In this document: one piece after another, positions 1-64,000 of the stretch
How positions within the stretch are numbered: position 1 is the first letter of the stretch
Layout of the letters: every line of letters starts with the position of its first letter
NCBI RefSeq assembly: GCF_000513295.1
Contig: NC_023065.1
Coordinates: 1,364,001-1,428,000, forward strand
From: Magnetospirillum gryphiswaldense MSR-1 v2
GTDB lineage: Bacteria; Pseudomonadota; Alphaproteobacteria; Rhodospirillales; Magnetospirillaceae
DNA: 64,000 nt
Direction of reading: 5' to 3'
Notes under the pieces: model-generated
Database searches by the model: none
Seen by the model: only the letters and a program-made list of their open reading frames with translations
Told to the model about the DNA's origin: nothing
Made by a program: the position numbers and the translations under genes

Positions 1-1329
1 CAGGATGATGGCCGGCTTGGCCGCGTTCTTTAGCACCTCGGCGAAGGGATGGGTCCCGACGACGATGTCGGCCAGGATGGAGGCCTGCTCGCCCAGCCAG
101 TCATGCTTGAAGGTCAGATCGGTCTTGGGGCCGATCACCGCCGCCTTGAAGCCGCCCTTCAGCCAACGCTTGCGGATACGGGCATTCAACACCGGCGCCT
201 CGACGCGCGGGTTGGAGCCGATGATCAGCAAGGCGTCAGCTTCTTCGATGCCGGCGATGGTGCTGTTGAACAGATAGCCGGCGCGGTTGCCGGGGGCCAG
301 CTTGGCGCCGTCCTGACGGCAATCCATGTTGCCCGAGCCCAGGGCGATCAGCAGATCCTTCAGGGCCTGCATGGTCTCGACGTCGGTCTGGTCACCGGCG
401 ATGGCGGCGATCTTCGACCCGGCCACGCCCTTGACCTTGCCAGCGATGGCGGCGAAGGCGTCGGACCACGAGGTGGCCGCCAGCTTGCCGTCCTTGCGCA
501 CGTAAGCACGGTCCAGGCGCTGACGCTTCAGGCCGTCGACGGCGAAGCGCGAGCGATCCGACAGCCATTCCTCGTTGATGTCGTCATTGACGCGGGGAAG
601 GATGCGGATGACCTCGTTGCCACGGGTATCGACGCGGATGGCCGAGCCCAGGGCGTCCATGGCATCGACGCTTTCGGTCTTCTTCAGTTCCCAGGCGCGA
701 TAGGTGTAGCTGGCCGGCTTGTTGGTCAGCGCGCCCACCGGGCACAGATCGATCAAATTGCCCGACAGTTCCGACGACACGGCGGCGCCGACATAGCGCC
801 CGATTTCCAGATGCTCGGACCGGCCCAGGCCGCCCAGCACCGGAGTACCGGCGATTTCGGAAATGAAGCGGATGCAACGGGTGCACTGGATGCAGCGGGT
901 CATCCAGGTCTGGATCAGCGGACCGTAATTCTTGTCCTCGACCGCCCGCTTCTCTTCCTGATAGCGGCTGCGATCGCCGCCATAGGTCATGGCCTGATCC
1001 TGCAGGTCGCATTCACCGCCCTGGTCGCAGATGGGGCAATCCAGCGGATGGTTGATCAGCAGGAATTCCATCACGCCCTGACGCGCCTTGCGCACATTGG
1101 CGTTGTTGGTGTGCACCACCATCCCCTCACCCACCGGCATGGCGCAGGAGGCGACGGGCTTGGGCATCTTTTCCACTTCCACCAGGCACATGCGGCAATT
1201 GCCGGCCACGGCCAGACGTTCGTGATAGCAAAAACGCGGGATCTCGATGCCGATGGTTTCGGCGGCCTGGAGGATGGTCACCCCGGCTTCGACTTCGATC
1301 TCGGTTCCGTCGATCGTCAGTTTGGGCAT
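1..1329 (-). CDS. nuoG: NADH-quinone oxidoreductase subunit G (NuoG), 3' end cut by window
   Basis: Peripheral-arm subunit of respiratory complex I, carrying several iron-sulfur clusters on the electron path from FMN to quinone. The reading frame stays open from the ATG at 1329 to the window edge (443 codons), so the C-terminal part lies outside. The N-terminus is a 2Fe-2S ferredoxin fold (FCYHERL, then GNCRMCLVE). It is followed by the His-containing 4Fe-4S region (HPLDCPICDQGGECDLQD) and CIQCTRCIRF. The start of the molybdopterin-like domain shows IGSNPRVEAPV. It lies 16 bp after nuoF as the seventh gene of the nuo operon. The order is the canonical bacterial one, so nuoH is expected next to the left. 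Confidence 0.96.
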   Translation of the reverse strand, partial: MPKLTIDGTEIEVEAGVTILQAAETIGIEIPRFCYHERLAVAGNCRMCLVEVEKMPKPVASCAMPVGEGMVVHTNNANVRKARQGVMEFLLINHPLDCPICDQGGECDLQDQAMTYGGDRSRYQEEKRAVEDKNYGPLIQTWMTRCIQCTRCIRFISEIAGTPVLGGLGRSEHLEIGRYVGAAVSSELSGNLIDLCPVGALTNKPASYTYRAWELKKTESVDAMDALGSAIRVDTRGNEVIRILPRVNDDINEEWLSDRSRFAVDGLKRQRLDRAYVRKDGKLAATSWSDAFAAIAGKVKGVAGSKIAAIAGDQTDVETMQALKDLLIALGSGNMDCRQDGAKLAPGNRAGYLFNSTIAGIEEADALLIIGSNPRVEAPVLNARIRKRWLKGGFKAAVIGPKTDLTFKHDWLGEQASILADIVVGTHPFAEVLKNAAKPAIIL

Positions 1330-1345
1330 GTTGTCTCTAACCTCC

Positions 1346-2623
1346 TCAGGCCGCGCTGGAATTGCGGGCCCGGATCTTCTTTTCGATCTCGGGGCGGAAA
1401 TTGCGGATCAGACCCTGGATCGGCCAAGCGGCGGCGTCTCCCAGGGCGCAGATGGTGTGGCCTTCCACCTGCTTGGTCACCTGCTGCAACAGGTCGATTT
1501 CCTCGATGGTGGCGTCGCCCTTGTCCATGCGTTCCATCATCCGCCACATCCAGCCGGTGCCTTCGCGGCACGGCGTGCACTGGCCGCAGCTTTCGTGCTT
1601 GTAGAAGCGCGACAGCCGGGTGATGGCGCGGACGATGTCGGTGGACTTGTCCATGACGATGACCGCCGCCGTGCCCAGGCCCGATCCGGCCTCACGCAGG
1701 CCGTCGAAATCCATCGGGCAATTCTCGATCACTTCACGGGTCAGCACCGGGGTCGAACAACCGCCGGGGATGACACCCATCAGATTGTCCCAGCCGCCAC
1801 GGATACCGCCGCAATGCTTGTCGATCAGCTCGCGGAAGCTGATGCCCATTTCCTCTTCCACATTGCACGGCTTGTTCACATGGCCGGAAATGCAGAACAG
1901 CTTGGTGCCCGAGTTCTTGGCCCGGCCCAGGCCGGCGAACCAAGCGCCCGAGCGGCGCAGGATGGCAGGGACAACGGCGATGGATTCGACGTTGTTGACG
2001 GTGGTCGGGCAGCCGTAGAGGCCGACACCGGCGGGGAACGGCGGCTTCAGACGGGGCTGGCCCTTCTTGCCTTCCAAGGATTCGATCAGCGCCGATTCCT
2101 CGCCGCAGATGTAAGCGCCGGCGCCGCGATGGACGTAGAGATCGAAATCCCAGCCGGAGCCGCAGGCGTTCTTGCCGATCAGACCGGCGGCATAAGCCTC
2201 GTCGATGGCCACTTGCAGGTGTTCGGCTTCGCGCACGAACTCACCGCGGATATAGATGTAGGAGGCATGAGCGCCAATGGCGAACGAGGCCAGCAGCGCG
2301 CCCTCGACCAGCTTGTGCGGGTCGAAGCGCATGATCTCGCGATCCTTGCAGGTGCCCGGCTCGCCTTCGTCGGCGTTGATGACCAGATAATGCGGACGCG
2401 CCCCTTCGGTCTTGGGCATGAAGGACCACTTCATGCCGGTGCCGAAACCGGCGCCGCCGCGACCGCGCAGGCCCGAGGTCTTGACTTCCTCGATGATGGC
2501 GTCGCGGCCCTTGGCCAGCAGCGCCTTGGTGTTGTCCCAGTCACCACGGGACTGGGCGCCCTTCAGGCGCCAGTCGTGAATGCCATAGAGATTGGTGAAG
2601 ATTCTGTCCTGATCGCGCAGCAT
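1346..2623 (-). CDS. nuoF: NADH-quinone oxidoreductase subunit F (51 kDa, NADH/FMN binding)
   Basis: Catalytic NADH dehydrogenase subunit of complex I; it binds NADH, FMN and the N3 4Fe-4S cluster. Visible signatures are the glycine-rich nucleotide region ([19 protein letters not shown]), [14 protein letters not shown], the FMN-site stretch [19 protein letters not shown], and the cluster ligands in [11 protein letters not shown] with a later conserved Cys near TICALGD. At about 425 residues it has normal family length. The junction with nuoE reads GTGATG: the ATG at 2623 overlaps the nuoE stop by one base, while the GTG at 2626 is a possible alternative start. Either way translation is coupled to nuoE. 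Confidence 0.97.
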
Positions 2624-3228
2624 CACGCCTTCTCCGGTCCGAAGGTGAGGTCGCCAAGGGTGGTCGGGCCACCCTCAGGAGCCGAGAACTGCCGGCCGCC
2701 CTGCGGGCCCGGAGCCGGGGTTTCGCCCCGCTTGAGCGCTTCCAGCACCGCCTTGGTGCTTTCCGGCGTCAGGTCCTCGTAATAATCGTCGTTGATCTGC
2801 ATCATCGGCGCGTTGACGCAAGCGCCCAGGCATTCCACCTCGGCCAGGGTGAACTTGCCGTCGGCGGTGGTTTCGCCCCACTCGACGCCGAGCAATTCCT
2901 TGACGGTCTCGCCGACGCCATCCGAGCCACGCAACAGGCAACAGATATTGGTGCACACCTGCACGTGGTACTGACCCACGGGCTTCTGGTTGTACATGGT
3001 GTAGAAGGTCACCACTTCCTGCACCCGGATCGGCGCCATTTCCAGCATCTCGGCGATATATTCGATCACCGCGATGGAGGTCCAGCCGACCTGACGCTGG
3101 GCCAGATCAAGCAGCGGCATCACCGCCGATTGCTGACGGCCCGCCGGGTACTTGGCGATGATTTTCTTGGCCGTCTCCAGATTTTCCGGAGTGAAGGCGA
3201 AGCTGGTCATGTCTTGTTCAGTGCTCAT
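2623..3228 (-). CDS. nuoE: NADH-quinone oxidoreductase subunit E (24 kDa)
   Basis: Complex I subunit holding the N1a 2Fe-2S cluster beside NuoF. The thioredoxin-like ferredoxin fold is shown by the two ligand pairs, VCTNICC and [10 protein letters not shown]. The N-terminal helical region ([21 protein letters not shown]) is typical of the family. At 201 residues it is somewhat longer than the E. coli protein because of a Pro/Gly-rich C-terminal tail after the ferredoxin domain, as in many alphaproteobacterial and mitochondrial homologues. Its start overlaps the nuoD stop by 4 bp (ATGA), which indicates translational coupling. Confidence 0.96.
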
Positions 3229-4403
3229 CGGTCGATCTCGCCGAAAACGATGTCGATGGAGCCGATATTGGCCACCACGTCGGCCAGCATGTGTCCCTTC
3301 GACATCATGTCCAGCGCCTGCAGGTGAACGTATCCCGGCGGACGGATCTTGCAGCGATAAGGCTTGTTGCTGCCGTCGGCGACCAGATAGACGGCGAATT
3401 CGCCCTTGGGCGCCTCGACCGCCGCATAGACCTCGCCTGCCGGCACATGGAAGCCTTCGGTGAACAGCTTGAAGTGATGGATCAGCGCTTCCATCGACTG
3501 CTTCATCTCGGCCCGGGGCGGCGGCGACACCTTGCGGTCATCGACCTTGACCGGGCCGGACGGCATCTCGCGGATGCATTGCTTCATGATCTTCACCGAT
3601 TCGCGCATCTCGATGATGCGGATCAGGTAACGGTCATAGCAATCGCCGACCTTGCCCACCGGAATGTCGAAATCCATGCGGTCATAGACTTCGTAGGGCT
3701 GGCTCTTGCGCAGATCCCAGGCGATGCCCGAGGCGCGCAGATTGGGACCGGTAAAGCCCCAATCCAGCGCCTGTTCGGCGCTGACGGTGCCGATATCGAC
3801 GGTGCGCTGCTTGAAGATACGGTTTTCGGTCACCAGGGTCTCGATATCATCGATGACCTTGGGATACTGATCGCACCAGGCATCGATGTCTTCCAAGAGA
3901 CCCGCCGGCAGATCCTGGGCGACGCCGCCGACGCGGAAGTAATTGGCGTGCAGACGAGCACCGCAAGCGCGCTCGTAGAACTCCATCAGCTTCTCGCGTT
4001 CCTCGAAACCCCACAGCATCGGCGTCATGCCGCCGACGTCGAAGACGAAGGAGCAGATATTGAGGATGTGGTTGAGGATGCGGCCCATTTCGCAATAAAG
4101 CACGCGGATGTACTGGCCGCGCAGCGGCACGGTGACGCCCAGCAGCTTTTCCGCCGCCATGACGAAGGCGTGCTCCTGGTTCATGGTGCCGACATAGTCC
4201 AGGCGGTCGAAATAGGGCGTCGCCTGGGTGTAGATCTTGTGCTCGATCAGCTTTTCGGTGCCGCGATGCAGCAGGCCGATATGCGGGTCGGCGCGGTCGA
4301 CGGTTTCACCCGACATTTCCAGGATCAGGCGCAGCACGCCGTGCGCGGCCGGATGCTGGGGACCGAAATTGATGTTGTAGCTCTTGATCTGCGATTCGGC
4401 CAT
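3225..4403 (-). CDS. nuoD: NADH-quinone oxidoreductase subunit D (49 kDa)
   Basis: Complex I subunit that forms the quinone-binding pocket together with NuoB; related to the large subunit of NiFe hydrogenases but without the metal-ligand cysteines. Recognised from [14 protein letters not shown] near the N-terminus, [14 protein letters not shown], the GLEEREKLM-like segment [18 protein letters not shown], and the C-terminal end DIVFGEIDR, which is highly conserved. The frame extends upstream to 4469, but homology begins with [18 protein letters not shown], so the ATG at 4403 is chosen (392 residues). It starts one base after the nuoC stop. NuoC and NuoD are separate genes here, unlike the fused NuoCD of E. 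coli. Confidence 0.97.
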
Positions 4404-4404
4404 G

Positions 4405-5007
4405 TCAGTGGCTCCCCGCCTTTTCGTCGCCGGGCAGGCCTTGGCCTTCCCACGGCGACAGGAAATCAAAATTGCGGAAATCCTGCACCAGCTTGACCGG
4501 CTCGTAGACGCAGCGCTTCAACTCGTCGTCGTAGCGCAGTTCCACATGGCCGGTGAGCGGGAAGTCCTTGCGCAGAGGATGGCCCTCGAAGCCGTAATCG
4601 GTGAGGAGACGGCGCAGATCGGGGTGATCGGAGAAGATCACGCCGAACATGTCCCAGGTCTCGCGCTCGAACCAACCGGCGGAAGAGAACACACCGACCA
4701 CGGACGGCACCGGCGTTTCCTCGTCGGTGGCGACCTTGACCCGCACACGCTGGTTATGCTTCAGCGACAGCAGGTGGTAGACCACGTCGAAACGGTCTTC
4801 CCGGCCCGGCCAATCGACGCCGCAGACATCGACCAGTTGCTTGAACAGGCAGCCGGAATCATCGCGCAGGAAGGTCAGAACCTTGGCGATGGAAGGGGTG
4901 CGCACCAATACGGTCAACTCGCCGACGCGATTGACCTCGGTGGAAAGCACGTCGTTGGGCAGGGCAGCGGCGATATAGTCGCCCAGGTCCTTCAGCACTT
5001 GCGTCAT
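4405..5007 (-). CDS. nuoC: NADH-quinone oxidoreductase subunit C (30 kDa)
   Basis: Structural subunit of the complex I peripheral arm, docking NuoD to NuoB and NuoI. The family signature is plain: [19 protein letters not shown], followed by [20 protein letters not shown], the classic 30-kDa subunit motif. At 200 residues it is normal for a stand-alone NuoC. It sits 24 bp after nuoB in the operon. No unusual residues seen. Confidence 0.97.
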
Positions 5008-5031
5008 GGTGTCTGGCCGTCCCTGTCGGTT

Positions 5032-5613
5032 CTAGCGGAGAATGGAGCCGGTACGGCGGATCTTCTTCTGTAACTGCAAGATGCCGTACAGAAGCGCTTC
5101 CGCCGTCGGCGGACAGCCGGGGACATAGACGTCCACCGGAACCACGCGGTCGCAACCGCGCACCACCGAATAGGAATAATGGTAATAGCCGCCGCCATTG
5201 GCGCACGAACCCATGGAGATGACCCAGCGCGGCTCGGCCATCTGGTCGTAGACGCGGCGCAACGCCGGGGCCATCTTGTTGGTGAGCGTGCCGGCGACGA
5301 TCATCACGTCGGACTGGCGCGGGCTGGGACGGAAGACGACGCCGAAGCGGTCCATGTCATAGCGCGAACAGCCGGCGTGGATCATCTCCACGGCGCAGCA
5401 GGCCAGACCGAAGGTCATCGGCCACAACGAGCCGGTGCGCGCCCAGTTGACCAGCTTGTCCACATTGGCGAGGACGAAGCCCTTGTCTTCGAGTTCGTCG
5501 GTGACCAACTTCAGAACGCTGTCTTGCGCCGCGCCCTGAGGCAGCGGCGCAGCATGCGCGGGCGTCACCAGACCGGAATTGGTCACTCCCATTCCAAGGC
5601 TCCCTTTCGCCAT
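5032..5613 (-). CDS. nuoB: NADH-quinone oxidoreductase subunit B (PSST)
   Basis: Complex I subunit carrying the terminal N2 4Fe-4S cluster that reduces quinone. Cluster ligands are visible as the tandem Cys pair in [10 protein letters not shown], then [10 protein letters not shown] and [15 protein letters not shown]. At 193 residues it has normal length. The start at 5613 overlaps the end of nuoA by 31 bp; a second in-frame Met at 5592 would shorten the overlap to 10 bp and leave the conserved part intact. Which start is used cannot be decided from sequence alone. Confidence 0.96.
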
Positions 5614-5951
5614 TCATAGATGAAGCCGATGGTCAGCACCCCCAGGAACACCATCATCGACCAGAAGCCGAACATGCCGATCTTGCCCAGGGACACCGCC
5701 CACGGGAACAGGAAGGCCACTTCCAGATCGAAGATGATGAAGAGGATGGCGACAAGATAGAACCGCACGTCGAACTTGGAGCGCGCGTCGCCGAAGGCCT
5801 CGAAACCGCATTCATAGGCCGCGTTCTTCTCGGGGTCGGGCTTTTGCCGCCCCACCAGCCACGACGCGCCCACCGCGATCACGGAAACGGCGACGGCAAT
5901 TCCGATGAAGATCAGGATCGGCAGATATTCGAGCAGCCAAGCTTCCATCAT
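5583..5951 (-). CDS. nuoA: NADH-quinone oxidoreductase subunit A
   Basis: Small membrane subunit (122 residues) of complex I near the quinone chamber. Three hydrophobic segments are visible at about residues 8-29, 66-86 and 91-112. The conserved loop [35 protein letters not shown] is unmistakable for NuoA/ND3, including the Cys that marks the active/deactive loop. Two adjacent ATG codons (5951 and 5948) follow an AAGGG ribosome binding site. This is the first gene of the nuo operon; the roughly 250 bp upstream to tRNA-Asp must carry its promoter. An AT-rich run (5958-5968) lies just before the gene, but I could not assign a convincing -35. Confidence 0.96.
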
Positions 5952-6200
5952 CCAGCCCTTATATATATTGGGTCCGCCCGAAGCGCCCGCCCTTCCCGGC
6001 CCGTAACGATCTGCCGCGCCACAAGCAACCGGCCCAAGGCGCGGCTGCGCGTCGGGCGGTAAGACTGGCGGCGGAATGACAAACCCTGTTCAGGCAAATA
6101 TGGAAGAGAGACCCTCCCGGCAAGACACTAGCCTCAAGCGCCAATGGCCGCCAGGATAGATCATCCTTTCGCGAAGAAAAGACAATCCAGCCCTGGCTGG

Positions 6201-6277
<77 letters not shown>

Positions 6278-6679
6278 AACGCAGCCACCCGCGCGGGTAG
6301 GGGTGGTGTAATGCAGGGCCGGAAGACTGTCAAGCAAACATACCCCTTGCCAACAGCAATTTTGCCACAATCTGTTGTGTGCTGCGGCGCAGCAAGCCCC
6401 CTGCCCTCCGCCAACGGGTGGAGATGGGCGGGCCGAACGGGTAGGGTCCGGGCGCGAATATTGGGAAAGGGTGATGGGCCCAGCGTGCCTGCATGAGGGC
6501 GCAATCCTCTGTTGGTTTTAGCTTTCACCTTGGGCAAGCCATGCACCAAAAGAGCGCGTACGACATGTCGACCTCAAAAAGGTCAACTGCGCTTGGGGGG
6601 ATTAGGAAGTGCGCCACGAAGGGGCGCTATCGAAACGACCCACACTTTGGACCACGCAAAGGCCCATGCCTTACAGGCG
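6278..6679. other. 402-bp spacer between two tRNA genes, no coding sequence supported
   Basis: I find no open frame with a credible ribosome binding site here. It holds the tRNA-Asp promoter at its left end (6305-6333). At its right end a hairpin (6652-6682, CCACGC...GCGTGG with an inner AAGGC/GCCTT stem) overlaps the CCA end of tRNA-Val and could act as a 3' trailer structure. The hairpin has no T-run after it. Confidence 0.6.
6305..6333 (-). promoter_or_regulatory. Sigma-70 promoter of tRNA-Asp
   Basis: Read on the minus strand, a perfect -35 TTGACA (6328-6333) is followed after 17 bp by TACACC (6305-6310) as -10. The predicted transcript start falls about 20 bp before the tRNA 5' end. The -35 match and spacing are strong, the -10 is mediocre. 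Confidence 0.6.
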
Positions 6680-6755
6680 TGGTGGGCGGTGACGGGATCG
6701 AACCGCCGACATCCTGCGTGTAAAGCAGGCGCTCTACCATCTGAGCTAACCGCCC
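6680..6755 (-). tRNA. tRNA-Val (TAC)
   Basis: A 76-nt cloverleaf folds on the minus strand. The acceptor GGGCGGT pairs with ACCGCCC, the discriminator is A, and CCA is encoded. The anticodon loop TTTACAC between CCTGC and GCAGG gives anticodon TAC. It lies between hupB and tRNA-Asp. Confidence 0.97.
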
Positions 6756-6771
6756 GGCAGCCAGGACATGG

Positions 6772-6800
6772 TTCATACGGGGGATTGCGGCAAAAGGCAA
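6772..6800 (-). promoter_or_regulatory. Candidate sigma-70 promoter of tRNA-Val
   Basis: On the minus strand TTGCCT (6795-6800) and TATGAA (6772-6777) are separated by 17 bp, about 16 bp before the tRNA. It starts just beyond the hupB terminator, so an own promoter for the tRNA is expected. Confidence 0.5.
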
Positions 6801-6805
6801 TGGGG

Positions 6806-6847
6806 CAAAAACAAGGGCCGGACCTGCCCCCTGGCTGGTCCGGCCCT
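6806..6847 (-). terminator. Rho-independent terminator of hupB
   Basis: A perfect 10-bp stem, AGGGCCGGAC (6814-6823) with GTCCGGCCCT (6838-6847), lies 22 bp after the hupB stop. On the minus strand it is followed by TTGTTTTTGC, a usable U-tract. Confidence 0.85.
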
Positions 6848-6869
6848 GATGTCTTCACCCCAAGGGGGA

Positions 6870-7142
6870 TTACTGCACGGAATCCTTCAGGCCCTTGCCG
6901 GCCTTGAACTTCGGCTGCTTCGACGCCGGAATCTTGATGGTTTCGCCGGTGCGCGGGTTGCGGCCCTCGGAGGCGGCGCGTTCGGACACGGCGAAAGTGC
7001 CGAAGCCGACCAGACGCACGTCGTCACCACCGGCCAAGGCGCCGGAAATGGCATCGAATACACCATCAACAGCCTTGGCGGCATCAGCCTTGGACAGGCC
7101 AGCGCTGGCGGCAACCGCCGTCACGAGATCATTCTTGTTCAC
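6870..7142 (-). CDS. hupB: DNA-binding protein HU-beta
   Basis: Nucleoid-associated histone-like protein of 90 residues, the exact family size. It binds and bends DNA as a dimer. The N-terminal helical dimerisation part starts MNKNDLVTAVAASAGLSKAD. The beta-arm region contains the signature GFGTFAVSERAAS followed by GRNPRTGE and the conserved Pro-bearing IPASKQPKFKAGKGLKD. It lies downstream of lon, the usual arrangement in Proteobacteria. It is bounded by hairpins on both sides and so probably forms its own transcription unit. Confidence 0.97.
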   Translation of the reverse strand: MNKNDLVTAVAASAGLSKADAAKAVDGVFDAISGALAGGDDVRLVGFGTFAVSERAASEGRNPRTGETIKIPASKQPKFKAGKGLKDSVQ

Positions 7143-7332
7143 CTGAGTGCCCCCTTTGGAAAGTTGAACCCGCCGGCACCATCCCAGTGCACCCGCAGGG
7201 AAATTACAGGTGAAAAGTTTAATTCCGCTTTTTCCCCAGCGTCAATCATCAAAGCGCGGAAACCTTATGTTTTCCGCCATTTTTAGACCATCTTTGATAA
7301 ATATAGGGTCTTCACCCGAGGCCGAAATAGTT

Positions 7333-7362
7333 AACGGCGGCCCGGAATCCCGGGCCGCCGTT
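7333..7362 (-). terminator. Hairpin terminator after lon
   Basis: A 13-bp perfect inverted repeat (AACGGCGGCCCGG / CCGGGCCGCCGTT, loop of 4) lies 24 bp after the lon stop. On the minus strand the following bases are AACTATTT, a poor U-tract, so termination may be partial or Rho-assisted. Confidence 0.65.
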
Positions 7363-7385
7363 ATTTATCAAAAACAGTTATCAAG

Positions 7386-9788
7386 TCAGTGGGTCAGCAC
7401 CGCCCCCGCTTCGCCATCCTTGGTGGTGGAAGCGGCGCCATCGGCGGGCTCCTCCCACTCGATGGGGACCGGCATGCGGGTCAACGCCCGGGCCAGCACC
7501 TCGTCCACCGTACCGACCGGCACGATTTCCAGGCCCTTCTTGACGTTATCGGGGATTTCCGCCAAGTCCTTTTCATTGTCCTTGGGGATCAGCACGGTCT
7601 TCAGACCGCCGCGCAACGCCGCCAGCAGCTTTTCCTTGAGGCCGCCGATGGGCAGCACCCGACCGCGCAGGGTGATTTCGCCGGTCATGGCCACTTCACG
7701 CCGCACGGTGATGCCGGTGATGGCCGAAACGATGGCCGTGCACATGGCGATACCGGCGGACGGACCGTCCTTGGGGGTGGCGCCTTCGGGCACGTGGACG
7801 TGGATGTCCTTCTTCTCGAACACCGTCGGCTTGATACCCAAGCTGACCGAACGCGAGCGCACATAGGACCGCGCCGCCTGCACCGATTCCTGCATGACGT
7901 CGCCCAGCTTGCCGGTATGGCTGAAGCTGCCCTTGCCCGGCATGGTCACCGCCTCGATGGTCAGCAATTCGCCGCCCACCTCGGTCCAGGCCAGACCGGT
8001 GACGGCACCGACCATGTCTTCCAGCTCGGCCTCGCCGAAGCGGTACTTGCGCACGCCGGCGTATTTTTCCAGGTTCCTGGGCGTCACCGCCACCTTCAAC
8101 TTGCCCTTGGACACGATCTCGGTGGTGGCCTTGCGGGCTAGGTTAGCCAATTCACGTTCCAGGCTGCGCACCCCGGCTTCGCGGGTGTAATAGCGGCACA
8201 GATCGCGGATGGCGTCGTCGGACACCGTCCATTCACCCTTCTTCAGACCGGCGGCGGTGGCCACCTTGTCGAACAGGTGACGCTTGGCGATTTCCACCTT
8301 TTCGTCCTCGGTGTAGCCCGACAGACGGATCAGTTCCATACGGTCCAGCAACGGCTGCGGCATGCGCAGCGTGTTGGCGGTGGTGACGAACATCACGTCG
8401 GACAGATCGTAATCGACCTCGAGGTAATGGTCGTTGAAGGTGGCATTCTGCTCCGGGTCCAGCACTTCAAGCAGGGCCGAGGACGGATCGCCGCGCCAAT
8501 CGGCGCCCAGCTTGTCGATTTCGTCGAGCAGGAACAGCGGATTGGACGACTTGGCCTTCTTCATGCCCTGAATGATCTTGCCGGGCATGGAGCCGATATA
8601 GGTGCGGCGATGGCCGCGCACTTCGGCTTCGTCGCGCACGCCACCCAAGGAGATGCGGACGAAATTGCGCCCGGTCGCCTGGGCCATGGACTTGCCGAGC
8701 GAGGTCTTGCCGACGCCGGGCGGGCCGACCAGGCACAGGATCGGGCCCTTGACCTTTTCGGTGCGGGTTTGCACCGCCAAGTACTCGACGATGCGTTCCT
8801 TGACCTTCTCAAGCCCGTAATGTTCGGAATTGAGGATCTTTTCCGCCAGCTTGACGTCCTTCTTGACCTTGGTCCGCTTCTTCCACGGAATGGTCAAAAT
8901 CCAGTCCAGGTAATTGCGCACCACGGTGGCTTCCGCCGACATCGGGCTCATGGACTTCAGCTTCTTCAGCTCGGCCAAGGCCTTTTCGCGCGCTTCCTTC
9001 GACAGGCGGGTCTTGGCGATGCGCTCTTCCAGCTCGGCCGATTCGTCCTTGCCGTCGTCGCCTTCGCCCAGTTCCTTCTGGATCGCCTTCAGTTGCTCGT
9101 TCAGATAATACTCGCGCTGGGTCTTCTCCATCTGGCGCTTGACCCGGTTGCGAATCTTCTTTTCCACCTGCAGGACGCCGATCTCGCCTTCCATATAGGA
9201 ATAGACGCGTTCCAGCCGCTCGGCGGTGGTGCCCAACTCCAGCAATTCCTGCTTTTCGGAAATCTTGAGCGACAGGTGCGAGGCCACCGTGTCGGCCAGC
9301 TTGGCGGGGTCTTCGATCTGATTGACCGAGACCAGCACTTCCGGCGGAATCTTCTTGTTGAGCTTGATGTATTGCTCGAACTGGCCGACCACCGAACGGG
9401 ACAGGGCTTCCAGTTCCTGGCCTTCCAACACGCCGTCATCGATCATCTCGGCGGTGGCCTGGAAGAAGGATTCGTTGTCGGTGAAGCCGGTGATGCGGGC
9501 GCGGCGGCCACCTTCCACCAGCACCTTGACGGTGCCGTCGGGCAGCTTCAGCAATTGCAGGACAGTGGACACGGTGCCGACATCGTAAATGTCGGCGGTG
9601 GTCGGATCATCCTGAGCGGCGTTCTTTTGCGCGACCAGCAGGATCTGCTTGTCTTCGCGCATCACGTCTTCCAGCGCGCGCACCGATTTGTCACGACCGA
9701 CAAACAGCGGAACGATCATATGGGGGAAGACGACGATGTCGCGCAGCGGAAGAACGGGGAAGACGTCGCCACGAGCGATTTCGGACAT
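7386..9788 (-). CDS. lon: ATP-dependent Lon protease
   Basis: Cytoplasmic AAA+ serine protease (800 residues, typical length) that degrades misfolded and regulatory proteins. In order, it has an N-terminal LON substrate-binding domain (from [20 protein letters not shown]), a coiled-coil middle region, the AAA module with Walker [10 protein letters not shown] and Walker [11 protein letters not shown], and a C-terminal protease domain. The catalytic Ser lies in [11 protein letters not shown] and the catalytic Lys in the [12 protein letters not shown] region. It follows clpX on the same strand and precedes hupB. A heat-shock-like promoter candidate lies about 70 bp upstream. Confidence 0.98.
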
Positions 9789-9858
9789 GCTACCTCTTCG
9801 GGCCTGCGGCTGGGGCTGGGCTGCCCCACACCGGCTTTAGACTTATTATATTCTACCT

Positions 9859-9886
9859 AGATGGTCGGATTCCCCGCCCCGTCAAG
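9859..9886 (-). promoter_or_regulatory. Candidate RpoH (sigma-32) promoter of lon
   Basis: On the minus strand CTTGAC (9881-9886) and CCATCT (9859-9864) stand with 18 bp between CTTG and CCAT. The pattern resembles heat-shock promoters and repeats the spacing found before clpP. A separate perfect TATAAT lies nearer the gene but has no good -35, so vegetative expression could also start there. Confidence 0.45.
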
Positions 9887-9924
9887 GGGAAAACCCGATC
9901 ATGACCCGGACGGACCGGCGCCGA

Positions 9925-11190
9925 TCAGGCGCCGGCGCCGACGTCTTCACGCCGTTCCGAGTAAATGAGCAGAGGCTGGGCCCGGTTCTCCACCACTTCC
10001 TTGTTGACCACCACTTCCTCGACTTCCTCCATGCCCGGCAGCTCGAACATGGTATCGAGCAGAATGCTCTCCATGATCGAACGCAGGCCACGGGCGCCGG
10101 TCTTGCGGGCGATGGCCTTCTCGGCGATGGACACCAGGGCGTCTTCCTTGAAGGACAGACGGGTGTCTTCCATCTCGAACAGACGCTGGTACTGCTTGAC
10201 CAGGGCGTTCTTGGGCTTGGACAGGATTTCCACCAAAGCGCCGACGTCGAGATCATCCAAGGTGGCCAGCACCGGCAGACGACCGACGAATTCAGGGATC
10301 AGACCGAATTTCAGCAGATCCTCGGGCTCGACCTCGCGCAGGATCTGACCGGTCCGGCGCTCGTCCGGGCCGCGCACTTCGGCGCCGAAACCGATGGAAT
10401 TGTTCTTGCCGCGGGTACCGATCACCTTTTCCAGACCGGCGAAGGCGCCGCCGCAGATGAACAGGATGTTGGTGGTGTCCACCTGCAGGAATTCCTGCTG
10501 CGGATGCTTGCGCCCGCCTTGCGGCGGCACCGAGGCGACGGTGCCTTCCATGATCTTCAACAGCGCCTGCTGCACACCCTCGCCCGAGACGTCGCGGGTG
10601 ATCGACGGGTTGTCGGACTTGCGGCTGATCTTGTCGACCTCGTCGATATAGACGATGCCGCGCTGAGCCCGCTCGACATTGTATTCCGCCGCCTGCAACA
10701 GCTTGAGGATGATGTTTTCCACGTCCTCGCCCACATAACCGGCTTCGGTCAAGGTGGTGGCGTCGGCCATGGTGAAGGGCACATCCAGGATGCGAGCCAG
10801 GGTCTGCGCCAACAGGGTCTTGCCGCAGCCGGTGGGGCCGATCAGCAGAATGTTGGACTTGGCGATTTCCACTTCGCCAGCCTTGCCACCATGCTGCAAC
10901 CGCTTGTAGTGGTTGTGCACGGCAACGGACAGAACCTTCTTGGCGTGGTCCTGGCCGATCACATAATCGTCCAGAACGGCCCGGATGTCCTTGGGGGTGG
11001 GGACGCCGTCGCGCGAGCGGACCAGATGGGTCTTATGCTCTTCGCGGATGATGTCCATGCACAGCTCGACGCATTCATCGCAGATGAAGACAGTCGGCCC
11101 GGCGATCAGTTTGCGCACTTCATGCTGGCTCTTTCCGCAGAAGGAGCAGTACAGAGTGTTCTTGGAATCGCCGCTTGTGGACTTGGTCAT
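9925..11190 (-). CDS. clpX: ATP-dependent Clp protease ATP-binding subunit ClpX
   Basis: AAA+ unfoldase that feeds substrates to ClpP. The 421-residue protein has the N-terminal zinc domain (YCSFCGKSQ with [10 protein letters not shown], four Cys). It has Walker [18 protein letters not shown], Walker [11 protein letters not shown] and the C-terminal sensor region. The ribosome binding site GGAG precedes the ATG by 6 bases. The stop codon sits in the loop of an 8-bp hairpin (CCGGCGCC / GGCGCCGG, 9915-9935) that could help terminate the message, though no T-run follows. It lies downstream of clpP across a 171-bp gap that holds an unusual 34-bp tandem repeat. Confidence 0.98.
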
Positions 11191-11264
11191 CGGTACTCCA
11201 TTGGATAATAAGCGGCAGGAAGCTTGGGAATCATGTTAGCCACAGCCAACAGCGCCGCACAATC

Positions 11265-11344
11265 AAAATCCCAAAGCGGGAAAAATCCCGCATCCGGCAA
11301 AATCCCAAAGCGGGAAAAATCCTGAATTCGGCTAAATCCCAAGC
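11265..11344. repeat. 34-bp tandem repeat (2.3 copies) between clpP and clpX
   Basis: Unit 1 (11265-11298) and unit 2 (11299-11332) agree at all but a few positions, and a 12-base third partial copy follows (11333-11344). Each unit begins AAAATCCCAAAGCGGGAAAA. Unit 1 contains a perfect palindrome GCGGGA-AAAA-TCCCGC (11276-11291), degraded in unit 2. On the transcribed (minus) strand each unit also gives a short TCCCG/TGGGA hairpin followed by TTTT, like a weak terminator. It could be an operator pair or a repeated attenuator that separates clpP from clpX expression. Confidence 0.8.
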
Positions 11345-11361
11345 CCGCCCTCTGCGTCCGG

Positions 11362-12006
11362 TCAGCCCTTGGCCTGGATCTCTTCCAGCGTCGGACGGTT
11401 GGACACCACCTCGTCGATGAGGCCGAATTCCTTGGCTTCGTCGGCGGTCATGTACTTGTCGCGCTCCATCGCCCGCTCGATCACCTCGAGAGTCTGGCCG
11501 GTATGCTGCACATACATGTTGTTGAGCCGGGCCCGCAAAGCCAGAATTTCGCGCGCCTGAATCTCGATATCGGTGGCCTGCCCCTGGGCACCGCCGGACG
11601 GCTGATGGATCATCACCCGGGCGTTGGGCAGGGAGAAGCGCTTGCCCTTGGCGCCGGCGGTCAACAGCAGCGAGCCCATGGAGGCGGCTTGCCCCAGGCA
11701 CACGGTGGACACGGACGGGCGGATGTACTGCATGGTGTCGTACATGGCCAGACCACTGGTCACCACGCCGCCGGGCGAATTGATGTAGAACGCGATGTCC
11801 TTGTTGGGATTTTCCGATTCCAGGAACAGCAACTGGGCGCAAATCAACGTCGACACTTCATCATAGACCTGACCGGTCAGGAAAACGATGCGCTCCTTCA
11901 GCAGGCGCGAATAGATGTCGTAGGAACGCTCGCCCCGGTTGGTCTGCTCGACCACCATCGGCACCAGGGTGTTCATGTAGAGGTCGATGGGGTCTCTCTC
12001 TCGCAT
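11362..12006 (-). CDS. clpP: ATP-dependent Clp protease proteolytic subunit ClpP
   Basis: Serine protease forming the tetradecameric chamber used by ClpX. The catalytic triad is readable: Ser in [11 protein letters not shown], His in MIHQPSGG, and Asp in a later conserved segment. YINSPGGVV marks the substrate-binding strand. The frame is open to 12060, but the AAGGA ribosome binding site and family N-terminus ([22 protein letters not shown]) point to the ATG at 12006 (214 residues). It lies between tig and clpX, the classic order, and has its own heat-shock-like promoter. Confidence 0.97.
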
Positions 12007-12059
12007 GGTCTGTCCTTCTTCTTGGCAATCCGGCGCAAATGATCGCGCTGCAATAAACA

Positions 12060-12086
12060 ATGGGGGAGAAAACCCGATAGCACAAG
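12060..12086 (-). promoter_or_regulatory. Candidate RpoH (sigma-32) promoter of clpP
   Basis: On the minus strand CTTGTG (12081-12086) precedes CCCCAT (12060-12065), with 18 bp between CTTG and CCCAT. The -10 matches the heat-shock consensus exactly. The start site would fall near 12052, leaving a leader of about 45 nt. Confidence 0.55.
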
Positions 12087-12091
12087 TGGGA

Positions 12092-12121
12092 CGCCGGCAT
12101 TTCCATGGGGAAATGCCGGCG
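12092..12121 (-). terminator. Strong hairpin between tig and clpP
   Basis: A 13-bp perfect inverted repeat, CGCCGGCATTTCC / GGAAATGCCGGCG with a 4-base loop, begins 11 bp after the tig stop. No T-run follows on the minus strand, so it may terminate with Rho or protect the tig mRNA 3' end. It also lies immediately before the clpP promoter candidate. Confidence 0.6.
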
Positions 12122-12131
12122 CCTGATCACC

Positions 12132-13520
12132 TTACTCCGCCGTGTCGGCCGCCTTCTTCTTGGCGGCGGCCTTCTTCTTCGGCTTGGCCTCGTCCGTGGC
12201 CTCGGCCTCGTCCGGATCCTTGCGAAGCTCGGCCGCCGAAACCGGCTTGTCGGTCACCTTGGCCAGTTCCAGGATGAAATCCACCACCTTTTCTTCAAAG
12301 ATGGGGGCGCGCAGGGCGTTCAGCGCATCCGGGTTACCCTTGTAGTACTGGAACACCATGTGTTCCTGGCCGGGATAGCGGCGGGCTTCCTCGATCAACG
12401 CCTTGTTCAGGTCGTCCTGGGTGACGGTGACGTTGTTCTTCTGACCGACTTCGGCCAGCAGCAGACCCAGACGGACGCGGCGTTCGGCCAGCGTCTTGTA
12501 CTCGGCCTTCAGGGTATCGTCATCCTTGCCTTCGTCGGACGGGTCCAGACGACCGGCTTCACGATCGGTTTCCAGCTGCTTCCAGATGGTTTCGAATTCC
12601 TGCTCGACCATGCTGGCCGGCACCTGGAAATCATGGCCGGCGGCCAGGGCGTCCAGCAGGGCGCGCTTGACCTTGTTGCGGCCGATGGCGTTCAGTTCGC
12701 GACCGATTTCCTCGGAGATGGCGCCCTTCAGGGCATCGAGCGAATCGAGACCGACCTTCTTGGCCAGTTCGTCGTCGATGGCCGCCGGAACCGCCGCCTT
12801 CACTTCCTTGACGGTGACGTCGAATTCCGCCGGCTTGCCCGCCAGCTCGGCATTGCCATAACCCTCGGGGAAGGTCACAGTCACGGTGGCGGTGTCGCCC
12901 GCCGACTTGCCGACCAACTGGTCTTCGAAGCCGGGGATGAAGGTGTTGGAACCCAGCTTGAGCGCATAGCCCTCGGCGGTGCCGCCGGGGAAGGCCACGC
13001 CGTCTTGCTTGCCGACGAAGTCGATGACCACCACGTCGCCCGAAGCCGAGGCGCGTTCCACCGTCTCGGTGCTTTCGTTGCGATCGGCGATGTTCTTCAG
13101 GGTCTCGTCGATTTCCTCGGCCGGAATCTCGGCCTTTTCGCGTTCCAGCGAAATGGTGGAGAAATCCATCGGCGTGATTTCCGGCAGGATTTCCAAGGCC
13201 ACGGTGAATTCCAGGTCCGCGCCCTCGGCATAGGACGAAATCTCGACCTTGGGCTGGGCGGCGGGGCGCAGGTTGCGCTCGGTGATGGCGTTGTGGGTGC
13301 CGTCGTTCACCGCCTGCTCGAGCACTTCGCCCATGATGGCGGCAGTATACTTCTGCTGCACGATCTTCATCGGCACCTTGCCGGGACGGAAGCCGGGCAG
13401 CTTCACGGTGCGGGCGATTTCCGCCAGCCGATCCTGGGTGCGCGTCTGGAGCTGACTCGCGGGGACGACGACCTTGAACTCGCGCTTCAGGCCATCAGCA
13501 TTGGTCTCGGTTACCTGCAT
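12132..13520 (-). CDS. tig: Trigger factor (ribosome-associated chaperone and PPIase)
   Basis: Chaperone that meets nascent chains at the ribosomal exit. The N-terminal ribosome-binding domain contains the family signature region LPGFRPGKVPMKIVQQKY. The FKBP-type PPIase domain follows (SGDVVVIDFVGKQDGVAFPGG), then the helical C-terminal arms. The Lys/Ala-rich tail (KPKKKAAAKKKAA) is typical of alphaproteobacterial versions. The open frame extends to 13643, but homology starts at MQVTETNADGLKREF, so the ATG at 13520 is used (462 residues). The upstream extension would run towards tRNA-Leu. Confidence 0.97.
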   Translation of the reverse strand: MQVTETNADGLKREFKVVVPASQLQTRTQDRLAEIARTVKLPGFRPGKVPMKIVQQKYTAAIMGEVLEQAVNDGTHNAITERNLRPAAQPKVEISSYAEGADLEFTVALEILPEITPMDFSTISLEREKAEIPAEEIDETLKNIADRNESTETVERASASGDVVVIDFVGKQDGVAFPGGTAEGYALKLGSNTFIPGFEDQLVGKSAGDTATVTVTFPEGYGNAELAGKPAEFDVTVKEVKAAVPAAIDDELAKKVGLDSLDALKGAISEEIGRELNAIGRNKVKRALLDALAAGHDFQVPASMVEQEFETIWKQLETDREAGRLDPSDEGKDDDTLKAEYKTLAERRVRLGLLLAEVGQKNNVTVTQDDLNKALIEEARRYPGQEHMVFQYYKGNPDALNALRAPIFEEKVVDFILELAKVTDKPVSAAELRKDPDEAEATDEAKPKKKAAAKKKAADTAE

Positions 13521-13604
13521 CAGTCTTTCGCCAATCGAATCAATACGTTGAAGAATACCAGCATCCACCCGCCCCCACATACGGGGCCTTTGACAGGGCG
13601 AAAC

Positions 13605-13689
13605 TGGTGCGGGCGAAGGGACTTGAACCCCCACGGCTTTCACCGCCAGAACCTAAATCTGGTGCGTCTACCAGTTCCGCCACGCCCGC
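13605..13689 (-). tRNA. tRNA-Leu (TAG)
   Basis: An 85-nt class II tRNA with a long variable arm lies on the minus strand. The acceptor GCGGGCG pairs with CGCCCGC, the discriminator is A, and CCA is encoded. The anticodon loop TTTAGGT between CCAGA and TCTGG gives TAG. It lies upstream of tig on the same strand. Confidence 0.97.
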
Positions 13690-13959
13690 CAAAGTTCGGG
13701 TGCGCGGACCTGAGAATCGGCTGATTTCCAGGCCCGGCCCGCCGGAACGCGTGTCTATAGCATGGAAAAGCGCGTTGATACAGACCTTGTGAGCGGGTTT
13801 TTTCACAAGCCCAGCATCGACGAGTTTTAAAAACCATATAGACTTTGCGATAATTATCTTATACTTCGGTGTAGTGTAAACGGAGGTTGGGGCCCCCACT
13901 TATGAATGGGTGCTCCGCGTCTTCGGTATAGTTGCTGGCTCTGGGGGGGCTTTCAAGTG

Positions 13960-15291
13960 ATGGATCTGGACCGTTCGGGACGTATCGACTTTTTGCAGAT
14001 CGATGCCGACACCTGCGCGACCTTGCGCGAGTTCCGCGTCATTTTGGCGCCCCATATCGATCGGTTGCTTGATTCGTTTTATGCTCACGTCAAAAACTAT
14101 CCCGAAATCTCGGTCAAATTCGCCACCCCCGAACGCATTGCCCATGCCGCCGCCATGCAGAAGAAGCACTGGCTGGATTCGGTGTTCATCGGCAATTTCG
14201 ACGAAAATTATTTCGCCAACGTCACCCAGATCGGCCAAATTCATCAGCGCATCGGCCTTGAGCCCCGGTGGTATACCGCCGGTTATTGCTTCGTGCTGAA
14301 TCAGGTGTTCGCCCTGGCGGTCCAAGCCTATCGCAAGAAGCCGGAAATGGCCGCCCGCGTCATCGCCGCCGTCAACAAGGCGGCCTATCTGGACATGGAC
14401 CTGGCCACCTCGGTCTATATCGAGACCAACACCGCCGCGATCATCGCCCGTGAACTGGGAAGCAAGGCCGACGGGTTCGAGCGTGACGTCAAGGGCGTGG
14501 TGTCGCAGGTCGCCAGTGCCGCCACCCAGGTGGAAGCCGCCGCCCGCACCATGGCCGCCAACGCCGAGGAAACCTCGGTTCAGTCGACCACCGTGGCCGC
14601 CGCCGCCGAGGAAGCCACCACCAACATCCAGACCGTGGCCGCGGCCGCCGAGGAATTGTCGTCCTCCATCGAGGAAATCAGTCGTCAGGTGTCGCATTCC
14701 GCCTCCATCGCCTCGTCGGCCATGGAAGAAGCGGCGCGCACCAACGAAATGGTGGAAAGCCTGTCGGAAGCCGCCGCCAAGATCGGCCAGGTGGTCAATC
14801 TGATCAATGCCATCGCCAGCCAGACCAATCTGTTGGCGCTGAACGCCACCATCGAGGCGGCGCGCGCCGGCGATGCCGGCAAGGGCTTCGCCGTCGTCGC
14901 CAACGAAGTGAAGTCGCTGGCCAACCAGACCGCCAAGGCGACCCAGGAAATCGGCCAGCAGATCAACGCCGTGCAAAACGCCACCCGCGACGCGGTGGGC
15001 GCCATCGGCGACATCGCCCGGACCATCGGCCAGATCAACGACATCGCCGGCTCCATCGCCGCCGCGGTCGAGGAACAGGGCGCCGCCACCCAGGAAATCG
15101 CCCGCAACGTCCAGCAGGCGGCCATGGGCACCCAGGAAGTCACCGGCACCATCGCCCGCGTCTCCGCCGCCGCCTATGAAACCGGCAATACCGCACGCGA
15201 GGTGCTGACCGCCGCCGCCTCACTGGCGGAAAATTCCAACGTGCTGGAACAACAGGTGGACAATTTCGTCCGCGACATCCGCGCCGGCTGA
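13960..15291 (+). CDS. Globin-coupled methyl-accepting chemotaxis protein (HemAT-like)
   Basis: Soluble chemoreceptor predicted to sense oxygen, or another heme ligand, and to signal to CheA/CheW. Residues about 5-165 form a globin-coupled sensor domain. The proximal His is H95 in [17 protein letters not shown], a hallmark of this family. Residues about 200-435 are the coiled-coil signalling domain, with the tip [20 protein letters not shown] and [18 protein letters not shown]. There is no transmembrane segment and no HAMP domain. The frame is open from 13906; I chose the ATG at 13960 because the globin fold starts right after it and a G-rich stretch precedes it. It is transcribed alone, divergent from tRNA-Leu/tig. 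Confidence 0.92.
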
Positions 15292-15293
15292 TC

Positions 15294-15314
15294 GGCCCGT
15301 CACGGGCCACTTTT
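15294..15314 (+). terminator. Short terminator after the globin-coupled receptor
   Basis: The stem GGCCCG-TCA-CGGGCC begins 3 bp after the stop and is followed by ACTTTTG. It is short but well placed between convergent genes. Confidence 0.55.
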
Positions 15315-15323
15315 GAAACTGGT

Positions 15324-16298
15324 CTAAAGCCACTTGCGGCGCCGGAAGTACCATAGCGGCACGATGGCCGACAAAAGCATCAGCCCTATTGCCCACAGGT
15401 ACCCAAAGCGCCAGCCCAGTTCCGGCATGACCTGAAAATTCATGCCGTAAATACTGGCGATCAATGTCGGCGGCAGAAAGGCCACCGCCGCCACCGAGAA
15501 AATCTTGATGATGTTGTTCTGCTCGATATTGATCAGGCCCAAAGTGGCGTCGAGCAGAAATGAAACCTTGCTGGACAGAAAATTGGCATGTTCGGCGATG
15601 GAGGTGGCGTCGCGCATCAGCGTCTTGATGCGCGACCGGGCGTCTTTCTTGAAACTGGCTTGCGCCGACAAGAACAGCAGCAGCCGGTTCAGCCCCAGCA
15701 AGCTGTCCTTGGCCCGGGTGGCCAGATCCCCGGTCCGACCGACATTCTGCAAGATACGACGCAAGTCCTTGCTGCCGCGCGGTTGATCATCGGCGGAAAC
15801 AAAGACCTGACGGGACAATGCCTCAAGATCGGCGGTTGCCCCTTCCAGAATGTCGGCCAGACGATCGGCGATCTGTTCCAGCAATCCCATCAACGCTTTC
15901 TCACCATCGGCGATCATGGCGGGGTTGCGGCTGATCCGGCGGATGAACATGGAAAACGGCACCGGATCGACATAGCGCACGGTGATCATGCGGCCATCGA
16001 CGATGATGAAGGTGATTGCCGCCGATTCGGGGGCTTCGGTCGTCGCCTTGTTAATGATCGGCATGGTCATGACCATGGCCCGACCCTCCACATAAAGGCG
16101 ACTGGACAGCTCGATTTCCTGCATTTCCTCACGGGTGGGAACTTCGATCTCGGTCCACACCTCCACCAACCGCTCCTCGTCGCGCGTTGGTGACAGCAGG
16201 TCGATCCACACCGTCGAAGGCGGCAGCCCGCCGCCCCCACCGCCCTGCACCACGTCCTGACACAGCAGGCCTTGATCGAGATAAAAGACAGTCAGCAT
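15324..16298 (-). CDS. corA: CorA-family divalent cation (magnesium) transporter
   Basis: Inner-membrane pentameric channel for Mg2+ and possibly Co2+ or Ni2+. The 324-residue protein has a long cytoplasmic N-terminal domain and two C-terminal membrane segments. The diagnostic YGMN motif is intact in IASIYGMNFQVMP, between TM1 (VAAVAFLPPTLIASI) and TM2 (LWAIGLMLLSAIVPLWYF). The basic C-terminal end (RRRKWL) is usual. It lies 53 bp after the malonyl-CoA decarboxylase gene on the same strand and may be cotranscribed with it; nothing in sequence links the functions. Confidence 0.95.
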   Translation of the reverse strand: MLTVFYLDQGLLCQDVVQGGGGGGLPPSTVWIDLLSPTRDEERLVEVWTEIEVPTREEMQEIELSSRLYVEGRAMVMTMPIINKATTEAPESAAITFIIVDGRMITVRYVDPVPFSMFIRRISRNPAMIADGEKALMGLLEQIADRLADILEGATADLEALSRQVFVSADDQPRGSKDLRRILQNVGRTGDLATRAKDSLLGLNRLLLFLSAQASFKKDARSRIKTLMRDATSIAEHANFLSSKVSFLLDATLGLINIEQNNIIKIFSVAAVAFLPPTLIASIYGMNFQVMPELGWRFGYLWAIGLMLLSAIVPLWYFRRRKWL

Positions 16299-16351
16299 CG
16301 CGGGGGCTCCGGCGGCTCAAGACTTGCTGCTACGCCCTTGCCTTGATGCTG

Positions 16352-17767
16352 TCAACCTTTCAACAACGCCTTGACCCCTTGTGAGATCACCACCTTGCCG
16401 CGCCCGGCATAGGCTTCGTGATTGGTTTCGATGTCGTCCAGCTTATAAAGATAATTGACCATCAGGCCGCAGGACTGGGCCAGCCCCTTGGCGCTGGTAT
16501 CGGCCAGCCAGTTCAGCCGCTCGATGCGGGCGCCGTTGGAAAGGTGAAAATGGGCCACTGGGTCGATGGCGCGGTCGGCTCCCTTGCGCTCCTCGGCCAG
16601 ATAGCGGGCCGCCAGTCGCGACAGCGGCGCCCGCAGGGTTTCGGCCAGATGGCTGTCGTCGATCCAGGCCGGATCGGCCAGCAGCGTCTTCAGGCTGCCC
16701 TTGGCCGCCAAACCGTTGGAAATCTGGGCCAGCGCCCGATGCTCGGGGCCGGTCAACAGACCGGGCTCGCCCGTCCCCAGCTTTGCTTCCAGCCAGGGGC
16801 GGAAACCGGGAAGCGGCGACAGGGTGGCGAAGGTCTTGAGCGATTTGAACTCGCGCGTCAGTTCCTCGACCACCCGCTTGATCAGGAAATTGCCGAAGCT
16901 GATGCCGTTCAACCCGCGCTGGGCATTGTTGATGGAATAGAAAATGGCGGTGTCGGCGGCCTCGGGGTTGCCTGGCGGCGCGTTCAAATCCAGTAATTGA
17001 TGGATGTCGCCGCTCATACCCTGGACCAGGGCGACCTCGACGAAGATCAGCGGCTCGTCCGGCATGCGCGGATGGAAAAAGCCGTAAAGCCGGCGGTCGG
17101 AATCCAGGCGGTTCTTCAGATCGTCCCAGCCATGGATGGCGTGCACGGCTTCATAATGGATCAGCTTTTCCAGCACATTGGCCGGTGACGCCCAGGTCAG
17201 GCGGCGCAATTCGAGAAAGCCGACGTCGAACCACGCCGCCAGCAACCCCTTGAGGTCGGCTTCCAGCGCCCGCAAGCCGGCATCGCCCTTGGCCAACACC
17301 GCCAGTTCGGCCCGCATGTCCACCAGGAACTTCACCCCCTCGGGCAGGGCGTTGAACTGGGTCAGCAAGGTCAGGCGCGGCGGCTCCAGCACCTGGCGCA
17401 GACGTTGTTCGGCCAGCGCGCGCTTGTCGGCGGGGGCTTGGCGCAGGGCTTCCATGGCCTGATCCACCGCATGGGAATCGGGGCCGAATTCATCCGCCGC
17501 CAGTTTAAGAAAACGGCGCCGTCCCTCGGTCGACAGTGACAGGTATTCGCGCCCCAGGGCGGCGGCACGGGCACGGGCGGACACCTCGCCGCCCTTGCCG
17601 TCGAGGCAGGCCTGCATCTGCCCGCGCAGACAGGCGAGATCATCGTCGGAAAGGTCGGGGGCGAAGTTCAGGGCCTCGCAGCCCTTGGCGCTGCCGGCCA
17701 CGTCCAGCCACGATTTGGCCAAGCCCTTGATACGGTCCAGCAAGGACGGAACCATCACCTGGGTCAT
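16352..17767 (-). CDS. Malonyl-CoA decarboxylase
   Basis: Decarboxylates malonyl-CoA to acetyl-CoA. Recognised as the eukaryote-like MCD family. The N-terminal half is helical, followed by a GNAT-like catalytic half with LIFVEVALVQGMSGDIHQLLD, the FYSINNAQRGLNGISFGNFLIKRV stretch, TLSPLPGFRPWL, and the catalytic His region HFHLSNGARIERLNWLADTS near the C-terminus. At 471 residues it matches bacterial homologues such as MatA. Unlike mat operons it has no malonyl-CoA synthetase or transporter beside it; neighbours are corA and nnr. It may serve malonate use or control of malonyl-CoA level. Confidence 0.93.
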   Translation of the reverse strand: MTQVMVPSLLDRIKGLAKSWLDVAGSAKGCEALNFAPDLSDDDLACLRGQMQACLDGKGGEVSARARAAALGREYLSLSTEGRRRFLKLAADEFGPDSHAVDQAMEALRQAPADKRALAEQRLRQVLEPPRLTLLTQFNALPEGVKFLVDMRAELAVLAKGDAGLRALEADLKGLLAAWFDVGFLELRRLTWASPANVLEKLIHYEAVHAIHGWDDLKNRLDSDRRLYGFFHPRMPDEPLIFVEVALVQGMSGDIHQLLDLNAPPGNPEAADTAIFYSINNAQRGLNGISFGNFLIKRVVEELTREFKSLKTFATLSPLPGFRPWLEAKLGTGEPGLLTGPEHRALAQISNGLAAKGSLKTLLADPAWIDDSHLAETLRAPLSRLAARYLAEERKGADRAIDPVAHFHLSNGARIERLNWLADTSAKGLAQSCGLMVNYLYKLDDIETNHEAYAGRGKVVISQGVKALLKG

Positions 17768-17799
17768 GGGCGGCCTCCCTTTATGATTGTCGTTACGCC

Positions 17800-19269
17800 T
17801 CAGGATTTAGGTGCATTTTCCTTATGGTAAAGACTGCGCAACACCACCGGCAAGGATTGATCCATATCCTCGGCGATCAGGCCGGGGCCGATCAGCGACG
17901 CCGCCGCCCCATGCATCCAGGCCCCGGCACAGGCAGCGTCGAAACCATCCATGCCCGCCGCCAGCAGCCCGCCGATGATACCGGCCAGCACATCGCCCGA
18001 GCCGGCGGTGGCCAGCCAGGGCGGGGCATTGGCGTTGAGAACGGCGCGACCATCGGGGTGCGCGATCACCGTGTCCGCCCCCTTCAGCAGCACCACGGCG
18101 CCGGAACACGACGCCGCCTGCCGCGCCCGCTCCAGCCGCGAACCGGCAATGGCGCCGAACAGACGCTCGAACTCGCCGTCATGGGGGGTGAGCACCGCCG
18201 ATGGCGACAACAGCCGCCGCAACGTATCCTTGCCGCCGCCGAACCACGACAGCGCATCGGCATCCAGCACGCATTTGCGCTCGGCCTCCAGCACCGCCTG
18301 CAACTGGCCGCGCCGGCCCTCGCCCTGCCCCGCCCCCGGCCCCAACACCCAGGCGTTGCGGCGCTCATCCGCCAATAGGGCGGACAGATCGCCATCGGCG
18401 ATGACGATGTTGCCGGGATCGCCCATGCGATAGACCGCCAAGGCGGATTCGGGGGCGGCGATGGTCACCAGTCCGGCCCCGACCCGCCGCCCTGCCCTGG
18501 CCGCCAGCCGCGCCGCCCCGGTCATCACCGCGCCGCCCACGATGGTGAGGTGGCCACGGCTGTATTTATGATCCATCGCCGCCGGCACCGGCAGATGCGC
18601 CCGCCACAGTTGGGGGCAATTCTCGGCCATGGCCGGGTCAACCTCGACCAGCACCTGATCGGGGATGCCGATATCGGCCACCACCACCTCGCCGCACAGG
18701 GCCCGGCCCGGATACAGCAGATGGCCGGGTTTCTTGCGGAAGAAGGTCACCGTCGCCACCGCCTGCGGCGCCAGCCCCAGCACCGCCCCGGTATCGCCAT
18801 CGACCCCCGACGGCACATCGACGGCGATCACCGGCAGCTTGCGGCGGCGGATTTCGGCGATGATGTCCGCCGCCGCGCCATCCAGCGGTCGGGCCAGACC
18901 GGCGCCGAACAGGGCATCGACCACCAATTGGGCCCGATCCAGCACATCGACGGTCAGGGCTTCGCTGTCGCCGCTCCAGCGTCCGGCCATGATGGCGGCG
19001 TCGCCCTTCAGGTTTTCCAACTCGCCCAGCAGCGCCAGCCGCACGCCGAAGCCATGGCGGCGCAGCAACCGAGCGATGACGAAACCGTCGCCGCCATTGT
19101 TGCCCGGCCCGCACAACACTGCCACCCGGCAGGGCTGGAACCGTCGGCGAACCTCGCGCGCGACCGCCCAGCCGGCGGCCTCCATCAGCGTTTCACCGGC
19201 GATGCCGCCGGCCATGGCCAGGGAATCGGCGCGGTACATTTCAGCCACGCTCAGGATTTCGGCGTTCAT
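17800..19269 (-). CDS. nnr: Bifunctional NAD(P)H-hydrate epimerase / ADP-dependent dehydratase
   Basis: Repairs damaged NAD(P)H hydrates. The N-terminal epimerase domain (about residues 1-215) shows GPGNNGGDGFVIARLL. The C-terminal dehydratase domain (about 230-485) shows VLGPGAGQ, LTPHDGEFERLFG and ATAGSGDVLAGIIGGLLA, the ribokinase-like anion-hole motif. The start at 19269 has a strong AGGAG site 6 bases upstream; the open frame runs further (to 19353) without support. At 489 residues it has normal length. It is divergent from dadA, and the 189 bp between them hold both promoters. Confidence 0.96.
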   Translation of the reverse strand: MNAEILSVAEMYRADSLAMAGGIAGETLMEAAGWAVAREVRRRFQPCRVAVLCGPGNNGGDGFVIARLLRRHGFGVRLALLGELENLKGDAAIMAGRWSGDSEALTVDVLDRAQLVVDALFGAGLARPLDGAAADIIAEIRRRKLPVIAVDVPSGVDGDTGAVLGLAPQAVATVTFFRKKPGHLLYPGRALCGEVVVADIGIPDQVLVEVDPAMAENCPQLWRAHLPVPAAMDHKYSRGHLTIVGGAVMTGAARLAARAGRRVGAGLVTIAAPESALAVYRMGDPGNIVIADGDLSALLADERRNAWVLGPGAGQGEGRRGQLQAVLEAERKCVLDADALSWFGGGKDTLRRLLSPSAVLTPHDGEFERLFGAIAGSRLERARQAASCSGAVVLLKGADTVIAHPDGRAVLNANAPPWLATAGSGDVLAGIIGGLLAAGMDGFDAACAGAWMHGAAASLIGPGLIAEDMDQSLPVVLRSLYHKENAPKS

Positions 19270-19458
19270 CCGTTCCTCCGTCGATACCAACCCAGGGTAA
19301 GCCTTTCGACGGCACAAGCGAATCGCATCATTGTCGCCCCACCCTTGCGGCAATGCGGGGCATGGGATAGGACTGAGACCTTGCGTGACGGTCGCTCGGG
19401 GAAAAGTACACTGAGCGAAGCGAAGGACTTTTTCACGAATAGCTTAACGGAGTCGCAT

Positions 19459-20721
19459 GTGAAGGTGCTGGTCTTGGGTGCCGGAATCATCGGCACCACC
19501 ACCGCATATCATCTGGCCCAGGCCGGACACCAGGTTGTGGTCGTCGACCGCCAGGACGGTGTCGGCATGGAAACCAGCTTCGCCAATGGCGGCCAGATTT
19601 CACCTTGCCACGCCGAACCTTGGGCCAATCCGTCGGTGCTGCCCAAGGTGATCAAGTGGCTGGGCCGCGATGACGCGCCTTTGTTGTTCCGCTGGAACCG
19701 CTGGGACCCGGCATTGTGGGCCTGGGGCCTGCGCTTCATCGCCAATTGCACCTCTTCCCGCGCCGCCATCAATACCGAACGGACCTTGCGCGTCGCGCTT
19801 TATTCCCGCGCCTGTTTGCAGGATCTCCGTGAAAGACTGGGGCTGCAATACGACCAGCGCCGCCAGGGCATCTTGCATGTCTACCGCTCGGAACGGGAAT
19901 TCGCCCAAGGCCGCAAGGCGGCGGCGCTGATGAATCGCTTCGGCCTCGACCGCCAGATCAAGGATTCGGCGCAATGCGTCGCCATCGAGCCGGCACTGGC
20001 CTCGGTGGCCGGACAATTGGCCGGCGGCATCCTGACACCAGGCGATGAAAGCGGCGATGCCCATAAATTCACCCGCGCCATGGCCGACCACGCCCAACGA
20101 GAAGGGGCCGAGTTCCGCTTCGGCACCCGGGTCGGCGCCATCCTGCGCGATGATGATCGGGTCACCGGAATCCGCACCGACCAGGGCGATATCCTGGCCG
20201 ACGCGGTGGTGCTGGCGCTGGGATCGTGGAGCCCCTTGCTGGCGCGACCGGCGGGCATTCGCCTGCCCATCGTCCCGGCCAAGGGCTATTCCATCACCAT
20301 CCCGGCGGATGGTCCGGCGGCGCCCTTCGTCTCGGTTACCGACGACGAGCACAAGATGGTCTATTCCCGCCTGGGCGACCGCCTGCGCGCCGCCGGCACC
20401 GCCGAGATGACCGGGTACGACACATCGCTCAACCCCAAGCGCTGGCGCCTGATCCTGGAGCGCGCCCGCGCCCTGTTCCCGCTGGCCGGTGACTTCGATC
20501 AGGCCCAACCCTGGGCCGGCCTGCGCCCGGTCACCCCTGACAGCGTGCCCTTGATCGGTGCCACCCGCCTGCCCGGTCTGTGGCTGAATACCGGCCACGG
20601 CACCTTGGGCTGGACCATGGCGGCCGGCTCGGCCCGCATCGTCGCCGACCTGATCTCGGGACGCGATCCCGACATCGACCTGAGCGGATTGGGGCCTGAA
20701 CGTTTCACCCTTCCGTTTTGA
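19459..20721 (+). CDS. dadA: D-amino acid dehydrogenase (FAD, small subunit type)
   Basis: FAD-dependent membrane-associated oxidoreductase that deaminates D-amino acids such as D-alanine and passes electrons to the respiratory chain. The N-terminal Rossmann motif reads VLVLGAGIIGTTTAYHLAQAGH, then the DadA-type stretch ETSFANGGQISPCHAEPWANP. The C-terminal FAD region contains GLRPVTPDSVPLIG and the typical NTGHGTLGWTMAAGSARIVADL. The start is a GTG (19459) with GGAG upstream; the ATG two bases earlier is out of frame and runs directly into TGA. The open frame extends upstream antisense to nnr, which I regard as artefact. 420 residues, normal length. Confidence 0.94.
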   Translation: MKVLVLGAGIIGTTTAYHLAQAGHQVVVVDRQDGVGMETSFANGGQISPCHAEPWANPSVLPKVIKWLGRDDAPLLFRWNRWDPALWAWGLRFIANCTSSRAAINTERTLRVALYSRACLQDLRERLGLQYDQRRQGILHVYRSEREFAQGRKAAALMNRFGLDRQIKDSAQCVAIEPALASVAGQLAGGILTPGDESGDAHKFTRAMADHAQREGAEFRFGTRVGAILRDDDRVTGIRTDQGDILADAVVLALGSWSPLLARPAGIRLPIVPAKGYSITIPADGPAAPFVSVTDDEHKMVYSRLGDRLRAAGTAEMTGYDTSLNPKRWRLILERARALFPLAGDFDQAQPWAGLRPVTPDSVPLIGATRLPGLWLNTGHGTLGWTMAAGSARIVADLISGRDPDIDLSGLGPERFTLPF

Positions 20722-20731
20722 AACGAGGTCC

Positions 20732-20763
20732 AGAGCAGATTCCGTTCACACGGAATCTGCTCT
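20732..20763. repeat. 14-bp perfect inverted repeat after dadA
   Basis: AGAGCAGATTCCGT (20732-20745) and ACGGAATCTGCTCT (20750-20763) flank a 4-base loop, 10 bp after the dadA stop. There is no T-run, so it is not a classical terminator. It looks like a dispersed REP-type palindrome; copy number elsewhere cannot be seen here. Confidence 0.7.
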
Positions 20764-20819
20764 GGAGTCTGCCCATGGCGCCCGTAGCCGGGCTCGCTCA
20801 GTGCCGCGCGGGCTGGTCG

Positions 20820-20854
20820 CCTTTTCCGCCCTGACTTCATCAGAGCGGAAAAGG
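20820..20854. terminator. Hairpin between convergent dadA and comEC
   Basis: CCTTTTCCGC (20820-20829) pairs with GCGGAAAAGG (20845-20854). After one mismatch, inner CTGA/TCAG extends the stem to 14 pairs. It starts 2 bp after the comEC stop. It has no clear U-tract on either strand, and could be a second REP-like element. Confidence 0.5.
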
Positions 20855-20856
20855 CT

Positions 20857-22947
20857 CTAAATATCATCCTTTTGCGTCTCGGAAACCGGCTCGGAAGGTG
20901 TTTCCTCGACTTTCTTGCGCCGGCGCACCGGGCGGTGCGACCAGGGTCGCTTACCTTGCCATTTGGCGACGCTCAGGGTTTTCAGATCGTCCAGCCACAA
21001 GGCGTGGGCGCCCCGGCGCCACAGATCGATGCGGTCGATGACCAGACGCGGTCCCCGGCAGGCATCGCGCACCGGCACGGCACTGACCACCACCTGGGCA
21101 CTGGCACAAGCGGCGGCGATACCGGCTTCGTTCTGGATCAACGCCACCACTATGCCGTCACGGCGCCAGACGCAGCCCAACGGATCACACGACAAGGCGC
21201 CGTCGTGACTGCGCCCCTGTTTAGGCCAGCGCTCGCTCGACAGCGGACCGGCGCGGCGGTCCCAGCTTTCCTTGATGATGCGGCCGCCGCGACTGACCAG
21301 CAACGAACCGTCCTCCATACGCAGGCCAAAGGCATAACCGCGACCGTCCACCAGCAGATCGGGCGGATGGGCCAGGAAAAAACCGCTCAGGCCCAACACC
21401 ATGGGCGCCAGCCCCCATAGTCGCCAGCTGCCGCGCCAGATCAACAGCCACAGCCCGCCCAGGGTAAAGCAGGCCATGCCCCACGGCGCCAAGGGCGGCA
21501 GGGTGATGGCCGCCCCGGGCAAGGCCGCGACCCAGGCGGCGACCATGTTGACCACGGTTACCGCCCAGCCCATGGGCACCAGGGCCAGATGCTCGAGCCC
21601 CAACGGCATCAACAGCAGCGACAGCATGGCGAAGGGCATCACCGCCACACCGGTGATCGGCACCGCCAGCAGATTGGCCAGCACCGACCACAGGGCGAAG
21701 CGATTGAAATGATAGGCGCCGTACAAAGCGGTGGAACTGCCCGCCACCAGGGTCGACAACACCACCCCGGCCAGATAAAGCAATAGCCGATGATGCGGGC
21801 GCGAATGGTTGACGCTCCAGCCGGCCATGGGCTTGGCCACCACTTCATAGGTGGCGATCAGGGCGGCGACGGCGGCAAAGGACATCTGGAAACTGGGACC
21901 GGTCAGCGCCTCGGGCGAGACCACCAGCACCAGCACCGCCGCCCAGGCGACCAGTCGCATGGACAGGGCCGAGCGGTCCAGCAGCACCGCCAGCAAGACG
22001 ATGCCGGTCATCAGGAAGGCCCGTTGCGCCGGCACCGGGGCGCCGGCCAGCAGCATGTACAGGAAGGTCAGGATCATGGCCACCAGGGCGGCCCATTTCT
22101 TGATCGGATGATTAAGCGCCACCCGCGGCACCAGGGCCAGACCACCACGCAGGATGAAAAAGGCCATGCCGGCCAGCAAGCTCATGTGCAGGCCGGAAAT
22201 GGACAGCAGATGGGCCAGGCCGGAATCGCGGTACTGATCCATCACCTGACGGGGGATACCGGCGGTTTCACCGGTGATCAGGGCGGCGGCGACACCGCCG
22301 GCGGCGCCGGGAATGGCTTCCGTCACCCGCAAGGTGACCTGATGACGCAACCGGTTGAGCCAATATCCCTGCCCCGGCGGGGTCAGGATTTCAACCTCGG
22401 ACAGGCCGCTGCCCACCGCCCCCAGCCCCAGGAACCAGGCGTGGCGGGCGAAATCGAAGGCGCCGGGAGCTACCGGCTGCGATGGCGGCATCAGATTGGC
22501 CCACAGGCGGATTTCCGCCCCCACCGGCACCGGCTCGGTCTGCTTCAGCCGCAACCGCGCCTTGGTCGGCACCGGGCCGTCCAGATTGACCTGAAGCTGT
22601 TCCAGCGTCACCCGCTGACCACCATCGGCCACCGCCTCCACCTCGGCCACCACGCCGCTGACCAGCACCTTGCCCGAGTGGCGTTCCAAGACCGGGGCCT
22701 GCACCACGACACTGCGCCATTGACCAATGGCAAAGCCCAAGGTCAGCACCAGCAGCGGCAGGGCGATGATGGCGGTCCAGGCCCGCCGCCGCAGCACCAC
22801 CCACGGAATCACCACCAGAACCGACAAAGCCAAGCCCAGCCACAGCGGCGGCTCGACCGGCAGGGAAAAATAAGCGGCGATCCCCAGGCCGAGAAAGACC
22901 GGCAGCCACAGCGGCCAACGCTCGCGCTCGGCCAGCAGCCGGTCCAT
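20857..22947 (-). CDS. comEC: ComEC/Rec2-family competence membrane protein
   Basis: Polytopic inner-membrane protein of the family that carries single-stranded DNA across the membrane in natural transformation. In order, two N-terminal hydrophobic segments, a soluble DUF4131-like domain (about 85-190), and a competence domain. The latter shows the hallmark HLLSISGLHMSLLAGMAFF and many membrane helices (about 225-510). A soluble C-terminal part (about 515-696) looks like a shortened beta-lactamase-like domain: I do not see the usual metal-binding HxHxDH motif in it. The last 30 residues are very basic then acidic. It starts 4 bp after the ABC permease gene. Uptake of DNA is not implied without the other com genes. 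Confidence 0.9.
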   Translation of the reverse strand: MDRLLAERERWPLWLPVFLGLGIAAYFSLPVEPPLWLGLALSVLVVIPWVVLRRRAWTAIIALPLLVLTLGFAIGQWRSVVVQAPVLERHSGKVLVSGVVAEVEAVADGGQRVTLEQLQVNLDGPVPTKARLRLKQTEPVPVGAEIRLWANLMPPSQPVAPGAFDFARHAWFLGLGAVGSGLSEVEILTPPGQGYWLNRLRHQVTLRVTEAIPGAAGGVAAALITGETAGIPRQVMDQYRDSGLAHLLSISGLHMSLLAGMAFFILRGGLALVPRVALNHPIKKWAALVAMILTFLYMLLAGAPVPAQRAFLMTGIVLLAVLLDRSALSMRLVAWAAVLVLVVSPEALTGPSFQMSFAAVAALIATYEVVAKPMAGWSVNHSRPHHRLLLYLAGVVLSTLVAGSSTALYGAYHFNRFALWSVLANLLAVPITGVAVMPFAMLSLLLMPLGLEHLALVPMGWAVTVVNMVAAWVAALPGAAITLPPLAPWGMACFTLGGLWLLIWRGSWRLWGLAPMVLGLSGFFLAHPPDLLVDGRGYAFGLRMEDGSLLVSRGGRIIKESWDRRAGPLSSERWPKQGRSHDGALSCDPLGCVWRRDGIVVALIQNEAGIAAACASAQVVVSAVPVRDACRGPRLVIDRIDLWRRGAHALWLDDLKTLSVAKWQGKRPWSHRPVRRRKKVEETPSEPVSETQKDDI

Positions 22948-22951
22948 GCGG

Positions 22952-24235
22952 TCAGACGCCCTTCTTGCGGTTCCAGGCGATGGCGGCCAGCACCAGGGCC
23001 GCTGCCGCCTGCACCCACGGGCCGATCAGACTGACCGGGGCGGCATCACGGGTGGGGAAAATCCACGCCTTCAATCCGTCGCCACCAATGCCGTCCATGA
23101 CCTCGGGTAGCAGCCAGTACAACAGCACCGCCAACACGCACAACAACATGGCGGTGCGCCGCCGCGCCAGCAGCCGCACCGCCGCCACCAGGGCGATGTC
23201 GCGCAGGAACAGGGCCAGGATGGCCGCCGCCAGGGTCCATTCCCGTCCGCCGGCGGCAACAGTGGCGGCGCCCAGAACCACGGCCAGAACGGCCACCGGC
23301 AGCCAGGACGGCAGCCAGTCCCAGCGCTCGGCCCAATCGGAGGCCCGCAGCAGGCGCTTGATGTCGGTGACGTAAAGCGGCGAGGCCAGCAGCGACAGAT
23401 AGGTCAGCGACGCCGCCACCAAGGCCGAACTGCCCAAGATGACGGCGAAAGGCGGTACCAATCCGCCCTGGAACAAGAAGCCCTGAAAAAATGCGATCTG
23501 ATAAAGGGTGAAGGCCAGATAAGGCCAGGGCGACGGCGCATGGCCCAATTGCAGGCGGATCAGCCAGGCGATTCCCAGGAACAGCCAGGCGACCACGATG
23601 ATTTCGTTGACCAGGGTAAAGGCCGGCACGGGGATGGAATTGCCGTACCATGCCATGGTGCCGCCCCAGCCTTTGGCCGCCGACGACAAAGCGGCCATCG
23701 GCCCCAAGGACGGCACGGCGGCGATGATGCCCAGCATCTGCGCCAAGGTGGTCGAACCGCGCCGCCGGCTGGCGTCGAAGCGATGCAGCAGCAGCACCAC
23801 CAAAAGCGCGGTGGCCTGGGCGGCCAGACCGCCGACCAAGGTGGTGGCCAGATCGACCATATCCACCCGACCACGGACGAAGGGCAGAACCAGCAGGCAC
23901 AGCAGAGCGCCGTACCAGACATAAGAGGTGCCGCCCAGCAGCTTGCCCCAGGCCATGGCCCACGGATTGGAGGCCGACAGACGCTGTACGTCCCAGGTGC
24001 CCTGGGCCACCTCCTCGACGAAGGAATCGGCGGCCAGCCGCCCGCCCCACAGCACCAGCAGGAAGAACACGATGTACTGCACCCATTGGGCCAGATCATC
24101 GACCCCGCTCAGATGCAGTCCAGCCACGGCCACGGCCAGCAGGGCCGGCATCAGCACCAGCCGGGTCGGGGTCAGCTCCAGCCACAGACAGCGTTGCAAT
24201 TCGGGGTTCAGGCGCAACAGCGCGATGCCGGTCAT
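22952..24235 (-). CDS. ABC transporter permease, ABC-2-like
   Basis: Membrane component of an exporter encoded with the ATPase immediately upstream; their genes overlap by 4 bp (ATGA). The 427-residue protein has roughly ten hydrophobic segments, with a long cytoplasmic loop around LHRFDASRRRGST and another near DIKRLLRASDWAERWDW. I do not recognise a substrate-specific family. The open frame runs upstream to 24796 through the ATPase gene in another phase; that extension is a shadow. Substrate unknown. Confidence 0.85.
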   Translation of the reverse strand: MTGIALLRLNPELQRCLWLELTPTRLVLMPALLAVAVAGLHLSGVDDLAQWVQYIVFFLLVLWGGRLAADSFVEEVAQGTWDVQRLSASNPWAMAWGKLLGGTSYVWYGALLCLLVLPFVRGRVDMVDLATTLVGGLAAQATALLVVLLLHRFDASRRRGSTTLAQMLGIIAAVPSLGPMAALSSAAKGWGGTMAWYGNSIPVPAFTLVNEIIVVAWLFLGIAWLIRLQLGHAPSPWPYLAFTLYQIAFFQGFLFQGGLVPPFAVILGSSALVAASLTYLSLLASPLYVTDIKRLLRASDWAERWDWLPSWLPVAVLAVVLGAATVAAGGREWTLAAAILALFLRDIALVAAVRLLARRRTAMLLCVLAVLLYWLLPEVMDGIGGDGLKAWIFPTRDAAPVSLIGPWVQAAAALVLAAIAWNRKKGV

Positions 24236-25149
24236 GCCCGTTCTCCCATGTAAAGCTTCTCCAGATGACCGCCGGTGGGTGCGAGCGAGGTGACCATGAC
24301 GCCCTGCTCCACCAGATGGCGCAGCAGATGGTGGCGGTCCAGCGGTTCGCCGTCGAAGGAAAACTCGATCTCGCCATCGATGATCTGGCAATCGGCCACC
24401 TTCGCCGCCCCCTGCATACCGGCCAGGGCGTCGCGGGCATCGCCGATCAGCCCCAGGCGCCAGCGCGATTTCGGCGCCGTCTCGCCCGACAGCACCGCCA
24501 CCTGGGCGGCGCGGCCCTGGCGCAAGGCCAGCATGTGGGTGGAATAGTCCTCGAGCTCGGCCAGGATGTGCGACGACACCACGATGGTCATGCCGGCCAT
24601 GTTCAAGGTGCGGATCAGGCCCGACAATTCGCGCCGGGCTTCCGGGTCCAGGCCCGAGGCCGGCTCGTCCATCAGCAGCAGGCGCGGCCGGTGCACCATG
24701 GAGCGCGCAATGGCCAGACGCTGGCGCAGGCCGCGCGACAAGGTGCCGGCGCGATCTTCCAGCCGGTTGCTCAGGCTGACCGCTTCCGCCGCCCATACCG
24801 CCGCCGCCTCCATATCGTTTTCATCCATGCCCTGAATGGCGGCGGCATGCAGCAGATTGCGCCGTACCGACAGATCGTCGTAGACGCCAAAAAAATCCTG
24901 TTGAAAGCCCAGCTTGGCATGGGCCAGACGCGGTTGTTCAAGCACATCGATGCCGTCGATGCGGACGGAACCGGCCAGCGGCCGCTCGAGCCCGGCCAGA
25001 CAGCGCAACAGCGTGGTCTTGCCGGCACCGTTGGGGCCGACCAGGGCGGTGACCGACCCGGCGGGAAGGTCAAAGCTCACCTCGTCCAGGGCACGGTTGA
25101 CGCCGTATTCGTAAACCAGCCCGCGCACGCTGACGAATTGATCCGACAT
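24232..25149 (-). CDS. ABC transporter ATP-binding protein
   Basis: Cytoplasmic ATPase (305 residues) of the two-gene transporter. Walker A is VGPNGAGKTTLLRCLAGL, the Q-loop lies near LGFQQDFFGVYDDLSV, the signature is LSRGLRQRLAIARSM, Walker B is RLLLMDEPASGLD, and the switch His is in VVSSHILAELE. The roughly 85 residues after the nucleotide-binding fold form a C-terminal accessory domain ending LEKLYMGERA, as in CcmA/NatA/YbhF-type exporters of the ABC-2 class. It is first in the operon with the permease and comEC. Confidence 0.93.
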   Translation of the reverse strand: MSDQFVSVRGLVYEYGVNRALDEVSFDLPAGSVTALVGPNGAGKTTLLRCLAGLERPLAGSVRIDGIDVLEQPRLAHAKLGFQQDFFGVYDDLSVRRNLLHAAAIQGMDENDMEAAAVWAAEAVSLSNRLEDRAGTLSRGLRQRLAIARSMVHRPRLLLMDEPASGLDPEARRELSGLIRTLNMAGMTIVVSSHILAELEDYSTHMLALRQGRAAQVAVLSGETAPKSRWRLGLIGDARDALAGMQGAAKVADCQIIDGEIEFSFDGEPLDRHHLLRHLVEQGVMVTSLAPTGGHLEKLYMGERA

Positions 25150-25190
25150 GGATATGTCCTTATTCTTATTTCAACCGGACAACTAGCCCG

Positions 25191-25217
25191 CGTGGCGACA
25201 AAAAGTCAAACGCCACG
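25191..25217. promoter_or_regulatory. Inverted repeat in the ABC/gltX divergent region
   Basis: CGTGGCG (25191-25197) and CGCCACG (25211-25217), 13 bases apart, lie about 40 bp upstream of the ABC ATPase start and 160 bp from gltX. It could be an operator for the ABC genes; no factor can be named. Confidence 0.3.
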
Positions 25218-25375
25218 GCGCATGGACCGATACCTAACCTTTCGCGCGGGAAAAAACCCATCCTATCGGGCAGGAATTTTGCCTTCCGATACGATGATCG
25301 GGCTGTCATGGGCGAAAGAATATGCTACAGAGTTCGCGAGTGCCAAATTTGTTGTCGGAGCCTCGCGCAATAATC

Positions 25376-26788
25376 ATGCAGGTCGTCACCCGTTTCGCCC
25401 CCTCTCCCACCGGCTTTCTGCACATCGGCGGCGCCCGCACGGCGCTGTTCAACTGGCTTTTCGCCCGGCATCATGGGGGCCGCTTCCTGCTGCGCATCGA
25501 GGATACCGACCGGGCACGATCGACCCAAGCAGCCGTCGATGCCATTTTCGACGGCCTCAAATGGCTGGGCCTGGACGGCGACGGCGAACCGGTATTCCAG
25601 TTCGCCCGCATGGACCGCCACGCCGAGGTGGCCCGCCAGTTGGTGGCCGAGGGCAAGGCCTATTACTGCTATTGCAGCCCGGAAGAACTGGATGCCATCC
25701 GCGCCCAGCAGAAGGCCGAGGGCAAGCCCATGCGCTATCCCGGTATCTGGCGCGACCGCGATGCATCCGAGGCCCCCGCCGGTGTGCCCGGCGTCGTCCG
25801 CCTGCGTGCCCCGCAAGAGGGTGAGACCGTCATCGACGATCTGGTCCAGGGCGAGGTCAAGGTGGCCAATGCCCAACTGGACGACATGGTCTTGTTGCGC
25901 GCCGACGGCACTCCCACCTACATGCTTTCGGTGGTGGTGGACGATCACGACATGGGCATCACCCACGTTATCCGTGGCGACGACCACCTGACCAACGCCT
26001 TTCGCCAGTACCAGCTGTACAAGGCCTGTGGCTGGGACGTGCCGCGCTTCGCCCATATCCCGCTGATCCACGGCCCCGACGGCGCCAAGCTGTCCAAGCG
26101 CCACGGCGCCTTGGGGGCGGAAGCCTATCGTGACATGGGCTTTTTGCCCGAGGCCATGCGCAATTACCTGCTGCGCCTGGGCTGGAGCCATGGCGACGAC
26201 GAGATCATCACCACCGAACAGGCGGTGGAATGGTTCACCCTCGACAACGTCGGTCGGTCGCCGTCGCGTTTCGACATGACCAAATTGACCAACCTCAACG
26301 GCCATTACATGCGCGGCGCCGATGATGCCCGCCTGGTCGAGCTGTTGGCGCCGTTGCTGGCGGCCAAGCTGGAGCACGCGGTCGATGCCGATGGCCAGGC
26401 CCGCCTGCTGGCCGGCATGAACGGGTTGAAGGAACGGGCCAAGACCCTGGTCGAACTGGCCGATCTGGCTGCCTTCTATGCCCGCCGCCGGCCTTTGGCG
26501 TTTGACGACAAGGCGGCCAAGGTGGTCGCCGACGGCGAGCAGATGGCGCTTTTGACCGAATACGCCGGCACCATCGAGGCCGCCGAGTGGAAAAAGGACG
26601 TTCTGGAGGAAGCCGCCCGCGTTTTCGCGGAGGCCAAGGGCCAGAAATTGGGCAAGGTGGCGCAGCCTTTGCGGGCGGCGCTGACCGGATCCTCGGTTTC
26701 TCCCCCCATCTTCGAGGTGATGGAGGTGTTGGGACGGGCCGAGACTTTGGGCCGCATCGCAGATACCACGGGAAAGGGTCGGCCTTGA
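25376..26788 (+). CDS. gltX: Glutamate--tRNA ligase
   Basis: Class I aminoacyl-tRNA synthetase charging tRNA-Glu (and in many alphaproteobacteria also tRNA-Gln). The N-terminal catalytic motif is H16-I-G-G in [21 protein letters not shown], and the second signature is KLSKRHG. The C-terminal helical anticodon-binding domain is present; length 470 is normal. The frame opens at 25322, but the ATG at 25376 fits the family N-terminus ([13 protein letters not shown]). The ribosome binding site is weak. gltA follows 79 bp later on the same strand. Confidence 0.97.
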
Positions 26789-26867
26789 ACGAAACCGCCG
26801 TGCGTCACCCGGCGCCACGGCAAGGCACAACACTCGCACATTAGTGTGGATCACGGGGAAAGCTGAC

Positions 26868-28166
26868 ATGAGCACTAAGGAAAGCGTAACGCTTATCAAC
26901 AACAGCACCGGTAAGCAGATCGAGATGCCCCTGCTGTCGGGCACCGTCGGCCCCAAGGTCATGGATATCCGCAAGCTTTACGGCGACATGGACATCTTCA
27001 CCTATGACCCCGGCTACACCTCGACCGGTTCCTGTAAGTCGGCCATCACCTACATCGACGGTGACGCCGGCGTGCTGCTGCACCGCGGCTATCCCATCGA
27101 CCAGCTGGCCGAGAAGTGCGACTTCCTGGAAGTGGCCTATCTGATCCTGAAGGGCGAACTGCCCAACGCCGAGCAGAAGACCAAGTTCGAGAGCGACATC
27201 ACCCGTCACTCCATGCTGAACGAGCAGATCTCGTTCTTCTTCCGCGGCTTCCGTCGCGACTCGCACCCGATGGCGGTGATGTGCGGCGTCGTCGGCGCCA
27301 TGGCGGCGTTCTACCACGATTCCACCGACATCAACGACCCGCACCAGCGCATGGTCGCCAGCTATCGCTTGGTCGCCAAGATGCCGACCATCGTCGGCTG
27401 GGCGTACAAGTACTCGCAGGGTCAGCCGTTCATGTATCCGCAGAACAAGCTGTCCTACGCCGAGAACTTCCTGCACCTGATGTTCGCCACCCCGTGCGAG
27501 GAATACAAGATCAGCCCGATTCTGGCCCGCGCCATGAACCGCATCCTGATCCTGCACGCCGATCACGAGCAGAACGCCTCGACCTCCACCGTCCGTCTGG
27601 CCGGTTCGTCGGGCGCCAACCCGTTCGCCTGTATCGCCGCCGGTATCGCCTCGTTGTGGGGTCCCGCCCATGGCGGCGCCAACGAAGCCGTGCTGGAAAT
27701 GCTGCATGAAATCGGCTCGGTCGACCGTATCCCCGAATTCATCGCCAAGGCCAAGGACAAGGACGATCCGTTCCGTCTGATGGGCTTCGGCCACCGGGTG
27801 TACAAGAACTACGACCCGCGCGCCAAGATCATGCAGCAGACCTGCCACGAAGTGCTGACCGAGCTGGGCGTCAAGGACGACCCGCTGTTGAAGCTGGCCA
27901 TGGAACTGGAACGCATCGCCCTGGAAGACGAATACTTCGTCCAGCGCAAGCTGTTCCCGAACGTGGACTTCTATTCGGGCATCATCTTCCGCGCCATGGG
28001 CATCCCGACCCAGGTGTTCACCTGCCTGTTCGCCCTGGCCCGCACCGTCGGCTGGATCGCCCAGTGGAACGAAATGCTGACCGACAGCGACCAGAAGATC
28101 GGTCGTCCGCGCCAGCTGTACATCGGTTCCGACGTCCGCGATGTCCCGCCGATCGAAAAGCGCTGA
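26868..28166 (+). CDS. gltA: Citrate synthase (type II, GltA)
   Basis: Condenses acetyl-CoA and oxaloacetate at entry to the TCA cycle. Active-site segments are seen: [32 protein letters not shown] and [14 protein letters not shown], with catalytic His, His and Asp in their usual contexts. The C-terminal [12 protein letters not shown] region is also seen. The start at 26868 has GGGAAAG upstream, giving 432 residues, the size of hexameric Gram-negative enzymes. An in-frame ATG 24 bases earlier lacks support. The strong terminator at 28343 ends the unit. Confidence 0.97.
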
Positions 28167-28230
28167 TCAGCGCGTCCAGATCTTTGCATCAGAAGGGCGG
28201 CGCCACACGGCGCCGCCCCGACGATTTCCC

Positions 28231-28341
28231 GTGGCCGTCAACGACAATCGCGGCCCGCTGGGGCAAAGACTGAAAAAAGCCGGCTTCGTCGCCCTGTTGG
28301 CGATAATGGCCGCCGCCATCGTCTGGATGGAAACGACCTGA
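28231..28341 (+). CDS. Possible 36-residue membrane peptide
   Basis: A GTG-initiated frame between gltA and its terminator encodes a peptide with a basic N-terminal part (GQRLKKAG) and one hydrophobic segment (FVALLAIMAAAIVWM). It lacks a recognisable ribosome binding site; no stop interrupts the frame back to 28141. It could be a chance open frame in the gltA 3' region. I include it because the charge and hydrophobicity pattern is that of a single-span small protein. Confidence 0.28.
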   Translation: MAVNDNRGPLGQRLKKAGFVALLAIMAAAIVWMETT

Positions 28342-28342
28342 C

Positions 28343-28371
28343 AAAAAACCCGCCTTTCCGGCGGGTTTTTT
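28343..28371. terminator. Bidirectional terminator between gltA and a small membrane peptide gene
   Basis: AAAAAACCCGCC and GGCGGGTTTTTT flank a 5-base loop, with T-runs on both strands. It serves the convergent transcripts from gltA (plus) and the 37-residue gene (minus). Confidence 0.92.
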
Positions 28372-28372
28372 C

Positions 28373-28486
28373 TTATTTCTCGCGCAGGGCCTTGTTGGCC
28401 AGGGCGCGGCCGATCAGCAGCTTGGCGATGATCAGTCCGGCGCCGAATACCAGACCGGAGGCGATGGCGATGGTTTCGATGCTCAT
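28373..28486 (-). CDS. Small single-span membrane protein (37 residues), unknown function
   Basis: This gene is short but well formed. The ATG at 28486 is preceded by GGAGAAG at good spacing. The frame encodes one hydrophobic helix (IAIASGLVFGAGLIIAKLLIG) and a short basic tail (RALANKALREK), then TAA inside the bidirectional terminator. It is divergent from the parvulin gene. The helix-plus-basic-tail layout suggests an inner-membrane peptide with a cytoplasmic C-terminus. No function can be assigned. Confidence 0.6.
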   Translation of the reverse strand: MSIETIAIASGLVFGAGLIIAKLLIGRALANKALREK

Positions 28487-28576
28487 GAACTTCTCCGTTA
28501 ATGACTTCAGCAAGCTATAGCATCCCGGCCCTGCCTGCTGCTATGGTCCCGCGATTTTCTATTTAGGAGTATTTCC

Positions 28577-29215
28577 ATGGCCTCGCAAATTCGCGCTTCG
28601 CATATCCTGCTCATGTACCAGGGCTCCATGCGGTCCACCGCAACCCGTTCCAAGGACGAAGCGCTGGCCATGATCACCGATCTGAAGGCCCAGATCGCCA
28701 AGGGCGCCGACTTCGCCCAACTGGCCGCGCAAAATTCCGATTGTCCGTCGGGCCGTGAAGGCGGCGATTTGGGCACGTTCGGCCCCGGCATGATGGTGCC
28801 CGATTTCGACACCGCCGCCTTCGCCCTGGCAGAAGGCGAGATTTCCGACGTGGTCGAAACCCCGTTCGGCTTTCACCTGATCCAACGCACGGTGCCGGAA
28901 GCGCAGATCCGCGCCTCGCACATCTTGTTGATGTACGAAGGCTCCATGCATTCCTCGGCGGAACGCAGCAAGGCCGAAGCCCTGGCCCAGATCAACGCCA
29001 TCAAGGCCGACATCGCCGCCGGCGCCGATTTCGCCAAGCAGGCCATCGACCATTCCGATTGTCCGTCGGGCCGCGAAGGCGGTGATCTGGGCGATTTCGG
29101 TCGCGGCCAGATGGTCGGCGAATTCGAAACCGCCGCCTTCGCCCTGGATGTGGGCCAGATTTCCGACGTGGTGGAAACCCCGTTCGGCTATCACCTGATC
29201 CAGCGCACGGCCTAA
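28577..29215 (+). CDS. Tandem-duplicated parvulin-type peptidyl-prolyl isomerase
   Basis: Predicted cytoplasmic PPIase (212 residues) made of two complete parvulin (rotamase) domains, about residues 4-105 and 108-211. Each starts QIRASHILLMY and contains SDCPSGREGGDLG, FG.G.MV, ISDVVETPFG and HLIQRT. The two halves align without gaps and are about three quarters identical by eye, so the duplication is recent or homogenised. No signal peptide or membrane anchor, unlike SurA or PpiD. AGGAG precedes the ATG. The CULT-domain gene begins two bases after its stop, so the pair is almost certainly cotranslated. Confidence 0.9.
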   Translation: MASQIRASHILLMYQGSMRSTATRSKDEALAMITDLKAQIAKGADFAQLAAQNSDCPSGREGGDLGTFGPGMMVPDFDTAAFALAEGEISDVVETPFGFHLIQRTVPEAQIRASHILLMYEGSMHSSAERSKAEALAQINAIKADIAAGADFAKQAIDHSDCPSGREGGDLGDFGRGQMVGEFETAAFALDVGQISDVVETPFGYHLIQRTA

Positions 29216-29217
29216 CC

Positions 29218-29592
29218 ATGCCCCTGGATGCCGGGGGACAAAACAGCACCCAGATGGTGCTGGCCCCCGGCGCCAGCATCTTTCGCTGCCGCCAGTGCGG
29301 GCAAACCATCAGCCGCCACGACTGGCTGCTGCCCATGGGCGGCGACCATGAACACGTGGTGTTCAATCCGGCGGGGATGATTTTTTGCGTCTGGTGTTTT
29401 TCCCTGGCGCAAGGCCTGCGCCTGATCGGCGCGCCTTCGGGGGAATTTAGCTGGTTCAAGGGCTATGACTGGACCATCGCCCTGTGCGGCCAATGCGGCA
29501 GCCATCTGGGCTGGCATTATGAAGGCGGCAGCCAACCGCGCACCTTCTTCGGTCTGATCAAGGATCGGTTGGCCGAGGGACCGGCGGATTAG
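29218..29592 (+). CDS. CULT-domain (cereblon-like) protein
   Basis: The 124-residue protein is a single CULT domain, the fold that in human cereblon binds thalidomide and cyclic-imide degrons. Zinc ligands are the Cys pairs C24/C27 (FRCRQCGQ) and C90/C93 (LCGQCGSHLGW). The aromatic cage is W79 (FSWF), W85 (GYDW) and W99, with Y101, F56 and N50 in place. These are the positions I recall from MsCI4, the structurally studied M. gryphiswaldense protein, and I take it to be that protein or a near-identical orthologue. It has almost no ribosome binding site of its own, so it should depend on the parvulin gene two bases upstream. Native bacterial ligand and role are unknown to me. Confidence 0.93.
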   Translation: MPLDAGGQNSTQMVLAPGASIFRCRQCGQTISRHDWLLPMGGDHEHVVFNPAGMIFCVWCFSLAQGLRLIGAPSGEFSWFKGYDWTIALCGQCGSHLGWHYEGGSQPRTFFGLIKDRLAEGPAD

Positions 29593-29610
29593 CCCCCCGA
29601 ACCAGCCCGA

Positions 29611-29934
29611 TCAATGGCCGGGATTGACGCGCAGGCGCTCGACCACTTGGCCCTTCTTGAAATGGGAATCGACGATTTCGTCGTAATCGGCGGCTTCCAC
29701 CGGCTGGTACCAGACGCCTTCGGGATAGACCACCATCAACGGGCCGTTGCCGCAAAAGCCCAGACAGCTGGCCTGGGCCAGGCTGACGCCCTTTTCCCAC
29801 AGCATGCCCTTCTGGAACCGGGCCATCATCTGGTCAAACATGGCCGTGCCGCCGCCCTTGGAGGTGCAGCAGCCGCGCGGATGGCCCGCCGGGCGTGAGG
29901 TGGTGCAAACGAACACATGGTATTTATGGGACAT
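29611..29934 (-). CDS. Thioredoxin-like 2Fe-2S ferredoxin
   Basis: Small soluble electron carrier (107 residues) of the Shethna/NuoE-like thioredoxin-fold ferredoxin family. Ligand cysteines fit the family spacing: FVCTTSRP, PRGCC about 12 residues later, then ASCLGFCGNGP with C-x3-C. The C-terminal part (YPEGVWYQPVEAADYDEIVDSHF) is the conserved core of these proteins, often annotated as (2Fe-2S) ferredoxin domain-containing. It is convergent with the CULT gene (18-bp gap). The ribosome binding site AAGGAGAT overlaps an inverted repeat upstream. Confidence 0.9.
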   Translation of the reverse strand: MSHKYHVFVCTTSRPAGHPRGCCTSKGGGTAMFDQMMARFQKGMLWEKGVSLAQASCLGFCGNGPLMVVYPEGVWYQPVEAADYDEIVDSHFKKGQVVERLRVNPGH

Positions 29935-29945
29935 CGGGGCATCTC

Positions 29946-29970
29946 CTTGTTTGGAACTATCCTAAACAAG
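29946..29970 (-). promoter_or_regulatory. Inverted repeat over the ferredoxin ribosome binding site region
   Basis: CTTGTTT-GGA-ACTA-TCC-T-AAACAAG (one bulged base) lies 12-36 bp before the ferredoxin start. The AAACAAGGAGAT stretch on the minus strand couples one arm to the Shine-Dalgarno sequence. It could be a protein operator or an RNA hairpin that masks initiation. Confidence 0.45.
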
Positions 29971-30023
29971 AAAATACCCCGTTTTTCCCACCGGCACCAG
30001 AGTCCATAAAAAAATTATGGAGA

Positions 30024-30428
30024 TTACTTGCCTTGGCGGGCCGGCAGTTCGTCGGCGCTGCACAGGTCATAGCGGACCATGGCGTTATCGACGGTCTTGC
30101 CGGTCAGCTCGCGCCACGTGTTCATGGCCAGCTGACGTTCGAACGGACCATGCACTTCCAGCGTCTTGCCGGCGGCGATGACGTCGAAGTCGGTATCGGC
30201 GTATTCGCCGCCGACCACGTACCACTGGTCTTCACCCTGCTCGTCATCGCTGCGGATGAAATAGCGGATCATGGCATTGTCGACGGTCTTGCCGGTCAGG
30301 GCGCGCCAGCAGACATGGGCCTCGTGCTCACCGAAGGGGCCGAAGCGCTCTTCCTTGTGACCGGGGGCAATGGTGGTAAAGGCGGTGTCGGCGTATTCGC
30401 CGCCGACGACATAGAACTTCTTGGCCAT
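30024..30428 (-). CDS. DUF4170-like protein with an internal duplication
   Basis: Soluble protein of 134 residues consisting of two copies of a roughly 60-residue module. The first starts KFYVVGGEYADTAF (residue 4), the second QWYVVGGEYADTDF (about residue 69). Both share GPF and end W-R-x-LTGKTVDNAM-[IV]-RY. I associate the VVGGEY module with DUF4170, an uncharacterised family of Rhodospirillales. The frame extends to 30557, but AGGGGAA upstream of the ATG at 30428 fixes the start. Function unknown; no catalytic motif is evident. Confidence 0.8.
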   Translation of the reverse strand: MAKKFYVVGGEYADTAFTTIAPGHKEERFGPFGEHEAHVCWRALTGKTVDNAMIRYFIRSDDEQGEDQWYVVGGEYADTDFDVIAAGKTLEVHGPFERQLAMNTWRELTGKTVDNAMVRYDLCSADELPARQGK

Positions 30429-30552
30429 GGGTGTGTTTTCCCCTACTCCATCGGGTGGCGGGCGGTGCTTGCTTATACCCCAACCGGCGCCAGGAAGAAA
30501 TATCCTTGCTGAGGCTTTCTTACAGCCCGGTTCGGCAGCTTTTGCCCAGTGT

Positions 30553-30570
30553 AACAAAGTAACCTTTGTT
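30553..30570. promoter_or_regulatory. Palindrome upstream of a sigma-54 promoter
   Basis: AACAAAG-TAAC-CTTTGTT is a perfect 7-bp inverted repeat centred about 30 bp upstream of the -24 element. It is closer than most enhancer sites, but could bind an activator or a repressor of the small gene at 30645. Confidence 0.5.
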
Positions 30571-30590
30571 ATATTTCAAAACACTAAGGT

Positions 30591-30606
30591 TGGCACGCTG
30601 CCTGCA
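30591..30606 (+). promoter_or_regulatory. Sigma-54 promoter of the small gene at 30645
   Basis: TGGCACG-CTGC-CTGCA matches the RpoN consensus (TGGCACG N4 TTGCW) at all but one defined base, with the obligatory GG to GC spacing. The start site would fall near 30617, giving a leader of about 28 nt before the ATG at 30645. Confidence 0.75.
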
Positions 30607-30644
30607 ATGGGATTGTCAGAGATGTTTCTGACGGAGTAAATTCC

Positions 30645-30932
30645 ATGCAAGCGGTTTCGGCCCATGCCCCGCCATCCTTGTTGCAGCGCACCGATCGTGC
30701 CGACAATCACGACACGCGCAAGCAAGAAAGCGCCAGCCAATCCATCTTCGCCAGCTATGCCTTCGGCCCCATGGACCTGCAAAAGGCCAGCGGCGAGCAG
30801 GACAAGAAGGACAATGCGGTCAGCGGTATCGGCCTGGGCAAAAACCCGCTGTCGGCGTCATCGCTGTCCTTCGTCACCACCGTGCAGGACGTCGGCACGT
30901 CGGACGATAGCGGATCGTCGCTGAAGCAATAA
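30645..30932 (+). CDS. Hypothetical 95-residue protein under sigma-54 control
   Basis: I do not recognise this protein. It is hydrophilic and low in complexity: a Ser/Ala/Gln-rich N-terminal half (RKQESASQSIFASYAFGPM), a charged centre (GEQDKKDN) and a Ser-rich tail (SDDSGSSLK). No membrane segment, signal peptide or cysteine. The ribosome binding site ACGGAG is 10 bases before the ATG. The strong sigma-54 promoter and its good start signals are the best evidence that it is real. Such control suggests flagellar, chemotaxis or nitrogen-related use, but this is inference only. Confidence 0.65.
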   Translation: MQAVSAHAPPSLLQRTDRADNHDTRKQESASQSIFASYAFGPMDLQKASGEQDKKDNAVSGIGLGKNPLSASSLSFVTTVQDVGTSDDSGSSLKQ

Positions 30933-30941
30933 GCAATGATG

Positions 30942-30988
30942 CATGGGGCTGGACATCGGCCTGACTTGGCCTTATGTCCAGCCCCATG
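30942..30988 (+). repeat. 15-bp perfect inverted repeat covering the trmFO start
   Basis: CATGGGGCTGGACAT (30942-30956) and ATGTCCAGCCCCATG (30974-30988) flank 17 bases that contain a further GGCC/GGCC pair. The right arm contains both possible trmFO start codons (30974 and 30986). It may terminate the upstream gene or fold over the trmFO initiation region. Confidence 0.7.
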
Positions 30989-32329
30989 AATACCGATAAA
31001 ACCATCCACGTCATCGGCGGTGGCTTGGCCGGCTGCGAAGCCGCCTGGCAGATCGCCAAACGCGGCCTCTGCGTCACCTTGCACGAGATGCGCCCGCACC
31101 GGCAAACCCCGGCCCACCAGACCGACGGGCTGGCGGAACTGGTGTGTTCCAACTCTCTGCGCTCCGACGACGCCGATTACAACGCCGTCGGCCTACTGCA
31201 TGAAGAGTTGCGCAAGGCCGGGTCGCTGATCATGGATTGCGCCGACCGCAACAAGGTGCCCGCCGGCGGCGCCCTGGCGGTGGACCGCGACGGCTTTTCC
31301 GCCTCGGTCGAACAGGAATTGGCCGCACATCCCAACGTCACCATCCTGCGCCAGGAAATGGCCGGCCTGCCGCCGGCAGAATGGGACAACGTGGTCATCG
31401 CCACCGGCCCCTTGACCTCGGAACCCCTGGCCCAGGCCATCCGCAGCGTCACCGGCCAGGATTCGCTGTCGTTCTTCGACGCCATCGCGCCGATCATCCA
31501 TAAGGACAGCATCGACTTTTCCAAGGCGTGGTTCCAGTCGCGCTACGACAAGGGCGAGGGCTCGGATTACATCAATTGCCCGCTGACCAAGGACGAATAT
31601 TACGCCTTCATCGACGCCCTGCTGGCCGGTGAAAAGGTGCCGTTCCACGATTGGGAAAAGGACGTGCCCTATTTCGAGGGCTGCCTGCCCATCGAGGTGA
31701 TGGCCGAACGCGGGCGCGAAACCCTGGCCTACGGCCCCGGCAAGCCGGTGGGGCTGACCAATCCCTATGGCCCCAAGCCCTATGCGGTGATCCAGCTGCG
31801 CCAGGACAACAAGCTGGGCACGCTTTACAACATGGTCGGCTTCCAGACCAAGCTGCGCCACGGCGAGCAGACCCGCATCTTCCGCACCATTCCCGGCCTG
31901 GAGGCGGCGGAATTCGCCCGTCTGGGCGGCCTGCACCGCAACACCTTCGTCAACGGCCCACGCGTTTTGGACCAGCAATTGCGGCTGAAGGCCCAGCCCC
32001 GCCTGCGTCTGGCCGGTCAGATCACCGGCTGCGAGGGCTATGTGGAAAGCACCAGTATCGGCTTTCTTGCCGGTCTCGCCGCCAGCGCCCAGGCGCTGGG
32101 ACACGATTTCGTCGCCCCGCCGCCAACCAGCGCCCTGGGGGCCATCCTGACCCATGTCACCGGCGGCGCCCACGCCGACACCTATCAGCCCATGAACATC
32201 AATTTCGGCCTGTTCCCGCCGGCGCCCGAGCGGGACGAACGGGGCAAGAAGATCAAGGGCCGCGACCGCAAGAAGCTGTACGCCGAACGCGCGCGCGCCG
32301 ATCTGGCGCCGTGGTTATCACAACTTTAA
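30974..32329 (+). CDS. trmFO: Methylenetetrahydrofolate--tRNA-(uracil-5-)-methyltransferase TrmFO
   Basis: FAD- and folate-dependent enzyme making ribothymidine at U54 of tRNA. The N-terminal FAD motif reads [18 protein letters not shown], followed by the family-specific [30 protein letters not shown]. The second half contains [17 protein letters not shown] and [16 protein letters not shown]. At 451 residues it has the usual size. Two starts are possible (30974, or 30986 giving [13 protein letters not shown]); neither has a clear ribosome binding site and both lie within a strong hairpin. A good terminator follows at 32357. Confidence 0.96.
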
Positions 32330-32356
32330 CGCCCATTTTTTCATCATCAGCTCAAG

Positions 32357-32388
32357 CGCTGCCCGCCCAACAGGCAGGCAGCGTTTTT
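32357..32388 (+). terminator. Rho-independent terminator of trmFO
   Basis: CGCTGCC pairs with GGCAGCG, extended inside by GCC/GGC after one mismatch, and is followed by TTTTTGTTTG. Confidence 0.88.
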
Positions 32389-32428
32389 GTTTGTAGCGAT
32401 TCTTAAATCTATTCAAAGACTTTATAAG

Positions 32429-32444
32429 TGGCATATGACTTGCT
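32429..32444 (+). promoter_or_regulatory. Sigma-54 promoter of the NIT sensor / chemoreceptor / STAS unit
   Basis: TGGCA-TATGAC-TTGCT keeps the invariant GG and GC with correct spacing; only the bases after TGGCA deviate from the RpoN consensus. The predicted start near 32456 lies inside an inverted repeat GGACAG-AATTC-CTGTCC (32451-32467), a possible operator. Confidence 0.65.
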
Positions 32445-32492
32445 TGGTTTGGACAGAATTCCTGTCCTTCCTCCTTCCCGCCGGAGGTCACC

Positions 32493-33446
32493 ATGCACGC
32501 TATCGTCTCCGCCGCCCTGACCGGCCTTGCCGTTCCTGCCGCCGCCCTGGTGCTGACGGCGCCAGCCCTGGCGCTGGATGCGCGCCGCCAGGAGCGGTCA
32601 TCGGGCCAGACCCTGGACCGCATCGGCCAGATCGTCGCCGCCGGGCGCCTGATCCACGAATTGCAACGCGAACGCGGCCTGTCGGTGGGCTATCTGTCCA
32701 AAAGTGCCGACGATTACACCACGCTCGACCGGCAAATCGTCGTCACCGATGACAGTCTGGCGGCCTTTCATCGTGTTTTTGCCGATCATCCCCCGGATGA
32801 AGCGGTGACTTCGGGGGTGGCGGGCCTGGACGCCCATCGTCAGCGTATCCGGCACCGCCAAGTGCCCCCGGCCCAAGCGGCCATGGGCTATGGCGGGCGC
32901 ATCGGTGTTTTGCTCGACCTGATCGGCCAAGGGGTGAAAAGCGCCGCCCGTGGTCGGCTGGCGCGACTGGGCACCGCCTATCTCAATCTGGTTTCGGCCA
33001 AGGAAGCCGCCGGCCAGGAACGCGCCCACCTGACCGCCGCCCTGTCGGCGCCGACCATGGAAGCCGCCGCCCGCCGCCGTGCCCATGATCTGCGTGAACA
33101 GCAAGACATGCTGCTGCGCCTGTTCGCCGACGGTGCCGGGGCGGAACTGGCCCGCTTCAGCCAAGCGGCGCTGGCCGATCCCGAGCGGGTGGTGAACGCC
33201 TTGCGCAACGCTGCCCTGGCCGAGGATGCCAAGCTCCACCGCCCCACCGCGATCCTGTGGTTCGAGGCCGCCACCCGCCGCATCGACGCTCTGAAAGAGG
33301 TGGAAATGCGCCTGGAAGCCACATTGCTGACTGCCGCCACCGCCACCAGAAGCCGGGCCGGACGCAATCTGCGCGTCATCGTCGGGGCAGTGCTGGGATC
33401 GCTGGGCCTGCTGGGCGGCATCGCCTCCACTGTCGGAGCCCTGTGA
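32493..33446 (+). CDS. Stand-alone periplasmic NIT (nitrate/nitrite-sensing) domain protein
   Basis: Predicted membrane-tethered periplasmic sensor of 317 residues. A signal peptide is seen (hydrophobic [16 protein letters not shown] with an A-L-A cleavage site near residue 28). The NIT domain follows at about 35-285, with its hallmark [18 protein letters not shown]. One C-terminal hydrophobic segment ([18 protein letters not shown]) ends the protein; no HAMP or output domain is attached. GGAGG lies 5 bases before the ATG. The stop overlaps the chemoreceptor start (TGATG), so the two are translated as a pair. NIT domains normally sit inside chemoreceptors or kinases; here sensor and transmitter are separate polypeptides. 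Confidence 0.88.
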
Positions 33447-34687
33447 TGCCCCTGCCCTTGATCTGCGATCTGGGTATCCGCACCAAGGTGGTCCTGGCCT
33501 TGGGGCTGTGCGCCTGCGCCCAAGCCGCGGTGATCGCCGCCGCAGCTTCGGGTCTGCCGCCAACGACCATTGCCGGTATGGCTATCGGCGGCAGCCTGTC
33601 GGCCCTGGCCCTGGCGGTCTTGCTGCTGTGGCACGCCTTGGCCGCGCCCATGACGGTACTGACCCGGGCCATGTCCGATCTGGCCGCCGGCAAGGACGGC
33701 GCCAGCCCCGATCTCAGCGATCGCGGCGATGAAATCGGCATCATGGCCTCGGCCTTCGAGGTCTTCCGCGAAACCAGCGCCAACATGACCCGCCTGCGGG
33801 CGGAGCAGGAAGAGTTGAAGGTCAAGGCCGAGACCGCCCAGCGCCAACAGACGGCACGGCTGGCCGAAGCGCTGGAAACCAACGTGCGCAGCAATGCCAA
33901 CGCCCTGTCGGCCAAGACCGGCGAAATCATCACCATCGCCGAGGACGTGGGCCACGGCGCCGACAGCAGCGGCCAGGGCGACGTCTTGGACGTGGCGGAA
34001 GCCTCCATGCGCACCACCGCCAACGTCCAGTCGGTGGCCACCGCCATCGAGGAATTATCGGCCTCGGTCGGCGAGATCGGCAGCCAGGCGCACCGCGCCT
34101 CGTCCATCGCCGCCAAGGCGGCCGAGGACGCCCGCCGCACCGACACCATGGTCACCGCCATGGCCGAGATCGGCCAACGCGTCGGCTCCATGGTCGGCAT
34201 GATCGAAACCATCGCCCGCCAAACCCACATGCTGGCGCTCAACGCCACCATCGAGGCGGCACGAGCCGGCGATTCCGGGAAAGGCTTCGCCGTGGTCGCC
34301 GCCGAGGTCAAGCATCTGGCCGACCAGACCGCCCAGGCCACCGCCGAGATCACCAATCAGGTGGCGACCATCCAGCAGGTCACCGCCCAGACGGTGGGAG
34401 CGATCCAGGCCATCGCCACCACCATCGACGACATCGACCACGTCTCCGCCTCCATCGCCGGGGCCGTGGAACAGCAAGGCGCCGCCACTCGCGAAATCGC
34501 CGCCAGCATGAGCGCGGTCAGCACCGATGCCCGCACCCTGGCCGACGGCGTCGCCCAGGTGACCATCACCTCGGCCCGGGCCTATGCCTCGGCCATCCGG
34601 GTGATCTGGGCCGCCGAGGACCTGGAGGAACCCACCGGCAAATTGTCACGCGACGTCGATTCGTTCCTGCACACCGTGCTGGCATAG
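33446..34687 (+). CDS. Methyl-accepting chemotaxis protein without its own sensor domain
   Basis: Chemoreceptor of 413 residues. Two hydrophobic segments (about 14-34 and 43-66) are separated by only a few residues, so almost nothing reaches the periplasm. A HAMP-like region follows ([14 protein letters not shown] ... [10 protein letters not shown]), then the signalling domain with tip [20 protein letters not shown] and [18 protein letters not shown]. Its start overlaps the stop of the NIT gene by one base. I infer that it receives its signal from the NIT protein through the membrane. The tip has His-Met where Asn-Leu is commoner (QTNLLALN). A STAS gene follows 12 bp later. Confidence 0.92.
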
Positions 34688-34699
34688 AAAGAAACCATC

Positions 34700-35008
34700 A
34701 TGCATCAGCCGCTCGAATACAACTTCACCACCGATGCCATCCACCTGTCCGGCGCGCTGGTCTTCAACGCCCATCCGCGCTGGCGGCAAATGTTGCGGCA
34801 GATGCCGGCACCGCAAAAGGATACGGAAATCCGCCTGGACATGGCCGCAATCGATCATCTGGACGCCGCCGGGCTGGGATTGCTGCTGATCACCCATGAC
34901 TCGCTGAAGGCGCAACAGGCACGGCTGGTCCTGTCCCGCCCCACAGGCGCGGTGCGCCGGGTGCTGGAAGTCTCGGGCTTTACCGCCATGGTCAGGATCG
35001 AGGATTAG
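34700..35008 (+). CDS. STAS-domain protein
   Basis: Small soluble protein (102 residues) with the STAS fold of anti-sigma-factor antagonists. The signature strand-helix LDMAAIDHLDAAGLGLLLITHDSLK fits the family, but the usual phosphorylatable Ser/Thr in D-[ST]-[SA]-G is replaced by Asp-Ala-Ala-Gly (DAAG), so classical SpoIIAB-type phosphorylation is unlikely. It is last in the NIT/chemoreceptor unit and may tune signalling or localisation of that receptor. Convergent with the DUF2478 gene. Confidence 0.82.
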   Translation: MHQPLEYNFTTDAIHLSGALVFNAHPRWRQMLRQMPAPQKDTEIRLDMAAIDHLDAAGLGLLLITHDSLKAQQARLVLSRPTGAVRRVLEVSGFTAMVRIED

Positions 35009-35027
35009 ACAAACGAAAGACAGGTAA

Positions 35028-35510
35028 TTACCCCTGCCGCACGCCATCCCACCAACGGTGCAGCGCCTCCAGATCGGCGGGCAGCAGAACCCCGGCATGA
35101 CCGGTGAAGTGCTGCCATTGCTCCAGCAATTCCGCGTGCAAGGTGGTCAGCAACGGCACCCCTTCGGCCATCACCGCCAGCATCTCGGCGGACAGGCCGG
35201 CACCGCCGGCTTCCAGCTTGCCGAAGCGGTTGACGATGACCAGATCGGCGGGCTCGGCCAGGGCGGCGCGCAGCACCACAGACGCTTCGGCGAAGCCTGA
35301 CGGATCGATGCGGCAGGCTTCCGAATCCGGCCCCAGATTCTGGGTGATGGCGTAGGTCTGGCCGGAATGGACGTCGACCAGTTGCATGTCCGGGTCATGC
35401 TGCTGGATCAGCCCGCGCACCCGCACCCCTTGTGCGGTCAATTGCCGGGCGAAGCTGGACAGCAGGTCCATGGGGCCGCTGTCGGCGAGGATGGCGGCGA
35501 TGGGGCGCAT
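35028..35510 (-). CDS. DUF2478-family protein
   Basis: Soluble protein of 160 residues resembling the DUF2478 family, a P-loop-related nucleotide-binding group often found near molybdenum or nitrogen genes. Recognised by DLVIVNRFGKLEAGGAGLSAEM and the N-terminal AAILADSGPMDLLSSFARQL. A true Walker A is absent: GPMDLLSS occupies that place, without the Lys. It starts directly after the stop of the REC-PAS kinase gene, so it appears to be the last gene of the chemosensory operon. A role there is not established. Confidence 0.75.
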   Translation of the reverse strand: MRPIAAILADSGPMDLLSSFARQLTAQGVRVRGLIQQHDPDMQLVDVHSGQTYAITQNLGPDSEACRIDPSGFAEASVVLRAALAEPADLVIVNRFGKLEAGGAGLSAEMLAVMAEGVPLLTTLHAELLEQWQHFTGHAGVLLPADLEALHRWWDGVRQG

Positions 35511-37112
35511 TCAGGCCAGACGGTCGGGTGGAAAGGTCAGGATGACCGTGGTCCCCTGATTTAATTGCGACTGCACATCCAGACTACCACCATGCAATTC
35601 CATGAATTCGCGCGCCAACGGCAGGCCCAGGCCGGTGCCTTCCTGCTTGGGCGCCAGCAGGTTTTCCACCTGACCGAAGGGTTGCAGCACCTTGGCGATG
35701 TCATCAGGGGCGATGCCGCAGCCGTTGTCGGCGATGGACAGCCGCACGCAGCCATCGACCAGTTCGGCGCGGATGGTGATCTGGCCGTTGTTCTGGGTGA
35801 ACTTGCTGGCATTGGCGACCAAATTCAACAGCACCTGCTTGATCAGCCGTTCGTCGCCCTTCAGCCGCGGCAGGTCGTCGGGGCACGAGGTCAACACCGT
35901 CTGCTGCTTGGCGGTGACGCTGGGCGCGGTCAACCGCACCGCCGACTGGATCACCTCGGGGATGAAGATCAGGCTTTCGTGCAGGTTGATCTTGCCGGCC
36001 TCGACCCGGGCCACGTCGAGGATGTCGCTGATCACCCTGAGCAGATGATGGGCCGATTCGCCGATATCGCAAATGAAGCTGCCCAGGCGCTGCTTTTCCG
36101 CCTCGCCCATCTGGCTTTCCGCCAGTTCGGCAAAGCCGATGATGGCGTTCAACGGCGTGCGCAATTCGTGGCTCATATTGGCGAGGAAGGTGCTTTTGGC
36201 CCGGCTCGACGCCTCGGCCACGTCGCGGGCGGCGCGGGCCTGTTCCTCGGCCTGGGCCCGGCGGCTGATTTCCTGGCGCAGCCAGGCGGTACGCTCGTCC
36301 ACCGCCCGCTGCAAATCGTCGTGCGAGCGGCGCAGCAGATCCTCGGCCTGCTTGCGCTTGGTGACATCGCGGGCGATGCCGGCCAGGCCAACCACGTCGC
36401 CGCCCAGACGGATCGGCACCTTGGTGATGGAATACCAAGTGGTGGCACCCTTGTCGTCGACCACGGCCTCGACCTTGTCGATGATCGGCACGCCGCGATC
36501 GAGGATGTCGCGTTCCTGTTCCTCGGCCAGTTGGGCCGAGGCCGGCGGCACCAGATCGCCCAGCATGTGGCCCATGGCCTCGAGCGGCGAGTCCAGCCCC
36601 AGCATGGTCGCCTGGGCCGGGTTGATGCGGGTGAAGTGCAGGGAATCATCCTTGAAGAAGATGGCGTCGGGGACGTTGTCCATCAGCGCCTGCAAAAGCG
36701 TGCGCTCGCGCTCCAAGGTGCGGCCCAGGCGCCAGCGGTCGGCCGCCGTGCGCACCACCACCTTCAGCTCCAGCGGGTTCCACGGCTTGGACAGATAGGC
36801 GTGAATCTGACCCAGATTGACCGCCTTGACCAAGGCATCCAGATCGGAATAGCCGGTGACGAGGACGCGGGTGGCGTCGGATATCTCGCGCACGCGGCCC
36901 AAAAGCTCGGCCCCGGTCATGCCCGGCATGCGCTGATCCGACAAGATCACCGCCATTTCCTGCACGCCCAGAAGCTTCAGGGCCGACGGCCCGTCGCTGG
37001 CGGTCCAGACGGTGAACTCGTCTTCCAAAAGGTCGGTGATGGCGGTCAGAATCTGGGGTTCGTCATCGACCACCAGAATATTGTCACGGCCCGATTTGCT
37101 CACCCTGGACAT
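35511..37112 (-). CDS. Receiver-PAS-histidine kinase hybrid
   Basis: Soluble 533-residue signalling protein. The receiver domain comes first (about 10-130, phospho-acceptor D59 in ILSDQRMPGMTG, RpfG-like). A PAS/PAC domain follows (about 140-260, ending GIARDVTKRKQAE), then a coiled coil, HisKA with the phospho-His in NMSHELRTPLNAIIGF, and HATPase with N box LLNLVANASKFTQ, SIADNGCGI and GTGLGLPLARE. The receiver-first order means kinase activity is probably set by phosphorylation from another protein, most simply the CheA of this operon. It lies 17 bp after the REC-REC kinase gene. Confidence 0.93.
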   Translation of the reverse strand: MSRVSKSGRDNILVVDDEPQILTAITDLLEDEFTVWTASDGPSALKLLGVQEMAVILSDQRMPGMTGAELLGRVREISDATRVLVTGYSDLDALVKAVNLGQIHAYLSKPWNPLELKVVVRTAADRWRLGRTLERERTLLQALMDNVPDAIFFKDDSLHFTRINPAQATMLGLDSPLEAMGHMLGDLVPPASAQLAEEQERDILDRGVPIIDKVEAVVDDKGATTWYSITKVPIRLGGDVVGLAGIARDVTKRKQAEDLLRRSHDDLQRAVDERTAWLRQEISRRAQAEEQARAARDVAEASSRAKSTFLANMSHELRTPLNAIIGFAELAESQMGEAEKQRLGSFICDIGESAHHLLRVISDILDVARVEAGKINLHESLIFIPEVIQSAVRLTAPSVTAKQQTVLTSCPDDLPRLKGDERLIKQVLLNLVANASKFTQNNGQITIRAELVDGCVRLSIADNGCGIAPDDIAKVLQPFGQVENLLAPKQEGTGLGLPLAREFMELHGGSLDVQSQLNQGTTVILTFPPDRLA

Positions 37113-37129
37113 CCTTTGTTTTCGTTACG

Positions 37130-38823
<1,694 letters not shown>

Positions 38824-38827
<4 letters not shown>

Positions 38828-39873
38828 GCCCGCCCCCCGGACAGCTCACGCAATCGTTGGGAAATCCCCGGCAGCGGCACCACCTCGCTGACCGCGCGCA
38901 GCTTCACCGCCGCCTGCGGCATGCCGTAAACCACGCAGGTGCTCTCGTCCTGGGCGATGGTGTAGGCGCCGGCCTTGTGCATGGCGGCCATGCCCTCGGC
39001 CCCGTCGCTGCCCATGCCGGTCAGGATCACCCCCAGGCCGTTGCGGCCCAGATCGTCGGCCATGGACGACAGCAGCACCGACCCCGACGGACGCTGGCTG
39101 TGCACCGGGGCCAAGTCCGACAAGGCCAGCTTGCCGCCGGCCAGACGCAGATGCCGATCGACGGGGGGGACGAAGATCACCCCCGGCTCCGGCACTTCGC
39201 CGCCTTGGGCGATACGCACGGCGAACGGCGTCACCCCGGCCAGCCAGGAAACGAAACCATCGAGGAAGCTGGCGGTGATATGCTGGACCAGCAAGATGGG
39301 CAACGGATAATCCGGCCCCAGCCCGGTCAGCACCTGCGTCAAGGCCTGCGGCCCGCCGGTGGAGGCCACCAATCCCAACATGGCATAGCGGGTGCCCTTG
39401 GGCGGCGGCGGCGGCGGCTCGGCAGTGGTGCCGAAGCGCAAGCCCCGGTCGATGCCCTGGCGGACCACCCGCACCTGACTCATGATCGCCAATTGGGTGC
39501 ACAGATGCCGCGCCATGGATTCGAAGGCCGCGTTGGTCACCCCCACCGGCTTTTCCACCACCGACAGCGCCCCGGCCCGCAGGGCGTTCATGGCGATGTT
39601 CAACTCGTCGTCATCCACATTGGCGGCGACGACGACGATGGGGGTGGGACGGCGCTGCATGATCTGGAGCGTGGCGTCCAGGCCGTTCATGCCGGGCAGG
39701 CGGATATCCAGGGAAATGACGTCGGGGGCCAGGGCGTCCAGCCGCGACAGCCCCTCTTCCGCCGATTCCACCGCCGCCACCACCTCGAAGCGGTCGTCCA
39801 GACCGATGATGTGCTTGAGCAACTCTCGCACCACCAGGGAATCTTCAATGATCAGAACGCGAATCTTGCTCAT
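38824..39873 (-). CDS. cheB: Chemotaxis protein methylesterase CheB
   Basis: Removes methyl groups from receptor glutamates and is activated by CheA. Receiver domain about 1-125 (phospho-acceptor in VISLDIRLPGMNGLD). A Pro-rich linker (a run of six Pro) leads to the methylesterase domain (about 163-345) with the catalytic Ser in LVASTGGPQAL, His in LLVQHITASF and Asp in TGMGSDGAEGM. Length 349 is normal. Overlaps cheA and the REC-REC kinase gene by 4 bp on each side. Confidence 0.95.
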
Positions 39874-42146
39874 AGGATCTGTCCGATGGTCTCAAGCAGT
39901 TCTTTTTGGTCGAACTTTCGTTTCACCACATAGGCGTCGGCGCCCAAGGCCAGACCGCGTTCGCGGTCCTCGCGCGCTTCCAGCGACGACACCAGAATGA
40001 CCGGCACCGATTTCAGCGCCTGATCGGCCTTGACCGCCTGCAACAGGCCGAACCCGTCCAGGCGCGGCATCTGGATATCGGAGATGACCAGATCCACCTG
40101 CTCGGCCCGCAGCCGGGTCAGCGCTTCCAACCCATCCACCGCCAGCCGCACCACATAGCCGTGGGCTTCCAGGATGCTTTTTTCCAAGGTCCGGGTGGTC
40201 AGCGAATCGTCGACCACCAAGATCACCGGCACCCGCTTTTCCGCCGGCTTTTCCACCGTGGTCAATACCCGGATCGAGCCCGATTTGCGGAAGGTCTCGA
40301 CGATCTCGAACGGGTTCAGCACCAAGGCGACCGAGCCGTCTTCCAGCAACATGCCGCCGGCCACCATGGTGCCCATGGCCGCCGGCACGCCGATATCCTT
40401 GACCAGGGCGTCGCGGATGGACAAAAACTCGTCCACCGCCACCGCCACCCGGCGCTCGCCGTGCTTCAGCACCAACAGCGGCACCACGTTGCGGCTGACC
40501 TTGACCGCGGTTTCGCCCAGGCCCAACAGATGGGCCAGCGACAACAGCGGGATCTGGCGGTTTTCCAGGCAGACCACCGATTTGCCCTCGACCGTGCCCA
40601 CCGCCTCGGAAACGATGCGGTGCAGGCGGTCGACGCCCTCGGTCGGAATGGCGTAGACGTGGCCCTGGCAGCCGACCAGGAACAGGCGCTGGGTCGATAC
40701 CGACAACGGCACCGACAGGCGAAAAGCGGTGCCGTAAGGCGTGCGCGGTCGCACGTCGACGGTGCCGTTCATCATGGTCACGGTTTCGCGCACCACCGAC
40801 AGGCCCATGCCACGACCGGACAGATCGTTGACATCGCCCGAGGTGGAAAAACCCGGATCGAAGATCAGATCGATCAGCGATTGCTGGTCCAGATCGGCGG
40901 CCTCGGCCTCGTTGAACATGCCTTGCGACACCGCCTTGGCACGGATGCGGGCGAAATTCAGGCCGCGCCCGTCATCCTCCACCCAGACCGCCAACCGACC
41001 GTCGCTGACGTCGAAGCGCAAACCGATCATGGCATCGACCGGCTTGCCGCTGGCCTCGCGTTCCGCCGGTCCCTCGATGCCGTGGGCCAGACAATTGCGC
41101 AGCAAATGCATCACCGGGTCTTTCAGACCCTGCAACACCATGCGGTCGGCTTCCACATCCAGGCCGCCTACCTGCACTTCCACCATCTTGCCGGCATCGC
41201 GGGCGATGTCGCGCACCATCTTGCGAAAACCGGCGAACACGCTTTCCGCCGGCACCATGCGGGCGTCGCGCACCTCTTGCTGAAACTCCACCCCCAATTG
41301 TCGAAGCGCCCAGCCGTTGCGCTGCTGGCGGCGCCGGGAATCGCGGGCGCGGCGGGCCATCTGGCGGAAGCGTTGTTCCAGTTCCTCACCCATGCGCCCC
41401 AGCGCGGTGACGCGGTCGTCGTCACCATGATCATGGGCCAAGGCCGCCGCCAGCTTGCGGTAACGCAGCCACACCCCTTCGCTTTCGCCCAACTGGCGGT
41501 CCAGCACCATCAGGCCCTCGGTCACCGCCCGCTGATTCATGGTTTCGGTCAGCAATTCGTCCGAGGTGCGCAGCAGACGATCGAGATGAATGGCACGCAC
41601 GCGCACCGATTCCTCGGCGGCGATGGCCGCACGTGGCGGTTCGGGGGCAGCCTCGACCGCCGGCTCGGGCGGCGAGGCGGCGGCGGCGATGGCCGCTTCC
41701 AACTCCGCCGGCACGGTGATCACCGGGGCCACGGGGGTAGAGGGCGCCTCGACCGCACCGGTTTCGAGAAAGGCTTCCAGCTTGGCCAGGGAGGGGGCGA
41801 TGTCGGGTGGATTTTGGCCGCCGGCAAAAGCACCGACCCAATCCTCGACCATATCCAAGGTCCGCATCACCAACGACGCCACCAGCGGATCGAATTTGGT
41901 GTGGCCGGTCCGCAGACGGGCGAACAGGGTTTCCAACCGATGGGCCAGTTGCTCCACCGGCCCCAGATCGACGGCACGGGCGGCGCCCTTCAGCGAATGG
42001 GCGCGACGAAAGATTTCATCCAACTGGCCGATGCCGCTGCCGCCATCCGCGCGTGCCAGCATTTCCGCCAGCAACTTGCGGATGACTTCCAGGTGTTCCT
42101 GATACTCCACCTGGAAAGCGGCCAACAGCCTTTCGCGGATGTCCAT
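39870..42146 (-). CDS. cheA: Hybrid chemotaxis kinase CheA-REC
   Basis: Central kinase of the cluster (758 residues). In order: Hpt (about 1-110, phospho-His H50 in FRRAHSLKGAARAV), an Ala/Pro-rich linker (130-185), the dimerisation and HATPase domain (about 190-500; HLLRNCLAHGIE, VEDDGRGLN, GRGMGLSVV), a CheW-like domain (about 505-630) and a C-terminal receiver (about 635-758; VISDIQMPRLDG). The N box has Ala where many CheA proteins have Asp before HGIE. I see no separate P2 domain for CheY docking. CheA-REC fusions are typical of Wsp/Frz-type systems. The ATG at 42146 overlaps the receptor stop (TGATG); a TTG one codon earlier is possible. Confidence 0.95.
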   Translation of the reverse strand: MDIRERLLAAFQVEYQEHLEVIRKLLAEMLARADGGSGIGQLDEIFRRAHSLKGAARAVDLGPVEQLAHRLETLFARLRTGHTKFDPLVASLVMRTLDMVEDWVGAFAGGQNPPDIAPSLAKLEAFLETGAVEAPSTPVAPVITVPAELEAAIAAAASPPEPAVEAAPEPPRAAIAAEESVRVRAIHLDRLLRTSDELLTETMNQRAVTEGLMVLDRQLGESEGVWLRYRKLAAALAHDHGDDDRVTALGRMGEELEQRFRQMARRARDSRRRQQRNGWALRQLGVEFQQEVRDARMVPAESVFAGFRKMVRDIARDAGKMVEVQVGGLDVEADRMVLQGLKDPVMHLLRNCLAHGIEGPAEREASGKPVDAMIGLRFDVSDGRLAVWVEDDGRGLNFARIRAKAVSQGMFNEAEAADLDQQSLIDLIFDPGFSTSGDVNDLSGRGMGLSVVRETVTMMNGTVDVRPRTPYGTAFRLSVPLSVSTQRLFLVGCQGHVYAIPTEGVDRLHRIVSEAVGTVEGKSVVCLENRQIPLLSLAHLLGLGETAVKVSRNVVPLLVLKHGERRVAVAVDEFLSIRDALVKDIGVPAAMGTMVAGGMLLEDGSVALVLNPFEIVETFRKSGSIRVLTTVEKPAEKRVPVILVVDDSLTTRTLEKSILEAHGYVVRLAVDGLEALTRLRAEQVDLVISDIQMPRLDGFGLLQAVKADQALKSVPVILVSSLEAREDRERGLALGADAYVVKRKFDQKELLETIGQIL

Positions 42147-43765
42147 CAAAGCTGGTATTTCTCCAGCGTCTTGGCCAGTTGCTGGCCCAGATTGGACAAT
42201 TCCGCCGACGACCGTTCCAATTGCGCCGTGGTCTGCGCCGTCTGCTGGCTGGCTTGACGGATTTCATGCAAGGCCTGGGTCACCTGCTCCAGCCCGATCT
42301 GCTGCTGGTTGGTGGCGCCGACAATCTGCTGAAAGGCGTGGACGCTGTCTTGGATGTTGTCGGCCATCTGGCGGATGACCTGTTCCGACATATTGGTGCG
42401 TTCACGCCCGACCTCGACCCGCTTCAACGCCTCTTCGGTCAGCATCACCGAGGTGTTGATGCCCTTTTGCGTCTGCTCGAGGATGCCGCGCACCTGCGAG
42501 GTGGCTTCCTTGGCCTGATCGGCCAAATTCTTGATCTCGTTGGCGACCACCGAGAAACGGCGCCCGGATTCACGCGCATCCGCCGCCTCGATGGCGGCGT
42601 TGAGCGCCACCAGATTGGATTGCTCGGCGATTTCGTTGACGGTGGCGATGATCTCGCCCACCGCCTGGGTGCGTTCGGACAGGGTGATGATGTTTTCCGC
42701 CACCGTTTCCGCCTGTTCGCGGATGGCTTCCATGCCCATGGTGGTTTCGTGCACGGCTTGCAGGCCGGCATGGCCCGATTGCGCCACCGCATCCGCCGTG
42801 CTGGCCACCTGGCGCGAACGTTCGGCCACCTGCTTGGACGACAGGTTGATCTGTTCCACCGTGGTGGTGATTTCCTGCACCGCCGCCGCCTGCTGCTTGG
42901 TCCCCGCCGCCTGCGACTGGGTCGAGGACAGAATCTGCGAGGCGGCGATGGTCAGGTTTTCGCACACCGACCGCGATTGCAGGGCGATTTCCCGCAAGGA
43001 AATCAGCATGTCGTTGAAGGCTTCCTGCAACTGCCCGATTTCGTCGGCCGAGGTGATGCGCTGCGGCTGAATGCGCAAATTGCCCTTGGCGATTTCCAGC
43101 GCCGCCTTGGCGCAGGCGGCCAGGGGGTCGACGATTTCGTGGCCGATGATCCAGGAAATGGCGACACCGCCGAAAGCCGCGCCCAAGCCCAGCATGATCA
43201 GGATGGTGATGGTCAGGTTGATGTGCCGCTCGACCTCGCGAATCTGCATCTTGACCAGCTGGTCGGCCTGCTTGGTCACCTGGGATTGCAGCGCCAGAAT
43301 TTCGCGCAGCTTCTCGGCCCGCCGCCCATCATTGGCGGCCAGGGCCAAATAGCGTCCGGCTTCGGTTTCCAACTGGCGCAATTGCACCGCCTGCTCGCCC
43401 AGCTTGGCGCGGAATTCGGCATCGGCGGTCGGCTCGACCGCCACCCGCATGCCCGATTCGCCGCCGATCAAGGCGTTGCCGCCGTTTTCCAGCACTTCCA
43501 GCGCCTCGCGCATCTGCGCCAAGGTAGCGGCATGCTCGGTATTCTGGCCTTGTCCGGCCAACAGCACCTCTTCGGTGTATTTCTGGATCAGCATGCGCTG
43601 GCGTCCGGCGACGTCGGCGGTGAAGAACTGCGCCTTTTGCTGATGCACGGCGCTGGCCGTATAGGCGATCAGGCCGGCCAGCACCACGGTGAACATGGCG
43701 GCGACGACGATGAACTTGCGGCGAAGCTTCATTCGTTTCCAGGGGGCGAAATCGGCGCTATCCAT
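42146..43765 (-). CDS. Methyl-accepting chemotaxis protein, PilJ-type sensor
   Basis: Membrane receptor of the cluster (539 residues). TM1 at about 17-38, then a periplasmic helical PilJ/NarX-like domain recognised by VAGRQRMLIQKYTEEVLLAG, TM2 at about 190-212, HAMP (HEIVDPLAACAKAALEIAKGNL), and a signalling domain with tip IAEQSNLVALNAAIEAADARESGRRFSVVANEIKNLADQ. The tip departs from the common EAARAGE..GRGF form (Ala-Asp-Ala-Arg-Glu-Ser), fitting a dedicated rather than general array. The ATG at 43765 has GAAGGA at proper spacing; the upstream GTG at 43780 lacks one. Confidence 0.93.
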   Translation of the reverse strand: MDSADFAPWKRMKLRRKFIVVAAMFTVVLAGLIAYTASAVHQQKAQFFTADVAGRQRMLIQKYTEEVLLAGQGQNTEHAATLAQMREALEVLENGGNALIGGESGMRVAVEPTADAEFRAKLGEQAVQLRQLETEAGRYLALAANDGRRAEKLREILALQSQVTKQADQLVKMQIREVERHINLTITILIMLGLGAAFGGVAISWIIGHEIVDPLAACAKAALEIAKGNLRIQPQRITSADEIGQLQEAFNDMLISLREIALQSRSVCENLTIAASQILSSTQSQAAGTKQQAAAVQEITTTVEQINLSSKQVAERSRQVASTADAVAQSGHAGLQAVHETTMGMEAIREQAETVAENIITLSERTQAVGEIIATVNEIAEQSNLVALNAAIEAADARESGRRFSVVANEIKNLADQAKEATSQVRGILEQTQKGINTSVMLTEEALKRVEVGRERTNMSEQVIRQMADNIQDSVHAFQQIVGATNQQQIGLEQVTQALHEIRQASQQTAQTTAQLERSSAELSNLGQQLAKTLEKYQL

Positions 43766-43776
43766 CTGGTCTTCCT

Positions 43777-44343
43777 TCACAGGCTACGGCGGTAATCGGC
43801 TCTGCGGTCCTGCAGAACGTCTTGCGCAAGGATTTGTTGGGGATCAAGCAAGATCAGGGTATCGGGGCTGATCCCACGGATGAAACGTTGCGGCAGCCCA
43901 TTGCCGCTTTCATGGGGAAAGGTCAGTTGCTCGGAATCGAGCCGGATGATCCGGCGCATTTCGTTGACCCGCAGGCCCACCGGGCGCCCTGGTGCACGCA
44001 GGAAAACGGCGAAGCAACGCTGGCCCGCCTCGGGCTCGGGCAGGGTCAGCATGTCGTGCAGATTGAACACCGGGCGGATTTCGCCGCGCACATTGGTCAC
44101 CCCCAGCAAGGATTGCGGCAAGCCGGGCACCGGGGTCACCGGCGGCAGCGGCAGAACCTCGGCCAGAGAGTCCAGCGGCAGGGCGTAAGCCTCGCCGGCC
44201 ACCTGAAAACACAAGACAGACAATCCCTGGCTGACCGGCGCCGCCTCGCGCCGGGCGGCGGCCAGACGACGGGCGCGGGCCTTCAGCACACGCTCGACAA
44301 AGGCCGGATCGTCCATGGAAAAGGTGGTGCCGGGCTGGGTCAT
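43777..44343 (-). CDS. cheW: CheW-like coupling protein (second of two)
   Basis: Couples receptor to CheA. The CheW fold occupies about residues 40-180 (LSVLCFQVAGEAYALPLDSLAEVLP, then SLLGVTNVRGEIRPVFNLHDML), preceded by a 40-residue Arg/Ala-rich N-terminal extension. At the cheR junction GTGATG the ATG at 44343 overlaps the cheR stop by one base. It corresponds in position to WspD-type proteins, beside the receptor gene. Confidence 0.9.
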   Translation of the reverse strand: MTQPGTTFSMDDPAFVERVLKARARRLAAARREAAPVSQGLSVLCFQVAGEAYALPLDSLAEVLPLPPVTPVPGLPQSLLGVTNVRGEIRPVFNLHDMLTLPEPEAGQRCFAVFLRAPGRPVGLRVNEMRRIIRLDSEQLTFPHESGNGLPQRFIRGISPDTLILLDPQQILAQDVLQDRRADYRRSL

Positions 44344-45728
44344 CACATTCCGATCAATTTCATGTGCATGCCGACGGTTTCACGCAATTGGCCGGCGTTC
44401 AGGTCTTCGCCCTCGTCCACCAGCGTTTCGTCGGCCTGATGTTCCAGCAAGGTCAGGACGTTGCGGAACGACCGCCGCGCCGCCTCGATCTCTTCCGCCC
44501 GTTGCAGGAACAGGCCGAGATGGTAATGGGGCAGCACCGCGCGGCGATCCAGATAGATGGCCCGACGCAAGGCGGTTTCGCAGGCTTCCTTGTCGCCCAT
44601 CTGGTCCAGGATCAGCGCCCGCAAATAATGGGGCCGCCAGTTCAGGGCATCACCGGTCAAGGCCGTATCGCAGGCGCGCAAGGCGTCGTCCCATTTCCCC
44701 TGATCGGCCAGGGCGCGCACCTCGGACAAGGGCTGCGACGTGGTCGCCGCCGGGGTGGCCTTGGCCGCCGCGGCCGGCGGACGCAGTACCGGCTTGGAGG
44801 GCTTGGGGGGCCGTGCCGCCGGACCGGGCGGACGCAAGGGCGGCGGCGGGCGCAAAGCGGGCGGCGGTGTTTCCGGCGCCTCGCCATCGACACGCTGATA
44901 CAGCACGGCGCCGGGGCAATTGACGGTGCGGAACGAGCGGAACAGCTCCATGTTGGGCTCGGCGTGCCCCATGACCAGCCAACCGCCATTGGTCAGGCTT
45001 TCACGGAAGCACGGCACCAGCGCCTCGACCGTTTCGCGGCTGAAATAGATGACAACGTTGCGGCAGATGATGATGTCGAAGGCGGCGATGTTGTCGGTGA
45101 TGGAGGGAAAGCGGTTGCGGGTCAGGTTATGGTACTGGAAACTGACCATGGCCTTGTATTCGGGCTTGATCTGCCATTGCTTGCCCACCGCAACGAAGCA
45201 CTCTTGCCGGATATTTTCCGGCGTCGCCCGAAACGCCCATTGGTCGTAGCGACCGTCGCGGGCGCGGGCCAGGAATTTCTGGTTGATGTCGGTGCCCAGG
45301 ATCGAGACGTGCCAGCCCAGCATCTGCGCGCCGAATTCGCGCTTGAGCAAAATAGCCAGGGTATAGGGCTCGGGCCCGGTGGCACAGCCGGCGCTCCAAA
45401 TGCGTAAACGGCGGCTGGAGGCGTTGCGGGCCAGGATATCGGGCAGGATGATTTCGCGCAGGGCGTCGAACTGTTCCTTGTGGCGGAAAAAATAGGTTTC
45501 GCCGATGGTCAGCTCAGCCACCAGGGAATCCATTTCCTCGCCGTCGCCTTGCAGCCGCTCCAGATAGGTGGCGCAGTTGTCGATGACGCAATGATCCATG
45601 CGATCGGCGACGATCAGGGCCAGATCGGCATCCTTGTCGGCATAAAACGCCATGCCGGTGACATCGATCACCAACGCCTTCAAACGGGGGAAATACGGAT
45701 CGGCCAGCAAGTCGGCGACGGTGGTCAT
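44343..45728 (-). CDS. cheR: Chemotaxis methyltransferase CheR with C-terminal TPR-like region
   Basis: SAM-dependent methylation of receptor glutamates. The SAM-binding signature is WSAGCATGPEPYTLAILL; the usual Glu after Gly is Pro here (GPEPY for GEEPY). It is followed by ILGTDINQKFL and CRNVVIYFS. A Pro-rich linker (about residues 285-345) separates the enzyme from a helical repeat region (about 355-440: WDDALRACDTALTG, ACETALRRAIYLDRRAVLPHYHLGLFLQRA), as in WspC-like CheR-TPR proteins. The ATG at 45728 overlaps the upstream cheW stop by 4 bp. Length 461. Confidence 0.93.
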   Translation of the reverse strand: MTTVADLLADPYFPRLKALVIDVTGMAFYADKDADLALIVADRMDHCVIDNCATYLERLQGDGEEMDSLVAELTIGETYFFRHKEQFDALREIILPDILARNASSRRLRIWSAGCATGPEPYTLAILLKREFGAQMLGWHVSILGTDINQKFLARARDGRYDQWAFRATPENIRQECFVAVGKQWQIKPEYKAMVSFQYHNLTRNRFPSITDNIAAFDIIICRNVVIYFSRETVEALVPCFRESLTNGGWLVMGHAEPNMELFRSFRTVNCPGAVLYQRVDGEAPETPPPALRPPPPLRPPGPAARPPKPSKPVLRPPAAAAKATPAATTSQPLSEVRALADQGKWDDALRACDTALTGDALNWRPHYLRALILDQMGDKEACETALRRAIYLDRRAVLPHYHLGLFLQRAEEIEAARRSFRNVLTLLEHQADETLVDEGEDLNAGQLRETVGMHMKLIGM

Positions 45729-46234
45729 GACGGGGTGTCGTCCCACAGGGCCAGACGCTGAGTGGCGCGATCCTCGAACTCGGCCAGCCGCGCCTGTTCC
45801 TCGGCGCCCAACATGCGCGGCCAATCCAGCAGATGGACGACAAAGCCGTCGCTGACCAATTGCGCCCGCAAACAGCCCTGGAAGTTGTTCTCGCCATCCA
45901 CCGGCTGATAGGTGAAGGATTGCAGGTCGCGCACGCCGTCGACCCGACCGGTCAGCAGACCGACACGGCCTTTTTGTCCCTTCATCACCAGGATCGACGC
46001 ATCCAGGCCGAAACTTTGCTCCGGCAGGCCCAACAGCAGATCACCGCGCAGCACGGTAATGGCGGTGCCGCCCAGATCCAGCAGGCCGGCGGCCATGGCC
46101 GGAAGGGCGGGGGGACGGGCCAACCACGCATTGGGGACCACTTCCGCCACCCATTCAGCGCCAAAGCCGAACGAATGGCCGCCCAGGCGAAAGGTCACCA
46201 CGGCCAGTCCGTCACCCTTGGCGGCGGCATCCAT
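45725..46234 (-). CDS. cheW: CheW-like coupling protein (first of two)
   Basis: Divergent CheW fold (169 residues): VVTFRLGGHSFGFGAEWVAEVVPN at the N-terminus and AAGLLDLGGTAITVLRGDLLLGLPEQS in the middle, followed by GVRDLQSFTYQPVDGE. Three consecutive in-frame ATGs occur (46240, 46237, 46234); GGGGGA is best spaced for the last. It matches WspB by position and probably links the receptor to CheA. The ParA-like gene ends 133 bp upstream. Confidence 0.82.
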   Translation of the reverse strand: MDAAAKGDGLAVVTFRLGGHSFGFGAEWVAEVVPNAWLARPPALPAMAAGLLDLGGTAITVLRGDLLLGLPEQSFGLDASILVMKGQKGRVGLLTGRVDGVRDLQSFTYQPVDGENNFQGCLRAQLVSDGFVVHLLDWPRMLGAEEQARLAEFEDRATQRLALWDDTPS

Positions 46235-46367
46235 CATCATTCCCCCAATCGGCGATGCAAACACGCACGCCCACAAATCCAAGGGGGCATTTAATCAAAC
46301 AGACCGATCAGCGGCAATTGCCGATCTGTGCGGTTTGGGGTTTTTCAAGAAAATACGAGGACGGGTT

Positions 46368-47456
46368 TCACAACCCGATGGCCGAAGACAGCAGACGCAA
46401 ACCTTCAAAGCCCATGCTGATGGCGAACACGCCACCGACCATCACCACCAGCAAGAACGCCATCAGGTACAGGCGGTGGTCGATGAAGAAGTGGATCAGC
46501 GACAGGTGCCAGCGCTCGAACTGGGTGCGATCGCCATAAAGCATGCGGTCCAACCGGTCCTCGCCTTGCTTGAGACGGGAATCGGCGGGACGGCTGACCT
46601 TCGAGGCCAATTCCACCTGCCAGCGGCCCAGCCGCTCCAAGGCCGCATCGCGCGACAGCGGCGCCGCCACCTCGGTCCCGGCCTTGGCGGCGATCTTCTG
46701 ATGACGATCAAGAAATTCGCCGGTGAAATTCAGGTGGGCCTGACCGGCGGAGGATCGCGGCGCATAGACGCAAACCGGCAAACGGGCGGCAGCGGCTTCG
46801 ATCACCATGTTGTCGCGCGGAATTTCCGAGGCATAGACAGTGCCACCCAGGCGCGACCGGATCAGTTGGCTGATCTTGCGCGCACTTTTATGGCGGTCGT
46901 GAATGGTGAACAGCACGCCTTGCAGCAGCAACGACTTGTTCAGCCCTTCCTGGACGTATTTGATCGAGGGCAAGGTGCGCAGCAAACCGTCATTGGCATA
47001 AGGCGTGGCGGTCACCGGAATAATCACCGCATGCGCCGTGGCCAAGGCGTTGATGGGCAAGATACCCAAGGCCGGCGGGCAGTCGATGACCACATAATCG
47101 CAATCCATCTGCGCCTGATTGACGATGGCCGACAAAGTCCGCTGCGAATCCTTCATCTCGGACAGCTTGATTTCGATACCGGCCAGGGAATAGGTCGACG
47201 GAACCACCCGCACACCACTGAACATGGTGTCCTGGATGACCTCGTCCAACTGGGCGGTGCCGATGAACAGGTCGTAGATGCCCTTTTTGGAATTGGGATC
47301 GACACCCAGGCTTTTGGTGGAATCGCCTTGCGAATCAAGGTCGATGAGGACCACCGATTTGCCATGAGCCGCCAAGCATACCGCCAGATTGGTACTGGTG
47401 GTGGTCTTGGATATCCCCCCCTTCTGATTGAAGATGGCAACGATATAGGGTTTCAT
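46368..47456 (-). CDS. ParA-like ATPase with a C-terminal membrane anchor
   Basis: A 362-residue P-loop ATPase of the ParA/MinD superfamily. Deviant Walker A K12-GGISKTT with both Lys (K12, K17), IDLDSQGDST as switch I, and VVIDCPPALGI as Walker B region. Residues about 250-330 form an extra Arg-rich helical region. A clear transmembrane segment ends the protein (LYLMAFLLVVMVGGVFAIS), which standard ParA lacks. It lies at the head of the chemosensory operon on the same strand, not beside parB. ParC and PpfA position chemoreceptor arrays in other bacteria, so placing this cluster is an attractive inference. The ribosome binding site is weak. Confidence 0.85.
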   Translation of the reverse strand: MKPYIVAIFNQKGGISKTTTSTNLAVCLAAHGKSVVLIDLDSQGDSTKSLGVDPNSKKGIYDLFIGTAQLDEVIQDTMFSGVRVVPSTYSLAGIEIKLSEMKDSQRTLSAIVNQAQMDCDYVVIDCPPALGILPINALATAHAVIIPVTATPYANDGLLRTLPSIKYVQEGLNKSLLLQGVLFTIHDRHKSARKISQLIRSRLGGTVYASEIPRDNMVIEAAAARLPVCVYAPRSSAGQAHLNFTGEFLDRHQKIAAKAGTEVAAPLSRDAALERLGRWQVELASKVSRPADSRLKQGEDRLDRMLYGDRTQFERWHLSLIHFFIDHRLYLMAFLLVVMVGGVFAISMGFEGLRLLSSAIGL

Positions 47457-47693
47457 CCGCGCCGCCTGCTCCCGTCCCGCCCTAATGTCGCCGAGGCCCC
47501 ACCTCAATTGACGACAATAAATTCACATTTTCATGCTGACCGCGACGAAGATCGACGGCCACTGATCCTGTGAACCAACTTGAACAGGTTAAGCATAGTC
47601 CGAGATTCGGCGCAACCGAAGAGGATGCGATGACGTAATGATTGATGGATGTTAAGGCGATTTTTGGAACGATTTGTCACGACTTTGTAAATG

Positions 47694-47724
47694 AAATAAA
47701 AACGCCGCCGACAAAGCCGACGGC
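47694..47724 (-). terminator. Rho-independent terminator after the Cache protein gene
   Basis: On the minus strand a GC-rich stem (47703-47724, eight or nine pairs) is followed by TTTTTATTT (47694-47702). It lies 29 bp after the stop codon and separates this unit from the ParA-che operon. Confidence 0.85.
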
Positions 47725-47752
47725 GCCCCTATTAAAACGAAGTAACCCAACA

Positions 47753-48211
47753 TCAAGGATAACAGCCAACCATGAACAATTGGTTATCCTTGACTTTGAC
47801 CCAGGTGTGCTTCGGCGCCAGCTTCTTGGTTTCCGGATGGGTCCAGGTGTATTTGGCCCAGCCACCCGACGGGGTTTCCTTGCCGACGCGGATCATCTCT
47901 TGGATGATCATCACGCCGTTGGTGTCCTTGAGCGCCGGCAGGGCCGGGTTGTCGATCAGCTTGGGATTGATGGCGTGAACCTTGAAGATTCCTTCCATGG
48001 TGGAGACGATGACGTACAATTCGCCGTCCACCCAATCCTTATTGCCCTTGTCCATGAAATCGGTGAACGACTTGTCCTTGCCGACGGCAGCGTAATGGGT
48101 GATGGCCTTGTCCACCAGGGTCTGGGCCTTGCTGCATTCATCGGCCAAAGCGACGCCACCTTGGGCCAACAGCACGGCTCCGGCCAGTAAGGCGGTCTTC
48201 AACATCTTCAT
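47753..48211 (-). CDS. Secreted single-Cache-domain protein
   Basis: Predicted periplasmic ligand-binding protein of 152 residues. Signal peptide with basic start MKMLK, hydrophobic core and A-L-A cleavage near residue 23. The mature part resembles a small Cache (sCache_2) domain: AQTLVDKAITHYAAVGKD, then GELYVIVSTMEGIFKVHAINPKLIDNP, GVMIIQEMIRVGKE and GWAKYTWTHPETKKLAPKHTWV. Two Cys (near residues 26 and 150) could form a disulfide. GGGAG precedes the start. It lies 35 bp after a chemoreceptor gene and could supply ligand-bound protein to it. Confidence 0.87.
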   Translation of the reverse strand: MKMLKTALLAGAVLLAQGGVALADECSKAQTLVDKAITHYAAVGKDKSFTDFMDKGNKDWVDGELYVIVSTMEGIFKVHAINPKLIDNPALPALKDTNGVMIIQEMIRVGKETPSGGWAKYTWTHPETKKLAPKHTWVKVKDNQLFMVGCYP

Positions 48212-48246
48212 GGTTTTCTCCCTCGAGTTATTTATCTCTACTTTAA

Positions 48247-49947
48247 TTATGCTGACTTCAGGCGGCTGACCAAGGCATCGACCTCGGATTGCAGACGCTC
48301 GAATTCATCCACCAGAGTTTCGGTGGTGCCGTGAACATTGCCGGCGGCATTGCCCACTTCCTGCGCCACCCGCCGTACCTCGCCGATGCCGGCGCTGACC
48401 ACCCTGGTGCCGTCGGCGGCCTGACTGACCGAGACGCTGATTTCCTCGGTGGCGCGGCCCTGCTCGGCGACGGCGCCGGCGATGGCGGCCAAGGCCTGAC
48501 TGACCCGACCGATGGTGGCGACGATACCGTCGATGGCCCGCACCGCTTCATCGGTGGCGGCTTTCATGGAATTGATCTCGCCGGCGATCTCGTCGGTGGC
48601 CCGCGTGGTCTGATTGGCCAAGGCCTTGACCTCGCCCGCCACCACGGCGAAACCTTTGCCGGCGTCGCCGGCGCGGGCCGCCTCGATGGTGGCGTTGAGC
48701 GCCAACAGGTTGGTCTGGCTGGCGATGTCATTGATCAGACCGACCACCTCGCCGATCTTCTTCGACGCCTGGGTCAGGCTTTTCACTGTTTCGTCGGTGC
48801 GCGCCGCTTCGGCCACCGCTTCCTCGGCGACGCGGGACGATTCGCTGACCTGACGGTCGATCTCGGAAATGGAGCGCACCAGCCGTTCCGCCGCCTGGGC
48901 CACGGTTTCCACGTTGCCGCTGGCCGCTTCCGACGACTGCACCACCTGTTCGGTCTGGGCCGAGGCGGTTTCGGCATTGGCGGCCAGCAATTCCGCCTCG
49001 CCGCGGATGGCCCCGGCGGCAGCCGAGGCGGCATCGACGGCGGTGCGCACGGTCATTTCAATATCGGCGGCCAGTTCGGCCATGGCGGCGCGCTTGTCCT
49101 GCTCGGCCTGACGCTGCACCGCTTCCTGTTCGTCGGTGAGCGCCTTGACCCGCACGGCATTGTCCTTGAACACCTGGACGGCAGCGGCCATGGCGCCGAT
49201 TTCATCATGCCGACCGATGGATGGCACCACCACGTCCAATTGGCCCTGGGCCAACCGCTCCATCGCCCCGGTCATGCCGCCGACGGCGCGGGCGATGACC
49301 CGGCCCAGGACGAAGGCGATGGCCACCAGCGTCGCCAGCGCCGCCACGGAAATGCCGATGAACAAAGCGCGGGTACGCCCCGCCGCCTCACTGGCCTGGG
49401 CCTTGGATTCGTCCACCAGACGGCTTTCCAGCGCGATCATCGACTGGGAATCCACCATCAACGCCTGGAAACTGTCCTGTGCCGTCCACATGAACGACAC
49501 CGCGGCGGTGAAATCCAAAGCCTGCATGGACAGCACCTGCCCGGTGTTTTCCTTGTACAGGCCCAAGGCCTTGTCGGTCTTGGCCACCAGCGCCGCTTCT
49601 TCCGCCGACAAGGCGTAAGCGGTGCGATAGCGGCCCAGCATTTTCCCGGCTTCGGCCAAGGAGGTCTTGAAGCTGGTTTCCACCTTTTCCATCTGGGCGG
49701 CATCGACGCCGGCAGCATTCCAGGTCAGCAGGCGATAGAGGTCGGAATGGGCCGCCTGCACCAACGAGGCGAAATGGGCGCTTTCCACCGATTTGGCGAA
49801 GGCGACGCGGGCGATATCGTCGAGCGCCTGTTCCTGATTGGCCAAACCGCGCATGCCGATCACCGCCATGGCGATCATGCCGATGGTGGCGACAATGGGG
49901 ATCACCGCGATCTTGGTGCCGATCTTGACGTCGTCCAGAAAACTCAT
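48247..49947 (-). CDS. Methyl-accepting chemotaxis protein with a four-helix-bundle sensor
   Basis: Transmembrane chemoreceptor (566 residues). TM1 at about 14-34, a helical periplasmic domain (about 35-190; 4HB_MCP type, rich in Ala/Glu and with two Trp), TM2 at about 194-215, HAMP (GRVIARAVGGMTGAMERLAQGQ), signalling domain with tip [20 protein letters not shown] and [18 protein letters not shown]. It ends without a CheR/CheB pentapeptide. GGGGG precedes the ATG at 49947; the GTG one codon earlier is less likely. It is between a patatin-like gene and the Cache gene, all on one strand with gaps of 46 and 35 bp. Confidence 0.94.
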   Translation of the reverse strand: MSFLDDVKIGTKIAVIPIVATIGMIAMAVIGMRGLANQEQALDDIARVAFAKSVESAHFASLVQAAHSDLYRLLTWNAAGVDAAQMEKVETSFKTSLAEAGKMLGRYRTAYALSAEEAALVAKTDKALGLYKENTGQVLSMQALDFTAAVSFMWTAQDSFQALMVDSQSMIALESRLVDESKAQASEAAGRTRALFIGISVAALATLVAIAFVLGRVIARAVGGMTGAMERLAQGQLDVVVPSIGRHDEIGAMAAAVQVFKDNAVRVKALTDEQEAVQRQAEQDKRAAMAELAADIEMTVRTAVDAASAAAGAIRGEAELLAANAETASAQTEQVVQSSEAASGNVETVAQAAERLVRSISEIDRQVSESSRVAEEAVAEAARTDETVKSLTQASKKIGEVVGLINDIASQTNLLALNATIEAARAGDAGKGFAVVAGEVKALANQTTRATDEIAGEINSMKAATDEAVRAIDGIVATIGRVSQALAAIAGAVAEQGRATEEISVSVSQAADGTRVVSAGIGEVRRVAQEVGNAAGNVHGTTETLVDEFERLQSEVDALVSRLKSA

Positions 49948-49993
49948 CACATCCCCCTGCCCTGATCCATTTTCTTAGCGGCAACCGCCCTGT

Positions 49994-51154
49994 TCAAGTC
50001 TTGCCGGCAGCCGTCTTGGCCCGACGCGGGCGCATCGGCAGCACCGAAACCGCATGGGATTCGGCTGGCGTCAGTTGGCGCCCCTGACGATAGGCGGCCA
50101 ACACCTGGGCGGCGGCGTCATAGCCTTCGTCCATGGAATGGTCGAGGTTGGAATGGCTCCAGTCGTAGGTGATGTTGAATTCCACCGGTATCTCGATCAC
50201 CCGCAGATCGGGATAGTCCTTGGCCACATGGTGCTTGAACAGCTTGACGTCGTCCTCGCTGGTGGTGGCGGCGAACAGCATGACCAGATTGTTGAGGGCG
50301 TCGTACAGGTTTTCCGGCTTGCGCACCTGCTTGATGTCGAGGATACGGCTGACCCAGACCTCGTCCAGATCGGGATGATTGCGCATCAGATCCTCGAAAT
50401 TGACGGTGTCGACGGTGGCCCCCTCGCAATAGGTCTTGCCGTCCATGATCACCGGTTCCTCGATGTACGGCAGGGCCGAGCAGGCGCACAGTGTCTGGGC
50501 CGAGATATGCTGATACTTGCCGTCCTTGTTGCTGAACAGCTCCAACCGGTCATCGGTCAGGTTGTAGGCGTTGTGGTACAGCACCGGACGCCCCGGCTCG
50601 GACAGACGTGAGAAGTCGATCTGCTGCAAGAAGGCGCTGTCGGGGTAATAGATGCGCGACAGCCCACGGGTCTTGCTTTTGTACATCAGACTGGTGACGA
50701 AGCGGGAGAGCGGGTTGACCGCCAGAACCTGATTGAGAAGCAGGCTGTTGAAATTGGCCTGGGTCCATTGGCTGGGATCGCCGGCAAAACGCAGGATGTC
50801 CATCCACGCTTCCTGGATCGCCGCCGGCACCACCAGATTGCGGTAGCTGGCCGGATCCAGGATGAACTCCACCATGTTGGTGGCGCTGGCCTGATAATCG
50901 GGGGCGAAGGCGGCGGCAATGGGAAAACGGTCATAGACATCGTCGGGGCGGAAAATCTGGCGGAAAAAGGCTTCCGACGTCTCGGCCTCATGTCCCGGCT
51001 CGGCCTGGTTCCAGACGATCCCCAGCCAGGCGCCGATACAGGCCAGTGACCAGACGTCGAAACGAATGTCCTCTTCCTCATGCAGGCGTTTGAGCGTCCC
51101 CAGGCTCAATCCCACGGCGGGCCCGCCGCCGGCAAGGCAGATTGCTCGTTTCAT
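49994..51154 (-). CDS. Patatin-like protein with non-canonical catalytic residues
   Basis: A 386-residue protein with the patatin (phospholipase) fold. The oxyanion loop is present (LAGGGPAVGLSLG), but the nucleophile motif GxSxG reads L-A-C-I-G in SLACIGAWLG, which puts Cys at the Ser position. The usual DGG dyad reads E-G-A in KTYCEGATVDTVNF. Both changes are conservative, so it may still act as an acyl hydrolase or may be a binding protein. No signal peptide; probably cytoplasmic. The ATG at 51154 has GGGGAG upstream. It is followed by a chemoreceptor gene on the same strand. Confidence 0.82.
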   Translation of the reverse strand: MKRAICLAGGGPAVGLSLGTLKRLHEEEDIRFDVWSLACIGAWLGIVWNQAEPGHEAETSEAFFRQIFRPDDVYDRFPIAAAFAPDYQASATNMVEFILDPASYRNLVVPAAIQEAWMDILRFAGDPSQWTQANFNSLLLNQVLAVNPLSRFVTSLMYKSKTRGLSRIYYPDSAFLQQIDFSRLSEPGRPVLYHNAYNLTDDRLELFSNKDGKYQHISAQTLCACSALPYIEEPVIMDGKTYCEGATVDTVNFEDLMRNHPDLDEVWVSRILDIKQVRKPENLYDALNNLVMLFAATTSEDDVKLFKHHVAKDYPDLRVIEIPVEFNITYDWSHSNLDHSMDEGYDAAAQVLAAYRQGRQLTPAESHAVSVLPMRPRRAKTAAGKT

Positions 51155-51201
51155 GACTCGCAACTCCCCAATAGCACACCCCTTAAGGGTCAAGCTTGGG
51201 G

Positions 51202-51230
51202 AGTGTAGAGAGCATGCGCACAAAACGCAA
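51202..51230 (-). promoter_or_regulatory. Sigma-70 promoter of the patatin/receptor/Cache unit
   Basis: On the minus strand TTGCGT (51225-51230), 17 bp, TACACT (51202-51207). A 9-bp inverted repeat (ACTCCCCAA at 51163-51171, TTGGGGAGT at 51196-51204) joins the -10 region to the Shine-Dalgarno region and may be an operator. Confidence 0.5.
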
Positions 51231-51258
51231 CCTGAGAGCGCAAATTGTAGTTTAATTG

Positions 51259-51552
51259 TTAATAATCGGCCGCCAGATAGGTCGCGAACAAAATCAACAG
51301 GATCAACAGCAAGGCGCCATTGAAGAAGCCGCGCCAGCCCGAGCCGGCGCGGCGCAGGTCAAGAAAGTGGTCCAGCACCATGCGAGCCTTGAGGAAAGAG
51401 GCGGTCAACGCCACCGCCACCGCCACCAGTCCGGCCTCGCTGTGGCCGAAACCCAGCACCGCCACCAGCGACACCAGGGTCAGCCCCACCAGTACCGCCC
51501 AGGTCAGGGCCAGACGCCGGCTCCATTGGCTTTGGCTTTCTTCGGCTTTCAT
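51259..51552 (-). CDS. Cytochrome c oxidase subunit IV-like (NorF-like) membrane protein
   Basis: Small membrane protein of 97 residues with three hydrophobic segments (about 15-36, 40-56 and 74-95), matching the prokaryotic subunit IV family. The piece ASFLKARMVLDHFLDLRRAGSGWR between helices two and three is the family signature. It begins 5 bp after the subunit III-like gene, the NorE-NorF arrangement. The longer open frame running to 51903 is a shadow of that gene. No norCBQD genes are in this window. Confidence 0.82.
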   Translation of the reverse strand: MKAEESQSQWSRRLALTWAVLVGLTLVSLVAVLGFGHSEAGLVAVAVALTASFLKARMVLDHFLDLRRAGSGWRGFFNGALLLILLILFATYLAADY

Positions 51553-51557
51553 CACGC

Positions 51558-52148
51558 TCACCGCAGCAGATAGACGATGGGAAACAGGATCAGCCAGATC
51601 AGGTCGACCATGTGCCAAAAGGCGGCCCCGGTTTCCAGATTGTCGGAAGAATTCTTCCAGCCGACGATGGCCAGCACGATCACCCCCATGATGACGTGCA
51701 TGGCATGAAAGCCGGTCATCAGATAGAACAGGGTGAAGAAGGTATTGGTTTCGATGTCGATGCCCTGCGCCGCCTTGGCGGCATATTCCACCCCCTTGAT
51801 GAGCAGAAAGACCAGCCCCAGGGCCCCGGCCCCGGCCAGATAGGAACGGGCGGCAAAGCCGGCGCCGGCGCTCTGACGCTGCACCGCCTTGGCCGCCAGC
51901 CAACCACTGGTCACCAACACCAAGGTGTTAAGGCCGCCCATGCGGACATCCAGCATGGCCTGACCGGCACGGAAGGTTTCCACGTCCAGCACCCGGGCGA
52001 TGCCGAAGGCGACGAAAAAGGCGCCGAACACCAGCAATTCACTGATGATCAGCACCCACATGATGGGATTGCCGGGCAGGTCGGACAACGCCCCCCAGCC
52101 ACCGCCATCGGCGGTACCGGAAGAGGGATCGGGGGTGGTTTCGTTCAT
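51558..52148 (-). CDS. norE: Heme-copper oxidase subunit III family protein (NorE-like)
   Basis: Integral membrane protein (196 residues) with five helices of the subunit III superfamily, shorter than aa3 oxidase subunit III. The start of the fold, GNPIMWVLIISELLVFGAFFVAF, and the conserved FYLMTGFHAMHVIMGVIVLAI with the heme-copper family His residues are clear; the end WHMVDLIWLILFPIVYLLR is also typical. NorE proteins assist nitric oxide reductase but catalytic genes are not adjacent here, so association with another oxidase is possible. Confidence 0.85.
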   Translation of the reverse strand: MNETTPDPSSGTADGGGWGALSDLPGNPIMWVLIISELLVFGAFFVAFGIARVLDVETFRAGQAMLDVRMGGLNTLVLVTSGWLAAKAVQRQSAGAGFAARSYLAGAGALGLVFLLIKGVEYAAKAAQGIDIETNTFFTLFYLMTGFHAMHVIMGVIVLAIVGWKNSSDNLETGAAFWHMVDLIWLILFPIVYLLR

Positions 52149-52264
52149 GCGCGGACCCTAACATGCCGCCATCGTCTGCCCTTTGACGGCGGTCAAGGAT
52201 GAGACTTGCGCACAGGCCGGCAAAAGGCTTAACGTGCCCCCATTACCATTAAGAGAGTACGGCC

Positions 52265-52642
52265 ATGGGCGATGACATCCTTGATCGCGCCTATCTGACG
52301 GAAATGCGGCAGTGGGTCGGCGACGGCGTATTCGCCACCCTGATGGCCCAAGCCCATGACAACCTGCCCCCGGTCATGGCGGAAATGCTCAATGCCTGGC
52401 AACATGGCGATGGCGCCGCTTTTCTTGACCTAGCACATCGGATGAAGGGCGCGGCGTCCAGCGTCGGTTGCCGGGCCCTGTCGCTGGCGGCGCACAGCTT
52501 CATGCGCGACCCCCGCCCGGCGGAAACCGTTTCCGGCGCCGAGATCGAGGCCCTGGGTGAATTGACGCGGGCCTCGCTGAAGGCGCTTCGGGAACTGGCC
52601 GATCAGCCGCAGGAAATGCCGGTCCCGGCCAGACCGCAATAA
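52265..52642 (+). CDS. Stand-alone histidine phosphotransfer (Hpt) protein
   Basis: Small (125-residue) phosphorelay carrier. The active His lies in [25 protein letters not shown] (about residue 58), with the MKG context of Hpt domains. No other domain. It overlaps the 3' end of the convergent msrA gene by 40 bp. Nearby hybrid kinases with receiver domains, including the REC-REC and REC-PAS kinases of the che operon, are possible partners; the tripartite kinase at 53283 has its own Hpt. Confidence 0.88.
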
Positions 52643-53232
52643 CCGTTGGGATTGCGGGCCAGATATTGCTGGTGATAGGCCTCGGCGTAGTAAAACGCCG
52701 GGGCATCGATGATTTCGGTGGTGATGGCGCCCAAGCCGGCGGCGGCCAGCTTTTCCCCATAGGCCTGACGGCTGTCCAGGGCGGTCTGGCGCATCTCGGC
52801 ATTGGTCACATAAAGGCCGGACCGGTACTGAGTGCCGACATCGTTGCCTTGGCGCATGCCCTGGGTGGGGTCATGGCTTTCCCAGAACACCCGTAGCAAC
52901 GCGGCCAAGGGCAGTTCTACCGGGTCGAAGACCACCTGCACCACCTCGTTATGCCCGGTCCTGCCGCTGCACACTTCTTCATAGGTGGGGTTGGGGGTGA
53001 AACCGCCGGCATAGCCCACCGCCGTCACCCACACGCCGGGCAAGGACCACAGGCGCCGTTCCGCCCCCCAAAAGCACCCCATGCCCACCAGCATGCTTTG
53101 GCAGGAAGCGGGGAAAGGCGGCAGCAAGGGCCGGCCCAGGACCAGATGACGGTCGGGCACCGGCATCACCCGGTCACGCCCAGGCAGGGCTTGGCTTGGG
53201 TCGGGCATAATGGTTTTGGCGCTGGCGAACAT
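52603..53232 (-). CDS. msrA: Peptide methionine (S)-S-oxide reductase MsrA
   Basis: Repairs oxidised methionine in proteins. The catalytic motif GCFWG is at about residues 52-56 ([13 protein letters not shown]), followed by [33 protein letters not shown] and [23 protein letters not shown], all highly conserved. One further Cys lies at the C-terminal end (ISCG) and could resolve the sulfenate. At 209 residues it has the usual length for the E. coli-type enzyme. Its 3' end overlaps the Hpt gene tail to tail. Confidence 0.96.
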
Positions 53233-53282
53233 GGATGGCTCTGATCCGGGGGCGATAGGTCACAAATGGGCCGCGCCCCGGC

Positions 53283-55883
53283 TCATGACAAGTCAGTGCG
53301 GAACAAAAGCAATTGGGCCACGCCTTCGTTGATGCGCTCGTCCATGCCGGCCCCTGCGGCCATGGCCTGATCGCGATCGCCGGCCCGGGCCATGCTTTCC
53401 ACCGCCTTGGCCTGGGCGGCCAGACGCTGCAAGCCCAGACTGGCGGCAATGCTTTTGATGTCGTGAGCGACATAGGCCATGGCATCGCAATCGCCCTGGC
53501 CGAAGGCCGCCGCCCAAGTGCCACGCACCTGATCGAAATGAGCCAGACCACTGTCGAGAACCTCGCCCAGCGCCTCGCGGCCGACCGCCGAGGCCAGGAT
53601 ATCAAGGGAATGCCGATCCAAAATCTGGTCGGCCTGACGACGAACCGCCACCCCGGTGGCGCCATGCTCCACCCCCAGCACGCGGGCCAGTTCAACGAAC
53701 AAAGGCAAGGTGTCGATGGGCTTGGCCACATAGCCGTCCATGCCGGCGGCCAGGCAGCGGTTGCGGTCCTCCTTCATGGCGTTGGCGGTCATGGCGACGA
53801 TGGGCACGCGACCGCGACCATCGCCCAGACCACGAATGCGGCTGGTCGCCTGCAAGCCGTCCATGCCGGGCATCTGCATGTCCATCAGCACCACGTCCCA
53901 AGCCCCGGCCATGGCATCGGCGACCATCATCACCGCCTGTTCGCCGTCTTCGGCCACCTCGACCCGGTGGCCATGACGCTCCAGCACGGCGCGGGCCACC
54001 TTCTGGTTCACCGCATTGTCCTCGGCCAACAAAATACGCAGCGGCGGCAGACGCGGCAGCGACGTGTCCATGGCCACCGCCAAGGACGGCGCGGCGCTGA
54101 CCGGCAGGGTGAAGGTGAAGGTGGTGCCATAGCCCTCGACGCTGTCCACCTCGATGGAACCCCCCATCAGATTGACCAGCCGCTGGCAGATCACCAGCCC
54201 CAGGCCGGTGCCGCCGAAGCGACGATTGATGCTGGAATCCACCTGGGAAAAAGCGGCGAACAGCCGGGTCAACGCCTCGGCCGGAATGCCGATACCGGTG
54301 TCGCGCACGGCAAAGCGCAAGATCAGATCGTCGCCGTCGCGCCGCTCCACCCTCAGTTCCAGATGGACGCCGCCCATTTCGGTGAACTTGATGGCGTTAC
54401 CGACCAGATTAAGCAGAACCTGACGCAGGCGGGTGGGATCGGCACGGATGACACCGGGCACCCCGGCGCCGTAATGCACGGAAATGCTCAGACCCTTTTC
54501 CTCGGCCCTGGCCCGCATCAGTTCGACCACGCCGCCGATCAGGGCCGGCAGGTCGAAGGGCAGTTCCTCGATATCCAGCTTGCCCGATTCCAGCTTGGAG
54601 AAATCCAGGATGTCGTTCAGCACCGTCATCAGCGTGTCGCCGGAACTGGTGACGATCTCCAGCCAGTCGCGCTGCTCGGCGGTCAGATCGGTATCCAGCA
54701 GCAGCCGCGCCATGACGATGATGCCGTTCATGGGGGTGCGGATTTCGTGGCTCATCATCGCCAGGAATTCCGATTTGGTGCGCGCCGCCGCTTCCGCCGC
54801 GTCCTTGGCGGCATAAAGCTCGGCCTCGTGCTTTTTGACGGCGGTGATGTCGTTGACGGCGACGAACAGCGACGGCTCGCCATCCAGTTCCAGCACGGCG
54901 GCGGTGACGCTGGCCCAGAAATTACGCCCCGACCAGGTCCGGCCCAGGGCCTCGAAATTGCGCACCACGCCGTCGCGGCCCAAGGTCTCGATCAGCCGTT
55001 CGCGGTCCTCGGGATGCTGATAGAAGGTGCCGGACGAAATGACCCCGTCATAATCGTCGGGAATGTCGAACAGCGCCCGAAACGACGAGTTGGCGTATAA
55101 TACCTTGGCTTCCTTGGCCCGAGTGATGACCAAGGGCAAGGGCGTGGTTTCGATGATGGTGCGCAGACGGCGTTCATTGGCCTCGACCGCCTCGACCATG
55201 CGCTTGCGTTCGGTGATGTTCTGGGTCACGCCCACCACTTGACCCGATCGGATGGCCGACGTGACCGCCATGTGCAAGACCCGCCCATCGGGGCGCAGGG
55301 CCCGATACTCGAAATGCTCGGTGAAACCCTCGGGCCAGCCCAGTTCTTCCACATGGGCGATATGAGCCGACAGCACCGGCCAATCATCGGCATGAACATA
55401 ACGCTCAATGAATTCCGACATGGGCAGGCTCATGGCTTCGGGGTGCCCCAGCAGCATGGCGCCATGTTCCCGCGACAAGTGCAGCATCATGCCGTGGTGG
55501 TCGAGCCGCCAACTGCCCATGCTGGCCAAGCCCAAGGATTGCTCGAGTTCGGATTCCAGTTGGTTCAGCCGATCCAGGGCGCGACATTGGGCGGTCAGGT
55601 CGCGGTGGATCAGCAACACCAGCCCGTCACCGCCATCATCGGCACGAATCTCGACCACGCGACCATCGGCCAGATCAAGCCGCCACTCCCCTTCGGTCTG
55701 GAACCGTCCGGTCAAGGAAAAGTAGCTGAGCCCGACCGCATCAAACGGCCAGCCGGGCACCATATGCGCCATGGCCTTGTTGGCGGCCCCGACGATGCCT
55801 GCCCGATCAACCAACACCAAGCCGTCGCGGCAATGGTGAAAGGCCTGCTCATATACACTTGCCGGCGTCGCGCCTGCCCCCAT
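53283..55883 (-). CDS. Tripartite hybrid kinase: PAS repeats, HisKA, HATPase, REC, Hpt
   Basis: Large soluble sensor kinase (866 residues). Three PAS-type regions (about 10-115 degenerate, 120-245 with GVTQNITERKRM, 255-375 with VAVNDITAVKKHE). HisKA with phospho-His in MMSHEIRTPMNGII (about 400). HATPase (LLNLVGNAIKFTE, FAVRDTGIGIP, GGTGLGLVICQRLV). Receiver with VLMDMQMPGMDG (about 655-770). C-terminal Hpt with AHDIKSIAASLGLQRLA (about 770-866). All elements of a complete phosphorelay (BarA-like order) are in one chain, so a separate output regulator is expected. The ATG at 55883 is chosen where the first PAS begins; the frame opens at 56030. Confidence 0.92.
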   Translation of the reverse strand: MGAGATPASVYEQAFHHCRDGLVLVDRAGIVGAANKAMAHMVPGWPFDAVGLSYFSLTGRFQTEGEWRLDLADGRVVEIRADDGGDGLVLLIHRDLTAQCRALDRLNQLESELEQSLGLASMGSWRLDHHGMMLHLSREHGAMLLGHPEAMSLPMSEFIERYVHADDWPVLSAHIAHVEELGWPEGFTEHFEYRALRPDGRVLHMAVTSAIRSGQVVGVTQNITERKRMVEAVEANERRLRTIIETTPLPLVITRAKEAKVLYANSSFRALFDIPDDYDGVISSGTFYQHPEDRERLIETLGRDGVVRNFEALGRTWSGRNFWASVTAAVLELDGEPSLFVAVNDITAVKKHEAELYAAKDAAEAAARTKSEFLAMMSHEIRTPMNGIIVMARLLLDTDLTAEQRDWLEIVTSSGDTLMTVLNDILDFSKLESGKLDIEELPFDLPALIGGVVELMRARAEEKGLSISVHYGAGVPGVIRADPTRLRQVLLNLVGNAIKFTEMGGVHLELRVERRDGDDLILRFAVRDTGIGIPAEALTRLFAAFSQVDSSINRRFGGTGLGLVICQRLVNLMGGSIEVDSVEGYGTTFTFTLPVSAAPSLAVAMDTSLPRLPPLRILLAEDNAVNQKVARAVLERHGHRVEVAEDGEQAVMMVADAMAGAWDVVLMDMQMPGMDGLQATSRIRGLGDGRGRVPIVAMTANAMKEDRNRCLAAGMDGYVAKPIDTLPLFVELARVLGVEHGATGVAVRRQADQILDRHSLDILASAVGREALGEVLDSGLAHFDQVRGTWAAAFGQGDCDAMAYVAHDIKSIAASLGLQRLAAQAKAVESMARAGDRDQAMAAGAGMDERINEGVAQLLLFRTDLS

Positions 55884-55986
55884 CTTCGGTCGTCCCGTTC
55901 CGCGCCTTCGATCACCCCAAGTCAACCATAGCTTGCCTGCGCACAGACGGCAAATCGACACTGCGCAAAAATGTGACGAAGGGCGC

Positions 55987-56015
55987 TTGACAGGATAAGA
56001 GAGAGCCTTTATACG
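55987..56015 (+). promoter_or_regulatory. Sigma-70 promoter of tRNA-Met
   Basis: TTGACA (55987-55992), 17 bp, TATACG (56010-56015): a near-consensus promoter about 20 bp before the mature tRNA. Confidence 0.85.
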
Positions 56016-56035
56016 AACGGCCTCTCGCACGGCGA

Positions 56036-56112
56036 GGCGGGGTAGCTCAGCTGGTTAGAGCACGGGAATCATAATCCTGGGGTCGGGGGTTCAAGTCCCT
56101 CTCCCGCTACCA
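56036..56112 (+). tRNA. tRNA-Met (CAT), elongator type
   Basis: A 77-nt cloverleaf with encoded CCA. The acceptor GGCGGGG pairs with TCCCGCT (G-T wobbles at both ends), discriminator A. Anticodon loop ATCATAA between CGGGA and TCCTG gives CAT. The D- and T-loops are regular, and the paired 1-72 position argues against an initiator. A tRNA-Ile read by lysidine also has CAT, but the overall sequence looks like elongator Met. Confidence 0.92.
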
Positions 56113-56122
56113 AATTCAAAGC

Positions 56123-56154
56123 TTAGGCCGTCCTGAAAAGGACGGCCTAATGCT
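56123..56154 (+). terminator. Hairpin after tRNA-Met
   Basis: TTAGGCCGTCC (56123-56133) and GGACGGCCTAA (56140-56150) form an 11-bp stem, then TGCTTTT. Confidence 0.75.
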
Positions 56155-56165
56155 TTTCAGCCAAG

Positions 56166-56194
56166 AAAAAAGCCGCCAGATCGGCGGCTTTTTT
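56166..56194. terminator. Bidirectional terminator between tRNA-Met and the PilZ gene
   Basis: AAAAAAGCCGCC and GGCGGCTTTTTT flank AGATC. T-runs on both strands stop the tRNA transcript (plus) and the PilZ gene transcript (minus). Confidence 0.92.
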
Positions 56195-56219
56195 CACAGT
56201 CCCGGTCGAGACTTTCGCC

Positions 56220-56594
56220 TTACTCGAACTTCAGCAGATGCGGCGGCACCCCGGTCAGGGTGCTGACATGGGCGACCACCAACCGCAACAGCGGCAAGGT
56301 CGGACGCGTGAAAGTCAGCCGAACCAGACGACCTTCCTTGCCCACCACCTCACATTCGGTCGCAATACCGGCCAGACCGCCCGAGCGGGTAAGCACCAGA
56401 CGGAAGCGATCACCAATCTTGCGGTCAAGATCGCGCAGGCTGATACCCCCGGTGGAAACATCGATCACCGGCAGGCTTTGCCCCTCGAGCTCCACCACCA
56501 GACCAGCGCCGTCGTGACGGGAGTGCCGGCGACGGTCAAAGTCACCGATCTGAACGTTCTCTCGCGCGGCGAAGATATGGCGTTTCATGAACAT
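56220..56594 (-). CDS. PilZ-domain protein
   Basis: Single PilZ domain (124 residues), predicted c-di-GMP receptor. The binding residues are visible: DRRRHSRHD supplies the RxxxR motif, and IDVSTGGISL the [DN]xSxxG motif after the first strands. The middle (GDRFRLVLTRSGG) and end complete the beta barrel. A GGAGG site precedes the ATG at 56594; an ATG two codons later is possible. It may regulate motility output in a region rich in chemoreceptors; its direct target is unknown. Confidence 0.88.
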   Translation of the reverse strand: MFMKRHIFAARENVQIGDFDRRRHSRHDGAGLVVELEGQSLPVIDVSTGGISLRDLDRKIGDRFRLVLTRSGGLAGIATECEVVGKEGRLVRLTFTRPTLPLLRLVVAHVSTLTGVPPHLLKFE

Positions 56595-56809
56595 TCTTCC
56601 TCCTCGACGCGTGACCTGGCGCCGCTCGGCAAAGCATTTCGATAATAATTACGGACCAACAGATCCGTGGTCGGCTGGATCGGCATGTCACAACCGCCGG
56701 TCTCGCCGATGGGACGCATCAGCACCGGTGAAAACGGTTCAAGAAATCGGTCGATCAAGGCGAACAGCATGGCCCAGGTCCAATTGGTCATTGGACCATT
56801 TATACCCAT
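56585..56809 (-). CDS. Hypothetical 74-residue protein, doubtful
   Basis: The frame ends 10 bp inside the PilZ gene start, as coupled genes do. The peptide has an amphipathic/hydrophobic N-terminal part (NWTWAMLFALIDRFLEPF) and a polar tail with four Glu in a row near the end. No recognisable domain and no ribosome binding site at either Met (56809, 56791). It could be translated ahead of the PilZ protein or be a chance frame. Confidence 0.35.
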   Translation of the reverse strand: MGINGPMTNWTWAMLFALIDRFLEPFSPVLMRPIGETGGCDMPIQPTTDLLVRNYYRNALPSGARSRVEEEECS

Positions 56810-56963
56810 GGACTGTGTCAGGGGTTTGGGGCGTGATTGAATACCCGGTAAACAGGCTGAAAAATTATATTCACGAAAACCGATCCCGACAAAGCTAAGG
56901 GGTCCTTGACTTTCCCTGGCGGTCGGGCATAGAACTTCAAAGGAATTATTAACGCCTTGGCGC

Positions 56964-57064
56964 TATAATTACATGACGTCGCTAAACGATGTCTTCCTGC
57001 AACGTCAGGACCGAGGAAACCTCCGCTTGCTTATCCCGGCCCATGCGCCGGACGTAGGAGGTTT
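56964..57064 (+). promoter_or_regulatory. Structured leader with sequestered ribosome binding site
   Basis: A perfect TATAAT (56964-56969) would start transcription near 56976. The leader then contains TGACGT...ACGTCA (56974-57007) and a nested hairpin. In that hairpin AAACCTCC (57017-57024) pairs with GGAGGTTT (57057-57064) around an inner CCGGC/GCCGG stem. The GGAGG Shine-Dalgarno sequence of the gene at 57074 is thus fully paired. No good -35 is visible. The layout fits a riboswitch, a thermometer or a protein-bound leader. Confidence 0.5.
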
Positions 57065-57073
57065 TGCCAGATC

Positions 57074-57328
57074 ATGTCCCTTTCCGCTGCCGAACGTATC
57101 CATGCCTTGATCGATGGCGCCCGCCACAGTGCCACCAATGCCGGGAAACACCTGGACGTCCATGAAATTTATGTGCGGGTTCTGGTGCGCTGCGGCCTCA
57201 GTCATGCCGACGCCCATCAGATGATCGCCGATCCGGCCAATGATCCGGTCGGTCGCATCCTGCATTTCGCCGGCACGTCTCACAATTTCGCCGTCCTCGC
57301 GGTGGAAGAGGCCCTGGCCGCCACCTGA
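57074..57328 (+). CDS. Hypothetical 84-residue helical protein behind a structured leader
   Basis: I do not recognise this protein. It is predicted soluble and mostly helical, with several His (HSATNAGKHLDVHEIYVRVLVRCGLSHADAHQM) and an Ala-rich C-terminal helix (NFAVLAVEEALAA). Convergent with the large Aer-type receptor gene (16-bp gap). The GGAGG site is 12 bases from the ATG, longer than usual, and is predicted to be paired in the leader hairpin. The ordered leader supports that this is a real, regulated gene. Confidence 0.6.
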   Translation: MSLSAAERIHALIDGARHSATNAGKHLDVHEIYVRVLVRCGLSHADAHQMIADPANDPVGRILHFAGTSHNFAVLAVEEALAAT

Positions 57329-57344
57329 GGCCCCCTCCGCCTTT

Positions 57345-60272
57345 CTATCCCAGCTTCAGGGCCATGCGCACAGCCCCCCAGTGGCGGCCCTGGACGGTGA
57401 TGGGCATATCCATCTCCTTGAGCACGACGAAGGTGCCGCCGCCCATGTCGCGGGCATAGGTGTGGGCCAGGGGTTTGTTGGTGCGCGCCGCCAGAATGCC
57501 GGTACGGTCGTCGAAGATCCGACGGTTGCGGCTGTTGGCGGTATTCCACAATACGTCGCCAGGACGCTGCGGCTGCGAATATTTGCGGTTATGCGCGGCG
57601 ATATAGCCGTTGCGGTCGGTGATGCAGCAGAACACCACCGAAGGATCGCGCGACAGCGGCGGCTCGATCAGATCGGGGAACAGCCCTTCCACCAATTGCG
57701 TATGCTTGGCCATGACCTGGATCGGCTCGGTACCGATGATCGGGGCGTAATCCGTATCGAATAGATCGGTGATGTCGATGTTACCTGCGGCCAACGCCTG
57801 TTCCAGCTTGCCGGCGGCGGCGGCGGCAACCTGGGCGGCCATCTCCAGATAGGGACGATCCAAGGCTTCGGTCTGTTCCAGCCGTACCGCCAAGGCGTTC
57901 TTGGCCTCACGGTCGGCGGCGGGGAACTGAGCGTTGAGGCCGACGCCGTTGTCGTTGACGATGCGCGCCTCGATGGCACCGACGCCTTCGATACGCAATA
58001 CGCCCTGGGTGCCCACCGGCGGGCGGCTGGCGGCACCGACAATGACCAGGAAGGCGCCCTTCAGATCAATGTCGCCGGTATAGCCCGACACCTTGGTCGA
58101 GCCGTATTCAAAGCTGAACGGCAAGGCGGCGGTGATGCGCTGCAGGCCTCGGCGATCACCGCCATAGGAGGTGCGCATGATCACATACAGGCGGCGTTGC
58201 AGCGCGGCAATGTCGCGGCTGACCATGGCCGACAATTCGTTGACGCGGGTGGCGGTATTGCCGGTGGCTTCCACCCCATCCATCATCAGCGACACGTTTT
58301 CCGCCACCGAGCGGGTATGGTCGGCGGCCTGGGCGGCACTGCCCATGATCTCGGCGGTGGCTGAACGCTGTTCGTCGGCGGCACGCGCCACCTCGCTGGC
58401 GATGGCGTCGATCTGGCGGATGACCTGAGCCACCTGCTCCACCGTTTCCACCGCCTCACGCGTGGTGCGACCGATTTCCTCGGCCTGGGTGTTGACGGTG
58501 GCGATGCCCTGCTCGGTCTGATTGGCCAGGCTTTTCACCTCTTCCGCCACCACGGCGAAGCCTTTCCCGGCTTCGCCCGCCCTTGCCGCCTCGATGGTGG
58601 CATTCAGGGCCAACATGCGGGTCTGGCCGGCGATATTCTGGATCATGGTGACCACGTCGCCGATGCGGGCGGTAGCCTCCGACAGACCGGCGACGCGGCG
58701 GCTGGCTTCATCCACGTTGACGCGGGCGCTTTCGGCCAATTGCGACGAGCTGACCACCTGCGAGCTGATCTCGCGGCTTGACGCTTCCAATTCCTCGGTG
58801 GCGCCGGCCACCGTCTGCACGTTGCCGCTGGTGGTCTGCACCGCCTCGGTGACGTGCCCGGCCATCTGCCGCAACTGGCCCGCCACGGTGGACAATTCCA
58901 CCGCCCCTTCCGACAGGCGGCGGGCCTGAATGGAAATATCGCCGACGGTTTCCTGCACTTCGCCTTCCAGGGTTTCGGTCAGGTGCAGCATTTCCGACTT
59001 CAAATGCTCTTCACCGCGACGGGCGATTTCGCGGTTTTCCAACTCGCTATAGGCCAGTTTGGCCCGCATGGCCCGCAGCATGGCGTTGGGACGCTGGAAG
59101 TCGGGGATGGGCTCGGCCGGAATGGTCGAGGCCAGTTCGCCGCGAGAAATGGCGGAAAAGCTGGCTTCCATCCGCGCCAAGGGCGCCGTGGTACCGCGCA
59201 GCAGGTGACGGGCCAGGGCAATGGCCAAAATCAGGCCGACGATCATGATCGCCACGCCAATGGCGGCCTGTTCGTCAAAATCGGCATCGGCCTCTTGGTG
59301 GACCTGCTTGGCCACCTGCTCCTGCAACTGGATCAATTGGCGCAATTGGTCGTGGGAGGCGTTGAACCCCGGCTCCACCACCTTGCGGAAATGGTCCTCG
59401 AAATCGGTGACGCGGTTTTCCACCAGCGGGACGAAGGCCTGCGTCCGCAGGCTTTGCCGCATCTGGCCATAGCGCTCGGCCATGGCCTTTTCTTCCGGTG
59501 TCAGATAGGTGGCCAGATAGGCCTGCCACAGCGCCTCGGCCCGATCCATATTGGCCTTGATGCGGGTACCACCGTCGACCGTCTTGTCGAAGCGTCCGGC
59601 CACCAGGGTGCTGTCACGCAGCCGATCCTGTATTTCCCCCAATTGCGCCGCCGGCACCACCCGGTCTTCGTAAACGGTACGGACGGCTTGGTTTGAGTGC
59701 TCCATCCCCACCAGACCGACCAAAGCGGCAATCAAGGCGGTGAGGGTCAGCGCAAAGACGATTGCCGCGACCCGCCCGATCAGCGAGCGGGCGAAAGCGC
59801 CCAGCCGGGCGGCCAGACCGCTATCGACCAGACGGCCTTCATGCAGTTGCCGGCCACCCAGGCGGCCTTCGCGCATGGCGGCATAAAGCTGCTCCGCCGC
59901 CTGAATATCCTGACGAGCGGGCTTGCTGCGGATGGAAATGTAGCCGACCGCTCGACCGTCTTCCATCTCGGGCGTGACGTTGGCGCGGACCCAATAATGA
60001 TCGCCGCTTTTGCAGCGGTTCTTGACCAACCCTTCCCAGGGCAAGCCGGCCTTGACCGTCTTCCACAGATCGGCGAAAGCCTCGGGCGGCATATGGGGAT
60101 GGCGAACCAGATTATGCGGGGCACCAATCAACTCATCCTCGGCAAAGCCGCTGATGGCGATGAAGGCCTGATTGACGAAGGTGATGCGTCCGCCGGTATC
60201 GGTCTTCGATACCAGGACATCGCCATCGGCCATCTCGATTTCACGACCGGTGATCGGTTCGTTGACCCGCAT
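57345..60272 (-). CDS. Aer-type chemoreceptor with C-terminal PilZ-like and Cache-like regions
   Basis: Large receptor (975 residues). The N-terminal PAS (about 10-118) is of the FAD-binding Aer type ([33 protein letters not shown]). TM segments at about 164-189 and 340-360 bracket a helical region; a HAMP-like stretch follows. The signalling domain (about 440-690) has tip [20 protein letters not shown]. After it come a PilZ-like domain (about 700-805; GGDRRGLQR, then GDIDLKGAF, with Asp where Ser is usual in DxSxxG) and a C-terminal region (about 860-975; [19 protein letters not shown]) related to extensions of Azospirillum receptors. It probably senses redox state and c-di-GMP. The ATG at 60272 ([12 protein letters not shown]) is chosen from family N-termini and GGGG upstream; the frame begins at 60290. 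Confidence 0.9.
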
Positions 60273-60356
60273 ACCCAACCCCATTCGCATTATTACTTTG
60301 GGTTAGGAATGGACGACAAACTCCCGGTGGTTGTCAATAGACATGGAGGCGGAAAA

Positions 60357-60812
60357 TCAAGCGGCAGCGCGGGAAATCCAGCGTTTGATCGCCGCCACGT
60401 GCTCGGCCTCTTCCTCGACGAACTCGGCGGCCATGGCCTTGATCTCGGGATCGTCTGTGCCATCGAGCACACCTTGATAGAAGGCCAGTCCGTTGGTTTC
60501 GGCATCCAATGCCACGCTCAGGGCCATGGATACATCCATCTGCGGATCGGCCGCCCAGATGGCCGCCGCCTCGGGGCTTTCCAAGCGCGGCCAGGCATAT
60601 TCGCCCGGAGGAATCTCCGGCAGATCATGGAAACCACCGCGCTTGCGCGCCTCTTCCAGATGCATGCGCGAATAATCGGCCATCTGGCGGAAGAAATCGG
60701 CCACCTCGGTGTTTTCAAAGCTGCCGGCAGCATCGGCCAATTCGTCGAAACGCAACGCCGCCTCTTGTTCCAGGCGGGCGGCGTAGACCAGGAATTCCTC
60801 GACCGACTTCAT
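60357..60812 (-). CDS. Ferritin-like (rubrerythrin-type) protein
   Basis: Four-helix-bundle protein of 151 residues. Helix motifs carry the expected carboxylate ligands: EQEAALRFDELAD, MADYSRMHLEEARKRG, ALDAETNGLAFYQGVL and EFVEEEAEHVAAIKRW, consistent with a di-iron site. The C-terminal rubredoxin domain of classical rubrerythrin is absent. AAGGAG precedes the ATG at 60812; the longer frame to 60848 lacks support. It may detoxify peroxide or handle iron. The gap to the Aer-type receptor is 84 bp. Confidence 0.87.
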   Translation of the reverse strand: MKSVEEFLVYAARLEQEAALRFDELADAAGSFENTEVADFFRQMADYSRMHLEEARKRGGFHDLPEIPPGEYAWPRLESPEAAAIWAADPQMDVSMALSVALDAETNGLAFYQGVLDGTDDPEIKAMAAEFVEEEAEHVAAIKRWISRAAA

Positions 60813-60888
60813 GACGGCTGCTCCTTTGGCGTGACGGCAAATGCACACGGAGTATAGGGCTTTGGCTCAAACAATTCCAATGAACGAA

Positions 60889-61971
60889 TTAATCCGCCCC
60901 GACGATCCAGCCGCCGCCCAAGACCCGGTCGCCGTCATAAAATACACAGGCCTGACCGGGGGCAACCCCCTGTTCCGGCATGTCCAGCATGACCAAACCG
61001 CCGCCCTGGCCATCCAGACGCACCCGTGCCGGCATGGGCGGGCGGGTCGAGCGCACCCGCACCTGACAGACGAAATCGGCGCCGTCGCCATCGCCCAGCC
61101 AGTTGACCCCGCGCACGGTGATGCGGGACCGGCCCAAAGCCTCACGCGGACCGACCACCACCTGGGCCTTTTCCGCCTCCAGGCGGATGACGTAAAGCGG
61201 ATCGCCGCCGCCCAGGCCCAGGCCTTTGCGCTGACCGATGGTGTAATGGATGATGCCCTGATGGCGGCCCAGTTCGCGCCCATCCTCCACATGGACGATG
61301 GCGCCGGGGCGGATAGCACCGGGCTTGAGGCGTTGCACCAGACCGGCATAATCGCCATCGGGGACAAAGCAGATGTCCTGGCTGTCGCGCTTGGCCGCCA
61401 CCGGCAGGTTGTAACGGGCGGCGATGGCGCGGGTCTCGTCCTTGGACAGAAAACCCCCCAGGGGGAAGCGCAGGAACTCCAATTGCTCGCGCGTGGTGCT
61501 GAACAGGAAATAGCTTTGGTCGCGGCCCGGATCGGCGCCTTTCAGCATGATGGCACCGTTGGCGCCGTCCTGGCGCTGGACGTAATGGCCGGTGGCCAGG
61601 GCATCGGCGCCGAGATCGCGGGCGATGGAAAACAGATCGCGGAACTTGACGGTCTGATTGCACAACACGCACGGGATCGGGGTTTCGCCGCGAATATAGG
61701 ATTCGGCGAACTTATCGACCACGTCGGCATGGAAGGTGCTTTCCATGTCCATGACGTAATGGGGGATGCCCAGCACGTCGGCGACGGTGCGGGCGTCGTG
61801 GATATCCTTGCCGGCACAGCAGGTGTTGGGCCGACACACCGCTTGGCCGTGATCGTAAAGCTGTAGCGTCACGCCGACCACGTCCCAGCCCTGTTCTTTC
61901 AACAAAGCGGCGGTGGCGGAGGAATCGACGCCCCCCGACATGGCGACGACGATGCGGCCCTTAGCGGTCAT
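60889..61971 (-). CDS. mnmA: tRNA-specific 2-thiouridylase MnmA
   Basis: Makes 2-thiouridine at the wobble position of tRNA-Glu, -Gln and -Lys. The PP-loop is [14 protein letters not shown], the catalytic cysteines are in [11 protein letters not shown] and [12 protein letters not shown], and the C-terminal barrel contains [16 protein letters not shown]. At 360 residues it is standard. It lies directly downstream of the isc-linked genes; thiolation needs sulfur from a cysteine desulfurase, so the neighbourhood is sensible. Its start overlaps the DUF599 gene end by 11 bp. Confidence 0.97.
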
Positions 61972-62668
61972 CCAAGGCCCCTTTCAGGGTTTGCAGGCTT
62001 TTCGACTTGAACTCGCGCCGATAGAGGATGGCGACGACCAGGGCGGCGGCGGCCAGGAACACCCAGGCGTTGACGAACCACATCATCATGGCCAAAGCGA
62101 AGTAATAGGCGCGCAAGCCGCGGTTGAAGGTGTTGGCGGCCAGATCCTGCAAGCGCGCCGCATGCCCAGCGAAACGGTCCTTGATGCCGGCCTCGGCCGT
62201 CGCCTCGGGAGCGGCGCCCATCAGGATGCAGCAGTAATTGAACTGGCGAAGCGCCCAGGTGAACTGGAAGAAGGTGTAGACGAATACCCCGGCCAGCAGC
62301 AGAACCTTCATCTCAAAGGATTCCAGCGTCGCCTGCGGGGCGAAGGGCATGTCGCGATAGACCTGATAGCCGTGCTCACCCGCCCCCATCAGCGCCACCA
62401 GACCGCCCAGGATCAGGATGGAAGCCGAGGCGAAGAACGATACCGCCCGCATCAGGTTGCCCATCAGCGAGGTGTCGGAAATACGGTTGTCGCGGTCGCA
62501 CATGGAGCGCATCCAGCTTTCGCGGTGCGCCGCCATCACCGCCGACAGCGTGCGTTCGCGCAATTTGCGGTGTTCGGCCAACAGCGTATAGCCCACCCAC
62601 AACGCCACGAAGACGGCGAAGGCGGCGATATCGATGACCGGAATACCCTGAATGCTGGTGGTTATCAT
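61961..62668 (-). CDS. DUF599-family membrane protein
   Basis: Membrane protein of 235 residues with about four to five hydrophobic segments (about 11-31, 70-93, 115-140, 185-215). Family-typical pieces are [29 protein letters not shown] and [14 protein letters not shown], ending in [18 protein letters not shown]. The ATG at 62668 has no strong ribosome binding site but fits the family start; the frame opens at 62815. Function unknown. It lies between iscX and mnmA. Confidence 0.87.
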
Positions 62669-62711
62669 GGCTGCCTCGAAAGCCGAAGGGGCCTTACGGC
62701 CCCTTGCAACT

Positions 62712-62906
62712 TCAATCCCGCTCGTCGATCCAGGCCATCTGAATGGCCTCCAGGATCTTCTCGTTGGATTTCTGCGGATCGTCGTCGAAATCGGCCAAGG
62801 CGCAGACCCAGGCATGCAGGTCGGTATAGCGCAAATTGACGTTGTCGGCGTCAGGATGCGTTTCTTCCAGCGCGATGGCGATATCGAGGATATCGGTCCA
62901 CTTCAT
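62712..62906 (-). CDS. iscX: Fe-S assembly protein IscX
   Basis: Small acidic protein (64 residues) of the ISC system that binds IscS and iron and modulates cluster assembly. The whole sequence matches the family: [19 protein letters not shown], then VNLRYTDLHAWVCALADF and a tail with AIQMAWIDERD. Its ATG overlaps the fdx stop by one base (TAATG). Last gene of the isc operon, as usual. Confidence 0.96.
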   Translation of the reverse strand: MKWTDILDIAIALEETHPDADNVNLRYTDLHAWVCALADFDDDPQKSNEKILEAIQMAWIDERD

Positions 62907-63244
62907 TACTTCTTGTCCACGCTCATGTTGCGAGTGGCGGCGGGCACGGTGACCACCAGGCCGTCCAGTTCCTGCTTCATGATGATCTGGCAGCCCAGAC
63001 GCGAGGTCGAGGTCAGGCCGAAAGCCAGATCCAGCATGTCTTCCTCGTCTTCCTCGGCGGCGGCCAAGCGCTCGTACCAGTCGGGATCGACGACGATGTG
63101 ACAGGTGGAACAGGCCAGCGAACCTTCGCAGGCGCCTTCCAGGTCGATCTTGTTGCGATGGGCGATTTCCAGAACCGACAAGCCTTCGGGGGCCTCGACC
63201 TCGTTGCGGCTGCCGTCGGCGGTGATGAACGTCATCTTGGGCAT
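62906..63244 (-). CDS. fdx: ISC-type 2Fe-2S ferredoxin
   Basis: Electron donor for iron-sulfur cluster assembly (112 residues). Cluster ligands are in [17 protein letters not shown] plus a later Cys in [10 protein letters not shown], the adrenodoxin-like spacing. N-terminal MTFITADGS is typical. It lies between hscA and iscX, consistent with the isc operon role rather than a general ferredoxin. Confidence 0.96.
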
Positions 63245-63298
63245 CTGTCCTGCCTTCCTACTCTCTTTTGGTCCCTGCCGTGGCGGAACGTTCGGTGA

Positions 63299-64000
63299 TT
63301 ATTCGGCGCCCCCCAGGGCGTCATCGAGGCGTTCCACCGACACGCCGGCCAGCGCCTGACGGATGCCGCGGTCCATGCGCTTTTCAGCGAAGGACTTGGT
63401 GGCTTCCTCCAGATGCTCGACGGCGACGGTGACGGCATCGCGGTCGATACCCGCGCATGCCTGTTCGACAGCCTCGACGGCAGCATCGATAGCCTGTCGC
63501 TCGTCAACAGACAAGAGGTCGTGATCGACTCCGAGGGCGGATTTTACCGCCAGCACCGAACGACGGGCCTCGACCACCGCTTCGGTCAGCAACCTTTGCG
63601 CCATGTCGTCCTTGGCGTGAACCAGGGAATCGCGCAGCATGGTGGCCATTTCATCGTCGGACAGGCCGTAAGACGGCTTGACCGCCACGTGCTGTTCCAC
63701 CCCGGTGGTCATTTCCTGCGCCGACACCGTCAGCAGACCGTCGGCGTCCACCTGGAAGGTGACGCGGATGCGCGCCGCCCCGGCGGCCATGGGCGGAATG
63801 CCGCGCAGCACGAAGCGGGCCAGCGACCGGCATTGGTCGACCATCTCGCGCTCGCCTTGGACCACATGGATGGACATGGCCGACTGGCCGTCCTGATAGG
63901 TGGTGAATTCCTGGGCCATGGCCACCGGAATCGGGGTATTGCGCGGAATGACCTTCTCGACGATGCCGCCCATGGTCTCGATGCCGAGCGACAGCGGCGT
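63299..64000 (-). CDS. hscA: Hsp70-type chaperone HscA, N-terminal part cut by window
   Basis: C-terminal 233 residues of an Hsp70: the linker-proximal [25 protein letters not shown], the beta-sandwich substrate domain ([38 protein letters not shown]) and the helical lid ending [10 protein letters not shown]. The frame continues past position 64000. Assigned HscA rather than DnaK because fdx and iscX follow and the lid lacks the acidic DnaK tail. It helps transfer clusters from IscU with HscB, whose gene should lie to the right. Confidence 0.93.

Follow-up and report, generated by a model that had tools for sequence, protein, structure and literature searches.

A stand-alone CULT protein behind a doubled parvulin in Magnetospirillum gryphiswaldense: probably inherited gene order rather than a partnership

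The window analysed here is the whole 64,000-nucleotide stretch at positions 1364001-1428000 of the single-contig genome (4,365,796 bases) of Magnetospirillum gryphiswaldense MSR-1 v2. The locus of interest within it consists of two adjacent forward-strand genes, one encoding a parvulin with a doubled domain and the other a small CULT protein, followed by three genes of a conserved block:

28343..28371, forward strand: intrinsic-terminator-like hairpin after citrate synthase, with a 12-pair stem and a T run
28565..28569, forward strand: AGGAG Shine-Dalgarno of the parvulin gene, from the sequence and a duplex energy of -6.8
28577..29215, forward strand: double parvulin, a Pin1-like peptidyl-prolyl isomerase of 212 aa, from its open reading frame and Pfam domains
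28577..28894, forward strand: parvulin repeat 1, from alignment to 1j6y and Pin1
28895..29212, forward strand: parvulin repeat 2, from alignment to 1j6y and Pin1
29213..29220, forward strand: junction of the stop TAA (29213-29215), CC and the start ATG, a stop-start coupling geometry, from the sequence
29218..29592, forward strand: CULT protein of 124 aa, from its open reading frame and a full-length PDB match
29611..29934, reverse strand: 2Fe-2S ferredoxin-like gene, convergent, in the conserved block (PF01257 and NF041612, below cut-offs)
30024..30428, reverse strand: DUF4170 gene in the conserved block, its ATG at 30428 placed by comparison with relatives
30974..32329, forward strand: TrmFO-like gene in the conserved block (PF01134, GidA family)

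The CULT start lies two bases behind the parvulin stop, as an earlier sequence-only reading of the two open reading frames (28577-29215 and 29218-29592) had it. The same reading was right that CULT lacks a good ribosome binding site of its own, the duplex energy with the 16S tail being -1.7 kcal/mol at its start versus -6.8 kcal/mol at the parvulin start. An internal in-frame ATG at 29254 scores -8.6, but its GGGGG sits 16 nt upstream, and the motif MPxDA at the first CULT ATG is kept in most relatives. The spacing of the two genes is by itself ordinary and not beyond chance, since 13 of 58 window genes, CULT counted, start between -8 and +10 nt from a co-directional upstream stop in a count that comes from a rough gene caller and includes at least one doubtful open reading frame. 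On the upstream side, the hairpin at 28343..28371 probably sets the parvulin-CULT unit apart from gltA; three terminator-like sites were found against 2.3 expected in shuffles, and this one is called from its stem and T run. The name TrmFO for the gene at 30974..32329 is our assumption, and the DUF4170 protein (30024-30428, reverse strand) has two stretches of the same domain, an internal duplication.

The product of the first gene matches PF13616 (6.9e-56) and PF00639 (1.1e-53) above cut-off, each along two stretches, in agreement with the doubling first read from the sequence. It starts straight with repeat 1, and no WW domain was matched in it at E 0.1. Each repeat aligns best with 1J6Y, which we take to be an Arabidopsis parvulin, and then with human Pin1. 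The His, Cys, Met, Phe and His catalytic positions are present in both repeats of the alignment, with Pin1 numbering and the catalytic and phosphate-binding roles of the aligned residues assigned as we presume them to be. Two of the three phosphate-binding basic residues of Pin1 are gone from repeat 1 (K63 and R68 replaced by Met, R69 present), and in repeat 2 K63, R68 and R69 correspond to Met, Met and His. The combination that marks Pin1, a WW domain together with the basic phosphate-binding residues, is not found in the double parvulin, which is best explained as a cytoplasmic Pin1-like parvulin. In a tree of 43 parvulin domains the first repeats of six genomes group together (87/81), as do their six second repeats (100/99), and both groups join four outside rows in an unresolved fork. 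With this moderate tree support, parvulin was probably doubled once, before the six genomes split.

The second gene encodes a CULT domain alone: its 124 residues align over their whole length, residues 1-124, to PDB chains of MsCI4 ('Cereblon isoform 4') with an E-value of 2.5e-85, and the open reading frame has no Pfam match to a Lon-like domain. The two proteins are identical at 121 of 124 positions, and the three differences, at residues 34, 57 and 108, all fall outside the cage and zinc residues (cage F77, W79, W85 and W99; zinc cysteines C24, C27, C90 and C93; Y101). The pocket tryptophans W79, W85 and W99, recognised in the sequence-only reading, are present, and they are named as cage residues in the available part of PMC8900816. 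CULT reached no Pfam family at cut-off (Yippee-Mis18 gave 23.0 bits against a cut-off of 26.6) and has no NCBIfam match. LonN matches do occur in an 816-aa open frame on the minus strand (window 9189-9761), about 20 kb from CULT and presumably a Lon protease, and also in a second protein encoded elsewhere in the genome; nothing ties these LonN proteins to CULT, and the nearness of the frame, set against the Lon-like domain of human cereblon, is probably coincidence.

Relatives of CULT were sought with two patterns, one containing F77, W79, F80 and W85 and the other N50 and P51, over one genome per species (84,980 species), giving 356 CULT relatives. The best 80 were used; they over-represent near relatives, a bias that favours a parvulin link. 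W99 and the zinc cysteines C24, C27, C90 and C93 are identical in all of the best 80 of the 356 loci. The same is true of F77, W79 and W85, identities partly demanded by the search patterns. Because the patterns asked for F77-W85 or N50-P51, W99 and the zinc cysteines give the clean evidence of conservation, while 19 of 19 sequences recovered by profile or protein search carry W79, W85 and W99. Tyr and Phe each occupy position 101 in 40 of the best 80 of 356 loci. Values of dN/dS between 0.12 and 0.54 over 15 pairs indicate that CULT evolves under purifying selection, and its dN exceeds that of parvulin in all 15 pairs. Synonymous divergence is also higher in CULT than in the adjacent parvulin in several L003-L007 pairs (G004-G008, 1.09 versus 0.25), though not in every pair (G000-G012, 0.30 versus 0.36), and this excess perhaps reflects weaker codon bias or a separate history. 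A phage or plasmid origin found no match in 50,697 phage and 72,556 plasmid records, nor did a single-protein query match CULT in IMG/VR; these searches may pass over records that come very close to the window genome.

In the genus, parvulin is present in 13 of 13 genomes and CULT in eight, the G002 copy being truncated. Parvulin is doubled in six genomes, all six of which have CULT, and single in seven, two of which have it (G009 and, truncated, G002). Across the 55 genomes of the GTDB family CULT occurs in 20 and parvulin, at E 1e-20, in 37: both genes in 19, parvulin alone in 18, CULT alone in one (G021) and neither in 17. Parvulin is thus found in 19 of 20 CULT genomes versus 18 of 35 CULT-less ones, an excess that shared ancestry would also give. 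In a class sample, drawn from a larger group than the family, CULT was found in 5 of 385 genomes, its own genome counted and the match in G176 being weak (E 3.9e-4). A link between CULT and protein-isoaspartate methyltransferase was considered and dropped as uninformative, PF01135 being present in 53 of the 55 family genomes.

The sequence-only reading had named uniqueness of the gene pair to one strain as a finding that would refute its proposal; such uniqueness was not observed, as members of the family share the neighbourhood. All 19 family genomes having both genes carry them on one strand and no more than about 7 kb apart, and in the genus parvulin lies close by in every one of the eight CULT genomes, the truncated remnant included. 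The genes abut, at 2-7 nt, in six of the 19 (G000, G005, G012, G004, G009 and G048). A stretch of 109 nt that includes a palindrome separates them in G003 and G008 (L006 and L007; fold -69.0 and -67.4 kcal/mol), where GGAGG precedes CULT (-9.5 and -10.2 kcal/mol). Since CULT has its own GGAGG where the palindrome parts the genes, its translation would appear to go on without coupling there. In G036 and G040 the interval is about 360 nt long and may hold a small open reading frame on the opposite strand, and PPK2 lies between the two genes in G039 (by Pfam scan) and G038 (by sequence), CULT in G039 starting 3 nt behind PPK2 at -0.5 kcal/mol. Longer stretches part them in G022, G033, G042, G043, G046 and G049. 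The rule that a Shine-Dalgarno goes with separation is imperfect: the abutting pair of G009 has a -6.2 site, and the separated pairs of G022 and G036 have none. The truncated CULT of G002 (L074:7216-8977) lies against an open reading frame that looks by sequence like a tyrosine integrase, as if an island had inserted into the CULT gene, with a PF05014 nucleoside deoxyribosyltransferase gene between parvulin and the remnant.

Upstream of parvulin stands citrate synthase in the six doubled-parvulin genomes and a gene resembling TrmH/SpoU, as judged by a look at the sequence and its homologs, in the other relatives examined. After CULT, most family loci continue, directly or after 2-3 kb, with the ferredoxin-like, DUF4170 and TrmFO-like genes; G021 and G002 are exceptions, G049 has no DUF4170 match and the G046 sequence examined does not reach that far. 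Five genomes of the genus are CULT-less. The single parvulin remains beside the ferredoxin/DUF4170 genes in G006, G010 and G011, so CULT can be absent with parvulin still in the locus; this arrangement was not seen in the locus of G001, and in G007 the contig ends there.

Parvulin lies upstream of CULT, on the same strand and within 8 kb, in 12 of the best 80 of 356 loci, all 12 in the family, and the sole non-family neighbour case among these 80 is L154 (Magnetospira), in which parvulin stands beside CULT but divergently. A parvulin of this type (E 1e-20) was found anywhere in the genome in 11 of 25 CULT genomes and was missing from 14, the 25 being hand-picked from the 80, mostly from outside the family though including the family genome G021 (L112), with many metagenome-assembled genomes that are maybe incomplete. 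The check on co-occurrence suggested in the earlier reading thus gave parvulin in 19 of 20 CULT genomes of the family, while across lineages, in the best 80 of 356 loci and the 25 genomes, the two genes were not found together as a recurrent neighbourhood.

Tight junctions upstream of CULT are common and varied. At least 38 of the best 80 of 356 loci have an open reading frame that ends 45-145 nt ahead of the first zinc Cys, and this tight upstream frame is parvulin in 4 of 38, or 5 of 39 once L098 is added; the count comes from a simple caller with three upstream frames per locus, which missed the L098 parvulin and maybe others, and the upstream frames of L108 and L112, both within the 38, are possibly spurious. 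Among 18 tight upstream proteins scanned, 16 had Pfam matches, of 15 kinds, and two had none. The kinds are Der, SUMT-HemD, short-chain dehydrogenase (two), HIT, EAL, P-type ATPase, M23, TatD, DJ-1, histidine kinase, GNAT, UPF0114, metallophosphoesterase, TPR and, below cut-off, DUF2846. Coupling geometry without a strong Shine-Dalgarno recurs behind Der in L102 and L109 (0 nt, -3.0 kcal/mol). Because CULT follows Der, PPK2 and others equally tightly, stop-start coupling, as predicted from these junctions, is no evidence of a partnership with parvulin.

A universal CULT neighbour did not emerge, as clustering of the open reading frames around the best 80 of 356 loci gave clade-specific neighbours. 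A parvulin-like match in L128, L129, L141, L142, L144 and L145 was set aside: it is encoded on the opposite strand, 5.9-6.8 kb downstream of CULT, and the representative of its cluster, of 629 aa, is not a window-type parvulin. Nine Desulfobulbales-type CULT loci (L115, L128, L129, L139, L141, L142, L145, L146 and L152) have CULT after an adenylate-kinase-like gene, identified by a look at the sequence, and a fused SUMT-HemD gene, identified by scan in L115; this order is a second clade-specific CULT setting.

These observations bear first on the proposal, made in the sequence-only reading, of a protein-damage recognition pair, in which isomerase and CULT reader would jointly handle proteins that carry damage and would be held at matching amounts by the coupling. 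The stop-start geometry of the junction, the linkage in all 19 family genomes that have the two, the restriction of doubled parvulin to CULT genomes (6 of 6 in the genus) and the binding of a cyclic-imide dipeptide by MsCI4, as given in the available part of the literature, all speak for it. They are outweighed by the retention of parvulin in 18 of the 35 family genomes that lack CULT, by CULT abutting unrelated genes just as tightly while only 12 of the best 80 of 356 loci have a same-strand parvulin upstream, and by the 14 of 25 CULT genomes in which this parvulin type was not found at E 1e-20. Moreover, the doubling looks like one event, so that its association with CULT has no independent replicate, and an insertion parts the genes in two of the six genomes that carry the doubling. 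We consider joint action improbable, and the functional pair found no support.

A second possibility, that CULT senses or buffers uridine or uracil and that its neighbours are irrelevant or loosely linked to nucleotides, draws on the binding of uridine by MsCI4 in the manner of thalidomide, with cytidine and thymidine not bound (PMC4449219, available part). The PF05014 gene between parvulin and the CULT remnant of G002, its homolog beside parvulin in CULT-less G011, and the HIT and PPK2 genes ahead of CULT in some genomes would fit such a role, but the neighbours are clade-specific and no nucleotide gene recurs widely around the best 80 of 356 loci. In the same portion of PMC4449219 the authors state that they found no biological context for uridine; the present analysis met none for imides. 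This explanation of the locus is rather unlikely, if less so than joint action.

Partial unfolding of MsCI4 upon ligand release in crystals, described in the accessible text of PMC4449219, raises a third idea, that parvulin is a folding helper for a CULT protein that is partly unfolded without ligand. P51, a residue that one of the search patterns demanded, is present in 78 of the best 80 of 356 loci. Against such help, MsCI4 has been expressed and purified from E. coli, and so without this parvulin (PMC8900816, as far as its text is available), and in 68 of the best 80 of 356 loci the stretch examined shows no such parvulin on the same strand ahead of CULT. We regard the idea as very improbable.

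We therefore favour, with a probability of roughly 0.75, the reading that this is a small transcription unit made up of two ordinary genes and that the parvulin-CULT link is inherited gene order, not partnership. The first would be a Pin1-like parvulin that underwent domain doubling, probably a single time, in an ancestor of the six Magnetospirillum-type genomes, and the second a near-identical MsCI4 ortholog, a free-standing beta-tent protein pinned by zinc, with a tryptophan cage that would hold small cyclic imides and uracil rings. CULT would be translated by stop-start coupling, inferred here for the living cell, behind whichever gene lies upstream (parvulin, PPK2, Der, SDR or others) and from its own Shine-Dalgarno in genomes where parvulin and CULT stand apart. 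The same-strand linkage in 19 of 19 genomes and the contrast between doubled (6 of 6) and single (2 of 7) parvulins with CULT count against inherited order, and a real but dispensable link between the two is possible.

Since cage and zinc site are kept while neighbours vary, the conserved function probably belongs to CULT alone. Our best guess at the native role, held at somewhat less than even odds, is that CULT alone reads C-terminal cyclic imides on damaged proteins; uridine or uracil sensing is a less likely role, and something else accounts for the remainder. The test of C-terminal cyclic-imide binding put forward by the earlier reading has practically been carried out already, with the almost identical MsCI4: PDB 8BC7, listed under the MsCI4 sequence in our PDB match, contains the QcQ degron dipeptide according to a figure legend in the available part of PMC10641816. 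It is conceivable, though a long shot, that free-standing CULT proteins are ubiquitin-independent readers of damaged C termini, for example delivering or shielding cyclic-imide-ended proteins, and that one lineage within Magnetospirillum harnessed a doubled parvulin to remodel the clients in a young repair or triage module. If true, this would be a lineage-specific module in which the doubled parvulin remodels the cyclic-imide-ended clients of CULT.

The function of bacterial CULT is the question behind a workhorse of drug discovery. The cage and zinc site kept in all of the best 80 of 356 loci, with no fixed partner gene seen, constrain the answer, and one family offers natural controls in parvulin without CULT, a truncated CULT and a pair parted by insertion. 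In agreement with the sequence-only reading, the literature examined, in the parts available, gives no native role in bacteria. A search largely without subscription papers found nothing joining cereblon, parvulin and bacteria, matched Magnetospirillum with parvulin in a Burkholderia paper only, and met the parvulin-CULT pairing in no paper. MGR_0879 was matched in PMC4287342 only, the text of which does not contain 'operon', 'parvulin' or 'prolyl', and the available parts of PMC11974815, PMC12794332, PMC13001092 and PMC11480361 concern human or eukaryotic cereblon, with nothing on bacterial CULT.

Among known systems, Pin1-type parvulins (Arabidopsis 1J6Y, human Pin1) align with each window repeat along nearly its whole length, catalytic positions included. 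Unlike these and E. coli PpiC, the window protein has two repeats per chain and no WW domain, and its basic phosphate-binding loop is shorter and mostly lost. To our knowledge bacteria are without DDB1 and ubiquitin, and the Lon-like domain fused to CULT that marks the cereblon E3 ligase adaptor was not found in the window CULT. The thalidomide-binding domain of human cereblon is, by sequence, the same domain as the window CULT; human cereblon has an additional Lon-like domain, which the window CULT lacks, and the bacterial model and the human domain share 36% identity and a near-identical structure (PMC4287342, available part). Closest is MsCI4 (MGR_0879, cereblon isoform 4 of Magnetospirillum gryphiswaldense; PDB 4V2Y, 7PS9 and 8BC7), a protein of that species (PMC4287342, PMC8900816) with reported in vitro binding of thalidomide or cyclic imides (PMC8900816, PMC10641816), all as given in the accessible text. 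MsCI4 has long served laboratories and crystallographers as a model for cereblon, the target of thalidomide. The window CULT has the same length and an unchanged cage and zinc site, with Cys in place of Arg57; by its three substitutions the window genome would be a close relative of the MsCI4 source, not necessarily the identical strain. Judged by these comparisons, the window CULT is a near-identical ortholog of a known protein and the doubled parvulin an arrangement of a known family.
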